From Verrucomicrobiales bacterium (GTDB lineage: Bacteria > Verrucomicrobiota > Verrucomicrobiia > Limisphaerales > JAYPXF01): 64,000 nucleotides of DNA. Below are positions 1 through 64,000 of this stretch, in pieces. The notes beneath the pieces are model-generated. The model was not told the origin of the DNA and ran no database searches. It worked only from the letters and a program-made list of their open reading frames with translations. Every line of letters begins with the position of its first letter. Within the stretch, counting starts at the first letter, position 1. Location of the stretch: positions 22,282-86,281 of the forward strand of contig PBAL01000047.1 in NCBI GenBank assembly GCA_002715965.1, in the 5' to 3' direction. The position numbers were made by a program, and so were the translations under genes.

Positions 1-1
1 C

Positions 2-3000
2 ATCGTAGAAAACGGCAGGCCAAACGCTGTCATCGTCATCGCCAACGAGCCGTCCCGTTCCACCCGATGGGCAGCGAAGGAACTCCAAGAGACGATCGAA
101 AAAATCAGCGGAGCCAAACTGCCGGTCGCAAAGAAACCCGGCCCGGGCTCGAACCTCTACGTCGGTGAAAGCGCGCATACGCGAAGACTCGGAATCACGG
201 CAAAGGGCCTGGAACACGGAGCCTATCGCATCGTCTCCGGTCATGACTGGCTCGCGTTGATCGGTGACGACACGGACTTTGTCCCCACCGAACCATGGGC
301 AAAGAACAACAGTGATCGACGGAACCTGCAGGCCCGTTGGGAAGAGGCGAGCGGCCTGCATTACGGCGTTCCGAATGGTGGCATGTACAAGAACCGCGAA
401 CGTATGCCGGCCGACATCGCGAACACGGAGCGGGAATATTTCTGGGGATTCGACGAGCGCGGCTCCTACAATGCAGTTTGCGGTTTCCTTCGCAGTCTCG
501 GCGCTCGTTGGTATTCGCCGGGGCCGTTGGGTGAAGTGCTGCCCAAGATGAGTTCGATCCCCCTGCCCCAGATCGACGAAGTGACCAGCCCGAATTTCGA
601 AATCCGCCAGTTCAGCGTCCGCTTCGGAACAGCAGACGACGAAGTCACACGCTGGGTCATGCGGCTCGGCACCCGCAATGTGCACGGATTGATGGTCGCG
701 CACGGGATGCACACCATGACGCATCCGGAGGAACTCAAGACCAGGCATCCCGATTGGTTTGCATTGTATGGCGGCAAACGCGACACGGTGACCGGCAAAC
801 GTCTGAACCACCTGTGCTATTCCAACGAGAAACTGTTCCGTGAAACCGTCAAGTGGGCGCAGGCGCAATTCGATGTGTACAACTTTGAGGGCGTTTCCAT
901 CATGCCACCCGACGCCTACGGATCGATCTGCCAATGCCAACTTTGCGAAGGCAAACAGATCGACGACATGGGCTCCCGGGGCAAGCTGTCCAATCACGTC
1001 TGGGACTACGCCAATCGCGTCGCGAAGGAAATTGCCAAGACACATCCGGGCAAACTAATTGTCTGTTGCGCCTACGGTGCCAACACCGAACCGCCCACCA
1101 ACATCACGAAACTCGAACCCAACGTGCAGGTCGTCATCGTCGGCGGACGTCGCCCGCGTAACAGCCTGCCTGAGCAACGCGAATACATCGACAATCTCCG
1201 CGCGGGGTGGCTGAAGCTCGCCTCACGGCCGATCATGATCTTTGAGAACTATCCCTTCACGGGACGCGGCACCTATGTGCCCGCATTTGTCGCGCGCGTA
1301 AACGGCGAGAGCATCAACGCGACGAAGGGTCTTTCACGGGGAGAGGACATCTGGCTGAGTTTCCCCCGCTATCACAACGATCCGAACATCGGCTTCGATC
1401 ACTTCCAGATCTACTTCACTGCCCGGATGTATTGGGGCGGGACCGACGCCGACGTCGGCACGATGTTGGAGGAATACTGCAACAACTTCTACGGCCCGGC
1501 CGGTCCCAAGATGCGGGAGTTCTTTGACTATTGCGAAGCAAACTACCAGGCAATGCACGATGAGTTGGAACCCGTGAAAACTGCTCTGGCCCTGATCGAA
1601 GCAGCCAAGGCCAGCGTGAGGCCCGGCTCCATCCACTCCAAGCGGCTCGCACTGATCGACTCATTCCTGGAACGCCTGCGCAGCAAAGCCGCTCAACTTG
1701 CCCAAGGGCGCGGTCCCGTTCCGCGCGTGCGAACCGTCTGGGAACCACGCACGCCAATCGTCATCGACGGCAAACTCGACGACGAATTCTGGGTGCGACA
1801 TCGCAATTGGACCGTGAACCATCTGCGCGAACTCCAGATGGGTGGACGCCCTGTCTTCGGCACCTCGGTCCTCGCAGCCTGGGATCGCGGGGGAAACAAT
1901 CTTTACTTCGCCATACGCTGTGAAGAACGCCAGGGCGAGAAGCCCAACATCACGGCCACGAAGCACGACGACCAAGCGATCTGGTACGGCGACGTCGTGG
2001 AGATCGAACTCGATACCGACGCCCACAGCTATTACCAGATCGCAGTAAACCCCGCGGGCGCATTGGTCGATCTCGATCGGGGCGCAAACAAGGCCAATTG
2101 GTTCCGCTGGGAATCGCAAGCCGAAGTCGCCACTCAGATTGCCGACGATCACTGGATCGTTGAGATCCGCATCCCCGTGACCGAAGACGAGAATGATCCG
2201 CTCAACCAGGTCATCGGTCACAAGCCATCCTCAAGCCTGCCCTGGCACTTCAACGTCTGCCGCCAACGTGTTCGCGAAAACGGCACTGAACTTTCGGCCA
2301 TCTCTCCGACCGGCACGAAAGGCTTTCACGTCCCGCTGAAATTCGCCCACTTCTACGACGGACGCTCCCACGCCTTCGAAGTCGATGAAACCGTCACCGA
2401 CTTCCTCATCGAATTCAACAAGGCATCGAAGCTGAAGAGCCAACGCAAGTTCCCCGAAGCCATCAATGCGTTCAACGCTCTCGCCGAATATCCAAACACA
2501 ACCGACTTTCAAAAATCGCATGTCATCGCGGAAGCCGCGGCAAGCGCCCGCTCGATGCGCGATTACGAACAAGCCGAGAAACTTGCAGACCAAATCCCGG
2601 ATGAAACTTCTGCGAAGATTGCGAAGATGGAGAACTTCGCAGCCCAAAGGAAATGGACGGACATCATCAGCAGGTTCAGCGAAGAAGACTTCACCCAATG
2701 GCCGTTCACCGCAATCGGACAAGCCGCATTCGTTCGAGGCCGCGCCCATTCCGGCGCCAAGAACGGCAAACAAGCCGAAGCCGACTTTCAACTCGCACTC
2801 GAATACACCTCCGATCCTCGCACGCGCCAGAGCCTCCTTGGTGCCATCGCCCGGAATCTCGAACTCATATTGAGAGACGACGACCGCGCCCTCGAAGCTT
2901 ATCAGCAGATCGCCAACTCGAAATTCAACACCGGAGGTGCCGACTATTTTTCCGCTCTCCAAGGCGCGGCACGTCTACTGACCAGGCAGAAGCAATTCGA

Positions 3001-3208
3001 CGAGGCGCTTGAGATTCTCGACCGAGTCGAAGCGGAAAAACTTGGCGGCTCCTGGTCTGCCTCGCTGCTCCTCTCGCGAGCAGAAACCCTGGCAGCTTCC
3101 GGCCGCAAGAATGATGCGTTGAAAATCTATCGCATGGTCTTGAAGAACAGCGGAGCCAGCAAAGCCCATCGCGAGAAGGCGGCTGCAGCGATTCAGGGGG
3201 TGAACTGA
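2..3208 (+). CDS. DUF4838-type glycoside-hydrolase-like protein with GH67-like N-terminal fold, CBM9-like domain and C-terminal TPR-like repeats (5' truncated by window start)
   Basis: Frame is open from position 2 (IVENGRPNAVIVIANEPSRSTRWAAKELQETIEKISGAKLP...) into the 983-aa ORF. CBM9-like motif VWEPRTPIVIDGKLDDEFW; C-terminal helical repeats. Confidence 0.8.
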   Translation: MVENGRPNAVIVIANEPSRSTRWAAKELQETIEKISGAKLPVAKKPGPGSNLYVGESAHTRRLGITAKGLEHGAYRIVSGHDWLALIGDDTDFVPTEPWAKNNSDRRNLQARWEEASGLHYGVPNGGMYKNRERMPADIANTEREYFWGFDERGSYNAVCGFLRSLGARWYSPGPLGEVLPKMSSIPLPQIDEVTSPNFEIRQFSVRFGTADDEVTRWVMRLGTRNVHGLMVAHGMHTMTHPEELKTRHPDWFALYGGKRDTVTGKRLNHLCYSNEKLFRETVKWAQAQFDVYNFEGVSIMPPDAYGSICQCQLCEGKQIDDMGSRGKLSNHVWDYANRVAKEIAKTHPGKLIVCCAYGANTEPPTNITKLEPNVQVVIVGGRRPRNSLPEQREYIDNLRAGWLKLASRPIMIFENYPFTGRGTYVPAFVARVNGESINATKGLSRGEDIWLSFPRYHNDPNIGFDHFQIYFTARMYWGGTDADVGTMLEEYCNNFYGPAGPKMREFFDYCEANYQAMHDELEPVKTALALIEAAKASVRPGSIHSKRLALIDSFLERLRSKAAQLAQGRGPVPRVRTVWEPRTPIVIDGKLDDEFWVRHRNWTVNHLRELQMGGRPVFGTSVLAAWDRGGNNLYFAIRCEERQGEKPNITATKHDDQAIWYGDVVEIELDTDAHSYYQIAVNPAGALVDLDRGANKANWFRWESQAEVATQIADDHWIVEIRIPVTEDENDPLNQVIGHKPSSSLPWHFNVCRQRVRENGTELSAISPTGTKGFHVPLKFAHFYDGRSHAFEVDETVTDFLIEFNKASKLKSQRKFPEAINAFNALAEYPNTTDFQKSHVIAEAAASARSMRDYEQAEKLADQIPDETSAKIAKMENFAAQRKWTDIISRFSEEDFTQWPFTAIGQAAFVRGRAHSGAKNGKQAEADFQLALEYTSDPRTRQSLLGAIARNLELILRDDDRALEAYQQIANSKFNTGGADYFSALQGAARLLTRQKQFDEALEILDRVEAEKLGGSWSASLLLSRAETLAASGRKNDALKIYRMVLKNSGASKAHREKAAAAIQGVN

Positions 3209-3261
3209 TTGTTGAATCGGTTCCCGACTTGAAGAGGCGGACGTGTCGGAACATCTTTTGC

Positions 3262-3935
3262 TATTCCGTGCCGAAGAACGTTCAATCCAAAGTCCGGCTG
3301 GATTCACTGAGCCTGCCGGACGGCATGTCAGTCGATCGATTGTCCGGACGCATGGGATTGATGCGGGAATTGGACCAACAGGTTCGGCGAACGAAAAAGG
3401 GTGACGCGGTCGATGGTCTCAACACCACCAACAACAGGCCTACGAATTATTGACCGCCAGCACGACTCGAAGTGCCTTCGAACTGTATCGGGAGCCTTCC
3501 ACCGTTCGCGAGCAGTATGGCCGACACAAGTTTGGGCAAAGCACCTTGCTGGCCCGACGTCTGATCGAGGCGGGCGGGCGACTGGCGCAGGATCTCGAAG
3601 AACGCGGCCCCTTGTCCGAAACCCTCGTAGCCGTATTCGGTGAATTCGGTCGTACTCCCAAGTTCATCAGATATGGTGGCCGCGATCATTGAGGCGCGTG
3701 TTTTTCCATGGCCTTGGCGGGAGCGGGTGTCGAAGGCGGTCGCGTCATCGGCGCCAGCGATCGAGACGGTTCCTATCCCATAAAACGTCCGGTCCGTGCT
3801 GACGAATTGTCTGCGACACTGCATCATCTGCTCGGCATCGATCCTCATCGCACGTTCAACGATCGTCTCGATCGTCCGCTGCCCATAGCCAATGCCCCGC
3901 CGACGCGAAAGATCGTCGGCTGGTCAGTTTCCTGA
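3262..3935 (+). pseudogene. DUF1501 family protein remnant (frameshift, internal deletion, in-frame TGA)
   Basis: Frame 1 LPDGMSVDRLSGRMGLMRELDQQVRR...DAVDGLNTT, then frame 0 QQAYELLTASTTRSAFELYREPSTVREQYGRHKFGQSTLLARRLIEAGGRL, a gap, EFGRTPKFIRYGGRDH-TGA-GACFSMALAGAGVEGGRVIGASDRDG. Compare the intact DUF1501 at 11747-13138. Confidence 0.9.
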
Positions 3936-4048
3936 CTGCTCGCGAATCATCAACCGGCCGACAAATCGATGCGCGCAACACGAATGCCCGGGGGCGCAAT
4001 CTTCATCTTCACGGCTTGTTTCAGGCAGACGGTATTGTAGAAAGCGGC

Positions 4049-6379
4049 ATGCTCTTCCGAACATTGACACTGCTCATCTGCCTCGGCGCGATTAACCTTC
4101 CTGCCGCCGAGGTGAAGTTGACCGAACTCGACGACCGCGTTCGCGTTGAGATCGATGGACGGCTCTTTACCGAGTGGCGGCACCAGGAATGGCTCGGGCC
4201 TTATTTCTATCCGGTGATCGGACCGAATGGAGAAACGATCACGCGTCACTATCCAATGAAGGACGGCGTCGCTCATGAAGCCCAGGATCATGCGCATCAT
4301 CGATCACTGCGTTTTGCGCACAGTGATGTGAACGGTCTGAACTTTTGGTTTTGGAGGCTGGGGAAGGAACGAGAAACGTCCAATGCGGAGATCAAGTTGG
4401 AGAAGATCGAAAAGATGAAGTCCGGTTCGGTTGGTGAGTTTGTGCTTTGGAATCGCTGGATGGATGGCAACAAACTCGTGCTCCGCCTGCGAATGCACGC
4501 GCGCTTCATGCCGCTGAAGCGCCGGCAGGTGTTGATGGATTATGACGTCAAACTCTTCTCCGGTGACAAGCCGGTAACCTTTGGTGATACGAAGGACGGG
4601 GGGATGTATGTCCGCGTGGCCGGCACAATGAAAGTGCAGGCACATCGGTCCGAGAAGAATGGCCAGTTCAAGGGGACGATCCTGAACTCTCGCGGACATC
4701 GCAATGCCGATGCCTGGGGTAAACGTGCCGAGTGGGCAGATTACTACGGACCAGATGCCAGCGGGAAGACGGTTGGCATCGCGATGTTTGAGCATCCCGA
4801 CAATCTTCGGTTCCCAACCCATTGGCATGCGCGGACGTATGGGCTGCTGGCAGCCAATCGATTTGGCGCTCACCACTTCGATCGGGCCGCGCCAGGCGCG
4901 GGAAACTACACACTGCCTGCCGGTGAAAGTTTGGAACTCCGCCATCGTTTCTACTTTCACCACGGGGACACGAAAGCCGCGCAGGTCGCCGAACATTATC
5001 GGCTCTATACGCAGGCCTTAAACGCACAGGGCGAATTTGCCGGGGAAGTAACCGCCAATTCGGCTCTGCTCCAGACTCGGCTCACCACGACGGCCGGACT
5101 CGATGCAAGCGGTGACGTCCCCGGCGCTGCCGGGGTAGCGTGTTTCGAATACGCCACCAATCCGGATTTCAAGTCCGCCAAACGTACCGAATGGACCAAT
5201 GCCCAAGCTGACCGCGATTTCATCGTGCGTCACAAGTTGACCGGACTGAAACCCAGCACCACCTACTTTTATCGCGCCTTGCTCGGGAGCAATCGAAAGT
5301 TCTTCCGAACCGGCCCGACCCGCCAGTTCCGCACTCATCCCGGCGCGCAGACCAATCGTGAACTCAGTTTCTGCGTCGGCAGCTGCATGATCTACGAGCG
5401 CTTCATGGACGGCACTTCCGCCAACAAATTGCCGATCACCACCACTGACGAAGACCGGCGCCTCGGTTATCCCTCCTTCGCCGCGATGACCAAACTGAAG
5501 CCAGACTTCTTTGTAGGAACCGGCGACATCGTCTACTACGACTGGCCACGCACCAAAGCCCATCCAGCCGCCACCACATTGCCGGATCTGCGCAAAAAAT
5601 GGCACGAGCAATTTCGCTTCCCACGCCTCGTGGAATTCTTCGGCCAAACGGCATCTTATTGGTCCAAGGACGATCATGACTTTCGCTACGACGATGCCGA
5701 TCACACCGGACAAAAACTTCCTGCGCCACAAACCGGCATTGATCTGTTTCGAGAACAACTCCCAATCGTTCCAGCCGGCGACAATGAGCTACCGACCTAT
5801 CGGACACACCGCGTCAGCAAACACCTTCAAATCTGGCTCACCGAAGGCCGCGATCACCGCTCGCCCAACAAGATGCCTGATGGGCCGGGCAAATCCTTAT
5901 GGGGCACGACGCAACGCGAATGGTTCCAGCGGACGCTCAAGGAAAGCGATGCCACCTGGAAGATTCTCATCTCCCCCACCCCGATGGTCGGTCCCGACGG
6001 CGCACGCAAGAAAGACAGCCACGCCAATCTCGGTGGGTTCCAGCACGAGGCAAACGAGTTCTTTGCCTGGCTGAAGCGGAACAATATCAAGGGCTTCTTC
6101 ACCGTGTGCGGCGATCGTCACTGGCAGTTCCACAGCATTCATCCAAGCGGCATCGAGGAATTTGGTTGCGGTGCATTGAACGACGAAAACGCTATTTCAG
6201 GCGCCGCTCCCGGCGATCCCCGAAGCACCGATCCCAAAGGCCGAATCAAGCAACCTTTCAAGTATCCCGAGCCCACCGGTGGCTTCCTCCATCTCACCAG
6301 CCGCGAAAATGGAACGCTCCGCGTGGAGTTCCGCGACGACACCGGAAAAGTCCTTCACACCGTCGAAAAATCACGCTGA
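4049..6379 (+). CDS. Secreted fusion of a DUF6807 (PmoA-like) domain and a PhoD-like metallophosphatase
   Basis: Signal peptide MLFRTLTLLICLGAINLPAAE. N-terminal GPYFYPVIGPNGETITRHYPM...HHRSLRFAHSDVNGLNFW (DUF6807); C-terminal FRTHP..SFCVGSCMIYERF..PDFFVGTGDIVYYD..CGDRHWQFHSI (PhoD-like). Confidence 0.8.
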   Translation: MLFRTLTLLICLGAINLPAAEVKLTELDDRVRVEIDGRLFTEWRHQEWLGPYFYPVIGPNGETITRHYPMKDGVAHEAQDHAHHRSLRFAHSDVNGLNFWFWRLGKERETSNAEIKLEKIEKMKSGSVGEFVLWNRWMDGNKLVLRLRMHARFMPLKRRQVLMDYDVKLFSGDKPVTFGDTKDGGMYVRVAGTMKVQAHRSEKNGQFKGTILNSRGHRNADAWGKRAEWADYYGPDASGKTVGIAMFEHPDNLRFPTHWHARTYGLLAANRFGAHHFDRAAPGAGNYTLPAGESLELRHRFYFHHGDTKAAQVAEHYRLYTQALNAQGEFAGEVTANSALLQTRLTTTAGLDASGDVPGAAGVACFEYATNPDFKSAKRTEWTNAQADRDFIVRHKLTGLKPSTTYFYRALLGSNRKFFRTGPTRQFRTHPGAQTNRELSFCVGSCMIYERFMDGTSANKLPITTTDEDRRLGYPSFAAMTKLKPDFFVGTGDIVYYDWPRTKAHPAATTLPDLRKKWHEQFRFPRLVEFFGQTASYWSKDDHDFRYDDADHTGQKLPAPQTGIDLFREQLPIVPAGDNELPTYRTHRVSKHLQIWLTEGRDHRSPNKMPDGPGKSLWGTTQREWFQRTLKESDATWKILISPTPMVGPDGARKKDSHANLGGFQHEANEFFAWLKRNNIKGFFTVCGDRHWQFHSIHPSGIEEFGCGALNDENAISGAAPGDPRSTDPKGRIKQPFKYPEPTGGFLHLTSRENGTLRVEFRDDTGKVLHTVEKSR

Positions 6380-6387
6380 TATCCAAC

Positions 6388-7830
6388 ATGCGACCACTGT
6401 TCTTCCTCTGCCTGATCGCCTCAAACCTGTTCGCTGCCGAAGCGAAGCGCGTTTTTCGCGCCGGGGCTGCGACGAGCAACATCACCCCGAAATTGGGAAC
6501 ACCCTTGATCGGCGGATTCAATCCACGCGGCTCGACTCACATTCACGACGATCTGAATGCGCGCTGTCTGGTGCTGGATGACGGGGAGACCAAGCTGGCC
6601 TTCGCCATTGTCGACAATGTGCAATTCCCACGAGAGATCCATGACGGCGCAAAGGAACTGATTCATAGAGCAACTGGATTGCCCAAGCAGAACATACTCA
6701 TTGCCGCAACTCACACGCATTCCGCACCCAGCCTGCGTGGGCCGAGTTACACCGTGCTTGGTGAGCCATGGGATGACTATCAGAAGTTCGTCGTCCAACG
6801 AATCGCCGACGGTGTCCAACGGGCATTCAATCAAATGGAACGGGCGCGCATCGGCTGGGGTGTGGGCGAGGTGCCGGATCATGTCTTCAATCGTCGCTGG
6901 CTGCTGAAGGGCGGGCAGAAGGTGACAAATCCATTCGGCGACGAAGAGACCGCCGTCATGAATCCGGGGCGTTATGTGAAACAACTCCTCAAGCCCGCCG
7001 GCCCCGTCAACTCGGCGGTCTACTTCATCTCTCTCGAAGCCACCGATGGTCGTCCGATCGCACTCCTCGGAAACTACTGGCTGCACTACGTCGGCCGGAC
7101 CATGACCGGACATGTTTCCGCAGACTATTTCGGCATCTTCAGCGAGCGCATGAAGGAACTGCTCGGACACCCCGGCCAGGACCCGCCCTTCGTCGGCATG
7201 CTCAGCAACGGGGCCAGCGCGGACATTAACAACAACGATTATGCGAACTACGGCAAACAACGCCGATACGAACCCTACGAGAAGATGCGCGAAGTGGCGG
7301 AAGATGTCGTTCAGGAAGTCCTGCGCGTGCGAAAGAGCATCAAGCATCGCGATTGGGTGAAACTCGGCGCAGCCCAGTCTGACCTCACCTTGAAACGCCG
7401 ACGTCCGAGTCCCGAGTTGATCGCCCGTTGTCGGCGTGTCCTCGCCAATCCGATTCCCGATTCAAAGGATTATCAGCGGGAAGCCATATTCGCCCGCCGA
7501 GCTCTCGATGCCGCCAAATGGCCGGAGACGACCAAAGCCCTGGCGCAGACCTTTCGCATCGGCGATCTCGGCATCGCCTCCCTCCCTTTCGAAATCTTCA
7601 CCGAAATCGGATTCGAAATTCAGAAGCGAAGTCCCTTCAAGGAAACAATCGTCATCGAGCTCGGCAATGGAGGCCTCGGCTACCTGCCTTCTCCCCGCCA
7701 GCACGAACTCGGCGGCTACGAAACCTGGCTCACTGTCAGCAGCGTCGAGAAAGATGCCTCCCCCAAGCTGGTGGATACATTAAGTGAATTGTTTTCGACA
7801 CTGAAAACCCGTCGAGACGAATCAAATTAG
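6388..7830 (+). CDS. Neutral/alkaline ceramidase-like secreted protein
   Basis: ATG at 6388 with signal peptide MRPLFFLCLIASNLFAAEAKRVFRAGAATSNITPKLGTPLIGGF; THTHSAPS motif. The listed ORF start at 5899 is an out-of-frame overlap with the upstream CDS. Confidence 0.8.
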   Translation: MRPLFFLCLIASNLFAAEAKRVFRAGAATSNITPKLGTPLIGGFNPRGSTHIHDDLNARCLVLDDGETKLAFAIVDNVQFPREIHDGAKELIHRATGLPKQNILIAATHTHSAPSLRGPSYTVLGEPWDDYQKFVVQRIADGVQRAFNQMERARIGWGVGEVPDHVFNRRWLLKGGQKVTNPFGDEETAVMNPGRYVKQLLKPAGPVNSAVYFISLEATDGRPIALLGNYWLHYVGRTMTGHVSADYFGIFSERMKELLGHPGQDPPFVGMLSNGASADINNNDYANYGKQRRYEPYEKMREVAEDVVQEVLRVRKSIKHRDWVKLGAAQSDLTLKRRRPSPELIARCRRVLANPIPDSKDYQREAIFARRALDAAKWPETTKALAQTFRIGDLGIASLPFEIFTEIGFEIQKRSPFKETIVIELGNGGLGYLPSPRQHELGGYETWLTVSSVEKDASPKLVDTLSELFSTLKTRRDESN

Positions 7831-7865
7831 TTTTGCCTCCTTATCCCAAAGCCTCGAATTCCCTT

Positions 7866-9824
7866 ATGAAAACCATCACCTCGTGCGTAGCGGCCATGAC
7901 CGTCGCAGGTGCAGCCCTCGCTGCAGAGTTCCCGGAAAACCTGAAGAAGGAGAACGTGGCAGCCTGGTGCATCGTTCCCTTTGACGCGAAGAAGCGAGGA
8001 CCGACTGCGCGTGCAGAGATGTTGAAGGAGCTCGGTTTGATGCGTTGCGCATATGACTGGCGCGCGCAACATGTGAAGGAATTCGAGGACGAAATCCTCC
8101 AATACAAGAAACACGGGATCGAGTTCTTCGCCTTTTGGGGCGGGCATGAAGAGGCGTTCAAGCTGTTCGAGAAACACAAGATTCATCCCCAGGTCTGGCG
8201 CACGCTTCCGAGCCCCAAAGGCGACTCTCAGGAAGCGAGGGTCAATTCCGCGGCAAATGCCATGGAAGCGCTCGCGAAACGCACGGCACAGATCGACTGC
8301 AAGTTCGGTCTCTACAATCACGGCGGCTGGGGCGGTGAACCGGCCAACCTTGTCGCTGTCTGCCGCGAACTGCGCCGACGCGGACACGCACACGTCGGCA
8401 TCGTCTACAACTGGCATCACGGTCATGGACACATCGATGACTGGGCGCAGTCTCTCGAACTGATGAAGCCCTACCTTCTCTGCCTCAACCTCAACGGCAT
8501 GAACACCGGCGCAAACCCCAAAATTCTTCCCTTGGCACAAGGCGAACACGACCGGGCAATGCTGAAGACAGTGATCGAAAGCAATTACAAAGGACCGGTG
8601 GGAATCCTCGATCACCTGAGCCAGTTCGATGCGAAACAAACCCTGCACGATAATCTCGTCGGCCTTGAGTGGTTGAAAAAGGAAATCACCAAGCCCGGCT
8701 CCGGCGGTCCCAAGCCCAAACCGACTGCAATCGCCAAGTCAGTTTCCGCTCCTCGACCCAAATCCGAACCCAAGGCAACCGCGTCCCTCGGCCCGTCGTT
8801 CGGCAAGGCCCTCACCGGCGGATTGGCCGTCGAGGGCAAACCCGAGTGGCGGGAACCGCCGATCACCGTCGAGTGCCGCGTGAAACTCATCGATGCCAAT
8901 GGATACAACATCCTGATCGCCAGCGACACCAAGGCATCGAAAACCCACTGGGAAATCTTCACGATGCCGCGTTCCGGCATCCTCCACGCCTACCTCCCCG
9001 GTGCCGACCCGGATCACGTCACCAGCAAGGTCAGTATCACGGACAATCAATGGCACGCCGTCGCAATGCAATACGCAGCCAATCGCGTGGCACTCTGGGT
9101 GGATGGCAAGAAGGTGGCCGATCAACCCATCACTCTGAAACCCAGCAGAAAAGTTATTCCCGGCGGCTTGGCCTTTGCGCGGCTCGTCAGTGGCGCTCTT
9201 CGACTTCGTGGAGCCATTGACGAGGTGCGTATCCGGAAAGGAATCCACGAGGACATCTCCAGAGTTTCAAAGATGCCATTCACACCGGGAGCAAAGAACG
9301 AACTTGGGCTTTGGAACTTCAACAATCTCAGCAGCAAATCCGCTCAGACCAAACCGACAGCTGCCATGCCATTTCCCAAGGCGCCCCTGGACAAAAACAA
9401 CCCGTGGTTTCGCGAACACATCAATCGTGACCGCGTTTACGATTTCTATGCCAAACAGGCACTTCACTACGGCAATATGGATGCCAAGGACGTCCCCCGC
9501 ATTCTTCCCGAGTTCCCCGGCATCGATGGAGGCGATCAAGGGCATTGGGGAAATCAAAACGACAAGGACACCTGAAGTGACGGTCGTGTGCACGACGTCG
9601 ACCATGGCTCGATGGTCAGCGGGGTATTTCGCGGTGCAGGCAAGACGATGGCCCGAGCAGTTTGCGTGTCGCTTCCCGAAAACGTAGATGCCGTGTTCAA
9701 CCAGGATAACCTGCGCTTCGAACTGGCGAAATCGATGAATCCAGGCAAGCCACCCGAGCCCGTCAGAAAGGCCAAATTCACCGGACCGTGGTCGTATGGC
9801 GCCGTTCCTCCCGAATTGGAATGA
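7866..9824 (+). pseudogene. TIM-barrel/isomerase-like + LamG + DUF6797-like protein interrupted by an in-frame TGA at 9573-9575
   Basis: ORF 7833-9575 ends ...LPEFPGIDGGDQGHWGNQNDKDT-TGA. The same frame continues SDGRVHDVDHGSMVSGVFRGAGKTMARAVCVSLPENVDAVFNQDNLRFEL to 9824, matching DUF6797 N-terminal organisation with Trp expected at the stop. Confidence 0.75.
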
Positions 9825-9842
9825 TCAGATGTATGCAATCGA

Positions 9843-9992
9843 ACCGCTAATTCACGCTCATCGACGCTGATGCTGGCAGCCTGATACTGTCGCGCGATCA
9901 ATGCCGCATCATCCTCCATTCAAGTAAGTCGGTTCTCACGGCAACGTCCCCCTTTGTTCCCCTTCCATCAGAGTCGATTAGCGTGAATTAGC
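9843..9992. repeat. Inverted pair of ~10-bp iterons (GCTAATTCAC type)
   Basis: gctaattcac|gctcatcgac|gctgatgct at 9846-9874 and, inverted, gtcgattagc|gtgaattagc at 9973-9992. Confidence 0.7.
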
Positions 9993-10050
9993 GCTTTCCG
10001 GCCGAACAATTCCAAACGCGTTCGCAATCGAATTCATCGGCTTGCAGCTG

Positions 10051-11598
10051 TTACCGAATCGAGCACTGCAAACCGGTCGGCACTTGTTGTCCATCGAGGA
10101 GCAGGCCCAATTCGAAAAACATCAGCATCAATGAATCTCCATAACTGACGGATGTGTAGTACGGGTGACTTTGACGACGTTCGGAGGAATACGGCAAAGG
10201 CTTGTCTCCATCGAAGAACAACTTCCGTGAGTGGTCGGCCAGGCGACGAGAGTCCTGCAAATACTTGTCTTCCTTTGAGATATGCCACGCGACATGCAGC
10301 AACGCCATGACCGGAGCGATCGTCTTGGGCGTGAGGTAACCGGGAGCGGAAGGCTCGGAACCCAGATAGCGATCAGCAGTGGCGAGGACCAGATCCCGAT
10401 AGCGCTCGTTGGGCTGTTGGCGATCTCGGTAGGCACACAACAACGCGTGTCGCGCGTCGGTATACGATCCGGCTCCGTAGACCGATGCCCATAACCCGCC
10501 GTATGGCGCGTAACGCTGGTTGATAAATGCCATCGGATAATTCGGTCGCGCCTTGCGCATGCCCGCGTTGGTCACTTCACCGGTGGCAGTGTCAGCAATC
10601 TTGGGAAAGCCTTTTCCGTCTGGCCTGAGATCGAACTTCAAGTCGAGGACTGCTTCGTCGATCGAACGAATGAACTTCTGCAGATCAGACTTTAGCGGAT
10701 CAGGCAACTTGGTCGATGCCTCCCGGCCATCTACCGCGAGCGCCAGGTTGTGAAGAATAAAAGCAACCTGGGGCGATTTGCCTTCAAAGCGAATCAATCC
10801 GCTCTCCGGATGTTGCCAACGACGCAGTGCCTTCAGGAATTGCCGGATGGGCACGAGGAGTTCGTCATCTTTGGTCGCCGCGTAAACTGAGGCCCAAGTG
10901 TCCAGGTAGAAGCCGATCTGTCGGGCAAACTCATAGCCCTTGCGCGGACCATGCTTGGAGTAATTCGCATGTCGTGAAAATTCACAGGTCTTCTGGTCAT
11001 AAACCTGATGATCCCAAAGACCCTTGGCAAACTTCAGCGCGGCTTTTGGCGCCAGCTTGCAGGTCGTGTCCCAGTGAATCCAGGGACCATAAAACTCATG
11101 AATGTCGGACACGCGGAACTCTCCGCGCTGAACACTCCCCAGGGTCACCCGATCGACGATCAAATCCCACGCCAGGTGCTCGCCCCACGCAACAAATCCG
11201 GTCACCTCACTCTGGGTGTTCTTGAAAAACCATTCGATCGAATCACGCGCCGATTGCCGATACATCGGTTTGCCCGTGACGATTGTGAGGTTTTCAAGAA
11301 GTTGATGCAGATCGATGTGATACATCGGATTGCAACCCGTGCTCGAATCAGCCGCCCGGAACAGACCGGAATAGATACCCAGCGTACGTTTCGATGTCTC
11401 CTGCGGCATACGCATCGTGCGCAGATCGATCGTATCCACAAACGACGGCGAATGCCGCTCACCATAACGATCCCTCCCCTCATTGATCATGGTATCCGCA
11501 TACTCCTGCGCCATCCGGAAGTAGATGTTCGTCGCCCCCTCCATGGCGAGAAGCCCCAGATGCAAACAAATGCAACAAATCAGAAATCTCAGACGCAT
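10051..11598 (-). CDS. Secreted (alpha/alpha)-toroid, glycosidase-like hypothetical protein
   Basis: Signal peptide MRLRFLICCICLHLGLLAMEGA at 11598. Long Trp/Tyr-rich helical protein resembling six-hairpin glycosidases; family assignment inferred. Confidence 0.55.
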   Translation of the reverse strand: MRLRFLICCICLHLGLLAMEGATNIYFRMAQEYADTMINEGRDRYGERHSPSFVDTIDLRTMRMPQETSKRTLGIYSGLFRAADSSTGCNPMYHIDLHQLLENLTIVTGKPMYRQSARDSIEWFFKNTQSEVTGFVAWGEHLAWDLIVDRVTLGSVQRGEFRVSDIHEFYGPWIHWDTTCKLAPKAALKFAKGLWDHQVYDQKTCEFSRHANYSKHGPRKGYEFARQIGFYLDTWASVYAATKDDELLVPIRQFLKALRRWQHPESGLIRFEGKSPQVAFILHNLALAVDGREASTKLPDPLKSDLQKFIRSIDEAVLDLKFDLRPDGKGFPKIADTATGEVTNAGMRKARPNYPMAFINQRYAPYGGLWASVYGAGSYTDARHALLCAYRDRQQPNERYRDLVLATADRYLGSEPSAPGYLTPKTIAPVMALLHVAWHISKEDKYLQDSRRLADHSRKLFFDGDKPLPYSSERRQSHPYYTSVSYGDSLMLMFFELGLLLDGQQVPTGLQCSIR

Positions 11599-11746
11599 GC
11601 GAAATCCAAGTCCGATCCGCACACGATGTCGAGTCCAGGCGACGAAAACTGGCAGGTTGAACGCTGAAGGAACTTCACTGAGCGTCAATCCATCCGATTG
11701 AGAGAAGCGCTTCACAATTGAGCAACGAAGGCCTACAATTCGCCCA

Positions 11747-13138
11747 ATGCCCGCGCCCAACCATATACCACCGCTTGCCCGTTCGCTGCTGCGACGGGAC
11801 TTCCTGCGGTTTGGTGCACTGGGGCTTTCGCTACCGCAGTTCTTATCCCTCAACGCGACGGCGAAGGTGGCCGAGAAGGGGTTTGGCAGGGCAAAGTCCT
11901 GCATCGTCATGTTCGCTTGGGGCGGCATCAGTCACTTGGATTCCTGGGATCCCAAACCCAGCGCACCGAGCGAAATCCGCGGCGAGTTTCTTCCGATTCA
12001 CACTTCCGTTCCCGGCGTCCTGGTCGGCGAGCATATGCCGTTGATCGCAAAGCAGATGCATCACATGACGGTGGTGCGCAGCGTACATCATCGCGCGCCT
12101 TCACATCGTTCGGCAGCCTATTGGAACCTCACGGGACACCAACCACCGAAACTCGACGGCGATTGGAACGCCACCCGCAATGATTGGCCGTGTATCGGCT
12201 CGATGGTGGCAGCCGCCAAGAGCAATGAACGCGTGAACGAGGCACTGCCGACGGCCGTCTCCCTGCCCTACCCGTTGGCCGATGGCGGCAAGGCCAATGG
12301 CCAGGACGGAGGATTTCTTGGCACCGCTTTTGACCCGGCCATCTTTCGTCCAACCAGCGGCGATCCGTATAAGGGTGTTTCACCAACGTCCGGGCACATT
12401 GATCTCAATTTCCCGCCGGGTTTGAACGATGCCCGCGCCCATGCACGCCGTTCCTTGTTGGGCGAGGTCGGGTCGGTCATCGGTTCACCGAAGGACACCG
12501 CGTCTTTCGAACAATCGCGCCAGGACGCCTTGGAAATGATGTTGAGTCCCGACGTCCGCAAAGCCTTCGATCTCGATCGCGAACCACGACGCGTGCGTGA
12601 GGCTTACGGCGATCACATCTGCGGTCAAAGCACGCTGCTGGCGCGACGGCTTTCTGAGGCGGGTGTGCCGTTGACGACGGTATATTGCGCCGCCGGCGAT
12701 CTGAACGGTTCGAGAGGCGACCACTTTGATACGCACGGATACAATTTCAAACGCCTGAGGAGGGACATGCTGCCTCCCTACGACCGGGCCTCGAGCGCAT
12801 TGCTGGAAGATCTGCATCAACGCGGTCGCCTCGAAGATACTTTGGTTTGCTGGCTCACGGAATTTGGCCGGACACCCAGGATCAACGGTCAGGCAGGTCG
12901 GGATCATTTTCCCAATTGCTACTCCGTGGCCTTCGCTGGTGCCGGCATCAAGGAGGGACACGTCTACGGCCGGTCGAACGCCATCGGCTACGAACCCGCC
13001 GACGCAGCCTGTGGGCCAGCCGATCTCCACGCCACGATCTTTCATGCCCTTGGCATCGATCCGCACCTTGAGATCCACGATCAGGTCGGTCGTCCTTTTC
13101 AGATTTGCGACGGCAAACGCCTGCCACTCTTTGCGTGA
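11747..13138 (+). CDS. DUF1501 domain-containing protein
   Basis: SCIVMFAWGGISHLDSWDPKP..GVLVGEHMPLIAKQMHHMTVVRSV; EFGRTPRINGQAGRDHFPNCYSVAFAGAGIKEG. Confidence 0.92.
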   Translation: MPAPNHIPPLARSLLRRDFLRFGALGLSLPQFLSLNATAKVAEKGFGRAKSCIVMFAWGGISHLDSWDPKPSAPSEIRGEFLPIHTSVPGVLVGEHMPLIAKQMHHMTVVRSVHHRAPSHRSAAYWNLTGHQPPKLDGDWNATRNDWPCIGSMVAAAKSNERVNEALPTAVSLPYPLADGGKANGQDGGFLGTAFDPAIFRPTSGDPYKGVSPTSGHIDLNFPPGLNDARAHARRSLLGEVGSVIGSPKDTASFEQSRQDALEMMLSPDVRKAFDLDREPRRVREAYGDHICGQSTLLARRLSEAGVPLTTVYCAAGDLNGSRGDHFDTHGYNFKRLRRDMLPPYDRASSALLEDLHQRGRLEDTLVCWLTEFGRTPRINGQAGRDHFPNCYSVAFAGAGIKEGHVYGRSNAIGYEPADAACGPADLHATIFHALGIDPHLEIHDQVGRPFQICDGKRLPLFA

Positions 13139-13915
13139 ATGGAGGCCATTGATTTCAATCGCTCCTTTGTAACCTTTCGTATCGACACGGAGGTCCGGCA
13201 ACCGCTGACAGTCTCACACAAGCCGCCCTTCAGCCTGAACAACGCCCGGATCCCGATCGAGTGTCGTTGCACCATCAGTGAGAAGAAATCAGGCGCCAAG
13301 CAGACCTTTGTCCTGGGTGCCAGTTGCAAGACCGAACGGGTGGGAGTTGAAGAAGACATCTGGACGCAACCCAATGCCGACTACTGCCCAATCTTTTCCG
13401 AAGACCGATTTCTCAATTTGAAAACATACGCGAGGGTGGGAACGGAGGTAGACCGTTATCCGCCAGGCAGTGGCACGCAATCTGACCGACAAAGCGGACG
13501 AATCGAACACACCTTCGACAGTGTCCGGATCGACATAACCGCTGTCGAAGGAGAGGCATTGGAGTCAGCTCAAGAGATCGTCACCGCGGTTCTGGCAAAC
13601 CAACTCCTGGTCGCGCACACAGAATTGGAGAACGACCGGTATCACGCATTGATCGAATATCCGGTCAAGACCATCAACGCCAACGAAAGGGACTGGATCT
13701 ACCAGACCGATACCGGCCCGGTGCTCTTTCCTGACCTGTCGCGGGATCCGACTTCACTGATGTCAAGATTGGAACTGGCATTCGCAGCATTCAACAATCC
13801 CAAGTGGATCGAGTTCCTCCTCCGCGTCCCGACCAACGTCGCCGATGGAGCGGATGTCTACCACTATTCGCGCTCCGTCCGATGCGACGCCCACAACCAG
13901 ATCATCCGACTTTGA
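13139..13915 (+). CDS. Hypothetical protein directly downstream of DUF1501
   Basis: ATG immediately follows the upstream TGA (gcgtgaatg). 258-aa ORF, no family recognised. Confidence 0.6.
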   Translation: MEAIDFNRSFVTFRIDTEVRQPLTVSHKPPFSLNNARIPIECRCTISEKKSGAKQTFVLGASCKTERVGVEEDIWTQPNADYCPIFSEDRFLNLKTYARVGTEVDRYPPGSGTQSDRQSGRIEHTFDSVRIDITAVEGEALESAQEIVTAVLANQLLVAHTELENDRYHALIEYPVKTINANERDWIYQTDTGPVLFPDLSRDPTSLMSRLELAFAAFNNPKWIEFLLRVPTNVADGADVYHYSRSVRCDAHNQIIRL

Positions 13916-13916
13916 T

Positions 13917-14981
13917 GTGAATAATCTTCGTTCTATCCGGCTTCGTCCGGCTTTGTTCCTCGCTTCCTGCCTGTCTCTGCTGTCCGGATCATCAATGATT
14001 GCCGGCGATCTTTCTCCGGCGCCGGCGGGATCGTTTTCGATTGTGGTCATTCCCGACACCCAGCACTACCGGGGGCGCGGAACCAAGGGAAGTGGCAAGG
14101 ACACGCAACCGCTGAGCAACGAGGTGTTCGAGGGATACACGGATTGGATCGCGGCCAACCTGGAACGACAACGTATTGTATTCGTCAGCCACGCCGGCGA
14201 CATCGTGGACATCAACAACCGGGCGCAATGGGCCTTGGCACGGCGCTGCATGGACAAGCTGCATGGTCGTGTTCCCTACGGCATCTCGGTCGGCAACCAT
14301 GACATGACTGCCGCCGGTGATTCCTCGCTGTTTCAGGAGTTCTTCCCCAGTTCGCGCTTTGTCGGTTTCGATTGGTATGGCGGTACGTTTGAAAATCCAG
14401 AAGGCAGACCGGCGATCTCCGGCAACAACGCCAACAGCATGCAATTGTTTGCGGCCGGCGGAATGAAATTCGTCGTCCTGCACCTGGAATGCAACGCCCC
14501 GGACGACGTTCTCAAATGGGCCGACTCCGTCCTGCGCCGGCACGCCGATCGACACGCGATGATCACGACCCACATGGGCCTGGGCCCGCGCGACAAACCG
14601 AAGCTGGCCAGCGATTATTTCGACGCGCCCAAGGGCCGGATGACCTGGACGAAGCGGCACGGCAAGCGCGGGAATTCACCGCAGCAGATGTGGGACAAGT
14701 GTTTCAGCAAGCACGCCAACCTCTTCCTGCTCTGCTGCGGCGACCAGAGCCGTACCCAGGCCATGCGTCTGAAATCAACGGGCCGGAATGGCAACACGGT
14801 GCATGAACTCTTGTCGGACTACGGGGCAAATGGACTTCGTGTCATGCGCTTCATCCCGACGGCCGATCGCATCGAAGTCCGCACCTGGAATCCGCTCACG
14901 GGCGCGCTTTGCGAATCGACGAAGATTGTCAAGGATCGCAGCCAGCATCAGTTCATGCTGTCACATGACATGAGCCGATAG
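13917..14981 (+). CDS. Calcineurin-like metallophosphoesterase, secreted
   Basis: IVVIPDTQHY..HAGDIVDINN..ISVGNHDMT..ITTHMG; likely GTG start at 13917. Confidence 0.82.
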   Translation: MNNLRSIRLRPALFLASCLSLLSGSSMIAGDLSPAPAGSFSIVVIPDTQHYRGRGTKGSGKDTQPLSNEVFEGYTDWIAANLERQRIVFVSHAGDIVDINNRAQWALARRCMDKLHGRVPYGISVGNHDMTAAGDSSLFQEFFPSSRFVGFDWYGGTFENPEGRPAISGNNANSMQLFAAGGMKFVVLHLECNAPDDVLKWADSVLRRHADRHAMITTHMGLGPRDKPKLASDYFDAPKGRMTWTKRHGKRGNSPQQMWDKCFSKHANLFLLCCGDQSRTQAMRLKSTGRNGNTVHELLSDYGANGLRVMRFIPTADRIEVRTWNPLTGALCESTKIVKDRSQHQFMLSHDMSR

Positions 14982-15080
14982 CGGGCGCATTTAAGAGGAG
15001 CCCCGTAGCAACGTCCCTTGAACGTTTATTGCTTAGCCAACCTTGCGGCAGAAAAACGGTCGATTACAACGAAGGCCCTT

Positions 15081-15211
15081 GTAGGATGGGCCATCTACCC
15101 GTCCAAGGACGCGTGGCCTGACAACCAAATGGTGAGTCGAATTCTCCGAACGGTTCGTCTGCCACAAGTGCCTTTTATCGCTCAACCGGACAGGCAGATT
15201 GCCCATCCTAC
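15081..15211. repeat. Imperfect 24-bp inverted-repeat element (GTAGGATGGGC...)
   Basis: gtaggatgggccatctacccgtcc (15081-15104) versus ggacaggcagattgcccatcctac (15188-15211), reverse complement with 3 mismatches. Confidence 0.85.
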
Positions 15212-15406
15212 GGCTCTTGTTGCGAATCCAACTGAATAGAGACGGCTTAGTCTGGTATACCTCTCCCAATTTGACCGTGTGTCTCTAACGCCCAAAGGGC
15301 GTGGCTACGGCGCGAGAGCATCACTCGAATGCGCCCGGTGAAATCCGTGCGGCAATCCGGTCCTTGTCAGGCCGGAATGGACCGGGTGATAGTGCCAATC
15401 CTTATG

Positions 15407-15613
15407 AGGACCAAATTGTATCTGGTTCTTCTCTGCTTTGTGCTGGCGGGGTTGCCCTGGCTGTTTCCCGCGGGTTCTTCAAGCCGCGTGCTTGGATTCC
15501 CGTGCTGGGCGATTTACAGCCTGGCGGTAAGCGCAGTCTACGCCTGCGTCGTGTCGTTCGTTGTCTGGCGCTTCTGGGAGATTGGGGAGGATGGATCCGA
15601 GCGTGGTGATTGA
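15407..15613 (+). CDS. Small two-TM protein, probable accessory partner of the SSS symporter
   Basis: MRTKLYLVLLCFVLAGLPWLFP...VYACVVSFVVWRFWEIGEDG directly upstream of the SSS gene. Confidence 0.65.
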   Translation, partial: RTKLYLVLLCFVLAGLPWLFPAGSSSRVLGFPCWAIYSLAVSAVYACVVSFVVWRFWEIGEDGSERGD

Positions 15614-15619
15614 CGCCTG

Positions 15620-17116
15620 ATGGAGGATCCAACGACATCGCAGGGGGCGTTTCTTGGTCTGCCGGGGATCATCTTCATCAGCATCTATGTCGCCTCGCTG
15701 TTGGTGGTTGGCTGGTTCGGGATGCGGGCAAGGAAGGAGAATTCGCTGAGCGATTTTTATCTTGGCGGGCGCAATCTCGGCTTCGTCATCCTGCTCTTCA
15801 CGCTTTTCGCCACCCAGTACAGCGGCAACACGTTGATGGCTTATCCGGGCAAGGCCTACCGGTCCGGATTTGAAATGCTTTTTGCCGTGGGCGCCATGGT
15901 GACGGTGACGGCCGTGCTGTTCATCTATGCGCCGCGTCTGCGACGGAGGTCGGAACGCAAGGGTTACGTGACGCCCGGCGATTTCATCCAGGATCGATTT
16001 GGCAGCCGGGCGCTGACAATTCTGGTTACGGTGCTCGGCATCCTCGCCCTGGTGAACTACCTGATCACGAATCTCAAGGTGCTTGGATTGGTGGTGCAGA
16101 ACATGACCGGTGGCGCCATCGGCTTCGAGACCGCGGTGGTGGTATTGGCCTTTGTGATGATCGCGTATGAGGCCATGGGCGGCATGCGGAGTGTGGCGTG
16201 GACGGATCTCACACAGGGCACGATCCTGTTGCTGGGCGTCCTGGTGTTGTTCGGTGCGGCGATGATCAAATTCGGGGGCACGACGGCGCTCACGATTAGC
16301 CTGGAACAACACCGGCCGGATCTTTGGAAGCTGCCCGATCTGCGAAAACTCACGACGTGGTTGGGCACGGTCATCCTCCTGGGGCTGGGCAATGCACTGT
16401 ATCCGCACACGGTGCAGCGGATCTATGCCTCGCGATCGGAAAGGGCCTTGCAGCGCAGCCTGCAGATCATGGTGTTCATGCCGTTCCTGGTCTCCTTCCT
16501 CATGATCCTGATCGGACTCATGGCGGCCGCCCGATTTCCTGGACTCGACCAGACCGGCAGCGATCAGGCGGTCATTTACATTCTGCGCGATCTCGCCGCG
16601 GATTCCGCGCTGCTGAAGGTGATCGGCATCATCTTTATCGCGGCGGTCATCGCGGCCACGATGTCCACCATCGACTCGGCCCTGCTGTCCATGTCGGCGA
16701 TGATCACCGCGGATTTGTATCGTCCAATGCGTCCGAATTCCCCCCAGGAAAGGCTGACCCGTTTCGGCAAGATCGCCACCGTGGTCGTGATGGCGGCAGC
16801 CGTCTGGATCACGATCTGGCTGAAGGACAAAACGATCTTCGCCATCATCGTCTTCAAACATGAACTGCTGATCCAGCTCGCCCCCGCGCTCATGATCGGG
16901 GTGCACTGGAAACGTCTGACGTCCATGCCGGTCTTCGTCGGCATGATTGCCGGCACCACAACCGCCGTATTGATGACGCTCGGCCTGCTCGGGCCGGCGA
17001 CCAAACCGCTCGGATTGCACGCCGGCGTCTGGGGCTTGATCGTCAATCTGATCTTTCTGTTTGCCCTGCAGGCATTCGGGTCCACCAAAAACAAGAATGA
17101 ACCATCAACAACCTGA
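15620..17116 (+). CDS. Sodium:solute symporter (SSS) family transporter
   Basis: Multi-TM 498 aa; FYLGGRNLGFVILLFTLFATQYSGNTLMAYPGKAYRSG. Confidence 0.88.
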   Translation: MEDPTTSQGAFLGLPGIIFISIYVASLLVVGWFGMRARKENSLSDFYLGGRNLGFVILLFTLFATQYSGNTLMAYPGKAYRSGFEMLFAVGAMVTVTAVLFIYAPRLRRRSERKGYVTPGDFIQDRFGSRALTILVTVLGILALVNYLITNLKVLGLVVQNMTGGAIGFETAVVVLAFVMIAYEAMGGMRSVAWTDLTQGTILLLGVLVLFGAAMIKFGGTTALTISLEQHRPDLWKLPDLRKLTTWLGTVILLGLGNALYPHTVQRIYASRSERALQRSLQIMVFMPFLVSFLMILIGLMAAARFPGLDQTGSDQAVIYILRDLAADSALLKVIGIIFIAAVIAATMSTIDSALLSMSAMITADLYRPMRPNSPQERLTRFGKIATVVVMAAAVWITIWLKDKTIFAIIVFKHELLIQLAPALMIGVHWKRLTSMPVFVGMIAGTTTAVLMTLGLLGPATKPLGLHAGVWGLIVNLIFLFALQAFGSTKNKNEPSTT

Positions 17117-19247
17117 TTTTCTCGGCCGGGTGGAATTGGAACCCCGCGATCCGGTGGTCGCCGGCAGCGTCGGCCAATGGACCATCCGTTACATCGTCGG
17201 CGACGCCGGCATCGACGAAGGTGGCACGATCAAACTTGCGAAACGATTTGCCAGCGACTGGGAGAAACCACAGTTCGAGCGACCCGCCGAATCCGGCTAC
17301 ACGACAGTGGTGACTGACGGTCCGGCCAAGCTTACCGTGCGTTTCGCCAAGAAGGCGCACGACCGTCCGTGGATGAACTGGTGCATCGTGATCGATGTCT
17401 ATGACGGCTCGCTCTCGCCCGGTGAGGTTGTGACGATTGTCCTTGGCGATCGAAGCCAGGGTTCACCGGGCATGCGCGCGCAGACCTTCATCGAGTCGCG
17501 TCACGACTTTCGGATATTCGCCGATCCGACCAATGCTGCGGTGGCCCGTTCGGTTCCGGATTCGCCAACGGTCCAGATCGTTCCGGGTGAACCGGTGGAA
17601 TGGGTCGTAGTTGTTCCCACCCAGACAGCGGTCGGCGAATGGACGGAGGTTCGTCTGAGAGGACAGGATCACTGGATGAATCCCACCCCGGCTCCAGCCG
17701 AAGCCGACTTGAATTGGGAGGGTGAACCCAAAGCGGAATGGGACGGACAAAGATTTCGCCTGATGCAACCGGGCACCGGACGAGTCGCGATGATTGCCGC
17801 GGGATTGACCGCCCACAGCAATCCCGTCACCGCCACCAAGGAACCGCCGACCCTGAAAAAATACTGGGGCGATCTGCACGCCCAGTCGGACGCAACCGTC
17901 GGTACCGGCACGGAGGAGGAATATTTTCGTTTCTGTCGAGATCAGGCCTTCTCCGACATTGCGTCGCATCAAGGCAACGATTTCCAGATGGATGACGAAG
18001 ACTGGAAACGCCTTAACGCTGCCGTGAAAGAGTTCAACGACCCCGGCCGATTCGTCGTGCTCCCGGGTTATGAATGGTCCGCCAATACCCCGGCCGGCGG
18101 TGATCGCAATGTATTTTATTCGGAGGACGACCAGCCGATCTATCGCTCCAGTCATTGGCAGATCCCCGAGATTTCGGAAACCGCAAAAAACCCCGCCCAT
18201 CCCGCGAGCGAACTGTTTGCCCGCATCCGCGAAAACGGCAAAGCCATCCTCGGCGCCCATGTCGGCGGACGCTACGCGGACATCCGAAAATATTTCGACC
18301 AGGACATCTGCCCGCTGGTGGAGGTCCTTTCCTGCTGGGGTGTCTTCGAATGGATGCTGTGGGACTCATTCGACAAGGGATACATCGTCGGCGTGATGGC
18401 GAACAGTGACGGCCACAAGGGCCGTCCCGGCGCCGAAGGACCGGGAGCCGGAGATTTCGGAATTGCGGGCGGTCTGACCTGTGTCCTAGCCGAAGACCTT
18501 ACCCGCGCAGCCGTGTATGATGCGTTGAAGAACCGGCGTTGCTACGGAACCAGCGGACCGCGAATTGACCTTTGCTTCGAAATCGACGGCCAACCCATGG
18601 GCAGCGTCCTGACGGGTGCCACGGATCGGGCCGAACTGAATGCCTCGGTCATTGGCGTCTCGCCCGTAGAATCGCTAACACTTTATCGTCGGCGCGAGAT
18701 CATCGAGGTCGTGCGCCCGTCCGCCTTTGCCAGCGTCGCAACCAGCAGGCAGATCCGAGTCACCTGGGAGGGCGCCCGCATGCGCGGCCGCGGTCGCCGG
18801 ATTGACTGGTCCGGATCGTTGAAGGTCGCTGGCGCGAAAATCCTGCGAGCCGAAACCGTTTCCTTCGATTCCCCTGCCGATGGCATTCGCGAAACCAAGG
18901 ACCACCAAGTCGTCTTCGGATCGCGCACCACCGGCGACATGGACGGCATTGACCTGTGGTTGGATTCGACCGAAGCCTTCTCCATCAGCCTTGAGAGCGC
19001 CGTCGGCAAATTCACCGCCACGGCTAAAGAACTCCAAACTGAAAACGGCCGCGCCTGGGAACTCGATGGCCTCGATCAAAGGGTGAATATCCGACGCTAC
19101 CCTGAGGCGGTGGAGGATCACCAATTATCGCTGAGTCGAACCATCGAGACGCAATCCGACAAGCTCACTCCCTACTTCGTCAAAGCCACCCAGACCGACG
19201 GTCACGCAGCCTGGTCCAGTCCGATCTATCTCGGTAAACCAGCGTAA
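17097..19247 (+). CDS. DUF3604 domain-containing protein (PHP-like)
   Basis: KKYWGDLHAQSDATVGTGTEEEYFRFCRDQAFSDIASHQGNDFQMDDEDW...VVLPGYEWS; ATG at 17097 overlaps the SSS 3' end. Confidence 0.82.
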   Translation: MNHQQPDFLGRVELEPRDPVVAGSVGQWTIRYIVGDAGIDEGGTIKLAKRFASDWEKPQFERPAESGYTTVVTDGPAKLTVRFAKKAHDRPWMNWCIVIDVYDGSLSPGEVVTIVLGDRSQGSPGMRAQTFIESRHDFRIFADPTNAAVARSVPDSPTVQIVPGEPVEWVVVVPTQTAVGEWTEVRLRGQDHWMNPTPAPAEADLNWEGEPKAEWDGQRFRLMQPGTGRVAMIAAGLTAHSNPVTATKEPPTLKKYWGDLHAQSDATVGTGTEEEYFRFCRDQAFSDIASHQGNDFQMDDEDWKRLNAAVKEFNDPGRFVVLPGYEWSANTPAGGDRNVFYSEDDQPIYRSSHWQIPEISETAKNPAHPASELFARIRENGKAILGAHVGGRYADIRKYFDQDICPLVEVLSCWGVFEWMLWDSFDKGYIVGVMANSDGHKGRPGAEGPGAGDFGIAGGLTCVLAEDLTRAAVYDALKNRRCYGTSGPRIDLCFEIDGQPMGSVLTGATDRAELNASVIGVSPVESLTLYRRREIIEVVRPSAFASVATSRQIRVTWEGARMRGRGRRIDWSGSLKVAGAKILRAETVSFDSPADGIRETKDHQVVFGSRTTGDMDGIDLWLDSTEAFSISLESAVGKFTATAKELQTENGRAWELDGLDQRVNIRRYPEAVEDHQLSLSRTIETQSDKLTPYFVKATQTDGHAAWSSPIYLGKPA

Positions 19248-19485
19248 TCGAGAGATCAGATCGGGGTATAAAACCGATGACAGTGGGAACTGGAATTCGA
19301 TCTTGAGGCGCTTCGTCGTCCTCCATGTATTTGAGCTGAATCAGGACACAACCAAAGGTCCATAGGGCGAGAAACAGGGTAAGAAACAGTTTCACGCTTC
19401 CCGTGCGCCAATGGTGAACAACGCAGGTTCCGTCCGCTTGTCTGTCTACAATGAAGCCATGGGGAACGCCTCCCGGGTCCATTGA
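19190..19485 (-). pseudogene. Possible truncated membrane/PH-like protein fragment
   Basis: PHGFIVDRQADGTCVVHHWRTGSVKLFLTLFLALWTFGCVLIQLKYMEDD has a plausible TM segment. No complete gene context. Confidence 0.3.
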
Positions 19486-19539
19486 TCCATGCTCCGTCAT
19501 TGATTTGACATACTATGGCCATGTTCACCGAGGCTAGTC

Positions 19540-21003
19540 TCACCGGCCATCCCAGAATGTACCTTCCCGCTTGATGGCCTGCTCCATTTTCTCCAGCTGA
19601 GCCAACATTGATTGCGTTCGGTCTACCTCATCCTCTCGACGGTCAATGCGTTCGCTGATGTCCTGTTCCACCTGAAAGAGCAACGGTGTTTCACGACTGG
19701 CCTTGAAGCCATAATTGTCCCTCAACTGTGAGCCGATGCGGACGTGCAGTTTCCATGGACCGACCCGGATCGCTGAGGGGCCGTTGTCGTGATAGGAATA
19801 GAGGAATTTGAAGTCGTCGACCGGTTTGTTGAACTGCGAGGCATCCAGGTACGAGCGGATGTCTCGTCCATCAATCGTACGGCCCTTTGGCAATTCAACT
19901 TCGGCCAACGCAAAAACCGTCGGCAGCACGTCAAGTGTGCTGGCCGGATGCAGAATGCGTTGATTACCGGGAATGACGCCCGGCCAGCAGAAGATCCCGG
20001 GAACGCGATGGCCGCCTTCCCAAGTGGATCCCTTGCCATCGCGGAAAGGCATCGCGTAACCAACGTGCATTCTCGCCTCACCATACTTCTTGTGTTCCTT
20101 CGTCTTGCGGAAGAGCAGCCACGGTCCGTTGTCGGACGTGAAGATGATCAAGGTGTTCCGCGTGATTCCAGCATCGGCCACCGTGGCACGAATGCGTTTT
20201 ACGCAATCATCGATCTCCGCCATCACATCACCGAGCAGCCCGCGACGCGAACGGCCTTTGAATTCGTCAGACACGTACAGGCCAAGGTGCGGTTGGTTGT
20301 GGGCGACGTAGGCAAAGAACGGGCGATGCTTGTTCGCCTTGATGAACTCCACGACTCCGTCCGTATAACGTCCGGTTAACGATGTCGAGGCAACCGGATC
20401 GGAAGGAAGATTGATGGCCAGGGTCTTATAGCCCTTGACCGGATCATCACCGCTTGGATCCGATTTCATCAACTTGGCGTTTCCGTAGTCATGGGAAACA
20501 TTCGATCCAATCCAGGTATCGAATCCATGTGCCAAGGGCAGCGCGTCCCAAGAGAGTCCGTTCTTTTCGTTGGGATTTCCAAGATGCCATTTGCCGAACA
20601 TCCCCGTGGCATAACCCCGCGACTTCAGCCCTTCCGCAATGGTCACTTCGTGCGGGTGAATGTGCCGTGCCGCACTCGGACCGATCACCCAACTGCCAAG
20701 TCCACTTCGCCCCGGGTAGCGACCAGTCAACAACGAGTAGCGTGAAGCACTGCAGGCCGGCGAGGTGACGTAGAATTGCGGAAAGTTCACACCCTCTTGG
20801 ACCATCCTGGAAATGTTCGGCGTTTCAATGACCGGATTACCGTTGTGCGCATAGTCTCCGTAGCCGCTGTCATCAAGAAAGATGAGTATCACGTTTGGCC
20901 GATCCATCGGTTCCCGCGCTGACAGCGAAACGGCGCAAAGCGCCACCATTAGTATCCACCTGTACATAGCCGTCATGCTGAGATGGACAACCAGCCTCGT
21001 CAC
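19540..21003 (-). CDS. Sulfatase (arylsulfatase-type)
   Basis: RPNVILIFLDDSGYGDYAHNGNPVIETPNISRM; formylglycine motif CSASRYSLLTGR. Confidence 0.93.
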   Translation of the reverse strand: MTRLVVHLSMTAMYRWILMVALCAVSLSAREPMDRPNVILIFLDDSGYGDYAHNGNPVIETPNISRMVQEGVNFPQFYVTSPACSASRYSLLTGRYPGRSGLGSWVIGPSAARHIHPHEVTIAEGLKSRGYATGMFGKWHLGNPNEKNGLSWDALPLAHGFDTWIGSNVSHDYGNAKLMKSDPSGDDPVKGYKTLAINLPSDPVASTSLTGRYTDGVVEFIKANKHRPFFAYVAHNQPHLGLYVSDEFKGRSRRGLLGDVMAEIDDCVKRIRATVADAGITRNTLIIFTSDNGPWLLFRKTKEHKKYGEARMHVGYAMPFRDGKGSTWEGGHRVPGIFCWPGVIPGNQRILHPASTLDVLPTVFALAEVELPKGRTIDGRDIRSYLDASQFNKPVDDFKFLYSYHDNGPSAIRVGPWKLHVRIGSQLRDNYGFKASRETPLLFQVEQDISERIDRREDEVDRTQSMLAQLEKMEQAIKREGTFWDGR

Positions 21004-21073
21004 TCCTCAAATCCAACCTTTGAAGATCTTCTACGCTGCTGCCAGTCGCACGCCCTGACGAGCCAGCCGCCAT

Positions 21074-22732
21074 TCAGTGCCAGGCCAGATCACGAAAGTT
21101 TCTTACCCGGTGAAAAGTGCTGAGGTCGGCGTCGTGGTGATGATCGGAATGTTTTCCCGTGCGGGAAAGAATCACCAGATCGTCGCCGTCAATCTTCATC
21201 GAGGGATACATGAACGACTGGGTCGAAGTGGGGGCGAGGGCGATGCAACCGCCGGGCAGCCAGGAAAGCCCGTCATTGGAGAAGTGCAGCATCAGAGCCC
21301 GACGCGAGGTGGCCGCATCGCCGATCCCGAAACGCGCACGGTCATAGCCCATGGATTGATTGGCGGCCAACCAGAACAGACGTGTCCGCTCGTCGTAAAC
21401 CACGCAGAACTTCGTGTAGGCACCAGGCCATGGGTAATAATTCTCGAACTCGATCGACAAACGGCCGTCTTCATCGCGGATCTTGAACAGGGCGGTGACG
21501 TTGCTCGCGAACTTGTGGCCAAGGCCGTGAGGATTGACGCGGCAGGCCGCAATGAGTTCGTCGCCTATCTGCATCACATTGGATTCCAGCAGGCCGTCGT
21601 GTTTCTCAGGCTGCAGGCGAGGTGAAAGGTTGCGCGGAACGCCGGGGGTGTAGACCACTTCGCTTCGTCGCCAGGTATCAGGTGAAAGCAGGTCTTTGTT
21701 GAGATCCGCGGCAACAGCGAGAATGCCGCGAAAACTTTCATCCATCGCCCAGTAGAGTGTGTTGTCACGAATGACAAATGAGGTCTGGCAATTCCAGAAA
21801 CGACCTTCCAGGACCTTGACCGGGCCTTCCCAGGTCTCGCCCTCATTGCGGCTGCGCATGATGTAGACGTCCCGATGCTGCTGCTTCTGTGTGAACATGT
21901 AGAGCGCGCCTTTCAACGCGAACAACGTGCACTCGGCGTACATCAGGTCAGGAAGGCGCTGCCAGGTCCTGCCTCCGTCGCGACTGCGCGTGAGTTGGAG
22001 AAACTTTGGGCCACCGCTGAGTTTATCCGGCGAAAATCCACGATTCGCCCGACCCCAGATCGGCGAACCCGCGATCAGCGTTCCATTCGGAAGAACACAC
22101 AGACAAGGATCGTGCACGAAGTCGCGATGTGCGTCCGGGACTTCCGCAGCAATGGTGTAGTTTTGTGCAAGAGGAGGATCAAACGGTGATCGGTGCCTTG
22201 TACCATCGCCAGCAAGTTGGGCGAGAAAGATGCACCATGGCCCTGATGTCGGACGTTGTGGATATTGCGTCTCGGAGGACAGCTCAATTCGTTCCCCCTT
22301 CACCAGGCCCTTTCGCCACACTGCACATTCCGTGTTCCAATCCGTCAAGGACACGGGGATCCTTCCCTTGCGTGGTTCTACGGGATCAGGTCTCTTGAAC
22401 AAATGAAACGGCGGAATGCTCATTCGTTCGAATCCAAGCCGATTCAACTCAGCGGCTCGACTATCCTTGTCTCCGGGCACCGACGTCAGCGCAAAAACGT
22501 CACCGTCGGTCTGGCAGGTGATCCGACCCGCAGAAAGCGGGCCTTGGATGAATGTCAGCCCCTTCATTGCGGCTGGAACATCCTGTGCGACGTAGTCCCG
22601 GTTGTTGAAAAGTTGCACACCATCTGCGAGTTTCAACGCGTTCCCTTCAGCCACGGTGACGACCGCAGGTCCGGCGGACACCCCGCAGGAACAGCATAGG
22701 AACAACTTGATGCTCAGAATCAATCCACGCAT
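21074..22732 (-). CDS. Sialidase/BNR-repeat-like secreted protein
   Basis: SRDGGRTWQRLPDL and SRNEGETWEGPVKVLEGRFWNCQTSFVIRDNTLYWAMD; N-terminal signal peptide. Confidence 0.75.
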   Translation of the reverse strand: MRGLILSIKLFLCCSCGVSAGPAVVTVAEGNALKLADGVQLFNNRDYVAQDVPAAMKGLTFIQGPLSAGRITCQTDGDVFALTSVPGDKDSRAAELNRLGFERMSIPPFHLFKRPDPVEPRKGRIPVSLTDWNTECAVWRKGLVKGERIELSSETQYPQRPTSGPWCIFLAQLAGDGTRHRSPFDPPLAQNYTIAAEVPDAHRDFVHDPCLCVLPNGTLIAGSPIWGRANRGFSPDKLSGGPKFLQLTRSRDGGRTWQRLPDLMYAECTLFALKGALYMFTQKQQHRDVYIMRSRNEGETWEGPVKVLEGRFWNCQTSFVIRDNTLYWAMDESFRGILAVAADLNKDLLSPDTWRRSEVVYTPGVPRNLSPRLQPEKHDGLLESNVMQIGDELIAACRVNPHGLGHKFASNVTALFKIRDEDGRLSIEFENYYPWPGAYTKFCVVYDERTRLFWLAANQSMGYDRARFGIGDAATSRRALMLHFSNDGLSWLPGGCIALAPTSTQSFMYPSMKIDGDDLVILSRTGKHSDHHHDADLSTFHRVRNFRDLAWH

Positions 22733-22804
22733 GCGCCCACGTTATGCAAAGCAACGCCGACGACAAGACTTGGACACAGCACTGGATCCAACCAACTTGG
22801 AATC

Positions 22805-23482
22805 GTGAATTTCAAGTCGGGGGTTTTCTTTCTGGCTGTGGTCTTCATCGGCACTGCTGTCACTTTGAGGCGTGATCCGTCGAGGCACACGGTTACTCCT
22901 GGTCCAACACCACCGTTAACCGGTCCGATAAATGAAATCGGCTTAAGCGGTGTGACTCCGGGCCGAAGCCTTGCCTTCCCTCTTGCCGGACACATCATCG
23001 AGATTTCCGTGCCGGCCAGGGAAGGACATACTTTTGGCAGTTTTCATCTGACTACAGAGAATTATTCCTCCGGCGCAACGGAGAGAGACGGTTCGCTACA
23101 ACGTGTCTTGTTCGGCGATGTGACGGCGGATGGAACAGAGGACGCGGTAATCGTGATTCAATCCGGTGGGTCCGGCAGTTATGCGACCGTGTTCGTGCTC
23201 GAATCAATGACCACAAATTTCCATCTCGTTCAACTGCCCGAATTCAGCGCGCCGGGATACATGGGACATGACCGGGTCAGCATCCGAAACGGATCAGTGG
23301 TTCGTGAGTTCCCGACCTACGTGGGAAAGGAGAAGTTGCGCATCGATCGTCAGTGGAAAACCAAGGACACCCTGCAGGGCAAATTGCCGGTGCGCAACCA
23401 AGCTGACAGTAATGCCACCCCATCCGGAGCGAACAAGGTATTCAGGTTCGACTTTGCAAGCAACTCGTGGATCCCGATCTAA
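22805..23482 (+). CDS. Hypothetical secreted protein
   Basis: GTG start with signal-like MNFKSGVFFLAVVFIGTAVTL; VLFGDVTADGTEDAVIVIQSGGSGSYATVFVLE. Confidence 0.55.
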   Translation: MNFKSGVFFLAVVFIGTAVTLRRDPSRHTVTPGPTPPLTGPINEIGLSGVTPGRSLAFPLAGHIIEISVPAREGHTFGSFHLTTENYSSGATERDGSLQRVLFGDVTADGTEDAVIVIQSGGSGSYATVFVLESMTTNFHLVQLPEFSAPGYMGHDRVSIRNGSVVREFPTYVGKEKLRIDRQWKTKDTLQGKLPVRNQADSNATPSGANKVFRFDFASNSWIPI

Positions 23483-23567
23483 CTCGAACCTCGAGAGTGT
23501 TCGCGCGTTTCCAGCCGGTGCTGAATCTACGGATCCGTCGAAACGTAAATCCAAGCTGGGTGAATCC

Positions 23568-25112
23568 TCACCCCGGATAGTCGGCCACATAGACCGCCTT
23601 CACCTGGGTGTAATCCAGGAAGGTATCCTCGCAATTCACCCCTCCACCCGGTCCGCCGGAGATTCCCTGACCGCCATAGGGCAAGCCGTAGGCAACGGAG
23701 TTGTGACAATTGACCTGGCAGGTGCCATCGCGAAACTGCTTGGCCAACGCAACACCTCGATCGAGATCGGGAGTCCAGACACTCGCGCCCAGGCCGTAGG
23801 GTGAACTGTTCGCCAACTGCAGCGCCTGTTCCGCAGAGTCAACCGGACAAACAGTTGCGAAGGTGTGAAACACTTCCTTGGGATTGCAATCAACTCCCGG
23901 TTCCGTGCGGTAGAGCGCGGGCTTGATGTAGAAGCCATCCCTGCCGCTCACCTCGGCAACCCCTCCCGACAACAGCACTTCTCCACCACGGGAAACCGTT
24001 TCCGATTGCGCCTGAAGAATACGACGCTGCTGGGTGGGATTCACCACCGCGCCAAGTTGTGTACCTTCATCGGCCTGGTACCCGATGGTCAGGTCTTCCA
24101 TGAATGCCTTTTGCGCATCGATAAACGGATCGGCGATCTTCTTGTCCACGTAGACGCGATGGATGGTGCAGCAAGTCTGGCCGAAGTGTTGATTGACATA
24201 ACGCCCCACCGTTCGCGCAACCAACTCCGGATCCGCGTCGTCCAGCACGATGGCCGATCCGTTGCCACCCATCTCACGTTTCATCCGTGTGCCATGCCGA
24301 TCGCAGATGCGAAGGATGTGTTGGCCAATGCCGGGCGAACCCGTGAACGATATGTAACGAACACCCGGATGTTCCGCGATGCATTGTCCGGTAATTTCAC
24401 CACGTCCCGGAACTACGTTGATGACGCCCGGAGGGAAGCCCGCTTCAGCCGCCAGATTCGCAATGTAGAGTGCTGACAGTGGAGTATCTTCCGCCGGCTT
24501 GATGATGATTGTGTTGCCGGACAGCAATGCGGGGAATATGAACCACGAAGTCAAGACGATCGGGTAGTTCCACGGAATGATTCCAGCAACGACACCCCAC
24601 GGTTCGCGATAGGTGTATCCCTTCACGCCATCACCAACCTTCATTGCAGCTCCATCTCCCATGGCAATCTTTTGCGCAACACTACTGAAATACTCGGCGC
24701 ACTCGCGAATCTGCGTAAAATCGCCCTCCGCCAATTCGGACACCTTTCCGCCATCGCGAATCTCGCAGGCAAGCAGCACATCGCGATCGCGGTCGCAGAG
24801 CTGTACCAGTTTGTTCACCAACGCGATGCGATCTTCAAGTGGCGTATCCTTCCATGACGCAAACGCCTTTTGCGCGACATCAACCGCGGCTGCCACTTCC
24901 GCCTCGCCCATTTCACAAACCGTGGCGAGCACTTCCTGCGATCCGGGATCCGTGCTCTGAAAGGTTGCATTCATGGAGCCGGAGACACTCTTTCCGCCGA
25001 TGATGCCTCCCAGCGGTTTCCCGCCGTTGGCGCAGAATTCGGTGAACTTGTCCGGAGTAGAGAAGGCGGCTGCCGTGAAGGCCTGGATGGATTCGGAAGT
25101 TGCAGTAGACAT
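23568..25112 (-). CDS. Aldehyde dehydrogenase family protein
   Basis: PWGVVAGIIPWNYPIVLTSWFIFPALLSGNTIIIKPAEDTPLSAL; FTGSPGIGQ; catalytic FGQTCCT. Confidence 0.95.
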   Translation of the reverse strand: MSTATSESIQAFTAAAFSTPDKFTEFCANGGKPLGGIIGGKSVSGSMNATFQSTDPGSQEVLATVCEMGEAEVAAAVDVAQKAFASWKDTPLEDRIALVNKLVQLCDRDRDVLLACEIRDGGKVSELAEGDFTQIRECAEYFSSVAQKIAMGDGAAMKVGDGVKGYTYREPWGVVAGIIPWNYPIVLTSWFIFPALLSGNTIIIKPAEDTPLSALYIANLAAEAGFPPGVINVVPGRGEITGQCIAEHPGVRYISFTGSPGIGQHILRICDRHGTRMKREMGGNGSAIVLDDADPELVARTVGRYVNQHFGQTCCTIHRVYVDKKIADPFIDAQKAFMEDLTIGYQADEGTQLGAVVNPTQQRRILQAQSETVSRGGEVLLSGGVAEVSGRDGFYIKPALYRTEPGVDCNPKEVFHTFATVCPVDSAEQALQLANSSPYGLGASVWTPDLDRGVALAKQFRDGTCQVNCHNSVAYGLPYGGQGISGGPGGGVNCEDTFLDYTQVKAVYVADYPG

Positions 25113-25309
25113 AAGTGATGAAAGGGTTTCTCAAGTGGGACAGGAGCGGATCATTTGAGGGGGCCTGGAGGAAGTCTAGAAATAAACGGCAGGCGTTAAC
25201 ATGTGTCATTGAGAGTGGTCGCAACCGAGGACTGCGCGATAAGAAATCGAGCGTTCGGCAGCAGTCAGATCAAGCGGTTTTCGATGCGCCCCCCCTCACC
25301 CCGCACTCT

Positions 25310-25398
25310 CCCGCTGGGAGAGGGAGAACATAGCGAACCACTCATTCATAAAGCGCGTTTCATGTATGGCGACAGCACAACTTCCCTCTCCCGGTGGG
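25310..25398. repeat. Inverted repeat with CCCTCTCCC/GGGAGAGGG arms
   Basis: cccgctgggagagggag (25310-25326) and cttccctctcccggtggg (25381-25398). Confidence 0.7.
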
Positions 25399-25490
25399 CT
25401 GTCAATTAACCCACAATTCTGTCGGGGAGTTGGCGGTTGCGCGGCAGCGTCTTGGACTTGCCGTAGTCCAAACCGCTGAAGTTCCAAGGC

Positions 25491-25737
25491 AGCAGAATGA
25501 TCCTCAATCATTCCTCAACCAAGCAGAGCCACATTCGGGTGGAGATTCTGGATCGTCCGGGGAACGCGATTCCCGGGTTTGAGGCGAGCGACTGCGAGGC
25601 GATTTCCGGGAATGAACTTGACCACGTCGTGCACTGGGAGGGGAGAGCGATCTGGATGCGATATCAGGCAAACCGATCCAGTTACGATTCCAGATCAAGA
25701 ACGCGAGTCTCTACTCCTTTCGCTTCGAGTAGAGTCA
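25491..25737 (+). pseudogene. C-terminal fragment of a secreted beta-sandwich/glycosidase-type protein, frameshifted
   Basis: SHIRVEILDRPGNAIPGFEASDCEAISGNELDHVVHWEG, then in a shifted frame SDLDAISGKPIQLRFQIKNASLYSFRFE-stop. Confidence 0.75.
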
Positions 25738-25915
25738 ATTGAGCGCGGATCACGCGGTTGTGACAAACGGTCGGGCGAAGCTCCCGATGAGACGTTTGGG
25801 CTTTTGGTGTAATTTATCCGTTCAGCGTGGCGAGTCGCGCCGGATACTCAATTCGCATTGGCAATGCCACGCTCGGCTCAGCAGGAGCTTCCCCACCGAT
25901 CGCAGGCACAGCCAC

Positions 25916-27043
25916 TTACTCCGCTATCATGATGCACGAAGGCATCGTGACCTCGATCGTTTTACCGACCTTCTTCAACTTGCCTGCTTCGCCAACTCGG
26001 AAGGTGACCAGACTGTTCCCCGGCATGTTCGCGCAGAAGAGATGCCTTCCATCCGGCGCAATCGCAAGATTCTGCGGACCTTTGCCAAGGCTGGGGATGA
26101 TTTCGATCAGCTTCAGTTTGCCGTCCTTGCTAATTTGATAGCCGCCGATGCTGTCGTGTCCCCGGTTGGTGCCATAGAGAAACTTTCCGTTCGGAGTGAT
26201 CTTCAAGTCGGCCGTATGCGTCCGGCCCCCGAAGTCCTTTGGCAGTGTGGAGATGTTCTGAATCTCGGTCAGCTTTCCTGCTTTCGCAGCGTAGGAAAAA
26301 ACGGAAATGGTGTTGGCCAATTCGTTGATCACGTAAACAAACTTACCGTTCGGATGAAAGGTGAGATGCCTCGGTCCGGAACCGGCGGGGACTTTGACGA
26401 AGGAGGGCTTGTTTTGGGTGATCTTCCCGAGTTCCGGCTCGAGTCGGTAGCTCATCACCTTGTCGATGCCCAGATCCGCAGCAAAGGCAAAGCGATTGTC
26501 CGGACTGACGACCACGCAATGCGCATACGGAGCCTTCTGCCGCTTCGGATCCACGCTCGAACCTTTGTGTCGAAACAGTGATTCCATCTTGCCCAATGAC
26601 CCGTTCTTCTTCAGCGGAATGGATCCAACATCACCGGTCAAATAGTTCGCAACCAAGAGAGATTTGCCAGTCGCGTCGACGTCCAGATAACAAGACGCCT
26701 TCCCATGGGTGGACTGTCGGTTTAGCAGCTTCAAGTTGCCGGAACGTCCTTTGAGCGCAAACGCCGCGACTTGGTTGATCTCCCCGCCGAACGAACTGGC
26801 GTCGATGGAATACAGGAAGCGCTGGTCGTCCGAAAGCGCCAGGAAGAATGGATGCTCCACCTGGTCGTTTGAAGCGACCTGCTTCAACGCACCTGATTTC
26901 AGATTCAAGCGGTAGGCATGGATTGCACCCTTCTCGCCGGCTGCGAATGAGGACACAAAGACGAGCGGTTGCGGTTTGGCTGGAGCTGATTTGGCAGTGT
27001 TCATGGTCAGGATTGAAACAAGCAGGATGCAGAGCAGACGCAT
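25916..27043 (-). CDS. Lactonase family beta-propeller (6-phosphogluconolactonase-like)
   Basis: GPRHLTFHPNGKFVYVINELANTISVFSY..HTADLKITPNGKFLYGTNRGHDSIGGYQIS..GKGPQNLAIAPDGRHLFCANMPGNSLVTF. Confidence 0.92.
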   Translation of the reverse strand: MRLLCILLVSILTMNTAKSAPAKPQPLVFVSSFAAGEKGAIHAYRLNLKSGALKQVASNDQVEHPFFLALSDDQRFLYSIDASSFGGEINQVAAFALKGRSGNLKLLNRQSTHGKASCYLDVDATGKSLLVANYLTGDVGSIPLKKNGSLGKMESLFRHKGSSVDPKRQKAPYAHCVVVSPDNRFAFAADLGIDKVMSYRLEPELGKITQNKPSFVKVPAGSGPRHLTFHPNGKFVYVINELANTISVFSYAAKAGKLTEIQNISTLPKDFGGRTHTADLKITPNGKFLYGTNRGHDSIGGYQISKDGKLKLIEIIPSLGKGPQNLAIAPDGRHLFCANMPGNSLVTFRVGEAGKLKKVGKTIEVTMPSCIMIAE

Positions 27044-27530
27044 GGTCCGCCCAATCTGGGGGAGCCGCTTCGCGTGTCAACAAAATCAACATGGTTGAAG
27101 CGCGCGTTTTTGATCCGGCCAAGCGGACGGATCGCCTCCTAATTCTCCCCATGCTCAAGACACCCATTGTCGCGCTCACGGCTCTCCTGTGTTGCTTTAG
27201 CCTCCGCGCCGCGGACGACGGTGACGTGAAAGATGTCAGCGTCATCAATCGGCTCGGGCATCACCGAAGCGGCTTGCAAACGCCTGGTCAAGGAACGGAT
27301 GTGCGGTTCGGGGATGGAATGGAAAAGTGATGGTGCCGGGGAAGTGCTTCGGCTGCGCAGTCTCTTGCTCTTGAACCAACGCTGGCAACAGTTCTGGTCC
27401 GAAATCTCTCAATACGGCATCTGAAGTTCAACTCACGAGACCCTGTGCTGACGGCAGACCATAGAACATCAAACTTAGGTCCACCCCCCCCGGGAATTGG
27501 CAGGAGACGGCGAATCCACAAGGAACAGGC

Positions 27531-27977
27531 ATGAGCATTTTTTCACTGGAAGGAAAAGTCGCGTTGGTGACCGGAGCCGGTCGCGGTATTGGCCGGGGCA
27601 TTGCCGAAGAATTGGCCAGACATGGAGCGAAGGTGGCTTGCGCGGCGCGCACGGTCGAGCAGTTGGAGGCCGCGGCCCAAGCAATTCGCGACGAAGGTGG
27701 TTAGGCGATGGCCTTGCCACTCGATGTGGGCAAAATTGATTCTCACAACGCAGCCTTGGACAAGGTGACCAAGTCGCAGGCAGTCGAATTTGGAAAGCAC
27801 AACATTCAAGCCAATTGCCTCTGTCCTGGCTTCGTGAAGACACCTCTGACCGAGACGATCTGGTCGGACAAGACCATGCAGGATTGGGTGGAGTCGCGCC
27901 TCCCTGCCGGACGTCTCGCCACGCCCAAAGACGTGGCCTGCGACAACTGGCCGCTGCCGGGCAGCGCAACGGCGTGA
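27531..27977 (+). pseudogene. SDR oxidoreductase remnant (in-frame TAG, internal deletion, lost C-terminus)
   Basis: [110 protein letters not shown]. The catalytic-core segment is missing. Confidence 0.9.
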
Positions 27978-27989
27978 ACCAGTACGTTT

Positions 27990-28075
27990 AATCAACCGCA
28001 AAGAACGCATAGATCACAAAGATATTCTTGTTCCGCTTCGATTCTCTGCGCTCTATGCGTTCTTTGTGGTTGATT
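27990..28075. repeat. 32-bp imperfect inverted repeat (AATCAACCRCAAAGAACGCATAGA)
   Basis: aatcaaccgcaaagaacgcatagatcacaaag (27990-28021) versus ctctgcgctctatgcgttctttgtggttgatt (28044-28075), 28/32 complementary. Confidence 0.9.
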
Positions 28076-28118
28076 CCATGGCTTTCGTATTTGTTCCCGT
28101 TGGCCCTATGCTCGGCAC

Positions 28119-28850
28119 ATGGAAAGCAAAACCATCCTGATCACCGGCGTCAGCCGTGGACTCGGCCATGGACTGGCCTTGGCGTGCGTGGAGCGTGGGG
28201 ACACTGTCCTCGGCCTTGGCCGCAGCGCAGCCACCGACCTTGAGGCCCAATCCAATTTTCACTTTGCGCAGGCTGATGTTGCCGAGGCCGAGGCGTGCGC
28301 CACAGCCTTGGATACCCTGTTGAGTGAACGCGCCCGTCTCGATGGCGTCATTCTCAATGCCGGCATTCTCGGCCCAATCGCCGACATGCGGGATCAGTCC
28401 GTCGACACCATGAAGAACGTCCTGGAGGTAAATCTCTGGGCCAACAAAACGCTGCTCGATCTGCTCCTGGCTCGAGACCTCACAATCGGGCAAGTAGTCG
28501 GCATTTCTTCGGGCGCGGCCGTCAATGGGAACCGAGGCTGGGGCGGCTACTCCCTCTCGAAGGCCGCCTTGAACATGTTGATTAAGCTCTACGCCAAGGA
28601 GCGGGAGGACATTCATTTCAGCGCGCTTGCTCCCGGTCTCGTCGATACCAACATGCAGGACCAGATTCGCGCCATGCCCGACGATGCTCCGTTCCCCAGT
28701 GTCGCCCAGCTCAAGCAGGCAACGGGCACTGACGCCATGCCCGATTCCACGATTGCCGGCCAACGCGTATTGGCTGCCTTGGATCGTCTCCCCGGCCTGA
28801 TCGAGAGCGGTGAGTTCGCCGATATCCGCAAGCCGCCGTTGACTGATTGA
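28119..28850 (+). CDS. SDR family NAD(P)-dependent oxidoreductase
   Basis: MESKTILITGVSRGLGHGLAL; ILNAGILGP; GYSLSKAALNML (YxxxK). Confidence 0.92.
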   Translation: MESKTILITGVSRGLGHGLALACVERGDTVLGLGRSAATDLEAQSNFHFAQADVAEAEACATALDTLLSERARLDGVILNAGILGPIADMRDQSVDTMKNVLEVNLWANKTLLDLLLARDLTIGQVVGISSGAAVNGNRGWGGYSLSKAALNMLIKLYAKEREDIHFSALAPGLVDTNMQDQIRAMPDDAPFPSVAQLKQATGTDAMPDSTIAGQRVLAALDRLPGLIESGEFADIRKPPLTD

Positions 28851-28863
28851 GACGGCGACACCC

Positions 28864-29304
28864 TCAGGATCGAAACAGTTCTCGAACCACATTTCCGTAG
28901 ACGTCCGTCAGGCGGAAATCACGTCCGGCGTAGCGGTAGGTGAGCCTTTCGTGATCGACGCCGAGGAGATGGAGGATCGTGGCGTGCATGTCGTGCATGT
29001 GCACCTTGTCGATCGCGGCGCGGTAGCCGTAGGCGTCCGTTTCGCCGTGCGAGTAGCCGCCCCGTGTCCCAGCTCCGGCGAGCCAGTGGGTGAAGCCAAG
29101 CGGGTTGTGGTCGCGATGGCTTTTCCAACATGTGGAATTCTGGCTTCCTTCGCGGGAATACCCTCCACGCCGATGGGCATGCCTTGGGTATGACCGGGAA
29201 GGAACACGTTCGAAAAAGCCGCGCGTGCCCGACACACTCGCGCCGGGATTAATCGAGACAAAGTCGGGCAGGTTTCTGTTCTCCGTGCCGAGACCGTAGG
29301 CCAC
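28864..29304 (-). pseudogene. DUF1501 C-terminal remnant with frameshifts and a central deletion
   Basis: [28 protein letters not shown], frame switch to [18 protein letters not shown], back to [70 protein letters not shown]. Confidence 0.9.
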
Positions 29305-29339
29305 CCAGGAACCGATGCTGGGACAATCGATCGCCTACC

Positions 29340-29702
29340 GGCGTCATCCGTCAAGACAAGATCGTCCTGACCAGTGATCCGGAGAAGCACATTCCAAGCG
29401 TACGTCTGCGAATGGCCGAACAGCCGACGAATCAGTTGGATTACTCGCTTGAGATGATCGTCACCGGTATTGTTGCGGAAGACAGCCTCAGCTTCTCGAT
29501 CAATGAACATGAAATTCCCCCGATCAGCTGGAAACGGGTCGAACAGGAGGGAGCTGGCATTCTGCACATCACGGTGGTTCTCGACGCCAAAACCCTGCAG
29601 TTTGGTGACAACACGATCGCAGCGCGGATCGAGGCCACTCGGAAGAAGTTCAATACCGAGATACAGTGGCTCGCGTTGACGGTCCGCCGGCGTCCGGACT
29701 GA
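29340..29702 (+). pseudogene. Orphan C-terminal domain fragment
   Basis: Continuous frame GVIRQDKIVLTSDPEKHIPSVRLRMAEQPTNQLDYSLEMIV...TLQFGDNTIAARIEATRKKFNTEIQWLALTVRRRPD with no plausible N-terminal half. Loosely similar to the beta-sandwich linker in 36628-40143. Confidence 0.5.
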
Positions 29703-29746
29703 AGACGCGTTTGAAAACGCTTGGGATGCCGTTAGGCTGCTTCAAG

Positions 29747-32473
29747 ATGCACCGCGGCATGCGCATTCAACTGGCTGTTCTCATCAGCTGCTTCCTGGCT
29801 TCGTCGGCACAAAGTGAGGACGCTCGAGTTGACTCGCTGTTGACGCGCTATTGTCTGGACTGCCACGACGCTGAAGTCAGGAAGGCCGATGTTGATCTGT
29901 CCACTCACGCGTCGCCGGACGCATTCCTGAAGCAGCGACGAATTTGGAGTCGCGCGCAGGAAATGTTGTCCACGGGTGAGATGCCTCCCAAGAAGAAACC
30001 TCAACCGACAGACTCCGAGCGACGAGAACTGGCGGCTTGGATTCGGACGTCGCTGAATAGCGTGGATTGGGAGGCGGTTCGTTCTCCGGGGCGTGTTTCC
30101 TCTGCGCGGCTGACCCGGGCTGAGTATCGATATTCGATTGAGGATCTGTTTGGTGTCAGAATCGATCTTGAGGGGCTCTTGCCGGATGATCCGGAAGGGC
30201 TCAGTGGCTTCGCAAACGACCGCGGGTCGTTGATGATGACCGGGAAACAACTGGCTCGTTACTTGAAGACGGCAGAAGTTGTGGCCGCTGCGATTGTGGA
30301 CGGTGGTGCGGATGAATCGGTGTCGATTCATTACGAGGTTGAGGAGGGGGAAAACGTCAGTTGGAGGAAGCGGCCGACGAAAGAGAAGGACGGCTCCAAG
30401 GGCTGGACGTTCAGTTCACGGCTGGGAACGAAGTACCAATCGATCAGCAAGACTTTCGATTTTCCGCTGACGGGCCGCTATCGCGTTCACATGCGCGCGC
30501 GCAGCAAGGGACCGGGACCGAACGCAGCTGCGTGGATTGCGGTGGATTCGGTGAACGACGCGTCACGGGAGGCGGGCATTCTGGTAACTGGCAAGGAACT
30601 GGATGTATACGAGACGGAGATCTTCGTCACGCGCGGCCAACACAACATCCTGTTTGGTTATGATTTCTACGGTTCACTCTGGTTGCCGGAAGCGCCGGAA
30701 CGTCCGCAAACCAAGCTGGGCCAGAGCACATTCCATCCTCCGCCATACGACCCCAAGCCACTCTTGCCCCGAGGCGTCACGTTGATCGATTTGAATTCCG
30801 CAGAACTCACCCCGCCGGCTGACAAACGCGTGCGTGCCACCGAGTTGGTCCAGCGGATCAATAAAGGTTACTTCCCAGCCGTACTGGACCATCTGATGAT
30901 GCAAAAGTTTCACTATGAGAAAGGTTATCTCCCGGTCTTCCTGGGCGGTCTCAGTTACGAGTATACGGAGAATATCGTTCCGGCCCTTGCCGAGCTTGCT
31001 GAGATTGTTGGCACCGAGCGACAGGCTTTGGAAAAGATCTGGAAGGACCATGAACCGGTGGAATACGCGGAATTGACGAAGATCAAGAATCTCCAGCGGG
31101 AGGCATGGACGAAACAGGAGAACAGCCGCAAGGAACAGATCGGTGATTTGTTTGTCGATTGGATCGAGATGGAATTCATTCCCGGCTCAGGAAATCCGCC
31201 TCAGAGTGAAGATGAGCTTGTTGCGTTTCTCGATGAACTTCTGCCGCGCGCCTACCGTCGGCAGGTGGGACGTGTCCAACGCGGCGAGTATCTACGGGTT
31301 TATCGCGACGAACGAAAAGCCGGTGTGAACCATTCGACGGCGTTTGAGAGGGTGCTCATGGCGATCCTGGTTTCTCCGGGTTTTCTCTATCGCGACGACG
31401 GACCGGCGGTTGGGGCCGGCATCACAATGTTGGACGACTACGCGTTGGCCGCGCGCCTGGCGGGTTTTCTCTGGTCTTCATTGCCGGACGATGTTCTGAG
31501 CGAGACGGCTCAAAAGGGAACGCTGCAAAACGAAGCTGATCTTGCGCGGCAGGTCGATCGCATGTTGGACGATGATCGGCGTCGCCTGCGCTTGAGCAGA
31601 TTGTTTATCTCCCAATGGCTGGATCTGTCAGGCATTGGCCGGGAGAAGGAACCGGACAAGGAACTCTTCCGCTACTTCAGTTGGCGCTTGGCAGAGGACA
31701 TGCGCATGGAGCCCACGCTGATGTTCGACCGTCTCCTGCGCGAAGACCGAAGCATCTTGGAACTGCTCGACTGCGACGATGCATTCGTCAACGAACGCCT
31801 GGCCCGCATCTACGACATGGAAGGTGTGAGCGGTGCCGAGTTCCGTCCGGTTGTTTTGGATGATCGCAGACGCGGTGGGGTGCTCGGAACGGCGGCAATG
31901 TTGAGTGCAACCTCGCTTGCGACTCGCACCAGCCCCGTGCGTCGCGGACAGTTTGTGCTGGAGACACTGCTGGATGTGTATCTTCCCCCTCCACCAGCGG
32001 GCGTTCCAGAGTTGGATGAAGACGCCGGTGAGTCGGGGGAAGTATCATCGCGTGAATCACTTGCACGACACCGGGCCGACCCGCGCTGCTCCAGTTGCCA
32101 TGCAAAGATCGACCCGCTCGGATTCGCCTTGGAAAATTTCGATTGGATTGGGCGTTGGCGCGAACGAGATCCAGCCGGACCCGTCAATGCGACCGGAGAG
32201 ATGCCCGATGGACGCAAGTTGAACGGGGTCGCCGGTCTGAAGAATTACCTCTTGAAAGAACGCGCCGATGATTTCGCCCGGGCATTGACCAAAGCGCTTC
32301 TCGCATATGCGCTTGGCAGGGAATTGGAGTACTTTGACGAGCATGCGATCCGCACGATCGCCAAGGCGTTAAAGGCTGACAACTACCGGGCTCGAACGCT
32401 CGTGAAGGAGATCATTAAGAGCTATCCGTTTCGCTATCGCCAGGTGGATGAGGAGAAGAAGGAAAGCAAATGA
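29747..32473 (+). CDS. DUF1592/DUF1588/DUF1587-type planctomycete cytochrome protein
   Basis: Heme motifs CLDCH and CSSCH; SARLTRAEYRYSIEDLFGV; LLSATSLATRTSPVRRGQFVLE; KIDPLGFALENFDWIGRWR. Confidence 0.93.
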   Translation: MHRGMRIQLAVLISCFLASSAQSEDARVDSLLTRYCLDCHDAEVRKADVDLSTHASPDAFLKQRRIWSRAQEMLSTGEMPPKKKPQPTDSERRELAAWIRTSLNSVDWEAVRSPGRVSSARLTRAEYRYSIEDLFGVRIDLEGLLPDDPEGLSGFANDRGSLMMTGKQLARYLKTAEVVAAAIVDGGADESVSIHYEVEEGENVSWRKRPTKEKDGSKGWTFSSRLGTKYQSISKTFDFPLTGRYRVHMRARSKGPGPNAAAWIAVDSVNDASREAGILVTGKELDVYETEIFVTRGQHNILFGYDFYGSLWLPEAPERPQTKLGQSTFHPPPYDPKPLLPRGVTLIDLNSAELTPPADKRVRATELVQRINKGYFPAVLDHLMMQKFHYEKGYLPVFLGGLSYEYTENIVPALAELAEIVGTERQALEKIWKDHEPVEYAELTKIKNLQREAWTKQENSRKEQIGDLFVDWIEMEFIPGSGNPPQSEDELVAFLDELLPRAYRRQVGRVQRGEYLRVYRDERKAGVNHSTAFERVLMAILVSPGFLYRDDGPAVGAGITMLDDYALAARLAGFLWSSLPDDVLSETAQKGTLQNEADLARQVDRMLDDDRRRLRLSRLFISQWLDLSGIGREKEPDKELFRYFSWRLAEDMRMEPTLMFDRLLREDRSILELLDCDDAFVNERLARIYDMEGVSGAEFRPVVLDDRRRGGVLGTAAMLSATSLATRTSPVRRGQFVLETLLDVYLPPPPAGVPELDEDAGESGEVSSRESLARHRADPRCSSCHAKIDPLGFALENFDWIGRWRERDPAGPVNATGEMPDGRKLNGVAGLKNYLLKERADDFARALTKALLAYALGRELEYFDEHAIRTIAKALKADNYRARTLVKEIIKSYPFRYRQVDEEKKESK

Positions 32474-33831
32474 AACACGTCCCCCTTTCGAGAAGAACTT
32501 TCCTTCGTGGACTCGGCGCTGCCTTGCCGTTGCCGTTTCTCGAGGCCATGTCGCCGAGCTTCAGCTTTGGTGCGACTGCAGAGGCCGCACGAAAGAACAA
32601 ACCGCCCGTGCGCTTTCTCTGGCTCTACCAGGCGAATGGGTTTCTCCCCACCGCCTGGAATCCCACCGGCACAGGGCGCGAGTTTGAATTGTCCCGCACA
32701 CTGAAACCATTCGAGCACTTCAAGGATCGCCTGACCGTGACGCGAAACCTGCGGACGCGCGCCTACGGAAACCACATTGGCAAGGTCACGGCGTTATTGA
32801 CCGGAGTGCAGGCGGAGCGCGATCGGAAGTTGGGGGTCTATTCCAGCGCGCGATCAATCGACCAACAGATCGCTGACCATATCGGTCGCGACACGCTGTT
32901 GCCGTCCCTTCAACTCGGCGTCGAACACCCGGGGCAGGGTTATTGCAGCGGAGCGAACAGCCCCGTTTCCTACGGCGCGACCGTATCCTGGAAAACACCT
33001 ACCACAATGCTCATGCCGGAGATTGATCCGCGTGCGGCGTTTGAATCGCTATTTGGCGCTGGGGTCGGCCCGAAGGCGAAGGCGCGTGCCCGTTGGCAGG
33101 GCAGCATCCTCGATCTTGCACTCGATCAGGCGAAAACGCTGCGCCGCAACGCAACGGCACTGGATAAGCAAAAGCTGGACGAGTATTTGGAAAGTGTAAG
33201 GTCAGTTGAACGTCGACTTCAGCATTCCGAGCGGAGGAAGAAAGAATCCTGGCGACCGTCAACCAAACCTTCGGAGAAACAACTCGCTGCGCCACCGGCA
33301 GGTATTCCACAGGATCGCGCCGAACACGTGCGGATGATGCTCGATCTGATCGCACTCGCAATTTGGACGGATTCCACACGGGTGGCGACGATGATCTACG
33401 TCAATAGTTTGTCGGAAGCGAATTTCAGCTTTCTCGACGGTATCAAAGATCCCTTTCACGCCGGCCTCTCGCATCACGGTTACAAGGACGACAAGATGGA
33501 AGGCTACAGCAAGGTAAACGAATGGCATGCCGCGCAATCCGCCTATCTGATGAAGCGCCTGGACGATATCGACGAGGGCAATGGAAGCGCCTTGGATAAC
33601 AGCGTGGTGTTCTTCGGCTCATCGTTGAAAGACGGGCACGCGCATTCGAACATCGACCTGCCAATTGCCTGTATCGGCCGAGCGGGCGGCGCACTGAAAC
33701 CGGCGGGCCACGTGATTTGCCCAGAGAATACCCACATCGCCGACTTGCACCTGACGACGCTCGGTTGGTTTGGTATTCAGGCCAATGATTTCAATAATCT
33801 CGGAGCGAGAAGGATTCCCGGGCTTTCTTGA
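32470..33831 (+). CDS. DUF1552 domain-containing protein
   Basis: SRRTFLRGLGAALPLPFLEAM; YLESVRSVERRLQ; ATGA overlap with the upstream cytochrome gene. Confidence 0.93.
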   Translation: MKHVPLSRRTFLRGLGAALPLPFLEAMSPSFSFGATAEAARKNKPPVRFLWLYQANGFLPTAWNPTGTGREFELSRTLKPFEHFKDRLTVTRNLRTRAYGNHIGKVTALLTGVQAERDRKLGVYSSARSIDQQIADHIGRDTLLPSLQLGVEHPGQGYCSGANSPVSYGATVSWKTPTTMLMPEIDPRAAFESLFGAGVGPKAKARARWQGSILDLALDQAKTLRRNATALDKQKLDEYLESVRSVERRLQHSERRKKESWRPSTKPSEKQLAAPPAGIPQDRAEHVRMMLDLIALAIWTDSTRVATMIYVNSLSEANFSFLDGIKDPFHAGLSHHGYKDDKMEGYSKVNEWHAAQSAYLMKRLDDIDEGNGSALDNSVVFFGSSLKDGHAHSNIDLPIACIGRAGGALKPAGHVICPENTHIADLHLTTLGWFGIQANDFNNLGARRIPGLS

Positions 33832-33904
33832 ATGAATCGATTTCAATGCTTCGGACATTGATTAACGGCTTGGCCCTTGCCTCTGTGAGAAACCGCTAAT
33901 TCAC

Positions 33905-34085
33905 GTGGAGTGCTCCCCGAAAACTGGTCCATCTGCCATGAGAGCCGGCAACGCGAAGCGTTGCCCGACTGATCATGAAGAAGAAAAGACATACACCAGA
34001 ACAAATCATCAAGAAGCTGCGGGCGGTGGAAGTGATCACCGGCCAAGGCAAGACAGTAGCTCAAGCCTGCACAATCTTCCCGACG
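33905..34085 (+). mobile_element. IS3-family remnant (left end plus N-terminus of orfA)
   Basis: tggagtgctccccgaaaactggtcc-type terminus, then MKKKRHTPEQIIKKLRAVEVITGQGKTVAQACTIF at 33975, truncated before the HTH/coiled-coil end. Confidence 0.8.
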
Positions 34086-34157
34086 GTTCACCGAGTTTCG
34101 CACTGTTACCCTGATTGGTGAACCAACTCCCCGACTCCAGTCGGCGCTGTCGGCGAA

Positions 34158-34616
34158 TTGCTTTCTGGTCTCGCGCGGTCGCACGATTTCCGGCGGCCTC
34201 AAGTTGGTGCCTCAAAACGGAGTGAACCTGAATTATTACCGAAGCAACGTCGAAGCGTTAGCCAAGGAGGAGCTGCGCGTACAGGAGACGGTTCCGGATT
34301 TCCCCTGCCGCTGGACCAAATGTGTTGCTACGCCAATTTCGCCGACCTGACGCTCTTCAACCGCAAGAAACCGATCTTTGCCTATGCCGACAGGGAACTG
34401 CACGACGGTTTTGCCGACCGGTTTGCGCCGGTTGCGTATTACGGATCCAACGCGTGGGGACTGCACGACATGCTTGGCAATGCCAGTGAATTTGTGGCTG
34501 ACCTCCACCCGAAGCACGGGGCGTCGGTGACCCGAGAAGGCTCTTGGGCGACGCCGTTGGAAAAAAGCTCCACCCGGCTTTTCGCCACATTCCGGAACTG
34601 GGTCAGGGAAAGATGA
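34158..34616 (+). pseudogene. Formylglycine-generating-enzyme/SUMF1-like (FGE-sulfatase) domain remnant
   Basis: CCYANFADLTLFNRKKPIFAYADRELHDGFADRFAPVAYYGSNAWGLHDMLGNASEFVADLHPKHGASVTREGSW. N-terminal part is absent or scrambled. Confidence 0.8.
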
Positions 34617-34650
34617 AACCAAGGACCGGGGCACGTATCATTCTTCGTCA

Positions 34651-34673
34651 GGGGGCGCGGGTCACGCGCCCCC
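34651..34673. repeat. Perfect 9-bp GC-rich hairpin
   Basis: GGGGGCGCG-ggtca-CGCGCCCCC, no T-tract after it. Confidence 0.8.
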
Positions 34674-34727
34674 TCCAGAAACCCGCACATCAGTAGGACA
34701 AGACTTGAATTCCAAGCGCCAGCACAG

Positions 34728-35879
34728 ATGCTGACGACTTGCATGAATAGATGGCTCACGCTACTGACACTCGCTGTCATTCCGACCGTCGCTTGCGCGG
34801 CTGCTCCCCAGTTTTCTGACAAACCCGTCTGGGTCAGCGGCAGCAATCATTGTGGTGGCGATGGGAACGCGCAGTTGCTCGATTTCGATCAAGACGGCGA
34901 TTTGGACCTGGTGACCAGTGCGCCCAATCCGAGTCGTTGGGTCGTGTTTGAAAACGTTGGCGGGAAATTCGGGCAGAAACCGATCTGGGAATCGAATGCG
35001 ACGACCGATTGCGACCACATCTCGGTGGTTGATTTCGACCAGGACGGATTGCCGGACCTGGCCGGCACGCACGAATCGTACAATACGCTCTATCTCAACA
35101 AAAAGGATCGCGCGAAGCGCTTTGGAACCCTGCCCGACTGGGAGACCGGCTTTTACACCGATTCGAACCAGATCGATTTCGGCGACATCGATGGCGATGG
35201 CGACAAAGACATGTTGATCGCCTCCGGGCTGCCGGTATTTCAACTCGCCTTGTTCGTGAACCAGGACGGCAATCTCTCTCGCACGATCACCAAACGCATC
35301 GGTCCGCGACAATACAGTGAGTCGTCGATCTTGGGCGATATCGACAACGACGGCGATCTGGACATCATCGCCACCTATTCCAAGGCGGGAACGATCCTTG
35401 TCTTCAAGAACAACGGCAGTGGCGTGTTTGACGAGGGAACCGAAATACTCAAAGACCCCAAGGTTAGGCACGTGCAGCGGATCTACTGCCTCGACGTAAA
35501 CAAGGACGGAAAGATGGAGTTGTTCTGCGCCAAGGGTCCGTGGGGTCCGCCTGGTCGCAGCATTGCCCTGACCTATCACAAGGGCGCGGCAAAGAAGGTG
35601 TGGGAGAGCGCGACGAACACCGGTTTTCACGGTTTTGACTTTGCCGATGTGGACGGAGACGGCGACCTGGACATGGCTGCAGCGGATTGGAGCGGGCGCA
35701 GCACATCGGTGTTCCTGCAAGAGAACGGCATGATTGCAACCAAGCCGATCTGGTCGGCTAAAACCCGTGCGCCGGTTCACGAAGCAAAATTCGGTGATGT
35801 CGATGGCGACGGCGATCTCGATGTCGTAGCAGGCGGTGTAGATCAGGCGATGCTCTTCGAAAACCTGACAACGAAATGA
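34728..35879 (+). CDS. FG-GAP/VCBS-like repeat beta-propeller protein
   Basis: Repeated DxDxDGDxD motifs: DFDQDGDLDLV, DIDGDGDKDML, DIDNDGDLDII, DVDGDGDLDMA, DVDGDGDLDVV. Confidence 0.9.
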   Translation: MLTTCMNRWLTLLTLAVIPTVACAAAPQFSDKPVWVSGSNHCGGDGNAQLLDFDQDGDLDLVTSAPNPSRWVVFENVGGKFGQKPIWESNATTDCDHISVVDFDQDGLPDLAGTHESYNTLYLNKKDRAKRFGTLPDWETGFYTDSNQIDFGDIDGDGDKDMLIASGLPVFQLALFVNQDGNLSRTITKRIGPRQYSESSILGDIDNDGDLDIIATYSKAGTILVFKNNGSGVFDEGTEILKDPKVRHVQRIYCLDVNKDGKMELFCAKGPWGPPGRSIALTYHKGAAKKVWESATNTGFHGFDFADVDGDGDLDMAAADWSGRSTSVFLQENGMIATKPIWSAKTRAPVHEAKFGDVDGDGDLDVVAGGVDQAMLFENLTTK

Positions 35880-36631
35880 AGAATTCTATCTTACTATTCG
35901 CGCTGTTCGCGATGCCTTTGGCGAGTAAAGCCGCCGAGAACGATCAGCCAGCCGAGAACACTTTGCGCAAGGCGATCCGCTCGGCGGGTGGCAAGCGTTT
36001 CAACAGCATCAAGGCCCCGACGATGTGGATGGAGACCGGGACCTATTACGGGACGGGCCAAGGCGTTCCGTTCGTCGCCCAGTACGCCACCTATTGGCCC
36101 AAGCGCTGGTACCGTCAATGGGTCGAAGGCCAATTCTCAATCGGCATCGCCGGCGAGCAGGTCACGGTGTTTCGGGGCGACAGCCACGAGGGCCAGAAAC
36201 TCTCCGGCCCGATGCTCAAAGCGACTTTGCATCACAACCAGGTTGCTTGGGCTCAACTGCTCTATCCGCTGACTGAAGACGAATACACACTGTCAAACAT
36301 TCCGGGCATTGACGTCGACGGCAACGCCACGGTTGGCATCAAGGCCGTTCATAAATCGGGCAGCGAGGTCAGCCTGTATTTTGACAAGCGGACGTTCCTG
36401 CTGAAGAAGACCGAAGCCATGGTGCCGGCTCGGGAATATGGTGGCAAGATGGTCGAGAGCGAGACCGTCTTCAGTGAGCACAAGCGATTCGGAGGGGTGT
36501 TACTGCCGGGCAAATGCAAGATTCTCTACGACGGCAAGCTGTTCGTTGAGAGCGAAAGAAAGGCCATTAAAACGCATGCCACCATCGATCCGGCGTGGTT
36601 TGGCACAAAAGGTCCGGCGCGGGTTCGATGA
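35876..36631 (+). CDS. Hypothetical secreted protein, LolA-like fold possible
   Basis: Signal peptide MKNSILLFALFAMPLASKAAE; ATGA overlap with the upstream CDS. Confidence 0.6.
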   Translation: MKNSILLFALFAMPLASKAAENDQPAENTLRKAIRSAGGKRFNSIKAPTMWMETGTYYGTGQGVPFVAQYATYWPKRWYRQWVEGQFSIGIAGEQVTVFRGDSHEGQKLSGPMLKATLHHNQVAWAQLLYPLTEDEYTLSNIPGIDVDGNATVGIKAVHKSGSEVSLYFDKRTFLLKKTEAMVPAREYGGKMVESETVFSEHKRFGGVLLPGKCKILYDGKLFVESERKAIKTHATIDPAWFGTKGPARVR

Positions 36632-39600
36632 GACTTATCCTTGGTATCTTGCTCGCAGTAGTGACGGTTGCGTCATCGGCTGAGCCGTATCGACTGATCT
36701 TCAATTGCGATGGCCACGCGGTTTTCATCGACGCCAAGGGCGACACGGAGCAATGGCTGCGAAATCTTTTCGACCCGCTCGAAGGCAGCCATGTCGACGC
36801 GTTGTTCTGGTGTGATGGCGCCGGCGGCAACACGGCCAACTATGACAGCCAGGTCCTCGAACGAAACGGCCAGCGCATCGGCAAGCTCAATCCGCATGTA
36901 ACGAGGCTGATCGAGGAAGGGAACGATCCTCCGAAGCTGGTGATTCGGGAGGCGCGGAAACGGAAGATCGATGTGTTCTATTCGTTCCGCTTCAACGACA
37001 TCCACGATTCGTTCATCCCCGCGGAGTTTCCGACGTTCAAGGAGAAGCACCCGGAGTGGATGCTGGGCAAACAGAAATACGGCTCCGTGACCTCATATCC
37101 GACCGCGTTAAACTTCGCCCTCAAGGAGGTTCGCGATTTGAAGTTCCAAGTGGTGAAGGACATTTTCAGTCAGTACGACTTTGATGGCCTGGAAATCGAT
37201 TTCCTGAGAGGCGCTCCCTACTTCCTTCCCGACCAGATCCAAGAGAACGCGCCACTGTTGACCGGGTTGCTCAAGCGGATTCGCAATGAACTGAACGAAC
37301 GGGGGCGCGAGCGCGGCCGGCCGATTCGCCTGGCCGTCCGGGTCGATGAAACATTGCGTGGCTGCCGCCAGGACGGCTTCGAGGTGAAGCGCTGGATCGA
37401 CGAAGGCTTGGTCGACATGATCATCCTCGGAAGCGGTGTCATCGACATCGACGTGGGGGCTTTCAAGCAACTGACTCGGGGGACGGAGGTCACCGTGCAT
37501 CCCTGCCTCTACGGTTGGCCCAGCAAGTACATGCCCATCCCGCGCGACATGGCCTGCGCGTCGGCGTTGAATTACTGGGCCCAGGGCGCGGATGGTCTTT
37601 ATCTGTTCAACTGGTTTCCACATCAGAAAAACAACAGCGAAGCCACCGGCGCCTACCAGCAGGAGTTGCTGCGGAAACTGGGTGATCCACAGAAGATTCT
37701 CGCAGGCGAACATAACTACCTGTTTGCGGCCGATCGCGGCCGTCCGGCAGCCGAGCACCCCGGCAATTGGCTGGACTGTATCTTGCCAATGGAATTGAAA
37801 CGTGGCGGCGCAACGGTGTTTCGGTTGCGGACAACCGGTCTGCCGACGAACACCACAGCGGCGCAAATCCGTCTGCAATTCGATGATCCGGTCCAAGCGT
37901 CCTCGGTCTCTGCCCGCATTCATGAAACCGATCTGAAACTTCACGGTGCCAGCTCGAACGTGCTGACCGCCACCTTGAGTTCGGACAAACTGTTGCGCGG
38001 TGACAACCAGGTTCGGGTGTCCTTGAGCGCGGGGCAAGCAACGCTAAGAGCTGCGGAAGTGCGCCTGCGTTACGAACGTCCGCCACTGGCCTGGTTGCAA
38101 CGCCCAACGCCCAAGACAGCGACCGTCGAGATCGATCCAAAAGCCGGACCGGTGCTTCGGTACGCAGCGCAGGAATTGCGACGCAATTTGCGCGAATTGT
38201 TCTCGATTGATGTGGTCACAAAGGACGGCGAGGCAACATTCCGTTTGCGATCGGACGGCGGGACAGGGCAGGCGTTCAAAATCACGACTGGCGAATCGAT
38301 CAAGATCCAAGGCGACAGTGACGCATCCGTTATGTGGGCGGTTTATGAACTCGTCGAAGCCTGGGGCGTGCAGTTTGAACTGGATCGCGATGTGTTGCCG
38401 CGAACACCAAGCTTCAGTTTGCCCACGAATGTCGTTCGCAAGAAACCCCGCCTGCCCGTGAGACAATGGCGCGTGATGAACGACTTTGCCTGTGGCCCCG
38501 AGTCATGGGGCTTCGATGATTACCACAAGACAATCGACCAACTCGCAAAGCTCAAGTTCAACCGGCTCTACATCTCGATCTACCCGTGGCAACCGTTCCT
38601 CGATTTGAAATACCAAGGCGTGGAGCGCGAGAAAGCCTGGCTGTGGTACGGCTATGATTTTCCGATCACCGACGACATGCCAGGCCGCCATTTGTTTGGC
38701 GACCAGAAGACGTTTTGGAATCCCGATCTGCCGCCCCCGGATGATTACCAGGCTTTTCATCGTGCGTCCAAGCGGCTTTTGCGTCAGATCATCGATCACG
38801 CCCATAAGCGCGGCATGGAGGTTGCGCTCACGGCCGGGTTGTTCGAATTTCCACCCGAGTTTCGCGACACGCTCAAGCACTCGCAGAAGGTGCATCAGCT
38901 CAACGAGTTGACGATCGTGCCCGGCGCGCAAACGCCCTTGGAGGATCCGCAACTGCTGGACCTGGCGACCGCCGTGGTCGAACAGACAATCGAAACGTAT
39001 CCCAAGGCCGATTTCCTCATGCTGTGGGCGCCGGAGTTCCGGCAGTGGAAATCCCATTACGAACGGGCTTGGAAGGATCTCCATGAGCGCTATCGCTGGC
39101 CGGACACCTTGACCCTGGAAGGGATGTTGGAGAAGGCGGCCACGCGCAAGAATTACTCTGGCGGCTTGGAGCGTGTCCGGGACGAAATTCAGGGCGACAT
39201 CGTGGTGCTGTGGTTTTACGACCGTGTCTTGCGAAGAGTCACCAGCAAGCCGGGCGGCTCCCAACCGAAGATCGTGTACGGTCACGTTACAGAAGAACTG
39301 TTCCCGCTGTTGCGATACGTGATGCCGGCCGGATCCGAAGCGCTCAGCACCATCGACTACACCCCGACCCGCATTGTCAACCGCAAGGAAGTCATGAACG
39401 AAGTGGACACCCGCCACGTTCCGGCATCGCTGATCTTCACGCTGCATGACGACAACATCGGGGTCATCCCGCAACTCATGACCGAGCCGTTGTCCGAATT
39501 GCTGGAACACATGGCCATGATCGGCTGGAGCGGATTCTGCACGCGCTATTGGCAGACCACCGACCACCACTGGACGATCGCCTATCTCGCCGAAGCATCC

Positions 39601-40143
39601 TGGACTCCAGACGTGAGTCCCGAAGACATCTACCGCCGGCGTCTCTTGAGGGAAGTTGGACCCGCGGCCACTGAGCCCGCGCTGGCAATGTTGCAACGCC
39701 TGCAACAAGTCACCACCGAGTTGGAAACGAATTCCGTCTGGCTGTCATTTCCCGTGCCCAACATGATGAGCAAGCACTGGATAAGCAACCCCTTGCCGGA
39801 AGCCGTCGCTGCCGCGCGCGTTGGTTACCGTCAAGCGTTGCGATTGGCGCAGGAAGCCTCGTCGCTGTCGCCGGAAGACTCCAAGTGGTTGAAGTATTGG
39901 AAGGGGCGACTGGAATTCGGCATCGGCTATATCGACACCGTTGAAGCCGTCCGCAAAGCCGGCCCGGCCGAAAAAGCCGGTGACGCGCAATCTGCTCGCC
40001 GGCATGCCGAAGCCGCATTGAAGTCAGCGACAGCTGCGATCGAGTCCTACGCGAGCGTGGCTCGCAACCAATCCGACCGCGGCGCGATCGCGACCATGGG
40101 TGAGTTTGTTTATCGATACCTCAAGCAAAAGCTGGAGAAGTGA
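36628..40143 (+). CDS. Giant secreted glycoside-hydrolase-like protein with two TIM-barrel modules
   Basis: Signal peptide MRLILGILLAVVTVASSAE. N-terminal barrel (GLEIDFLRGAPYFLPD); GH67-like fold VLRYAAQELRRNLRELFSIDVV..GVQFELDRDVLP; C-terminal barrel (FNRLYISIYPWQPFLDL..GMEVALTAGLFEFPPEFR). Confidence 0.75.
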   Translation: MRLILGILLAVVTVASSAEPYRLIFNCDGHAVFIDAKGDTEQWLRNLFDPLEGSHVDALFWCDGAGGNTANYDSQVLERNGQRIGKLNPHVTRLIEEGNDPPKLVIREARKRKIDVFYSFRFNDIHDSFIPAEFPTFKEKHPEWMLGKQKYGSVTSYPTALNFALKEVRDLKFQVVKDIFSQYDFDGLEIDFLRGAPYFLPDQIQENAPLLTGLLKRIRNELNERGRERGRPIRLAVRVDETLRGCRQDGFEVKRWIDEGLVDMIILGSGVIDIDVGAFKQLTRGTEVTVHPCLYGWPSKYMPIPRDMACASALNYWAQGADGLYLFNWFPHQKNNSEATGAYQQELLRKLGDPQKILAGEHNYLFAADRGRPAAEHPGNWLDCILPMELKRGGATVFRLRTTGLPTNTTAAQIRLQFDDPVQASSVSARIHETDLKLHGASSNVLTATLSSDKLLRGDNQVRVSLSAGQATLRAAEVRLRYERPPLAWLQRPTPKTATVEIDPKAGPVLRYAAQELRRNLRELFSIDVVTKDGEATFRLRSDGGTGQAFKITTGESIKIQGDSDASVMWAVYELVEAWGVQFELDRDVLPRTPSFSLPTNVVRKKPRLPVRQWRVMNDFACGPESWGFDDYHKTIDQLAKLKFNRLYISIYPWQPFLDLKYQGVEREKAWLWYGYDFPITDDMPGRHLFGDQKTFWNPDLPPPDDYQAFHRASKRLLRQIIDHAHKRGMEVALTAGLFEFPPEFRDTLKHSQKVHQLNELTIVPGAQTPLEDPQLLDLATAVVEQTIETYPKADFLMLWAPEFRQWKSHYERAWKDLHERYRWPDTLTLEGMLEKAATRKNYSGGLERVRDEIQGDIVVLWFYDRVLRRVTSKPGGSQPKIVYGHVTEELFPLLRYVMPAGSEALSTIDYTPTRIVNRKEVMNEVDTRHVPASLIFTLHDDNIGVIPQLMTEPLSELLEHMAMIGWSGFCTRYWQTTDHHWTIAYLAEASWTPDVSPEDIYRRRLLREVGPAATEPALAMLQRLQQVTTELETNSVWLSFPVPNMMSKHWISNPLPEAVAAARVGYRQALRLAQEASSLSPEDSKWLKYWKGRLEFGIGYIDTVEAVRKAGPAEKAGDAQSARRHAEAALKSATAAIESYASVARNQSDRGAIATMGEFVYRYLKQKLEK

Positions 40144-40176
40144 TCACCCCGACCAAGGGCAAGACAAGAGCGCAGT

Positions 40177-41232
40177 TTGCGCGTAGACTCCTTCCTCGTG
40201 CAACCAAGTGCACAATTCGACGAACTCTTTCGCGAACGGAAAAACGTCATGGCGCTTGCGCCGATGCAGGACGTAACCGATCTCGCGTTCTGGCGATTGA
40301 TGAACCAGTACGGCGGGGCGGATCTGTATTTCACGGAGTATTTTCGCGTGCATCCGACTTCGCGACTGGAGAAGAGTATTCTCCCTTCGATCGTCGAGAA
40401 TCCCACGGGCCAACCCGCGGTCGCCCAGATGATCGGGAACGACATCCCGGCGCTGGTTCGCACGGCCAAAGAACTCCAGCAACATCCCATTGCCGCAGTT
40501 GACCTGAACCTCGGTTGCCCGGCGCCGGTGGTTTACAAGAAGTGTGCGGGTGGTGGGTTGCTGCGTGAACCGCAACGCGTGGACGGGATTCTCGGGGCCT
40601 TGAGGGATGCGGTGGAAATTCGGTTCACGGTGAAGACGCGCATCGGGTTCGACGATCCTGCAGTTTTCGATGAACTGCTTCCAATCTTCGCCAAGCACGG
40701 CCTCGATCTGCTGACTGTGCACGCGCGGACGGTCAAGGAGATGTATCGCTCCGAAGTGCACTACGAGTTTATTCAACGGGCGGCCCAAGCGGTCGACTGC
40801 CCCGTGCTCGCCAACGGTAATATTCATTCTCCCGAGCAGGCGCAGGCGATCTTGGAACGGACCGGCGCTGCAGGACTCATGATCGGGCGCGGCGCAATTC
40901 GCAATCCCTGGCTGTTTCATCAGATCCGGCAGCATGAACGAGGCGAAACTGTCTTCGTCCCGAAAGGGCACGATGCTCTCGAATACATCAGGCGTTTATT
41001 CCATGCCGTCACCGACGAGGATGCCCCGCAGACCTCGCGCGTCCAACGAGTGAAGAAGCACATGAACTTTCTCGGTATGGGCGTCGATCCCGATGGCGGA
41101 TTCCTCCATGACGTCCGGCGGGTTCGATCGGAGGCGGATTTCTTCAGCCTTTGCGAGTCCTTCCTGGATCACGATCGTCCGATGCCATTGATCCCCTTCA
41201 GCGAATCCGAAAAACGACTCCCGACATCATGA
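40177..41232 (+). CDS. dus: tRNA-dihydrouridine synthase
   Basis: MALAPMQDVTDLAFWRLM; VDLNLGCPAPVVYKKCAGGGLL; VHARTVKEMY; ANGNIHSPEQA; GLMIGRGAIRNPWLF. Confidence 0.95.
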   Translation: MRVDSFLVQPSAQFDELFRERKNVMALAPMQDVTDLAFWRLMNQYGGADLYFTEYFRVHPTSRLEKSILPSIVENPTGQPAVAQMIGNDIPALVRTAKELQQHPIAAVDLNLGCPAPVVYKKCAGGGLLREPQRVDGILGALRDAVEIRFTVKTRIGFDDPAVFDELLPIFAKHGLDLLTVHARTVKEMYRSEVHYEFIQRAAQAVDCPVLANGNIHSPEQAQAILERTGAAGLMIGRGAIRNPWLFHQIRQHERGETVFVPKGHDALEYIRRLFHAVTDEDAPQTSRVQRVKKHMNFLGMGVDPDGGFLHDVRRVRSEADFFSLCESFLDHDRPMPLIPFSESEKRLPTS

Positions 41233-43283
41233 ACGAACTATCCCGACGTCACGCAATTGAAGCCACTGGACTTGGATTGCTCAGCCTGCCCTTCATCGAT
41301 CACAGCACGGATGCTGCCGAGGCCCCCCGCATGGAGCCGTTCAATCGTTTCCCGCGCATGGTTCAGGAACACTTCGTGCGCCGGCTTCGCGTTCATGACG
41401 ACATCCATCGCAACCGCATTCTCGCCATCAAATCGAAGGCACAGGCGCAGGCATATGTGAATGATGTGCAGCGCAAGATTCAATTGGCCTTCGGTCCTTG
41501 GCCTGCCAAGACACCGTTGAAGCCGCGCGTGACGAAGGTGCTGAAGCGCGACGGCTTTCGGATCGAAAACGTCATCTTCGAAAGTCGGCCCGGATTTCTC
41601 GTCACCGCCAACCTCTACCTTCCGGAAAACACTGAGAAACCTGTGCCGGGTGTGGTCGGCACCTGTGGCCATTCTTCGAACGGCAAGCAAGCCGAGCCTT
41701 ACCAGGCCTTTGCGCAGGGACTCGCGCGACTGGGTTACGCCTGCCTGATCTACGATCCCATCGGTCAGGGCGAACGCCTCCAATATGTGACTGACGACCT
41801 CAAAGCGGTCTTGCGGCCCGGGACAGCGGAACACATTCACGCGGGGAACCAGCAAATCCTGCTTGGCGAGTTTTTTGGTTCATGGCGCGCCTGGGACGGA
41901 ATCCGCGCGCTGGATTACCTGCTCACCCGCCCGGAAGTCGACAAGAACCACCTCGGCGTCACCGGCAATTCCGGCGGAGGCACGATGACGACGTGGCTGG
42001 CCGGTGTGGAGAATCGTTGGACCATGGCCGCGCCAAGCTGTTTCGTAACCACCTTCCGCAGAAATCTGGAAAACGAACTCCCTGCCGATTCCGAGCAATG
42101 CCCTCCCCGCGTCCTTGCCCTGGGCTTGGATCATTGTGATTTCCTCGCCGCACTTGCGCCTCGTCCGGTGGTGGTACTTGCGAAAGAGAAGGACTACTTT
42201 GACGCCCGTGGTGCTGAAGAAGCCTACGCCCGACTGCGCCATCTCTATCGCGCGCTTGGCGCGGAGGAAAATGTCCGGCTCTTCATCGGCCCGACCTATC
42301 ACGGCTTTTCGCAAGAGAATCGTGAGGCCATGTATTCTTTGTTCAACTTCGCGACTGAAGCCGCTCAGTCCAGCACAGAACCCACCATCACCCAGGAGAA
42401 AGACGAGACGCTCTGGTGCACGCCCAATGGACAGGTTGCCGGCCTCGGATCCAAGACCGTGTTTCAATTCGCGAGTGAATCTTCGAAGAACTTGGCCAAG
42501 TCACGTAACAATCCATCCGGCGCGGGCTTGCTGAGACTTCTCACTGAAACACTGAACATGCCGGAAGCCACTGGCGTGCCGGAATATCGAATTCTTCGTC
42601 CCCAGAGCAACCGCAAGTATCCCACGCGATACTACGCGAATTACCTGGTTGAGACCGAACCGGGCGTCCAAGCCGTCCTGACCATGCTTTCCAAGGACCG
42701 CATCTACTCGCGGCCTCGCACCGAGAACAAGCGCGCCGTTCTTTACGTGCCGCACCAATCAGCTGACGCAGACCTCAGGGAAGATCCACTGATCAAGGAG
42801 GTTCTCGCAGCTGAAGAGGGCGTTCCGTTCTTCGCCTGCGACGTGCGCGGTTGTGGCGAGTCGCAACCCGATACCTGCCGCGCCGGCAGCTTCCTCAGTC
42901 CTTACGGAAGCGATTACTTCTATTCCGCCCACTCGATCATGCTCGATCAGCCATACCTCGGCCAAAAGACATTCGACTTGTTGCGCGTTCTGGATTGGTT
43001 GAAGAGCCTGGGGCATCAAGAGGTCCATCTGGTCGCCAGGGGCTGGGGTGCGCTGGCCGGAACCTTTGCCTCAGCGCTGAGTGGCCAGGTCAAACAAGTG
43101 ACTCTCAAGAATGCCCTCACAAGCTACGCGTCCGTTGCGGAAACCGAGCACTATCACTGGCCGCTCTCAACGCTTCTACCCGGCGTGCTGCTTCACTTCG
43201 ACCTGCCGGATTGCTACTCGGAGTTGAAGCAGAAGCAGCTACGACAGATCGACCCATGGGGAGCCAAGGCCGGACGTCATTGA
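41229..43283 (+). CDS. Alpha/beta hydrolase (acetyl xylan esterase/prolyl oligopeptidase-like)
   Basis: ATGA overlap with dus. Nucleophile-elbow-like LGVTGNSGGGTMTTWLAG; TAT-like N-terminus SRRHAIEATGLGLLSLP. Confidence 0.8.
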   Translation: MNELSRRHAIEATGLGLLSLPFIDHSTDAAEAPRMEPFNRFPRMVQEHFVRRLRVHDDIHRNRILAIKSKAQAQAYVNDVQRKIQLAFGPWPAKTPLKPRVTKVLKRDGFRIENVIFESRPGFLVTANLYLPENTEKPVPGVVGTCGHSSNGKQAEPYQAFAQGLARLGYACLIYDPIGQGERLQYVTDDLKAVLRPGTAEHIHAGNQQILLGEFFGSWRAWDGIRALDYLLTRPEVDKNHLGVTGNSGGGTMTTWLAGVENRWTMAAPSCFVTTFRRNLENELPADSEQCPPRVLALGLDHCDFLAALAPRPVVVLAKEKDYFDARGAEEAYARLRHLYRALGAEENVRLFIGPTYHGFSQENREAMYSLFNFATEAAQSSTEPTITQEKDETLWCTPNGQVAGLGSKTVFQFASESSKNLAKSRNNPSGAGLLRLLTETLNMPEATGVPEYRILRPQSNRKYPTRYYANYLVETEPGVQAVLTMLSKDRIYSRPRTENKRAVLYVPHQSADADLREDPLIKEVLAAEEGVPFFACDVRGCGESQPDTCRAGSFLSPYGSDYFYSAHSIMLDQPYLGQKTFDLLRVLDWLKSLGHQEVHLVARGWGALAGTFASALSGQVKQVTLKNALTSYASVAETEHYHWPLSTLLPGVLLHFDLPDCYSELKQKQLRQIDPWGAKAGRH

Positions 43284-43323
43284 ACAAGATTGACTTTGCC
43301 CGAGTAATTCCCAGCTTCGCCCG

Positions 43324-44427
43324 ATGCGAATCCTGCTTGGCCTGCTCCTGTTGAACACCGCGCTCTTCAGTGCGGAGATTCCAGCGGAGAAGTTGAACAC
43401 CCTTGTCGGTGCACTCACGCGGCTGGGACCGGAGAAGGTGAACGCCAACCCACGGCTGCTTGAGGCGCTGAACAAGGTGCTCGATGCAACAAAAGGAACG
43501 GGACGGTTCGTCGAGATCGTCAGCGCGTTCAAGTTGGCGGATCGGAATGATGAACTGCTAAAGCTCGCCATCGCAAATCCGAACAACAACGTGGGCGTGG
43601 ATTCGGTCAAGGTGTTGATGTCGAACAAAGGCACTCGGCTGCTGAAGGGCGCGTTGAAGCGCGAAAACGAAGGCGAGGCAATTTCGCTGATTGAGGCCAT
43701 TGGCAACACAGTCTCGGGTTCAACCATTCCCATTCTTACCGTGGGACTTGATGATTCGAAGGGCAGGACTGAAGTGCGCAAGGCGGCTGTCCGGTCGCTT
43801 GCCAAATTCAAGCAGGGAGCTCAGGCATTGTTGGATCGGGCGAAGTCCGGGGAGATCGACAGCACGATTCGCCTGACCGCAGCGACCGAACTCAATGCCG
43901 TGCGCTGGGCTGATGTCAGGGCACAGGCTGCCGAACTCGTTCCTCTGCCGAAGGGGCGTGAGGGCACGTCCTTCGCACCAATCGCGGAGTTGATCAAACG
44001 AAGCGGTGACCCCAAGCGCGGCCAATCGGTTTTCTTCCGGGAAACGGTCATGTGCAGCCGCTGTCACCAGGTAAACGGCGTGGGAATCGATTTTGGCCCG
44101 GCCTTGTCCGAAATCGGCACCAAGCTTTCGGCGGAAGCACTCTACGAATCCATCCTTGCTCCCAATGCCGGAATTCTCATGGGCTACGAATCCTGGACAG
44201 TCGAAACCAAGACCGGTGACGAATTCTACGGACTGTTGATCAGCGATACCGACAAGACCCTCACAATAAAAACTGTCGGTGGCATTCTGAACAAGGTCGA
44301 CAAGTCCGCCATTCTCCGACGCAGCAAGTCCAAACTCTCCACTATGCCCGACGGCCTTCAGCAGCTGATGTCCGAACAGGATCTCATCGATCTGGTTGAA
44401 TACCTGAAAACGCTGAAGAAGAAGTGA
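43324..44427 (+). CDS. HEAT-repeat plus PVC-type c-type cytochrome domain protein
   Basis: RGQSVFFRETVMCSRCHQVNGVGIDFGPALSEIGTKLSAEALYESILAPNAGI; N-terminal signal peptide. Confidence 0.88.
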   Translation: MRILLGLLLLNTALFSAEIPAEKLNTLVGALTRLGPEKVNANPRLLEALNKVLDATKGTGRFVEIVSAFKLADRNDELLKLAIANPNNNVGVDSVKVLMSNKGTRLLKGALKRENEGEAISLIEAIGNTVSGSTIPILTVGLDDSKGRTEVRKAAVRSLAKFKQGAQALLDRAKSGEIDSTIRLTAATELNAVRWADVRAQAAELVPLPKGREGTSFAPIAELIKRSGDPKRGQSVFFRETVMCSRCHQVNGVGIDFGPALSEIGTKLSAEALYESILAPNAGILMGYESWTVETKTGDEFYGLLISDTDKTLTIKTVGGILNKVDKSAILRRSKSKLSTMPDGLQQLMSEQDLIDLVEYLKTLKKK

Positions 44428-44712
44428 CCCTCCAATCTTTCAACTCCGATTCCCGTGTTCCCTATCCGACTGAAGTTCCACATTCCTGAGCCGATTGAAC
44501 CCGGCGAAGTAGCAGCGGCTGCTGCGGGAGTGGTTTCCCAAGCTGGAATGGGGAGACACAGACGACCTGATGGAGGACGCCCGCAACTGGCCTGAGGGCG
44601 TGGTGCATGTTGAGTTTGAGGAAGACAGTGGTCTGTCGGAAATCAACTTCCCGGTCTTCCCGCGTCAGGTTGAAAAACACAACAACGTAATTGCGCCACA
44701 AAGATCGCGCTG

Positions 44713-45586
44713 ATGAAACTCCTTGTCATCCGCTTCGAATGCAGCGTCATCATCGACACTTCGGAGTTCGCGATCCCGGATGATTGCCGGCACCACGAGC
44801 TGTTCCCTTGCCGAGGCGGCCGATTTCATTTTGCGCTGCGTTCGATGTTTGGCCTGCGACACGCCGGTGAGGTGAGCGCAACAAAATGGAAGCCCATCGA
44901 CGACATTCCACCTGCGGAACTGGACGCCAACGGGCGTCTCAAGAACGAGGAGGAAACCGTGTCCAGATATGATGTGTGGCGCGGCACACGCTGGGAAAAC
45001 TGGCAACCCGAATCGATTGATCCGCCTGCCGTCCGCTCCGAATCCCAGGACTACCTCCAATTCGCTGACTATTTCCCGTTTGGGCCTTCGAGTGAAGAGA
45101 ACAGCGAGAGTCAGGCGACCCGAGCGCCGATGGCACGGATATCTGGAATGCCTGTCCAAGTTCGAAGACGGGTTTAGCACCACCGCAAGCAAACAACTGA
45201 TCGGACGGGGCATCCCACTGCCACCCCCCGATTCACTGAATGACGAGGAACTGCATGCGAAACTCTGGGATATCATTCACGGAATGACCCGCATGAATCA
45301 CTTTCTCTATTCCACCATTCACGTCAGCGACCGCGAACTCAACACCTACCTCTGGTCCGATGGTTTGAATGAAGAATCCATGGACCTGTCGGGCCTCAGC
45401 AATTGCGGCTGTCACCTTGACCTGATTGGTTCAGGTTCTGACGAGGACATTCAGAACCAACACAAGTATTACGCCGGCCCTAATGAACGCGCCGACTGGA
45501 TGAGCGAGTTCCCCGACTCGGAGACGCCCGCCCACGTTGATCCTCCCTACGACCGCGACCGGCATCTGCCCAAACGCGATTGCTGA
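44713..45586 (+). pseudogene. Hypothetical protein(s) split by a probable frameshift
   Basis: ORF 44713-45177 (YDVWRGTRWENWQPESIDPPAVRSESQDYLQFADYFPFG) is followed in another frame by RRPERRWHGYLECLSKFEDGFSTTASKQLIGRGIPLPPPDSLNDEELHAKLWDIIHGMTRM...YYAGPNERADWMSEFPD. Confidence 0.5.
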
Positions 45587-45708
45587 TCGGAGGATCAAGG
45601 CAAGGACGAAGATCCCCGGCAACTCTAATTCAACCTTTTTGCCCCTGGCATGACTTCAGCCAACATGCACCTTGTTAAGCCACGCACCTCCTCGTAGCCT
45701 CCGCGCGG

Positions 45709-46989
45709 ATGTTGCGCCTGCCATTTGAACTCGAAGCCGCGTTGCGCTACCTGCGCCCGAAGCGGACCTTCGTGTCCATCATCACGCTGATCTCCGTATT
45801 GGGCGTGATGTTGGGAGTGGCTGTGTTGATCATCGTCATCAGCGTGATGACCGGTTTTGGGATGGAACTTCGTGAAACGATCCTCGGGTTTTCTCCGCAC
45901 CTGCGCGTGATTCGCATGGACGCGGACGCCGTGCACGAACCCTGGAAGGTCGCCGCAAAGGTGAAAGAGAATCCGAACGTCATCGCCGTTGCGCCATACA
46001 TCATGGGCAAGTCCCTCGTTGAGTATCGCACGCCCGACGAAAAAAAGATCATCGACGCACCGGTCATTCGCGGAGTCGATCCAACGCTGGAAGGCGACAT
46101 CACGGACCTTCCGAACATGATGTGGGCCGGCGAATACAAGCTGCGCGGAGACAGTTGCGTGGTTGGCAAGATCTGGGCACAGAACCTCGGTATCCGGGTT
46201 GGTGATCGGATCTCGGTATTCTCACCCGCGTCGATCAACTCACTGCGCGAAGCACGTGAATCCGGCGGTGAGGAAGCCGTCTTGCCGGAAGAATTCACGG
46301 TCCGCGGAATCTTCGACGCCGGCCACTATGAGTACAACGCCCAACTCGTGGTCATATCTTTCCGCAACGCGCAGTCATTGTTTGAAATGGAAGATCGTGC
46401 CACCGGCATCTACACAATGGTCGCAGATCCTGGCGAGTATTCCGTTATGAACGCCCGCTTCTCCATCGAGGGCGATCTTGGCGATGACTACGTTGCCCCG
46501 ACCTGGCTGCAGGACAACCAGCTCTATCTCAGCGCGATCATGGTCGAGAAGAACGTCATGTTCATCATCCTAGTCTGCATCATGGTCGTGGCCGCCTTCT
46601 GCATCGTCTGTACGCAGATCACCTTCGTCATGCAAAAGACGCGGGACATCGGCATTCTCAAATCGATCGGCGCCACGCCCGGCCAGATCATGACTTTGTT
46701 CTTCGGCCAAAGCTTTGCCATTGGGATCATGGGAGTCCTTTCCGGACTCGGTGCGGGCATCCTTGCGGTTCAGTATCGCAACGAATTCCTCCACTTCATG
46801 CGCAAGGCCACCGGCGTGGAATTATTTCCCATGGAGATCTACGGCTTTTCCGAACTACCCGCCCAGATCGTTCCCATCGACATCGCGTGGATTTGTGGCG
46901 TGTCCTTCAGCATCTGCCTGCTCGCCAGCCTCGTCCCCGCGTTCAAGGCCGCAATGATGCAACCCGTGGAGGCACTGCGCCATGAGTAA
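45709..46989 (+). CDS. ABC transporter permease, LolC/LolE-type (MacB/FtsX fold)
   Basis: FELEAALRYLRPKRTFVSIITLISVLGVMLGVAVLIIVISVMTGF; C-terminal TMs; ATGAGTAA overlap with the ATPase. Confidence 0.92.
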   Translation: MLRLPFELEAALRYLRPKRTFVSIITLISVLGVMLGVAVLIIVISVMTGFGMELRETILGFSPHLRVIRMDADAVHEPWKVAAKVKENPNVIAVAPYIMGKSLVEYRTPDEKKIIDAPVIRGVDPTLEGDITDLPNMMWAGEYKLRGDSCVVGKIWAQNLGIRVGDRISVFSPASINSLREARESGGEEAVLPEEFTVRGIFDAGHYEYNAQLVVISFRNAQSLFEMEDRATGIYTMVADPGEYSVMNARFSIEGDLGDDYVAPTWLQDNQLYLSAIMVEKNVMFIILVCIMVVAAFCIVCTQITFVMQKTRDIGILKSIGATPGQIMTLFFGQSFAIGIMGVLSGLGAGILAVQYRNEFLHFMRKATGVELFPMEIYGFSELPAQIVPIDIAWICGVSFSICLLASLVPAFKAAMMQPVEALRHE

Positions 46990-47683
46990 CGAGCAACTCC
47001 TCCACGCGACCAGCCTGAAGAAGACCTATCAGATCGGCAAACGCCGTTTGGAAGTTCTGCAGGGCGTCGATCTCAAGGTAAATGCCGGCGAATTCGTCGC
47101 GTTGCGTGGCGCATCGGGAGCCGGCAAGAGCACGCTGCTCCATCTCCTCGGCGGGCTGGACAAACCTGATGAAGGCGAGATCAAATTTCGCAACCGCCCG
47201 CTTCATTGGATGGCGACCAACGAACTCGCACTCTTCCGCGGAAGGAATGTTGGATTCATATTCCAATCCTACCACCTGCTGCAGGAATTCGATGCCCTCG
47301 AAAACGTCTGCCTTTCAGCGCGCATTCGGCGACGTCCGGCGAACGAAGTCAGGAAACAGGCAACGGAACTCTTGGAACGCGTTGGCCTCGATCATCGCTT
47401 GGATCATCGGCCGAACGAACTCTCCGGAGGCGAACAACAACGCGTTGCCATTGCCCGCGCGTTGATAAACGAACCGGCCCTGATCGTCGCAGATGAGCCC
47501 ACCGGAAACCTCGATTCCAAGACCGGCGGGGAGATTCTCGACCTGCTCTGTTCCCTGCGCGAAGAACACAAAACCACCCTCATCATCGCCACGCACGACT
47601 CGAGCGTTGCCGGGATCGCCCCCCGTGTCGTTCAACTCGCTGACGGAAAGCTCGCTGCGACTCCTCCGGACCTGTCCCCATAG
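46982..47683 (+). CDS. lolD: ABC transporter ATP-binding protein, LolD-type
   Basis: Walker A GASGAGKST; signature LSGGEQQRVAIARAL; Walker B ALIVADEPTGNLD. Confidence 0.93.
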   Translation: MSNEQLLHATSLKKTYQIGKRRLEVLQGVDLKVNAGEFVALRGASGAGKSTLLHLLGGLDKPDEGEIKFRNRPLHWMATNELALFRGRNVGFIFQSYHLLQEFDALENVCLSARIRRRPANEVRKQATELLERVGLDHRLDHRPNELSGGEQQRVAIARALINEPALIVADEPTGNLDSKTGGEILDLLCSLREEHKTTLIIATHDSSVAGIAPRVVQLADGKLAATPPDLSP

Positions 47684-47713
47684 AATCCCGCGTGAGCCGG
47701 ATCCGTCCCGTGT

Positions 47714-48160
47714 TCACCCCTCGGACAACAAAGGCGGACAGGGCACGTCCAGCATCGCGCAAATCGAGCGAAACAATTCCGCCTCTCCAACTTCGATTAC
47801 TCCGTCCGCCATCACCGATTCGGCGCAGGCCGTGACCAACTTCTGCCGGGCTGAAATGCTCGCCATGCACAATCGTCTCAATGCTCGCTCGATTGAGTCC
47901 AGATCACAATTCGCGAGCGGCAACAATGTCACGTCTCGCGACGTGCCAAGTTTCGCCTTCCCCGCTTCGAACGCCTACGCGACCTGCCCGGCATTTGTGT
48001 GACTCAGATGAGCCAGGGCGGACAAAAGCACCTGACATTCTTCGATGACCGGGTTCAACGAACTGAATCGGTCGGGCGCCATGGCCTTCGGGCGGAAGTG
48101 CGGCTCCAGCTGATGGACCACCACCTTTTCCAACGCGATAAGAGACAACGAAGCCTCTGT
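47714..48160 (-). pseudogene. C-terminal remnant of an M48-type metallopeptidase (TerB-like tail) with in-frame TAG
   Basis: Minus-strand frame LIALEKVVVHQLEPHFRPKAMAPDRFSSLNPVIEECQVLLSALAHLSHTNAGQVA-TAG-AFEAGKAKLGTSRDVTLLPLANCDLDSIERALRRLCMASISARQKLVTACAESVMADGVIEVGEAELFRSICAMLDVPCPPLL. TAG at 47975-47977. Confidence 0.75.
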
Positions 48161-48164
48161 CTCC

Positions 48165-49096
48165 CTCCCTCAATACGACAGCAAGGAACTCAAGAAGATG
48201 ATCAAGAAGGATGAGCTTCGCGTGTTCCAGCTCGGGTCTGGTAAAAACAAGCGGCAGATATACTTCGGACTCAAGAGTGACGGAGACTTGATCGGAGTGA
48301 TCAACAACGAGACTGGCGCATTCGGTGCCGCGATCCCATCAATTATGATGAAGGCAATCGAGGAGGGGGAAGATTTACTCGCAGTCGAACAAAGTCGCGT
48401 GTTCGACATAGTCGGAAAGATCATGGACGAGGAAGGGCACGAGGCGGTGACGGACGACAGGCTGGAGGGAGTAAAAGAAGTGTTCTTGCTCGAGGCTTCG
48501 GGGGACTCGTCCCTGCTGGGTCTAAATTTCTAAGCCTCGTTGACGAGGCTTAGTCGCTTTCCAAGAAGGACGCAAACAATCTCCGTTTAAATGAAGACAC
48601 TCGCGCTGCGGTGCGCAAGGCTTTCAATGTCCGATTCATGCCTTCAGGCGCTGACTACATGAAGTCAGTCGAAGGCGGCGATATGATGACGGCGCAGCGG
48701 ATGGTTGCTCAGGCGGCGAAGGCGGCAGGCTACCTTGTCGGGAAAGTGTTTCATGGAACAAAGCGTAGGTTTAACGCATTCAATTCTGAGAGAGACAGCA
48801 CAAAACTTATCTACTTTTCGACAGGCAGGAAATTCGCCGAGGAATATCCAAGAGGTCACGGTGGTCACCGAAACCCAGAGCCAGACGTCCAAGCGAGGAT
48901 CGATGCAGCGCGAGAGGCGAGCAGGAATTTTGTCGAGCAAAGCCTCATGGATGATCTCCCTCAAGAAACTGTGTACCGCATCTTCGACGAAGAGAAAGCC
49001 ATGCAGCGAAAGATGCTCGACGGCATGACTGTGTTCGGCGGCACTGGCGACCATCTGGTTGTGAATTTCCTTAAGTCGGCTTCCAGACGCTGTTGA
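48165..49096 (+). pseudogene. Phage/plasmid polyvalent-protein remnants, including a PolyVal-type ADP-ribosyltransferase-like domain
   Basis: ORF1 RVFQLGSGKNKRQIYFGLKSDGDLIGVINNETGAFGAAIPSIMMKAIEEG; ORF2, after a frame change, GYLVGKVFHGTKRRFNAFNSERDSTKLIYFSTGRKFAEEY. Confidence 0.6.
48531..48552. terminator. Perfect 9-bp hairpin overlapping the stop codon of ORF 48198-48533
   Basis: TAAGCCTCG-TTGA-CGAGGCTTA; no strong T-tract follows. Confidence 0.5.
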
Positions 49097-49172
49097 CGAC
49101 GTAGAAGCTGGCGACTGAGGAGGCCGCCAACAGGATGATGGCGCCGATCATGGAGAATCCGGATTTGTTCAT
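49071..49172 (-). CDS. Candidate 33-aa single-TM small protein
   Basis: MNKSGFSMIGAIILLAASSVASFYVVNSVWKPT with one hydrophobic segment. Confidence 0.4.
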   Translation of the reverse strand: MNKSGFSMIGAIILLAASSVASFYVVNSVWKPT

Positions 49173-49251
49173 GAGGTGAATTGTCGAGGGGACCGGACGT
49201 GCGAATGAGACCGCAGTCAGGTGGTTGGTGTCAATTTGGGAAGCTTGGGAG

Positions 49252-49557
49252 TCAGGAGGCGTCGATCTCCACCTCGCCGTTTTCGATCCGGACGGGGTAG
49301 GTGTTGACCGAACAACGGGGGACGGTAACGCCTTTGCCGGTCTTGATCTCGAATTCCCAGCCGTGCAGCGGGCAGGCGACGGTGTTGCCGTCGATCCAAC
49401 CGCCCGCGAGTGGCGCGCCGACATGTGGACATTCGTCATCGATGGCGTGGAAGGTGCCATCGAGATTGAAGAGGGCGAGGCGTTTGCCGGAGACCATCAC
49501 GGTCATGCCTTTGCCGGGTGCCAGGTCTTTTCCTTCGGATACGGTTTCGAAGGGCAT
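49252..49557 (-). CDS. Rieske [2Fe-2S] domain protein
   Basis: CPHVGAPLAGGWIDGNTVACPLHGWEFEIKTG (C-x-H..C-x2-H). Confidence 0.93.
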   Translation of the reverse strand: MPFETVSEGKDLAPGKGMTVMVSGKRLALFNLDGTFHAIDDECPHVGAPLAGGWIDGNTVACPLHGWEFEIKTGKGVTVPRCSVNTYPVRIENGEVEIDAS

Positions 49558-49599
49558 GGGTGGTAAGTAGCAGTTAGAAATTGGGAGATAAGGAAACGG

Positions 49600-50049
49600 T
49601 CAGAGCTTCTTTTTATTCTTCCAGGGCATGTCCGGGAACTTGTCGGGTAGCTTGATGTTCTCGGGTTTGGGTTCGGCCATTTTGAGTTCCGGATCCGGTT
49701 CTTCGCCGGGATTGGAACCAGGCGGTGTCATGTCCTGTTTCCAGGACGCGATGCGGGCCTGAAGACCATGGTGCTCGGCGGTCGTCTTGTCGCCGGACTT
49801 CATGTAGAAGAGCGAGAGGTTGGTGTGAACGAGTTGTTCCTTCGGTTGCAGCTTCTCGGCCTTGTGACCTTCCTCAATTGCGCGCGGGTAATCTTCCTTG
49901 CGGTAGTAGGCCATTCCGAGCGAAAGCTGCGCGTCGAAATAGTCAGGATTCTCGTTCAGAATCGCGGACAGTTTCTCGATGCATGAATCGTAATCGTTCA
50001 TGCCGAAGTCGAACATTGCGTCGTCGTACTGGTCCTGGAGATCGGACAT
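49600..50049 (-). CDS. TPR-repeat protein
   Basis: NPDYFDAQLSLGMAYYRKEDYPRAIEEGHKAEKLQPKEQLVHTNLSLFYMKSGD. Confidence 0.88.
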   Translation of the reverse strand: MSDLQDQYDDAMFDFGMNDYDSCIEKLSAILNENPDYFDAQLSLGMAYYRKEDYPRAIEEGHKAEKLQPKEQLVHTNLSLFYMKSGDKTTAEHHGLQARIASWKQDMTPPGSNPGEEPDPELKMAEPKPENIKLPDKFPDMPWKNKKKL

Positions 50050-50147
50050 GACGCGACTATGGGGAATGAGGTGGGCGGGTTGAAGGGTTAAAGTGGTTGA
50101 AGGGTTACGGACAGGGGATCCTTCACCCTCAAGGTCCGGACCGGGAT

Positions 50148-51686
50148 TCAGTTGTAGTTGGAGTGCTTCGGCTTGGGGCCGGTGGGGGGCTTGACGCCGT
50201 GGGAGAGCATGACCTTGGTAATGGCGTCGATGGTCTCGAAGGAAGGTTTGAAGTTTCCGGGCCGGTAGCCCTCAGCAATGAGGAGCGGGGTGCGCTTCTT
50301 GCGATTGTTGGTGTTCCAGATCTTGATCTTGTGACCGGCCTTGTCGAGGTAATGCACGACGGCGGGGATGTTCTTGTAGGCGGCCCCGTGCATGGCAGTC
50401 TCCCCATTTTTGTTCACGGTGTTTACGTCTGCGCCAAGAGAAACGAGATATTTCACCGCGGCCAGGCACTCGGCTTCGTTGCCGGCTTCTTCTTCCGGTG
50501 CGCTGCTGCCGATTCCCGCAGCCATCAGCAAAGGAGTGGTGCCGTTCTCGTTGGCGAGCATCGGGTCAGCGCCGAGTTCCACGAGGAGCTTCATGTATTC
50601 CAGATCTGCGCGATCAGCAGCCATGAAGAACGGGGTGGCACCGACCTCGGAAGCTCTTGCGCCTCCAGCCCGGCGTCCACGCTTCAGACGGAAGTTGACG
50701 TCGGCTCCATGTTTCACCAATTCGCGGATGAATTGCGTGCTGTTGCGCCGTCCGGAGCCTTGGGGTTCCGGGTCGCCCGCGGCAGATTCGCCGATATCGG
50801 GGCGACGAATCCAGGTCATCGAATGAAGCAACGTGTAGCCCGTCCGCGCGTCGTTCGGATTTGCGCCGAGATTCAGAAGTTCAACCGCCAGATCGTAGTG
50901 ACCGTTCTCAGCCGCAAGCAGTAATGGGCTGGTCCCTTTCTTCACATTCTTGCCGCGCGTGTTGTCCGGATTCATAGCACTGTTGATATCCGCGCCAGCC
51001 TTGAGAAGGAGTCGGACAACATCCGTCTTGCCCTCGCGGATGGCGAAACAGAAGGCATTGAAGCCCGACTCCTCCAGCGGGGCAAGAAAGTCGGCCTTGG
51101 CAGCAAGGAGTGTATCCACGATCTCCGTGTGCCCTTCGGCGGCCGCCCACATGATCGCGGTCTGCCCTCGGCGTTCCTTCGCATTGACGTTGGCTCCGGC
51201 CTTGAGCAGCGCATTGACCGCACTGATCTTGCCGGTGCGTGACGCCGTCATGAGCGCGGTCTCTCCTCCCGGGATGGACCCGTTCGGATCAGCGCCTGCG
51301 TCAACGAGTGCTTGAACGAATTCGCCATTGCCGTTCTGACTGGCGAGATAAAGCGGGGTGATTCCGTAGCGGTTCTTGTCGCTGTGATCTGCTCCACGTT
51401 TCAGGAGTTCTCTGCCGAGCTTGGTATTGTCGTGATAGGCAGCCCAATGAAGCGCTATCATTCCGTCAACCTGCCGGGCGTTGATATCGAGTTTGCCTTT
51501 GAGGAGTTTGGCGATTCGAATCGGATCGTTTGCTTCAACCGCATCGGCGAGTGGAGCTTTGCCGGCAGACGCGTTCGGGGTGACAGTGCAGCAGAAGAGG
51601 AATGTAGCAGCGAGCGTGAGCGAGCAGGCTACGATACATTTCGAATCTGCTCGCTCACGCTCGCTGCTACGACCGTTCGTTTGCAT
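50148..51686 (-). CDS. Ankyrin-repeat protein
   Basis: Many ankyrin units, e.g. DGMIALHWAAYHDNTKLGRELLKRGAD, YGITPLYLASQNGNGEFVQALVDAGADPN. Confidence 0.95.
   Translation of the reverse strand: MQTNGRSSERERADSKCIVACSLTLAATFLFCCTVTPNASAGKAPLADAVEANDPIRIAKLLKGKLDINARQVDGMIALHWAAYHDNTKLGRELLKRGADHSDKNRYGITPLYLASQNGNGEFVQALVDAGADPNGSIPGGETALMTASRTGKISAVNALLKAGANVNAKERRGQTAIMWAAAEGHTEIVDTLLAAKADFLAPLEESGFNAFCFAIREGKTDVVRLLLKAGADINSAMNPDNTRGKNVKKGTSPLLLAAENGHYDLAVELLNLGANPNDARTGYTLLHSMTWIRRPDIGESAAGDPEPQGSGRRNSTQFIRELVKHGADVNFRLKRGRRAGGARASEVGATPFFMAADRADLEYMKLLVELGADPMLANENGTTPLLMAAGIGSSAPEEEAGNEAECLAAVKYLVSLGADVNTVNKNGETAMHGAAYKNIPAVVHYLDKAGHKIKIWNTNNRKKRTPLLIAEGYRPGNFKPSFETIDAITKVMLSHGVKPPTGPKPKHSNYN
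51604..51670. repeat. Perfect 24-bp inverted repeat inside the ankyrin gene 5' end
   Basis: GTAGCAGCGAGCGTGAGCGAGCAG (51604-51627), 19-bp spacer, CTGCTCGCTCACGCTCGCTGCTAC (51647-51670). Confidence 0.97.
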
Positions 51687-51692
51687 GGCGCC

Positions 51693-53039
51693 TCAGATTG
51701 AGAGTGTATCGAACAGTCCGTCAATTTTGCCCGTGCTGTCCCCGAAGGAGTCGATCTTCACACCAACCTTGTCCAGGAGCGTGAGATGAAGATTGGCGAG
51801 CGGAGTGGGATTATCGTAACGGATGTGGCGATTGCCCTTCATTCCGCCTGTGGCACCACCTGCGACGATGATTGGGAGATTGGTGTGGTCATGGACATTC
51901 GGATTGCCGATACCGCTTCCATAGAGAATCAACATGCTGTCGAGTAGTGATCCGTTGCCTTCCTTCGTGTCCTTCAGCTTCTCAAGATATTCGGCGAAGA
52001 GCGAAACGTGGAAGGCGTTGATCTTTGCCATGCGGGCAACCTTGTCGGGATTGTCCCCATGGTGAGAAAGCGGATGGTGGGCATCAGGCACTCCGATCTC
52101 GGGATAAGTGCGATTGCTCGTTTCACGCGCGAGTTGGAAGGTGCTGATGCGCGTAACGTCGCCTTGGTAGGCAAGCAATTGCAGGTCGAACATCAGCCGC
52201 GCATGATCGGCATAGGCAGCGGGGACACCGGTCGGACGATCCATGTCGGGAAGGGGATTGTCCTGGGCATCCGCTTCGGCCTTTTCGATGCGGCGTTCCA
52301 CTTCGCGGATGGAATCGAGATACCCGGATACGCGGGCGCGATCACTGGCATTGAGATCGCGCTGGAGGCGTTTCATTTCCGAAGCGATTGAATCCAGCAG
52401 GCTGGCACGTTTGCGAAGTGATGCCTTTCGTTCCTCCGACGTGCCGCCTTCGCCAAAGAGACTTTCGAACACCAGCCGCGGATGAGCTTCCGCCGGCAAA
52501 GGGGTGGTCGGCGAGGACCAGGAGAGATTGTTGTGATAAACGCAGGCGTAACCGTTGTCGCAGATACCAACGGTCTGCATGAGATCCATGGCCAGCTCGA
52601 GGGATGGCAGTTGAGTTCCCTGGCCGATCTGCTTGGCCGCGACTTGGTCGGCGGTTGTGCCGAGGTAGTAGTCCGTGCTTTCGGTGACCTTGGCGCGCGC
52701 GGCGCTGAGGAATGAGGAGTTCGATGTCGCATGCGAACCGGGATAGGCCGGACGCAGTTCCATGTTGGTGAAGACCGTGAGCTTGTCCTTCACCGGTTCC
52801 AGCGAATCCAGGATCGGGGAAAGTTCGTCGAGGTTCTTCTCGCTCTTCGGAGTCCAGCGCGATTGATCGCAGCCCATCGGCATGAAGACATAGCCCAGTC
52901 GCTTGAGTTGGCCCGCCGGAGTTCGGCTTGCGGCCGTCGCGGCTGGAACCATTGCGTCGAGCAGCGGCAGCGCAAAGGACGCACCGACGCCCTTGAGCAT
53001 TGTTCGACGGGGAATGGATTTCTTCGTGATGAAATTCAT
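51693..53039 (-). CDS. DUF1552 domain-containing protein
   Basis: IPRRTMLKGVGASFALPLLDAMVPA; YLDSIREVERRIEKAE; paralog of 32470-33831. Confidence 0.93.
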   Translation of the reverse strand: MNFITKKSIPRRTMLKGVGASFALPLLDAMVPAATAASRTPAGQLKRLGYVFMPMGCDQSRWTPKSEKNLDELSPILDSLEPVKDKLTVFTNMELRPAYPGSHATSNSSFLSAARAKVTESTDYYLGTTADQVAAKQIGQGTQLPSLELAMDLMQTVGICDNGYACVYHNNLSWSSPTTPLPAEAHPRLVFESLFGEGGTSEERKASLRKRASLLDSIASEMKRLQRDLNASDRARVSGYLDSIREVERRIEKAEADAQDNPLPDMDRPTGVPAAYADHARLMFDLQLLAYQGDVTRISTFQLARETSNRTYPEIGVPDAHHPLSHHGDNPDKVARMAKINAFHVSLFAEYLEKLKDTKEGNGSLLDSMLILYGSGIGNPNVHDHTNLPIIVAGGATGGMKGNRHIRYDNPTPLANLHLTLLDKVGVKIDSFGDSTGKIDGLFDTLSI

Positions 53040-53041
53040 GA

Positions 53042-55399
53042 CTACTTGCCAGCTACTTTCTCACCATTTGCACGCGCGCGCATCTGAAAAGGAACGCTCT
53101 TTGCAATTCCAAGGATCACTGATGAGAATCGGAAATCATCCGCCTTGGCTTCGTGAACTATCCTGCGAATCGCGGACGCATCGTAAGGCTCAACTCCACG
53201 TCCAAGGGCAAAAACAAGAAGTTTTTCGCTCAGAGTGCGGACGAACAGCTCCGGCCGCTGAAGCAATCCTGCCTCCAGTTTCTCCACGCCGTCGAACACC
53301 TGCCCATCAGGAAGCCCACCGGAAGAATCAATTTCCCGGCCACTCTCAAACTTCCGCCATCGCCCCACCGCATCGTAGTTCTCCAAGGCAAAGCCGACTG
53401 GATCCATCGCGTCATGGCAACTCGCGCAAGCGGGATTCTTTCGATGCTCGGCAAGGCGATCGCGGATCGGAAGCCTTGCGTCGACCTTGTTGTCTTCCAA
53501 TGCGGGAACATCCGGAGGGGGCGGCTTGGGTGGCGTGCCAATGAAGTTGTCGAGCACCCAGTTACCGCGGATCACCGGTGAGGTCCGGGTCGCATAGGAC
53601 GTGACCGTCAAGATGCTGCCATGCCGCAACAACCCACCACGTCGATGCTCTGGATCAAGCGCAACACGTCGAAAGCGACTGCCAAAGATTCCGGGGATGT
53701 CGTAATGACGCGCGAGTCGGCCATTGAGGTAGGTGTAATTCGCGTTCAACAAGTCCAGCACGCTGCGGTCCTCGCGCAACACGCTTTCGATGAACATCTC
53801 GGTTTCCTGCCGAAACGCACGACGAAGGTTTTCATCGAAATCTGGAAACAAGCGCAGGTCTGGGGTCGAGGAATCGAGGTTGCGCAGGTGCAGCCACTGG
53901 TTGGCGAAGTTGTTGACCAGATTGCTCGAGCGTTCATCGGCCAACATGCGCCGGACCTGTTTTCCCAACACTCCCTCATCGCGAAGCTGATTGGCGATCG
54001 CGAGGTCAAGCAGTTCATCGTCAGGCAAACTGCTCCAAAGGAAAAATGACAGCCGACTTGCCAGTTCGAGATCACTGATTCGATAAGCGTTCTTCGAGGA
54101 GTCACTCGGATCGCGTTCCACTCGGAACAGAAACGCGGGATTCACCAGAATGGCCGACAACGCGCTCTCAATGCCTTTGTCGAACCCGCCTTCCTTTGCG
54201 CCTCCGCGATAGAACGCCATTGGCTGTTGCAGGTCTGCTTTGGCGATCGCCCGTCGATAGGCGCGCTTCATCAGGTTGGCGAGAACTGCTTCAGCAACTT
54301 GCTCTTCATCCAGACCATTCTCCGGCCGGCTAATGAAGATTTTCCTCCGGCTTGGCGTTGCACCCACACCCGTCGAAGTGAACGGACCGGTGATCGACAC
54401 ATAGTAGACAGCAGGATTCTTCCGCGGGTGTCGATGGAAGTTGAAACTGGCCTCAAAGGGCTGCCGCTTGTTCTCAAGCAATGATTGCGATTTCTGATGA
54501 AAGGCCGCGCCAACTTTGCGGGGGCCAGCCTTCACGAAAGTCTTCACCTTCAGGTGCTGGTCGATCTTGTCATGATCACGTTGTGGCTTGACCGAAAACT
54601 GCCTCACCAAAGCCCGATCCAAAAGCACGTCAATCTTGTGCTGCCCCCGCAGGCCTTCGACTTTCTCGTTGCGATCACGCATGAGTCGCACCTCGATCTC
54701 GTATTCACCATCCACGGGAAAGTTGTAGGGGACCACCAAACCACCGCGTGTCCCAATGGGTAATCCGGGCACATGCTTTTCCTGTGTATACGTCGCCGGC
54801 ACACGGAACGTAGCGCCATCCGGCCGTTTCAATGGCGAACCCACAGCCAACCTGCTGATCTTCCGGGCGGCCGTGATGTAACGATCCACCAACACCGGGG
54901 AAAGCGTGCCTACCGTGATGTTGTCGAAGCCGTGACTCTCCTCGTCCTGCGGTAGCAATGCAGCCGCGTCGATCTGAACACCCAGCAGATCGCGAATGGA
55001 GTTCTGATATTCCGTGCGGGTCAACCGTCGGAACGTGGGAACTCGACCCGGCTTGGGATCGGCTTTCGCACGTGCATCCAAACGGGCAACCAAAGCAGAA
55101 ATTGCCCGATCATACTGCTTCTCATTCGGCCGACGCTTGCGATTGGGCGGTGGCATTTGGCGGGCCCCCAGCCGACGAACCACGAGTTCCCACGTCGCGG
55201 AGTGTTTCGCCATGTCGTGCTCGAGAATGTTCTCCAGGTCCAGCCCACCCTTCTTCTCATCGGAACTGTGGCATCCCGTGCACCAGGCTTCCGCGAAATC
55301 GATGACGCTGTCTTCCAGCTGCTCCGCTGACAACGAAGTCGAAACCGCAAGCGCAACTGCCGCAATCAAGAGTCTCCAAAATCTCTCGCTAAGTGTCAT
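53042..55399 (-). CDS. DUF1592/DUF1588/DUF1587-type planctomycete cytochrome protein
   Basis: Heme motifs CTGCH and CASCH; FRRLTRTEYQNSIRDLLGV; LTVTSYATRTSPVIRGNWVLDNFIG. Confidence 0.93.
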   Translation of the reverse strand: MTLSERFWRLLIAAVALAVSTSLSAEQLEDSVIDFAEAWCTGCHSSDEKKGGLDLENILEHDMAKHSATWELVVRRLGARQMPPPNRKRRPNEKQYDRAISALVARLDARAKADPKPGRVPTFRRLTRTEYQNSIRDLLGVQIDAAALLPQDEESHGFDNITVGTLSPVLVDRYITAARKISRLAVGSPLKRPDGATFRVPATYTQEKHVPGLPIGTRGGLVVPYNFPVDGEYEIEVRLMRDRNEKVEGLRGQHKIDVLLDRALVRQFSVKPQRDHDKIDQHLKVKTFVKAGPRKVGAAFHQKSQSLLENKRQPFEASFNFHRHPRKNPAVYYVSITGPFTSTGVGATPSRRKIFISRPENGLDEEQVAEAVLANLMKRAYRRAIAKADLQQPMAFYRGGAKEGGFDKGIESALSAILVNPAFLFRVERDPSDSSKNAYRISDLELASRLSFFLWSSLPDDELLDLAIANQLRDEGVLGKQVRRMLADERSSNLVNNFANQWLHLRNLDSSTPDLRLFPDFDENLRRAFRQETEMFIESVLREDRSVLDLLNANYTYLNGRLARHYDIPGIFGSRFRRVALDPEHRRGGLLRHGSILTVTSYATRTSPVIRGNWVLDNFIGTPPKPPPPDVPALEDNKVDARLPIRDRLAEHRKNPACASCHDAMDPVGFALENYDAVGRWRKFESGREIDSSGGLPDGQVFDGVEKLEAGLLQRPELFVRTLSEKLLVFALGRGVEPYDASAIRRIVHEAKADDFRFSSVILGIAKSVPFQMRARANGEKVAGK

Positions 55400-55463
55400 G
55401 TGACTGGAGGTCCAGGCTATCAGAAATCTATTGTTCAGACAATGAGCGCGGAATGAAGTCGTG

Positions 55464-55763
55464 TTAGCCCGCGCTGCTTTCCCCGAGCCGACCGCGAATC
55501 TGTTCAGGGTTCTGCCGCAAGTTCATGCTCGCCTGAACAACCACTCTCTCGCCTTCAATTGAATAGAAAACTCCGTAGTCATAGAAACCGATTACGAGCT
55601 TTCGTCGATGCCTCCCCATGAATCGGCTGCCCAACTCTGGAAACTGAGACAACGCATGGCTTGCCTGATCCAATGCATCGGAAAACCGAACTGCCTCTTC
55701 CTCACTCCTGTTAGAAATGGACACGAACAGATTCAGCGCGTCGTCCTCCGCGCCCCGGAGCAT
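55464..55763 (-). CDS. ParE/RelE-like toxin of a type II toxin-antitoxin module
   Basis: QASHALSQFPELGSRFMGRHRRKLVIGFYDYGVFYSIEGERVVVQASMNLRQNPEQIRGRL. Confidence 0.82.
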   Translation of the reverse strand: MLRGAEDDALNLFVSISNRSEEEAVRFSDALDQASHALSQFPELGSRFMGRHRRKLVIGFYDYGVFYSIEGERVVVQASMNLRQNPEQIRGRLGESSAG

Positions 55764-55984
55764 GATTGCTTCTCACGCAAGCGCGCCTTCGCCTCCTCTC
55801 AAGTAGAACCGGTCAATGGATCAGCCAACTACGCCTCGAATCGGGCGTTCAGGACTTCCAAGACTGCCTCATCTTGCTCCGGCGAAACTTCCGGAGCGTG
55901 AAGCTCATCGAGAAGCTCCTGGGTAAGAATGAGTTTCTTCTCGTCGCTGAGGGATTCCACTTCCGGCAACGTATCCAAGATCAT
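55738..55984 (-). pseudogene. Addiction-module antitoxin with two in-frame stop codons
   Basis: MILDTLPEVESLSDEKKLILTQELLDELHAPEVSPEQDEAVLEVLNARFEA-TAG(55829-55831)-LADPLTGST-TGA(55799-55801)-EEAKARLREKQ. Confidence 0.85.
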
Positions 55985-56028
55985 GCTTCCACCCTGCACT
56001 TGAATGTCAGACGTCCAACCTTGGAAGC

Positions 56029-57471
56029 TCACCCGATGATCTCATGGAGCACCCGGCCGCTCACATCCGTGAGGCGCATGTCGCGCCCCCGGTGGTGATA
56101 GGTCAAGCGGGTATGATCGAGTCCGAGTTGATGGAGACAGGTGGCGTGAAGATCCGGGATTGAAACGGGATTCTCGGCAGCCGCGTAACCGAACTCATCG
56201 GTTGAACCATAACTCATGCCGCCCTTGATCCCACCACCGGCAAGGAACATTGAGAAACCACGTGGATTATGATCGCGGCCGGCGCTCCCCTGGTTGGTCG
56301 GCATGCGGCCAAACTCCCCGCCCCAGATGATCAGGGTCTCTTCAAGCATGCCCCGCTGTTTCAGATCCTGTATCAAACCGGCTACGGGTTGATCGACTTC
56401 CGGACAATGCTGTTCAAGATTTGCACGCAGGTTTCCATGCGCATCCCAGCTCAACATCTGATCACCACCTCCAGAATAGAGCTGCACAAAGCGAACACCG
56501 CGCTCGACGAGCCGACGCGCCATGAGGCATTGACGTCCGAAGTAAGCACTGATCGGTTGCTCCATGCCATAGAGCCGACGGGTCGTGGCAGACTCCTGCG
56601 TAATGTCGACCGCTTCCGGCGCGGCAAGTTGCATCCGCGCCGCGAGTTCGTAGCTGTAAATGCGCGCGGCCAGTTCACGCTCTCCCGGATTCGCCGCAAG
56701 GTGGCGATCATTCAACTTCGCAATGAGATCCAGGCGTGCGCGCTGTTGCTCGGCGCTGACATCGCCAGGCCGGTTGAGATCGATGATAGCCTCACCCTGG
56801 CTGCGAAAGGGCACGCCTTGATACGCGGCCGGGATGAATCCAGCCGTCCAATTCTGCGCCCCACCGACCGGGCCGCCACGATAATCCCACATGACCACGA
56901 AGGCCGGCAGTGAATCGTTCTCCGAACCCAGCCCGTAGGTGGTCCAAGCCCCCATGCTCGGTCGACCGGCAAGCGTAAAACCGGTGTTCATCTGGAACAA
57001 TGCCGGGGCGTGGTTGTTGGATTCACAATGCATGCTGCGGATCACGCAAAGGTCATCCGCATGCCGGCTGATGTGCGGAAACATCTCTGAGATCGGCAAT
57101 CCCGATTGGCCGTGTTGCGAGAACTCAAACGGGCTGCGCATCGCGGTTGGCTGGGTTGTCTTCGTGTTAAAGGCATCCTCCTTGCGGAATACCGGAATCG
57201 GTTTTCCATGCCACTTGTGCAAGGCCGGTTTAGGGTCCAACAAGTCGACATGACTCGGTCCGCCGTAAGCGAAGACAAAGATCACCGATTTGGCCTTCGC
57301 GCGGAAATGCGAGTCAGCAAGAACAAGCGGATTTATGGCATCGCCCGAGTTCGCCAAGAGCCCGTCACCGCCAAGCAAACTCTGCAATCCCAGCAAGCCA
57401 AAGCCCGCACCCGCCCGCTTGAGCAAACGTCGGCGCGACCAAAGATCCGGCAAGTTGAGTTCAGTCGACAT
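56029..57471 (-). CDS. DUF1501 domain-containing protein
   Basis: KSVIFVFAYGGPSHVDLLDPKPALHKWHGKPIP; EFGRMPTNQGSAGRDHNPRGFSMFLAGGGIKGG. Confidence 0.95.
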   Translation of the reverse strand: MSTELNLPDLWSRRRLLKRAGAGFGLLGLQSLLGGDGLLANSGDAINPLVLADSHFRAKAKSVIFVFAYGGPSHVDLLDPKPALHKWHGKPIPVFRKEDAFNTKTTQPTAMRSPFEFSQHGQSGLPISEMFPHISRHADDLCVIRSMHCESNNHAPALFQMNTGFTLAGRPSMGAWTTYGLGSENDSLPAFVVMWDYRGGPVGGAQNWTAGFIPAAYQGVPFRSQGEAIIDLNRPGDVSAEQQRARLDLIAKLNDRHLAANPGERELAARIYSYELAARMQLAAPEAVDITQESATTRRLYGMEQPISAYFGRQCLMARRLVERGVRFVQLYSGGGDQMLSWDAHGNLRANLEQHCPEVDQPVAGLIQDLKQRGMLEETLIIWGGEFGRMPTNQGSAGRDHNPRGFSMFLAGGGIKGGMSYGSTDEFGYAAAENPVSIPDLHATCLHQLGLDHTRLTYHHRGRDMRLTDVSGRVLHEIIG

Positions 57472-60004
57472 AAACGAACTCGTTCAAGTTGAAGGCGACC
57501 AGACAGAGATCTGTGAGAGCGCGTAGATCAGCATTTATTGGGGAATCCGCTGAATGCAAGTTGAGCTGTCGGCGAAGAAATTCCCGGCAATCTTCACGCT
57601 CGGCCGGCACGGTTGCACGTGAGAAGGCAAGCCACCAAACCGCATCAATTCGTGCGTCATCGGTTGCGATTCCGGAATCCACGATTCGTTGAGCCATCAA
57701 TTCCGCCTGCTCGTTCGTGAATTGATCGTTCAAGAGCTGCAACGCCTGAGTCGCCACGGTGGTCGTGACCCGGCGCTCACAGCTCTCCGTGGTGGTCGGC
57801 GCATCAAACGCCTCCAGCATCGGCATCATGACAGAACGACGCACATGGACGTAAACGCTACGTCGCCAATGTTCTGATGTCTCGCGTTCGATCGCGGGCC
57901 ACTTGCGTGTCGTGCTGGTCGCGATGACACCCGGATGGATGCGCGGACGAATTCCCGGTCCATGCATCGTCGAATTCAGTGAACCGCTCGACGCCAATAT
58001 TCGATCACGGATGAGTTCGCCTTCCAATCGACGTTTGGGAAAACGCCAAAGCAGACGATTGGCGGGGTCATTCCCAGGCAGCGCCTGCCGTCTTGAGCTC
58101 TGGCGATACACGGCGGAGTTCACGATCAAGCGATGCATGTGTTTCACGCTCCAACCACTCTCGATAAATTCAACCGCCAGCCAGTCGAGGAGGTCCGGAT
58201 GACTCGGTCGGGAACCGTTCAAGCCGAAGTTGCTCGGCGTATCCACAAGGCCTCTTCCAAAGTGATATTGCCAAATGCGGTTCACCATCACCCGTGCTGT
58301 GGTGGGATGATCGGGCGATACCAGCCAGCGCGCGAACGCAGTTCGGCGGCCGGTGGTCTTCGCATTGGAAGGCGCGGCCGGAAACGAAACGGGCACTGCC
58401 CCGAACACACGGGGAACGCCAGCATCGACAAGCTTGCCGGGTGTTCGGTGATCACCCCGGTGAAAGAACCTTGTTTCACGCGCCTCACGACTGCGATCCG
58501 CGATCGAGCGAGCGTTTGGCAACAGGTTCTTCTGGTGTTCCAACGCTTCCTTCCGCCTGGTGAGTTCTTCCTTTGTCTCCGGCGGAGCGATGTATGCGGG
58601 CGAACGGAAACTGTCCGGATTGGGCAACCCGGCCAAAAGCGATTTCCCGTGATCGTCCACCACCCTCAAGTTGCGCCATCGACTGGTTGCGAGCCAGTTC
58701 CCGAATCCGATTCCACCTCGTTGGTGCCGTCGGTCGCGCAGATCAAAGATCTTCCGGTCATCCATCCATGCCTGAATTCTCTCGCCCTGGACCTTCACCC
58801 GAACACGATGCCATTGATCGGATTCGACCGTGCCAGCAACGCGGGTTGTCAGGCTGATACGTCCGCCATGGTGCTCTGCTGCCAATCCATGTTCGCGATT
58901 ATCAGACACGCCCAAGCGCAAGGCATAGAAGTTGGTGAGATCACTTGCGCGAACGTACACGGCCAAACCAGCATCGTGCGTCAAAGCCTGGTCAGTTCGA
59001 CGGGTCATCATTACCTCGACGTCCAAGGTGTAATCCTGCCAATCCGCGTCACCAAAGATCATTCGAACGTTTGGCGCCATTCGAGATTGCACGAGTTCAC
59101 CGGCTTCGATGGACCATTCACCAGCAGACGGTTCCGTGCCGAGTTTCTTGATCTTCGCCTGCACGGCTTGAATCTCCTTCTTCAGTTCCTGCAAACGTTT
59201 TGTCTGCGCGGGAGTTCCCATGAAGTGGTTTCGATTCTCCATGCTGTTGAAGATCGCCAGCATCGCATAATAGTCGCGCTGCGGAATCGGATCGGTCATG
59301 TGGTCGTGACAACGCGCGCAGCCGATGGTGAGCCCCATGAACACCTCGGCGGTGGTTGAAATGACATCGTCCAGTTCATCCCAGCGATATTTCTCAAGTT
59401 TCTGGTTTCCGACCGTCGGACCGTTTCGGCAAAAGCCCGTTGCCACCCGCGCAGCAAAATCTCGCGGTGCGAGTTCATCGCCCGCCAATTGTTCCATGAG
59501 AAAGCGATCGTAGGGTTTGTCCGAATTAAACGCATCGATCACCCAGTCCCGATAACGCCATGCGAGTGGCCGTTCGAAGTCGAATTCAAAGCCGTTCGAA
59601 TCGGCGTACCTCGCCAAGTCCAGCCAGTGTCTGCCCCATCGTTCGCCGTAGTGTGGCGATGCCAGCAAACGATCAATCAACTGCCGCACTGCCAGATCTG
59701 TGTCATTGGCGTATGCACGCTTGAAGCTCAGCACTTCCTCACGAGAAGGGGGCAACCCAATCAGGTCGAAAGATGCGCGACGTATAAACTCCCCCGCCGT
59801 GGCGGCCTGGTTGAATCCGAGCTGGTCCTTTTCCAGTCGGGCGAGAATGAATGCGTCGATGGATGACAGGTTTGTCTTCTGCGTTGTTGCAGGAACTCTC
59901 GGACGAGACGGTGCCTTGAACGCCCAGTGATCTGACGCGAAGGAGTCAGCCGACAGAACGGCCATTCCCAGCAGGCAGCAAATCTTTCGGGTGAATGCGC
60001 TCAT
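57461..60004 (-). CDS. DUF1549/DUF1553 protein with an internal LamG/DUF1080-like domain
   Basis: IDAFILARLEKDQLGFNQAA..RRASFDLIGLPPS..HYGERWGRHWLDLARYADSNGFE; internal DWQDYTLDVEVMM..RWRNLRVVD; C-terminal ARWLVSPDHPTTARVMVNRIWQYHFGRGLV. Confidence 0.93.
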   Translation of the reverse strand: MSAFTRKICCLLGMAVLSADSFASDHWAFKAPSRPRVPATTQKTNLSSIDAFILARLEKDQLGFNQAATAGEFIRRASFDLIGLPPSREEVLSFKRAYANDTDLAVRQLIDRLLASPHYGERWGRHWLDLARYADSNGFEFDFERPLAWRYRDWVIDAFNSDKPYDRFLMEQLAGDELAPRDFAARVATGFCRNGPTVGNQKLEKYRWDELDDVISTTAEVFMGLTIGCARCHDHMTDPIPQRDYYAMLAIFNSMENRNHFMGTPAQTKRLQELKKEIQAVQAKIKKLGTEPSAGEWSIEAGELVQSRMAPNVRMIFGDADWQDYTLDVEVMMTRRTDQALTHDAGLAVYVRASDLTNFYALRLGVSDNREHGLAAEHHGGRISLTTRVAGTVESDQWHRVRVKVQGERIQAWMDDRKIFDLRDRRHQRGGIGFGNWLATSRWRNLRVVDDHGKSLLAGLPNPDSFRSPAYIAPPETKEELTRRKEALEHQKNLLPNARSIADRSREARETRFFHRGDHRTPGKLVDAGVPRVFGAVPVSFPAAPSNAKTTGRRTAFARWLVSPDHPTTARVMVNRIWQYHFGRGLVDTPSNFGLNGSRPSHPDLLDWLAVEFIESGWSVKHMHRLIVNSAVYRQSSRRQALPGNDPANRLLWRFPKRRLEGELIRDRILASSGSLNSTMHGPGIRPRIHPGVIATSTTRKWPAIERETSEHWRRSVYVHVRRSVMMPMLEAFDAPTTTESCERRVTTTVATQALQLLNDQFTNEQAELMAQRIVDSGIATDDARIDAVWWLAFSRATVPAEREDCREFLRRQLNLHSADSPINADLRALTDLCLVAFNLNEFVYVD

Positions 60005-60050
60005 GATGCGATGTCAGTTGACGACAAACGCATCGCGGAGGCAAGAATCG

Positions 60051-60452
60051 TCACTCTTCCGGTGCGGCAGGAGTATCGCCTGCTTCCCGCGCCTTTCTGG
60101 CAGCGATGAACGAACGCACGGCCATCACCGTGAAGAAGGCACAGATCACGGTCATCGCCGTGATCATCTTTGGCGCCGGTGTGGACCAATCGAGATTACC
60201 CTTGATCGCCGAAGGGATGAGGCGACCAAGGCCAGCCAAGGCGCCGAGCAGGGTAAAGGTCACTGAAATGTGCATGCCCAACATGTTGTTTTTCATGGCG
60301 ATCAACGCTCCGATCAGCGTCGGGATGCCGACAAAAGCAGGGATGAGTGCCGTGACAGATTGTTTGCTGGCGCCAATGGACTCCCAGCCGAAGTAACCCG
60401 CGCACCCGAGGATGATCAGGAGCGCAGAACAGATGAAGGCGAGATTTCTCAT
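60051..60452 (-). CDS. Small integral membrane protein (4 TM)
   Basis: MRNLAFICSALLIILGCAGYFGWESIGAS.., multiple hydrophobic segments, charged C-terminus. Confidence 0.7.
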   Translation of the reverse strand: MRNLAFICSALLIILGCAGYFGWESIGASKQSVTALIPAFVGIPTLIGALIAMKNNMLGMHISVTFTLLGALAGLGRLIPSAIKGNLDWSTPAPKMITAMTVICAFFTVMAVRSFIAARKAREAGDTPAAPEE

Positions 60453-60536
60453 ACGATGTAAGCGAGTTGATACCTGCGAATCACCCAGTTTGAAAAGCGG
60501 CAATCGACAAAAGTTGGTGTTCGGTTGGGACTAAAA

Positions 60537-60565
60537 CCGCTGATTCACGCTGATTCACGCTGACA
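60537..60565. repeat. Tandem 10-bp iterons GCTGATTCAC
   Basis: gctgattcac|gctgattcac|gctgac at 60539-60564; same family as 9846, 9973 and 33891. Confidence 0.75.
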
Positions 60566-61196
60566 ACGGGAAGCGAAGACTCGTCAGTCTGGCACAATCC
60601 CGCCGCACAAAATCGTTGTCCACGTAGTAAGGCGGAATCTCCACGTCCTTGGGGTCAATCGGCCGGACCGGATCCCGTTTGAACGACCGATGCGTCCCCC
60701 CGAACGTGATCCGCGCAAAAAACGGCTGTCCCGGCTTCCGCTGCTTCCAATCCGTCCCCTAAAAAAGCTCATCCCGCGTATTCGGCGTGAAGTTGCAATC
60801 TGTCTTCCAACTCATGATCGCCGTGAAATACCCCGCCTCCGCCAGCAAATGCGGCAGCGGCCGAAGCCCATTCGGCAAGCCCTTCTTCTCATGCGTCCGA
60901 TGCTGATGCGCCCGCACGTAATTCTGGTGAAACCCCACCATCATCGCCGACCGCGAAGTCGAACAAACCGGCGAAGTCGTAAACGCCCACTCATACCGAA
61001 TTCCCTCCGACGCCAACTTATCCACATGCGGCGTCTGCAACCCCTTCGTCTCATAAGAGGAAAGGTCTGGCGACCAATCCTCAATACAGATCCACAAGAT
61101 ATTCGGACGCGTAACCTGCTCCGCCGCGAACAACGACGTCAGACTGGCGGCAAACAACAGACTCATAGAAGCAGCTCTCATGACTTTGCTAAACAC
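60555..61196 (-). pseudogene. Sulfatase remnant with in-frame TAG and 3' truncation
   Basis: RPNILWICIEDWSPDLSSYETKGLQTPHVDKLASEG..CSTSRSAMMVG..DELF-TAG-GTDWKQRKPGQPFFARITFGGTHRSFKRDPVRPIDPKDVEIPPYYVDNDFVRRDCARL, ending at the iterons. Confidence 0.88.
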
Positions 61197-61280
61197 CGTA
61201 AATAGTGCTCGTTACGTCCTATTCGGACAGCCATTTCTAGATAAAGTGGCAAGGGCTGTGGATAACCCGTCCTGAATCTG

Positions 61281-61327
61281 GACTCATAGTCCATGGAGTG
61301 GACATTGCATTCCTTGGACTATGAGTC
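61281..61327. promoter_or_regulatory. Controller-protein-type operator: 20-bp inverted repeat
   Basis: gactcatagtccatggagtg (61281-61300), 7-bp spacer, cattccttggactatgagtc (61308-61327). 18/20 complementary, each with GACT-N3-AGTC; the right arm abuts the ATG at 61328. Confidence 0.85.
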
Positions 61328-61555
61328 ATGCCAGAACAGGACCCCATCCTTCGGAAATTCGGAGGAAATGTCAAAAAGCTCCGCGAGCGAAAGGGATATA
61401 CCCAAGAGAAATTGGGCGAAACAGCATCCCTTGATCCGACCTACGTGAGTGGGATCGAACGCGGAGTTCGTAATCCTGGAATCAAGAACGTCGCGCGCAT
61501 TGCGAAAGCATTGGGTGTCACAACTTCAAAACTCGTCGAGGGGGTCGCGGCGTGA
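61328..61555 (+). CDS. XRE-family HTH regulator, probable restriction-modification controller (C) protein
   Basis: [56 protein letters not shown]; 75 aa, upstream of and overlapping the MTase. Confidence 0.88.
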
Positions 61556-62694
61556 CAGCGAAACGGAAGAAATCGAAGAAGCGCGCCAGCGCGGTCCGTG
61601 AAGATGCCGTTCCTTATCGAACAAAGCCAAATGGGAGGGCGGCGCGGCTTAAGTTCATTGATTTATTCTGTGGTATTGGGGGGTTCCGAATTGCTTTTGA
61701 GGGTGTTGGTGGAGAGTGCGTGTTCTCCAGCGACTGGGACAAATTCAGTCAACAGACCTACGAAGCAAATTTCGGAGAAAAACCACATGGTGATATCCAC
61801 ACCGTTGCTGTCGCAGATATTCCAACTCACGATGTGCTATGTGCTGGGTTTCCGTGTCAGCCGTTCAGTATTGCAGGAGTTTCAAAGAAACTGAGTTTGG
61901 GGCGGAAGCACGGTTTTGAAGATGAGAAACAGGGAAATCTGTTCTTCGAAATTGCGAATATCCTCGAGCACCACAAGCCGGCTGCCTTCGTGCTGGAGAA
62001 TGTGAAGAATCTCAAAAGTCACGCCAAAGGTCAGACGTTTGAGATCATCTACAACACGCTGACGGATACGTTGGGGTATCGTGTGTATCACAAGATCATC
62101 GACGCCAAGAGTCTAGTGCCTCAGCACCGTGAGCGAATCTTCTTGGTTGGGTTCCGTGAGCCTCGCCACTTTGACTTTCCAGAGTTGCCAAAGGATGGCC
62201 CGAAGCTCGGTTCCATTTTGGATTCGAAAGTGCCAGCCAAGTATACGCTCACCGATCATCTTTGGAATTATCTGCAGAACTATGCGGCGAAGCACAAAGC
62301 TGCAGGCAACGGTTTCGGGTTCGGTCTTGTGACCAGGAAGGACATTGCCCGAACGCTCAGTGCCCGATACTTCAAGGACGGCTCTGAAATCCTGATATCC
62401 CAGGGTTCGAAAAAGAATCCTAGGAGACTCACCCCGAGAGAGTGCTGCCGTTTGATGGGATACCCAAACTCGTTCGAAATCCCCGTATCTGACACTCAGG
62501 CATACAAGCAGTTTGGGAATTCCGTTGTGGCCCCCGTCGTCTCTGCGTTGGCGGAAGAAGTCTCGAAGAGTCTGAATCGCCCAGTGGGTTTCGTGCCGGA
62601 CTTGGTCCTGCGAGAGAAACAATCAGGATCCAAGCCGTCTCAAAAGAACGCGGCAAGGAAAGCGAACAAATACAAAATATCGAAAAAGAAATGA
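61552..62694 (+). CDS. DNA (cytosine-5)-methyltransferase
   Basis: [17 protein letters not shown]; catalytic [27 protein letters not shown]-terminal [13 protein letters not shown]. Confidence 0.96.
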
Positions 62695-63668
62695 CCGGAC
62701 CATTTGCAGATTTTTTGAGTGATCCCAACTGGGATTCACCCTTTTTCAAGAAACTACCCAAGAACGATTCGGGAGATCGTGAGAGTAACCAAGCGGGATT
62801 CGTAATCGTGCGGAGTTTGGAGGCGTTTTTCCCAGTCCTTGCTGAGGATGAAGCCGATGCGGAGCATCCCACAGTCGAGAGATGGCTGCACGCTGAGTTG
62901 TACATCGGTCTTGAACCTATCGGCACGTCTTCGGTCCGTTACCAGATCCAGACTTGGGGCGGCACTCGGCATGAAGCTCGAGTTACAGATGGTACTCAAG
63001 CCTTGTTGACCGATTCGCACACCGACGATTTCGTTGTAGTGCAACGGAGTAGACATCATTTGAACCGATATAGGTTCTTCCTGATCAGGCAAACTGGACC
63101 GCACTACGCGGCGGTAGAGAAACAAGTTGCTGGTCGACGATGGGGTAGCCTCGATGAAAACGCCACTCCGTTGGTTCAATCGGAGTTTGTTGAAGCCCGC
63201 ACTGCAATCTTGGCTGATATCGCGAATCCGTTTTCTGCCAGTGTGCCGCCTGAACGTCGGGTCGTTGGTGAGCGCATTGCGCTAGCGAGATCAGTTGCTT
63301 TTCGGCAAACTGTCGTATCGCAATACCGTGGGTACTGCGCAGTCAGCGGCATCTCGATTAGAACGCCAGACGATTTCCTTGAAGTTCAAGCAGCTCATAT
63401 CGTGCCCCTTAGCCAAGGAGGTCCAGATGATCCAAGAAACGGCGTAAGCCTCACCGGTACACTTCACTGGGCGTTCGATCGCGGTTTGTTTGCGATAGGT
63501 GCGGATAGGAGGGTTATTGTTCCTTCTGCTGTAAGCGCGATCGACGAGAACCGATGGTTGGTCGATTACTCAGGGACAGAATTGAGAGAGACAGTTAGGG
63601 CGGAGTATGCGCCAGCAGACGAAGCGTTTGCGTGGCACAGAGATCATGTGTTTGCGAAGTGGAGTTGA
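62691..63668 (+). CDS. HNH-type restriction endonuclease (candidate Type II REase)
   Basis: [53 protein letters not shown] (HNH_2-like); ATGA overlap with the MTase. Confidence 0.85.
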
Positions 63669-63729
63669 TGGACCTCCGGATCGACGCTTCAGGTGATTGT
63701 CCCAAGGACTGATGGAGTCTGTCTGAAAA

Positions 63730-64000
63730 ATGCCTGACGTCTTCTCCCCATCCAAACGCAGCGAGGTGATGTCGCGCATCAAGGGGAAGGGGAATGTTTC
63801 GACGGAGATGCGGTTGGTGGGGTTGTTTCGGGAGTCGGGAATCAAAGGTTGGCGCAGGCACCTCGAGGTCTCATTGCAGAAGAGAGCCTCCTCACGCCGG
63901 CTGCTACGAGTGAAGCCGGACTTTGTTTTTCCCAGGGAGCGGGTGGTGGTGTTTGTGGATGGGTGTTTCTGGCATGGGTGTCCGCGCTGTTATCAGAAGC
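63730..64000 (+). CDS. vsr: Very short patch repair endonuclease (Vsr), 3' truncated by window end
   Basis: MPDVFSPSKRSEVMSRIKGKGNVSTEMRLVGLFRESGIKGWRRHL...KPDFVFPRERVVVFVDGCFWHGCPRCYQK. Confidence 0.92.
   Translation, partial: MPDVFSPSKRSEVMSRIKGKGNVSTEMRLVGLFRESGIKGWRRHLEVSLQKRASSRRLLRVKPDFVFPRERVVVFVDGCFWHGCPRCYQK

Follow-up and report, generated by a model that had tools for sequence, protein, structure and literature searches.

We found that the perfect inverted repeat at the 5' end of an ankyrin-repeat gene in the window, the 64-kb stretch of DNA analysed in this study, is very likely (probability of about 0.85) a copy of a mobile element, REPIN-type and GTAG-footed, that needs a REP-associated tyrosine transposase (RAYT) to move and is read through in the ankyrin gene. 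RAYTs belong to the HUH enzymes and, guided by the GTAG foot, cut single-stranded DNA and rejoin it. In the scenario that we propose, a RAYT-dependent element would have entered the DNA 22 bp beyond the neighboring DUF1552 stop codon, at a point where the ankyrin gene already began. Survival of the gene could be explained by a net insertion that left the frame intact and by arms that carry no stop codon in two of their three reading frames. The N-terminus would thereby have grown by ~18–24 residues, and within the predicted signal peptide, the arms would now account for part of both the n-region (SSERERA) and the hydrophobic core (CSLTLAA).

The two 24-nt arms (positions 51604–51627 and 51647–51670) are 100% complementary, are separated by 19 nt, and lie wholly within the 5' end of the ankyrin coding sequence (50148–51686, minus strand), exactly as stated in a preliminary description of this DNA. 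The left arm, GTAGCAGCGAGCGTGAGCGAGCAG on the plus strand with its GTAG foot outward, encodes CSLTLAA on the minus strand, while the right arm, GTAGCAGCGAGCGTGAGCGAGCAG read on the minus strand, encodes SSERERA. The spacer (51628–51646), encoding DSKCIVA on the minus strand, shows no relationship to that of any of the other 29 paired copies in the genome. Within the window, the 21-nt core of the repeat is found in these two arms only, with an expectation of 0 in the shuffled window. Folding of the region as RNA gave −64 kcal/mol (z = −7.3), and the doublet as DNA forms one hairpin (−34.4 kcal/mol, z −10.9); a 24-nt arm by itself folds at −1.7 kcal/mol (z +0.8) and has no hairpin of its own.

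The ankyrin gene encodes a 512-aa protein (Pfam Ank_2, 2.8e-57) with a predicted signal peptide, and the element lies within its N-terminal ~45 residues. Upstream on the minus strand are the DUF1552 (HXXSHH) gene (51693–53039; PF07586, 1e-93), whose stop codon lies 22 bp before the element, and the gene of a PSCyt1/PSD2-5 (DUF1592) protein (53042–55399; Pfam), the first in the gene triplet. The ATG start (51684–51686, minus strand) is located 16 nt upstream of the element and just downstream of a GAGG (51691–51694) that overlaps the DUF1552 stop codon. In G003, the ortholog has its start in the corresponding position, after its own DUF1552 stop. No in-frame ATG, GTG, or TTG follows the ATG at 51686 until residue 76, a position inside the ankyrin repeats, on which grounds we rejected a downstream start, one of the two conditions that would have refuted the preliminary reading. 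Ankyrin orthologs are 46–75% identical, with alignments mostly beginning at residue ~20–40, and the ortholog comparison that had been proposed revealed 45 residues ahead of the LxDA anchor in the window protein versus 21–27 in six orthologs. At the sequence level, the start site, the frame, and this longer N-terminus support translation through the element.

The N-terminus of the open reading frame reads MQTNGR-SSERERA-DSKCIVA-CSLTLAAT-FLFCCTVTPNASA, and the predicted leader is MQTNGR-SSERERA-DSKCIVA-CSLTLAA-TFLFCCTVTPNASA, signal peptides being called from hydropathy and an A-x-A motif, without a trained predictor. Arms, spacer, and host sequence all contribute to this leader, through which the protein would be exported. 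The preliminary description had the repeat encode the signal peptide, with the charged SSERERA n-region on one arm and the hydrophobic core on the other. While SSERERA was confirmed and the second arm does encode CSLTLAA(T), the predicted core is not confined to that arm and is composed of spacer (CIVA), arm (CSLTLAA), and host sequence (TFLFCCTV). The element would accordingly provide part, not the whole, of the predicted signal peptide. The hairpin in the mRNA begins at +17 counted from the ATG, roughly where an initiating ribosome ends on its downstream side; it may therefore tune translation but need not block it.

The same repeat is dispersed across the 6.08-Mb genome, where 69 copies of the 21-nt core (33 forward, 36 reverse; ≤3 mismatches) were detected, while a reversed-pattern control had 0 matches genome-wide under the same search. 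This abundance rules out a chance palindrome or a hairpin specific to one gene, and a CRISPR-like array is ruled out by copies that are dispersed instead of arrayed. Uniqueness of the repeat, which would have spoken against the preliminary reading, was thus not observed. The 69 cores form 46 sites, comprising 30 inverted pairs and 16 sites with one recognisable arm. Pairs measure 64–67 bp in 25 of 30 cases and have sharp GTAG/CTAC boundaries. Conservation sets in abruptly at GTAG, extends over 24 nt (GTAGCAGCGAGCGTGAGCGAGCAG, then usually A), and ends abruptly. At the outer end of the 60 paired arms, the G, T, A, and G of the foot are present in 58, 51, 55, and 57 arms, and the preceding base is T or C in 53, which is compatible with a cut-site preference. 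The core at ≤1 mismatch occurs in 3 of 384 genomes of the class, including that of the window; at ≤2 mismatches, it is missing from 56 of 57 relatives and present in one. The exact 24-mer was also found in other Verrucomicrobiales MAGs, though it is rare.

According to a codon-usage gene model, 36 of the 46 sites are intergenic, 18 of these between convergent genes, and many intergenic sites are ≤30 bp from a stop codon, typically a few bases past it. The remaining 10 sites are mostly at gene ends or in misextended N-termini; four copies (L002, L004, L008, and L072) appear intragenic only through misannotated N-termini. At four sites (L027, L067, L071, and L074), the neighboring gene ends in frame on the TAG of GTAG, which supplies its stop codon. 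The window copy obeys the family rule, being located shortly past the DUF1552 stop where the next operon gene begins. A copy in a gene for a PSCyt1-WD40 protein (L005) likewise lies past the upstream stop and inside the start of the next gene, with a less certain start codon, and the copy at a GspJ-like prepilin gene (L009) is probably a third with this arrangement. The prepilin leader (L009:721–1755, minus strand) crosses the copy, and an ATG in the spacer could also be the start. These coding-looking copies all start 13–22 bp past the stop codon of the upstream gene. Location after a stop codon is a simpler rule than targeting of signal peptides, which we rejected as a rule. Given that most copies, including that of the window, are a few bases past a stop codon and that the next gene starts there, "co-option" need not imply selection for a signal peptide. 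What stands of the mobile palindrome co-opted as coding sequence, as first described, is a dispersed family with a copy read as coding; selection for the signal peptide is not required.

A further copy was found in the middle of menD in the genome G414 (L095; TIGR00173, 9e-83), where it is 68 bp long and in frame. Comparison with a 62% identical relative in G418 indicated that the menD linker is itself variable and holds a second palindromic repeat. This second repeat (CAACAGRGTNNGTTCNNNGAAC..ACCCTNTTG) adjoins GTAG arms in G414 (L095, ~1338, minus strand; L138:1450–1495; L089/L121) and is also within coding sequence, in menD and in an NRPS adenylation domain; the menD linker of G418 (L195) resembles it (TNQQGAFGEQTVLL, IQQGTFDELLP). 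Single arms in frame were observed as VAASVSK in the linker of an NRPS adenylation domain (G414, L138:1501–1521) and as VAASVSE in a RapA linker (G094, L099:1501–1521), the latter of which may be a chance match in a low-complexity linker and was left out of the evidence.

The repeat family is linked to RAYT genes in related genomes. In the MAG JARGNG (G415), a 178-aa gene, P0002 (JARGNG010000118.1, L091), has tandem copies with the identical 24-mer on both sides. P0002 has a match of E 4e-12 to NF047646, the model for REP-associated tyrosine transposases, which falls short of the model's curated 80-bit cut-off, and one of 7.5e-4 to Pfam Y1_Tnp, just below cut-off; it also contains a PDHIHIL motif of the HUH type. 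By model and motif, P0002 qualifies as a Y1 HUH transposase of the REP-associated type, which would be predicted to cut single-stranded repeat DNA at a GTAG-guided site. In G002, the nearest genome of the same family and outside the genus, RAYTs with 44% identity have GTAGCAGCCGAGGTRACGAGGCTC on their flanks, which is clearly a sister repeat, and a P0002 relative in G416 is flanked by GTAGCGGAACTTGCCAAAA doublets. G002 has 13 Y1-type transposase matches (L141, L147, L152, and L155–L159), of which three, belonging to the P0002 clade, are near sister-family GTAG repeats; two of these three genes contain an internal stop codon. Given that the same 24-mer surrounds a RAYT in one MAG and a sister repeat surrounds related RAYTs in another, the element is, judged by its sequence context, of the REPIN type.

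No P0002-clade RAYT was found in the genome of the window (92.7%-complete assembly), and therefore the family may be orphaned there, or the gene may be missing from the assembly. We infer that a RAYT transposed the element in this lineage. The only Y1/REP-type transposase in the assembly, P0003 (L083:5944–6621, minus strand; NF047646, 5e-17), is in a tightly packed operon between DUF1501-like and PSCyt1/PSD-type genes. P0003 (C16) was rejected as the mobilising enzyme, as neither GTAG-repeat copies nor inverted repeats were found near it and it matches P0002 at only E 0.016.

Arms and spacers of the family behaved differently. Arm changes among paired copies in the window's genome were one-sided in 100 cases and shared in 3, versus 2.4 expected by chance (asymmetry between arms, chi-square p 0.13), so that compensatory changes between the two hairpin sides were not above chance. 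Pairing is thus not maintained at each site, and the arms appear to decay independently, without selection for pairing. Among the 30 paired copies, spacers had no similarity beyond chance, including in the twelve copies with ≤2 arm changes. As a control for this test, RAYT-linked copies in G415 share spacer sequence with two of four dispersed copies, indicating that the whole unit was copied there. Duplication of whole units should leave parent–offspring pairs with similar spacers, of which we found 0 among 30. The 16 single-arm sites include intact arms and are no more decayed than paired arms, although detection thresholds differ between the two. These results suggest that spacers are not copied along with the arms. 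Possible alternatives are that the copies are old and their loops changed faster, and, for the in-frame fit, that small indels compensated.

Such observations bear on readings other than the one we favor. That the element is extragenic, with a wrongly annotated N-terminus and a hairpin acting as a 5' untranslated attenuator between the DUF1552 and ankyrin genes, would be in line with the many N-terminal REPs misannotated in other species (Di Nocera et al., 2013, PMC3733652) and with the four misannotated copies in the window's own genome, but we regard it as unlikely: a start at residue 76, the first available after the ATG at 51686, would lose the signal peptide and the first ankyrin segment, both of which are present in orthologs, and the GAGG is just upstream of that ATG. 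Less probable still are host-made structures, such as bidirectional terminators or mRNA 3'-end protectors, selected for their hairpin. They could explain the strength of the hairpin and the copies past stop codons and between convergent genes, but not readily arms whose changes are uncompensated and in which sequence is conserved, not pairing alone, 16 sites with one arm only, the lack of the repeat, at ≤2 mismatches, in nearly all relatives, or the RAYT linkage in other genomes.

A more serious, if still doubtful, alternative concerns how the element arose. A RAYT-type system might place a pair of inverted 24-nt GTAG arms on either side of a stretch of ~18 nt of host DNA. The spacer would then be the host's own earlier sequence, and each insertion, that in the ankyrin gene included, would always add 48 nt (16 codons, in frame). 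Spacers that are unrelated even at 0–2 changes in both arms, while arms decay freely, would fit this scheme, as would the intact single arms. Removing the 67-bp unit from the ankyrin gene shifts the frame and leaves no ATG, GTG, or TTG start in the ankyrin frame, while removing 2 × 24 nt keeps the frame and leaves the leader MQTNGHSKCIVAFLFCCTVTPNASA, with a hydrophobic core stronger than after removal of 66 bp; the 68-bp menD copy of G414 is likewise in frame. On the other hand, the spacers shared in G415 indicate whole-unit copying there, an empty site was not observed, small indels could have restored the frame, and spacers may be very old or fast-changing. Orthologous signal peptides are too divergent for an empty-site comparison of the spacer. 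If true, such placement would be a new way to make inverted repeats and would explain why the spacing is constant, why spacers are unrelated, why single arms can be perfect, and why reading frames are preserved. Insertion of a RAYT-dependent REPIN-type element, read through in the ankyrin gene, remains our preferred reading.

REPs within open reading frames are already known, Verrucomicrobia included, and the interest of this family therefore lies in the spacer that is not copied. Freely decaying arms beside never-shared spacers conflict with simple copying of whole REPINs, and the family, with its small RAYT, short arms, and large number of copies, is a compact system for investigating how REP doublets form, a question open in the literature. 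REPINs have been little described in this lineage, where the window copy would also be a clear case of a mobile hairpin that has become part of an operon protein's predicted export leader.

The preliminary description drew an analogy to Rickettsia palindromic elements, which holds in principle, as these too are palindromic repeats read in frame within unrelated proteins; the type of the present element is that of a REPIN or GTAG-REP with RAYT association in related genomes. Only a few of the 46 copies are coding here, and no transposase link is known for the Rickettsia elements. Compared by foot description only, the foot here is GTAG versus the CGTC class for intragenic repeats of R. conorii (PMC3733652). 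TIRYT/TIRtrons also combine a gene of RAYT type with inverted repeats that are not palindromic and that in part occur as dispersed dimers, but their repeats have been described as mostly unrelated to GTAG REPs, many with GGGGWSAS (PMC3733652; PMC6006769), whereas the arms here start with GTAG. Closer are the GTAG-tagged head-to-head REP dimers (Di Nocera et al., 2013, PMC3733652), which share the outward GTAG, inverted pairs, stop codons supplied by GTAG, and sites past genes, between convergent genes, and in some cases within open reading frames, including in the verrucomicrobium Opitutus terrae. Their monomers, however, have a 5–13 bp stem next to GTAG, absent from the arms described here, and their head-to-head dimers usually keep a conserved spacer. 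REPINs, or REP doublets (Bertels and Rainey, 2011, PMC3116915), resemble the element in their two inverted conserved arms, similar spacer length, dispersed and mostly extragenic distribution, folding of the whole unit into one hairpin, and RAYT linkage, the last observed here in related genomes. In contrast to the present family, each REP has an imperfect palindromic core, and in SBW25 REPINs, spacers show partial conservation and compensatory changes are frequent (PMC3116915). Strict REPIN membership fails on three points: an arm without its own hairpin, the lack of compensatory change, and no RAYT found in the genome that carries the repeat. The most fitting place for the element is with the REPIN type, as a GTAG-footed variant whose arms form a hairpin only as a pair.
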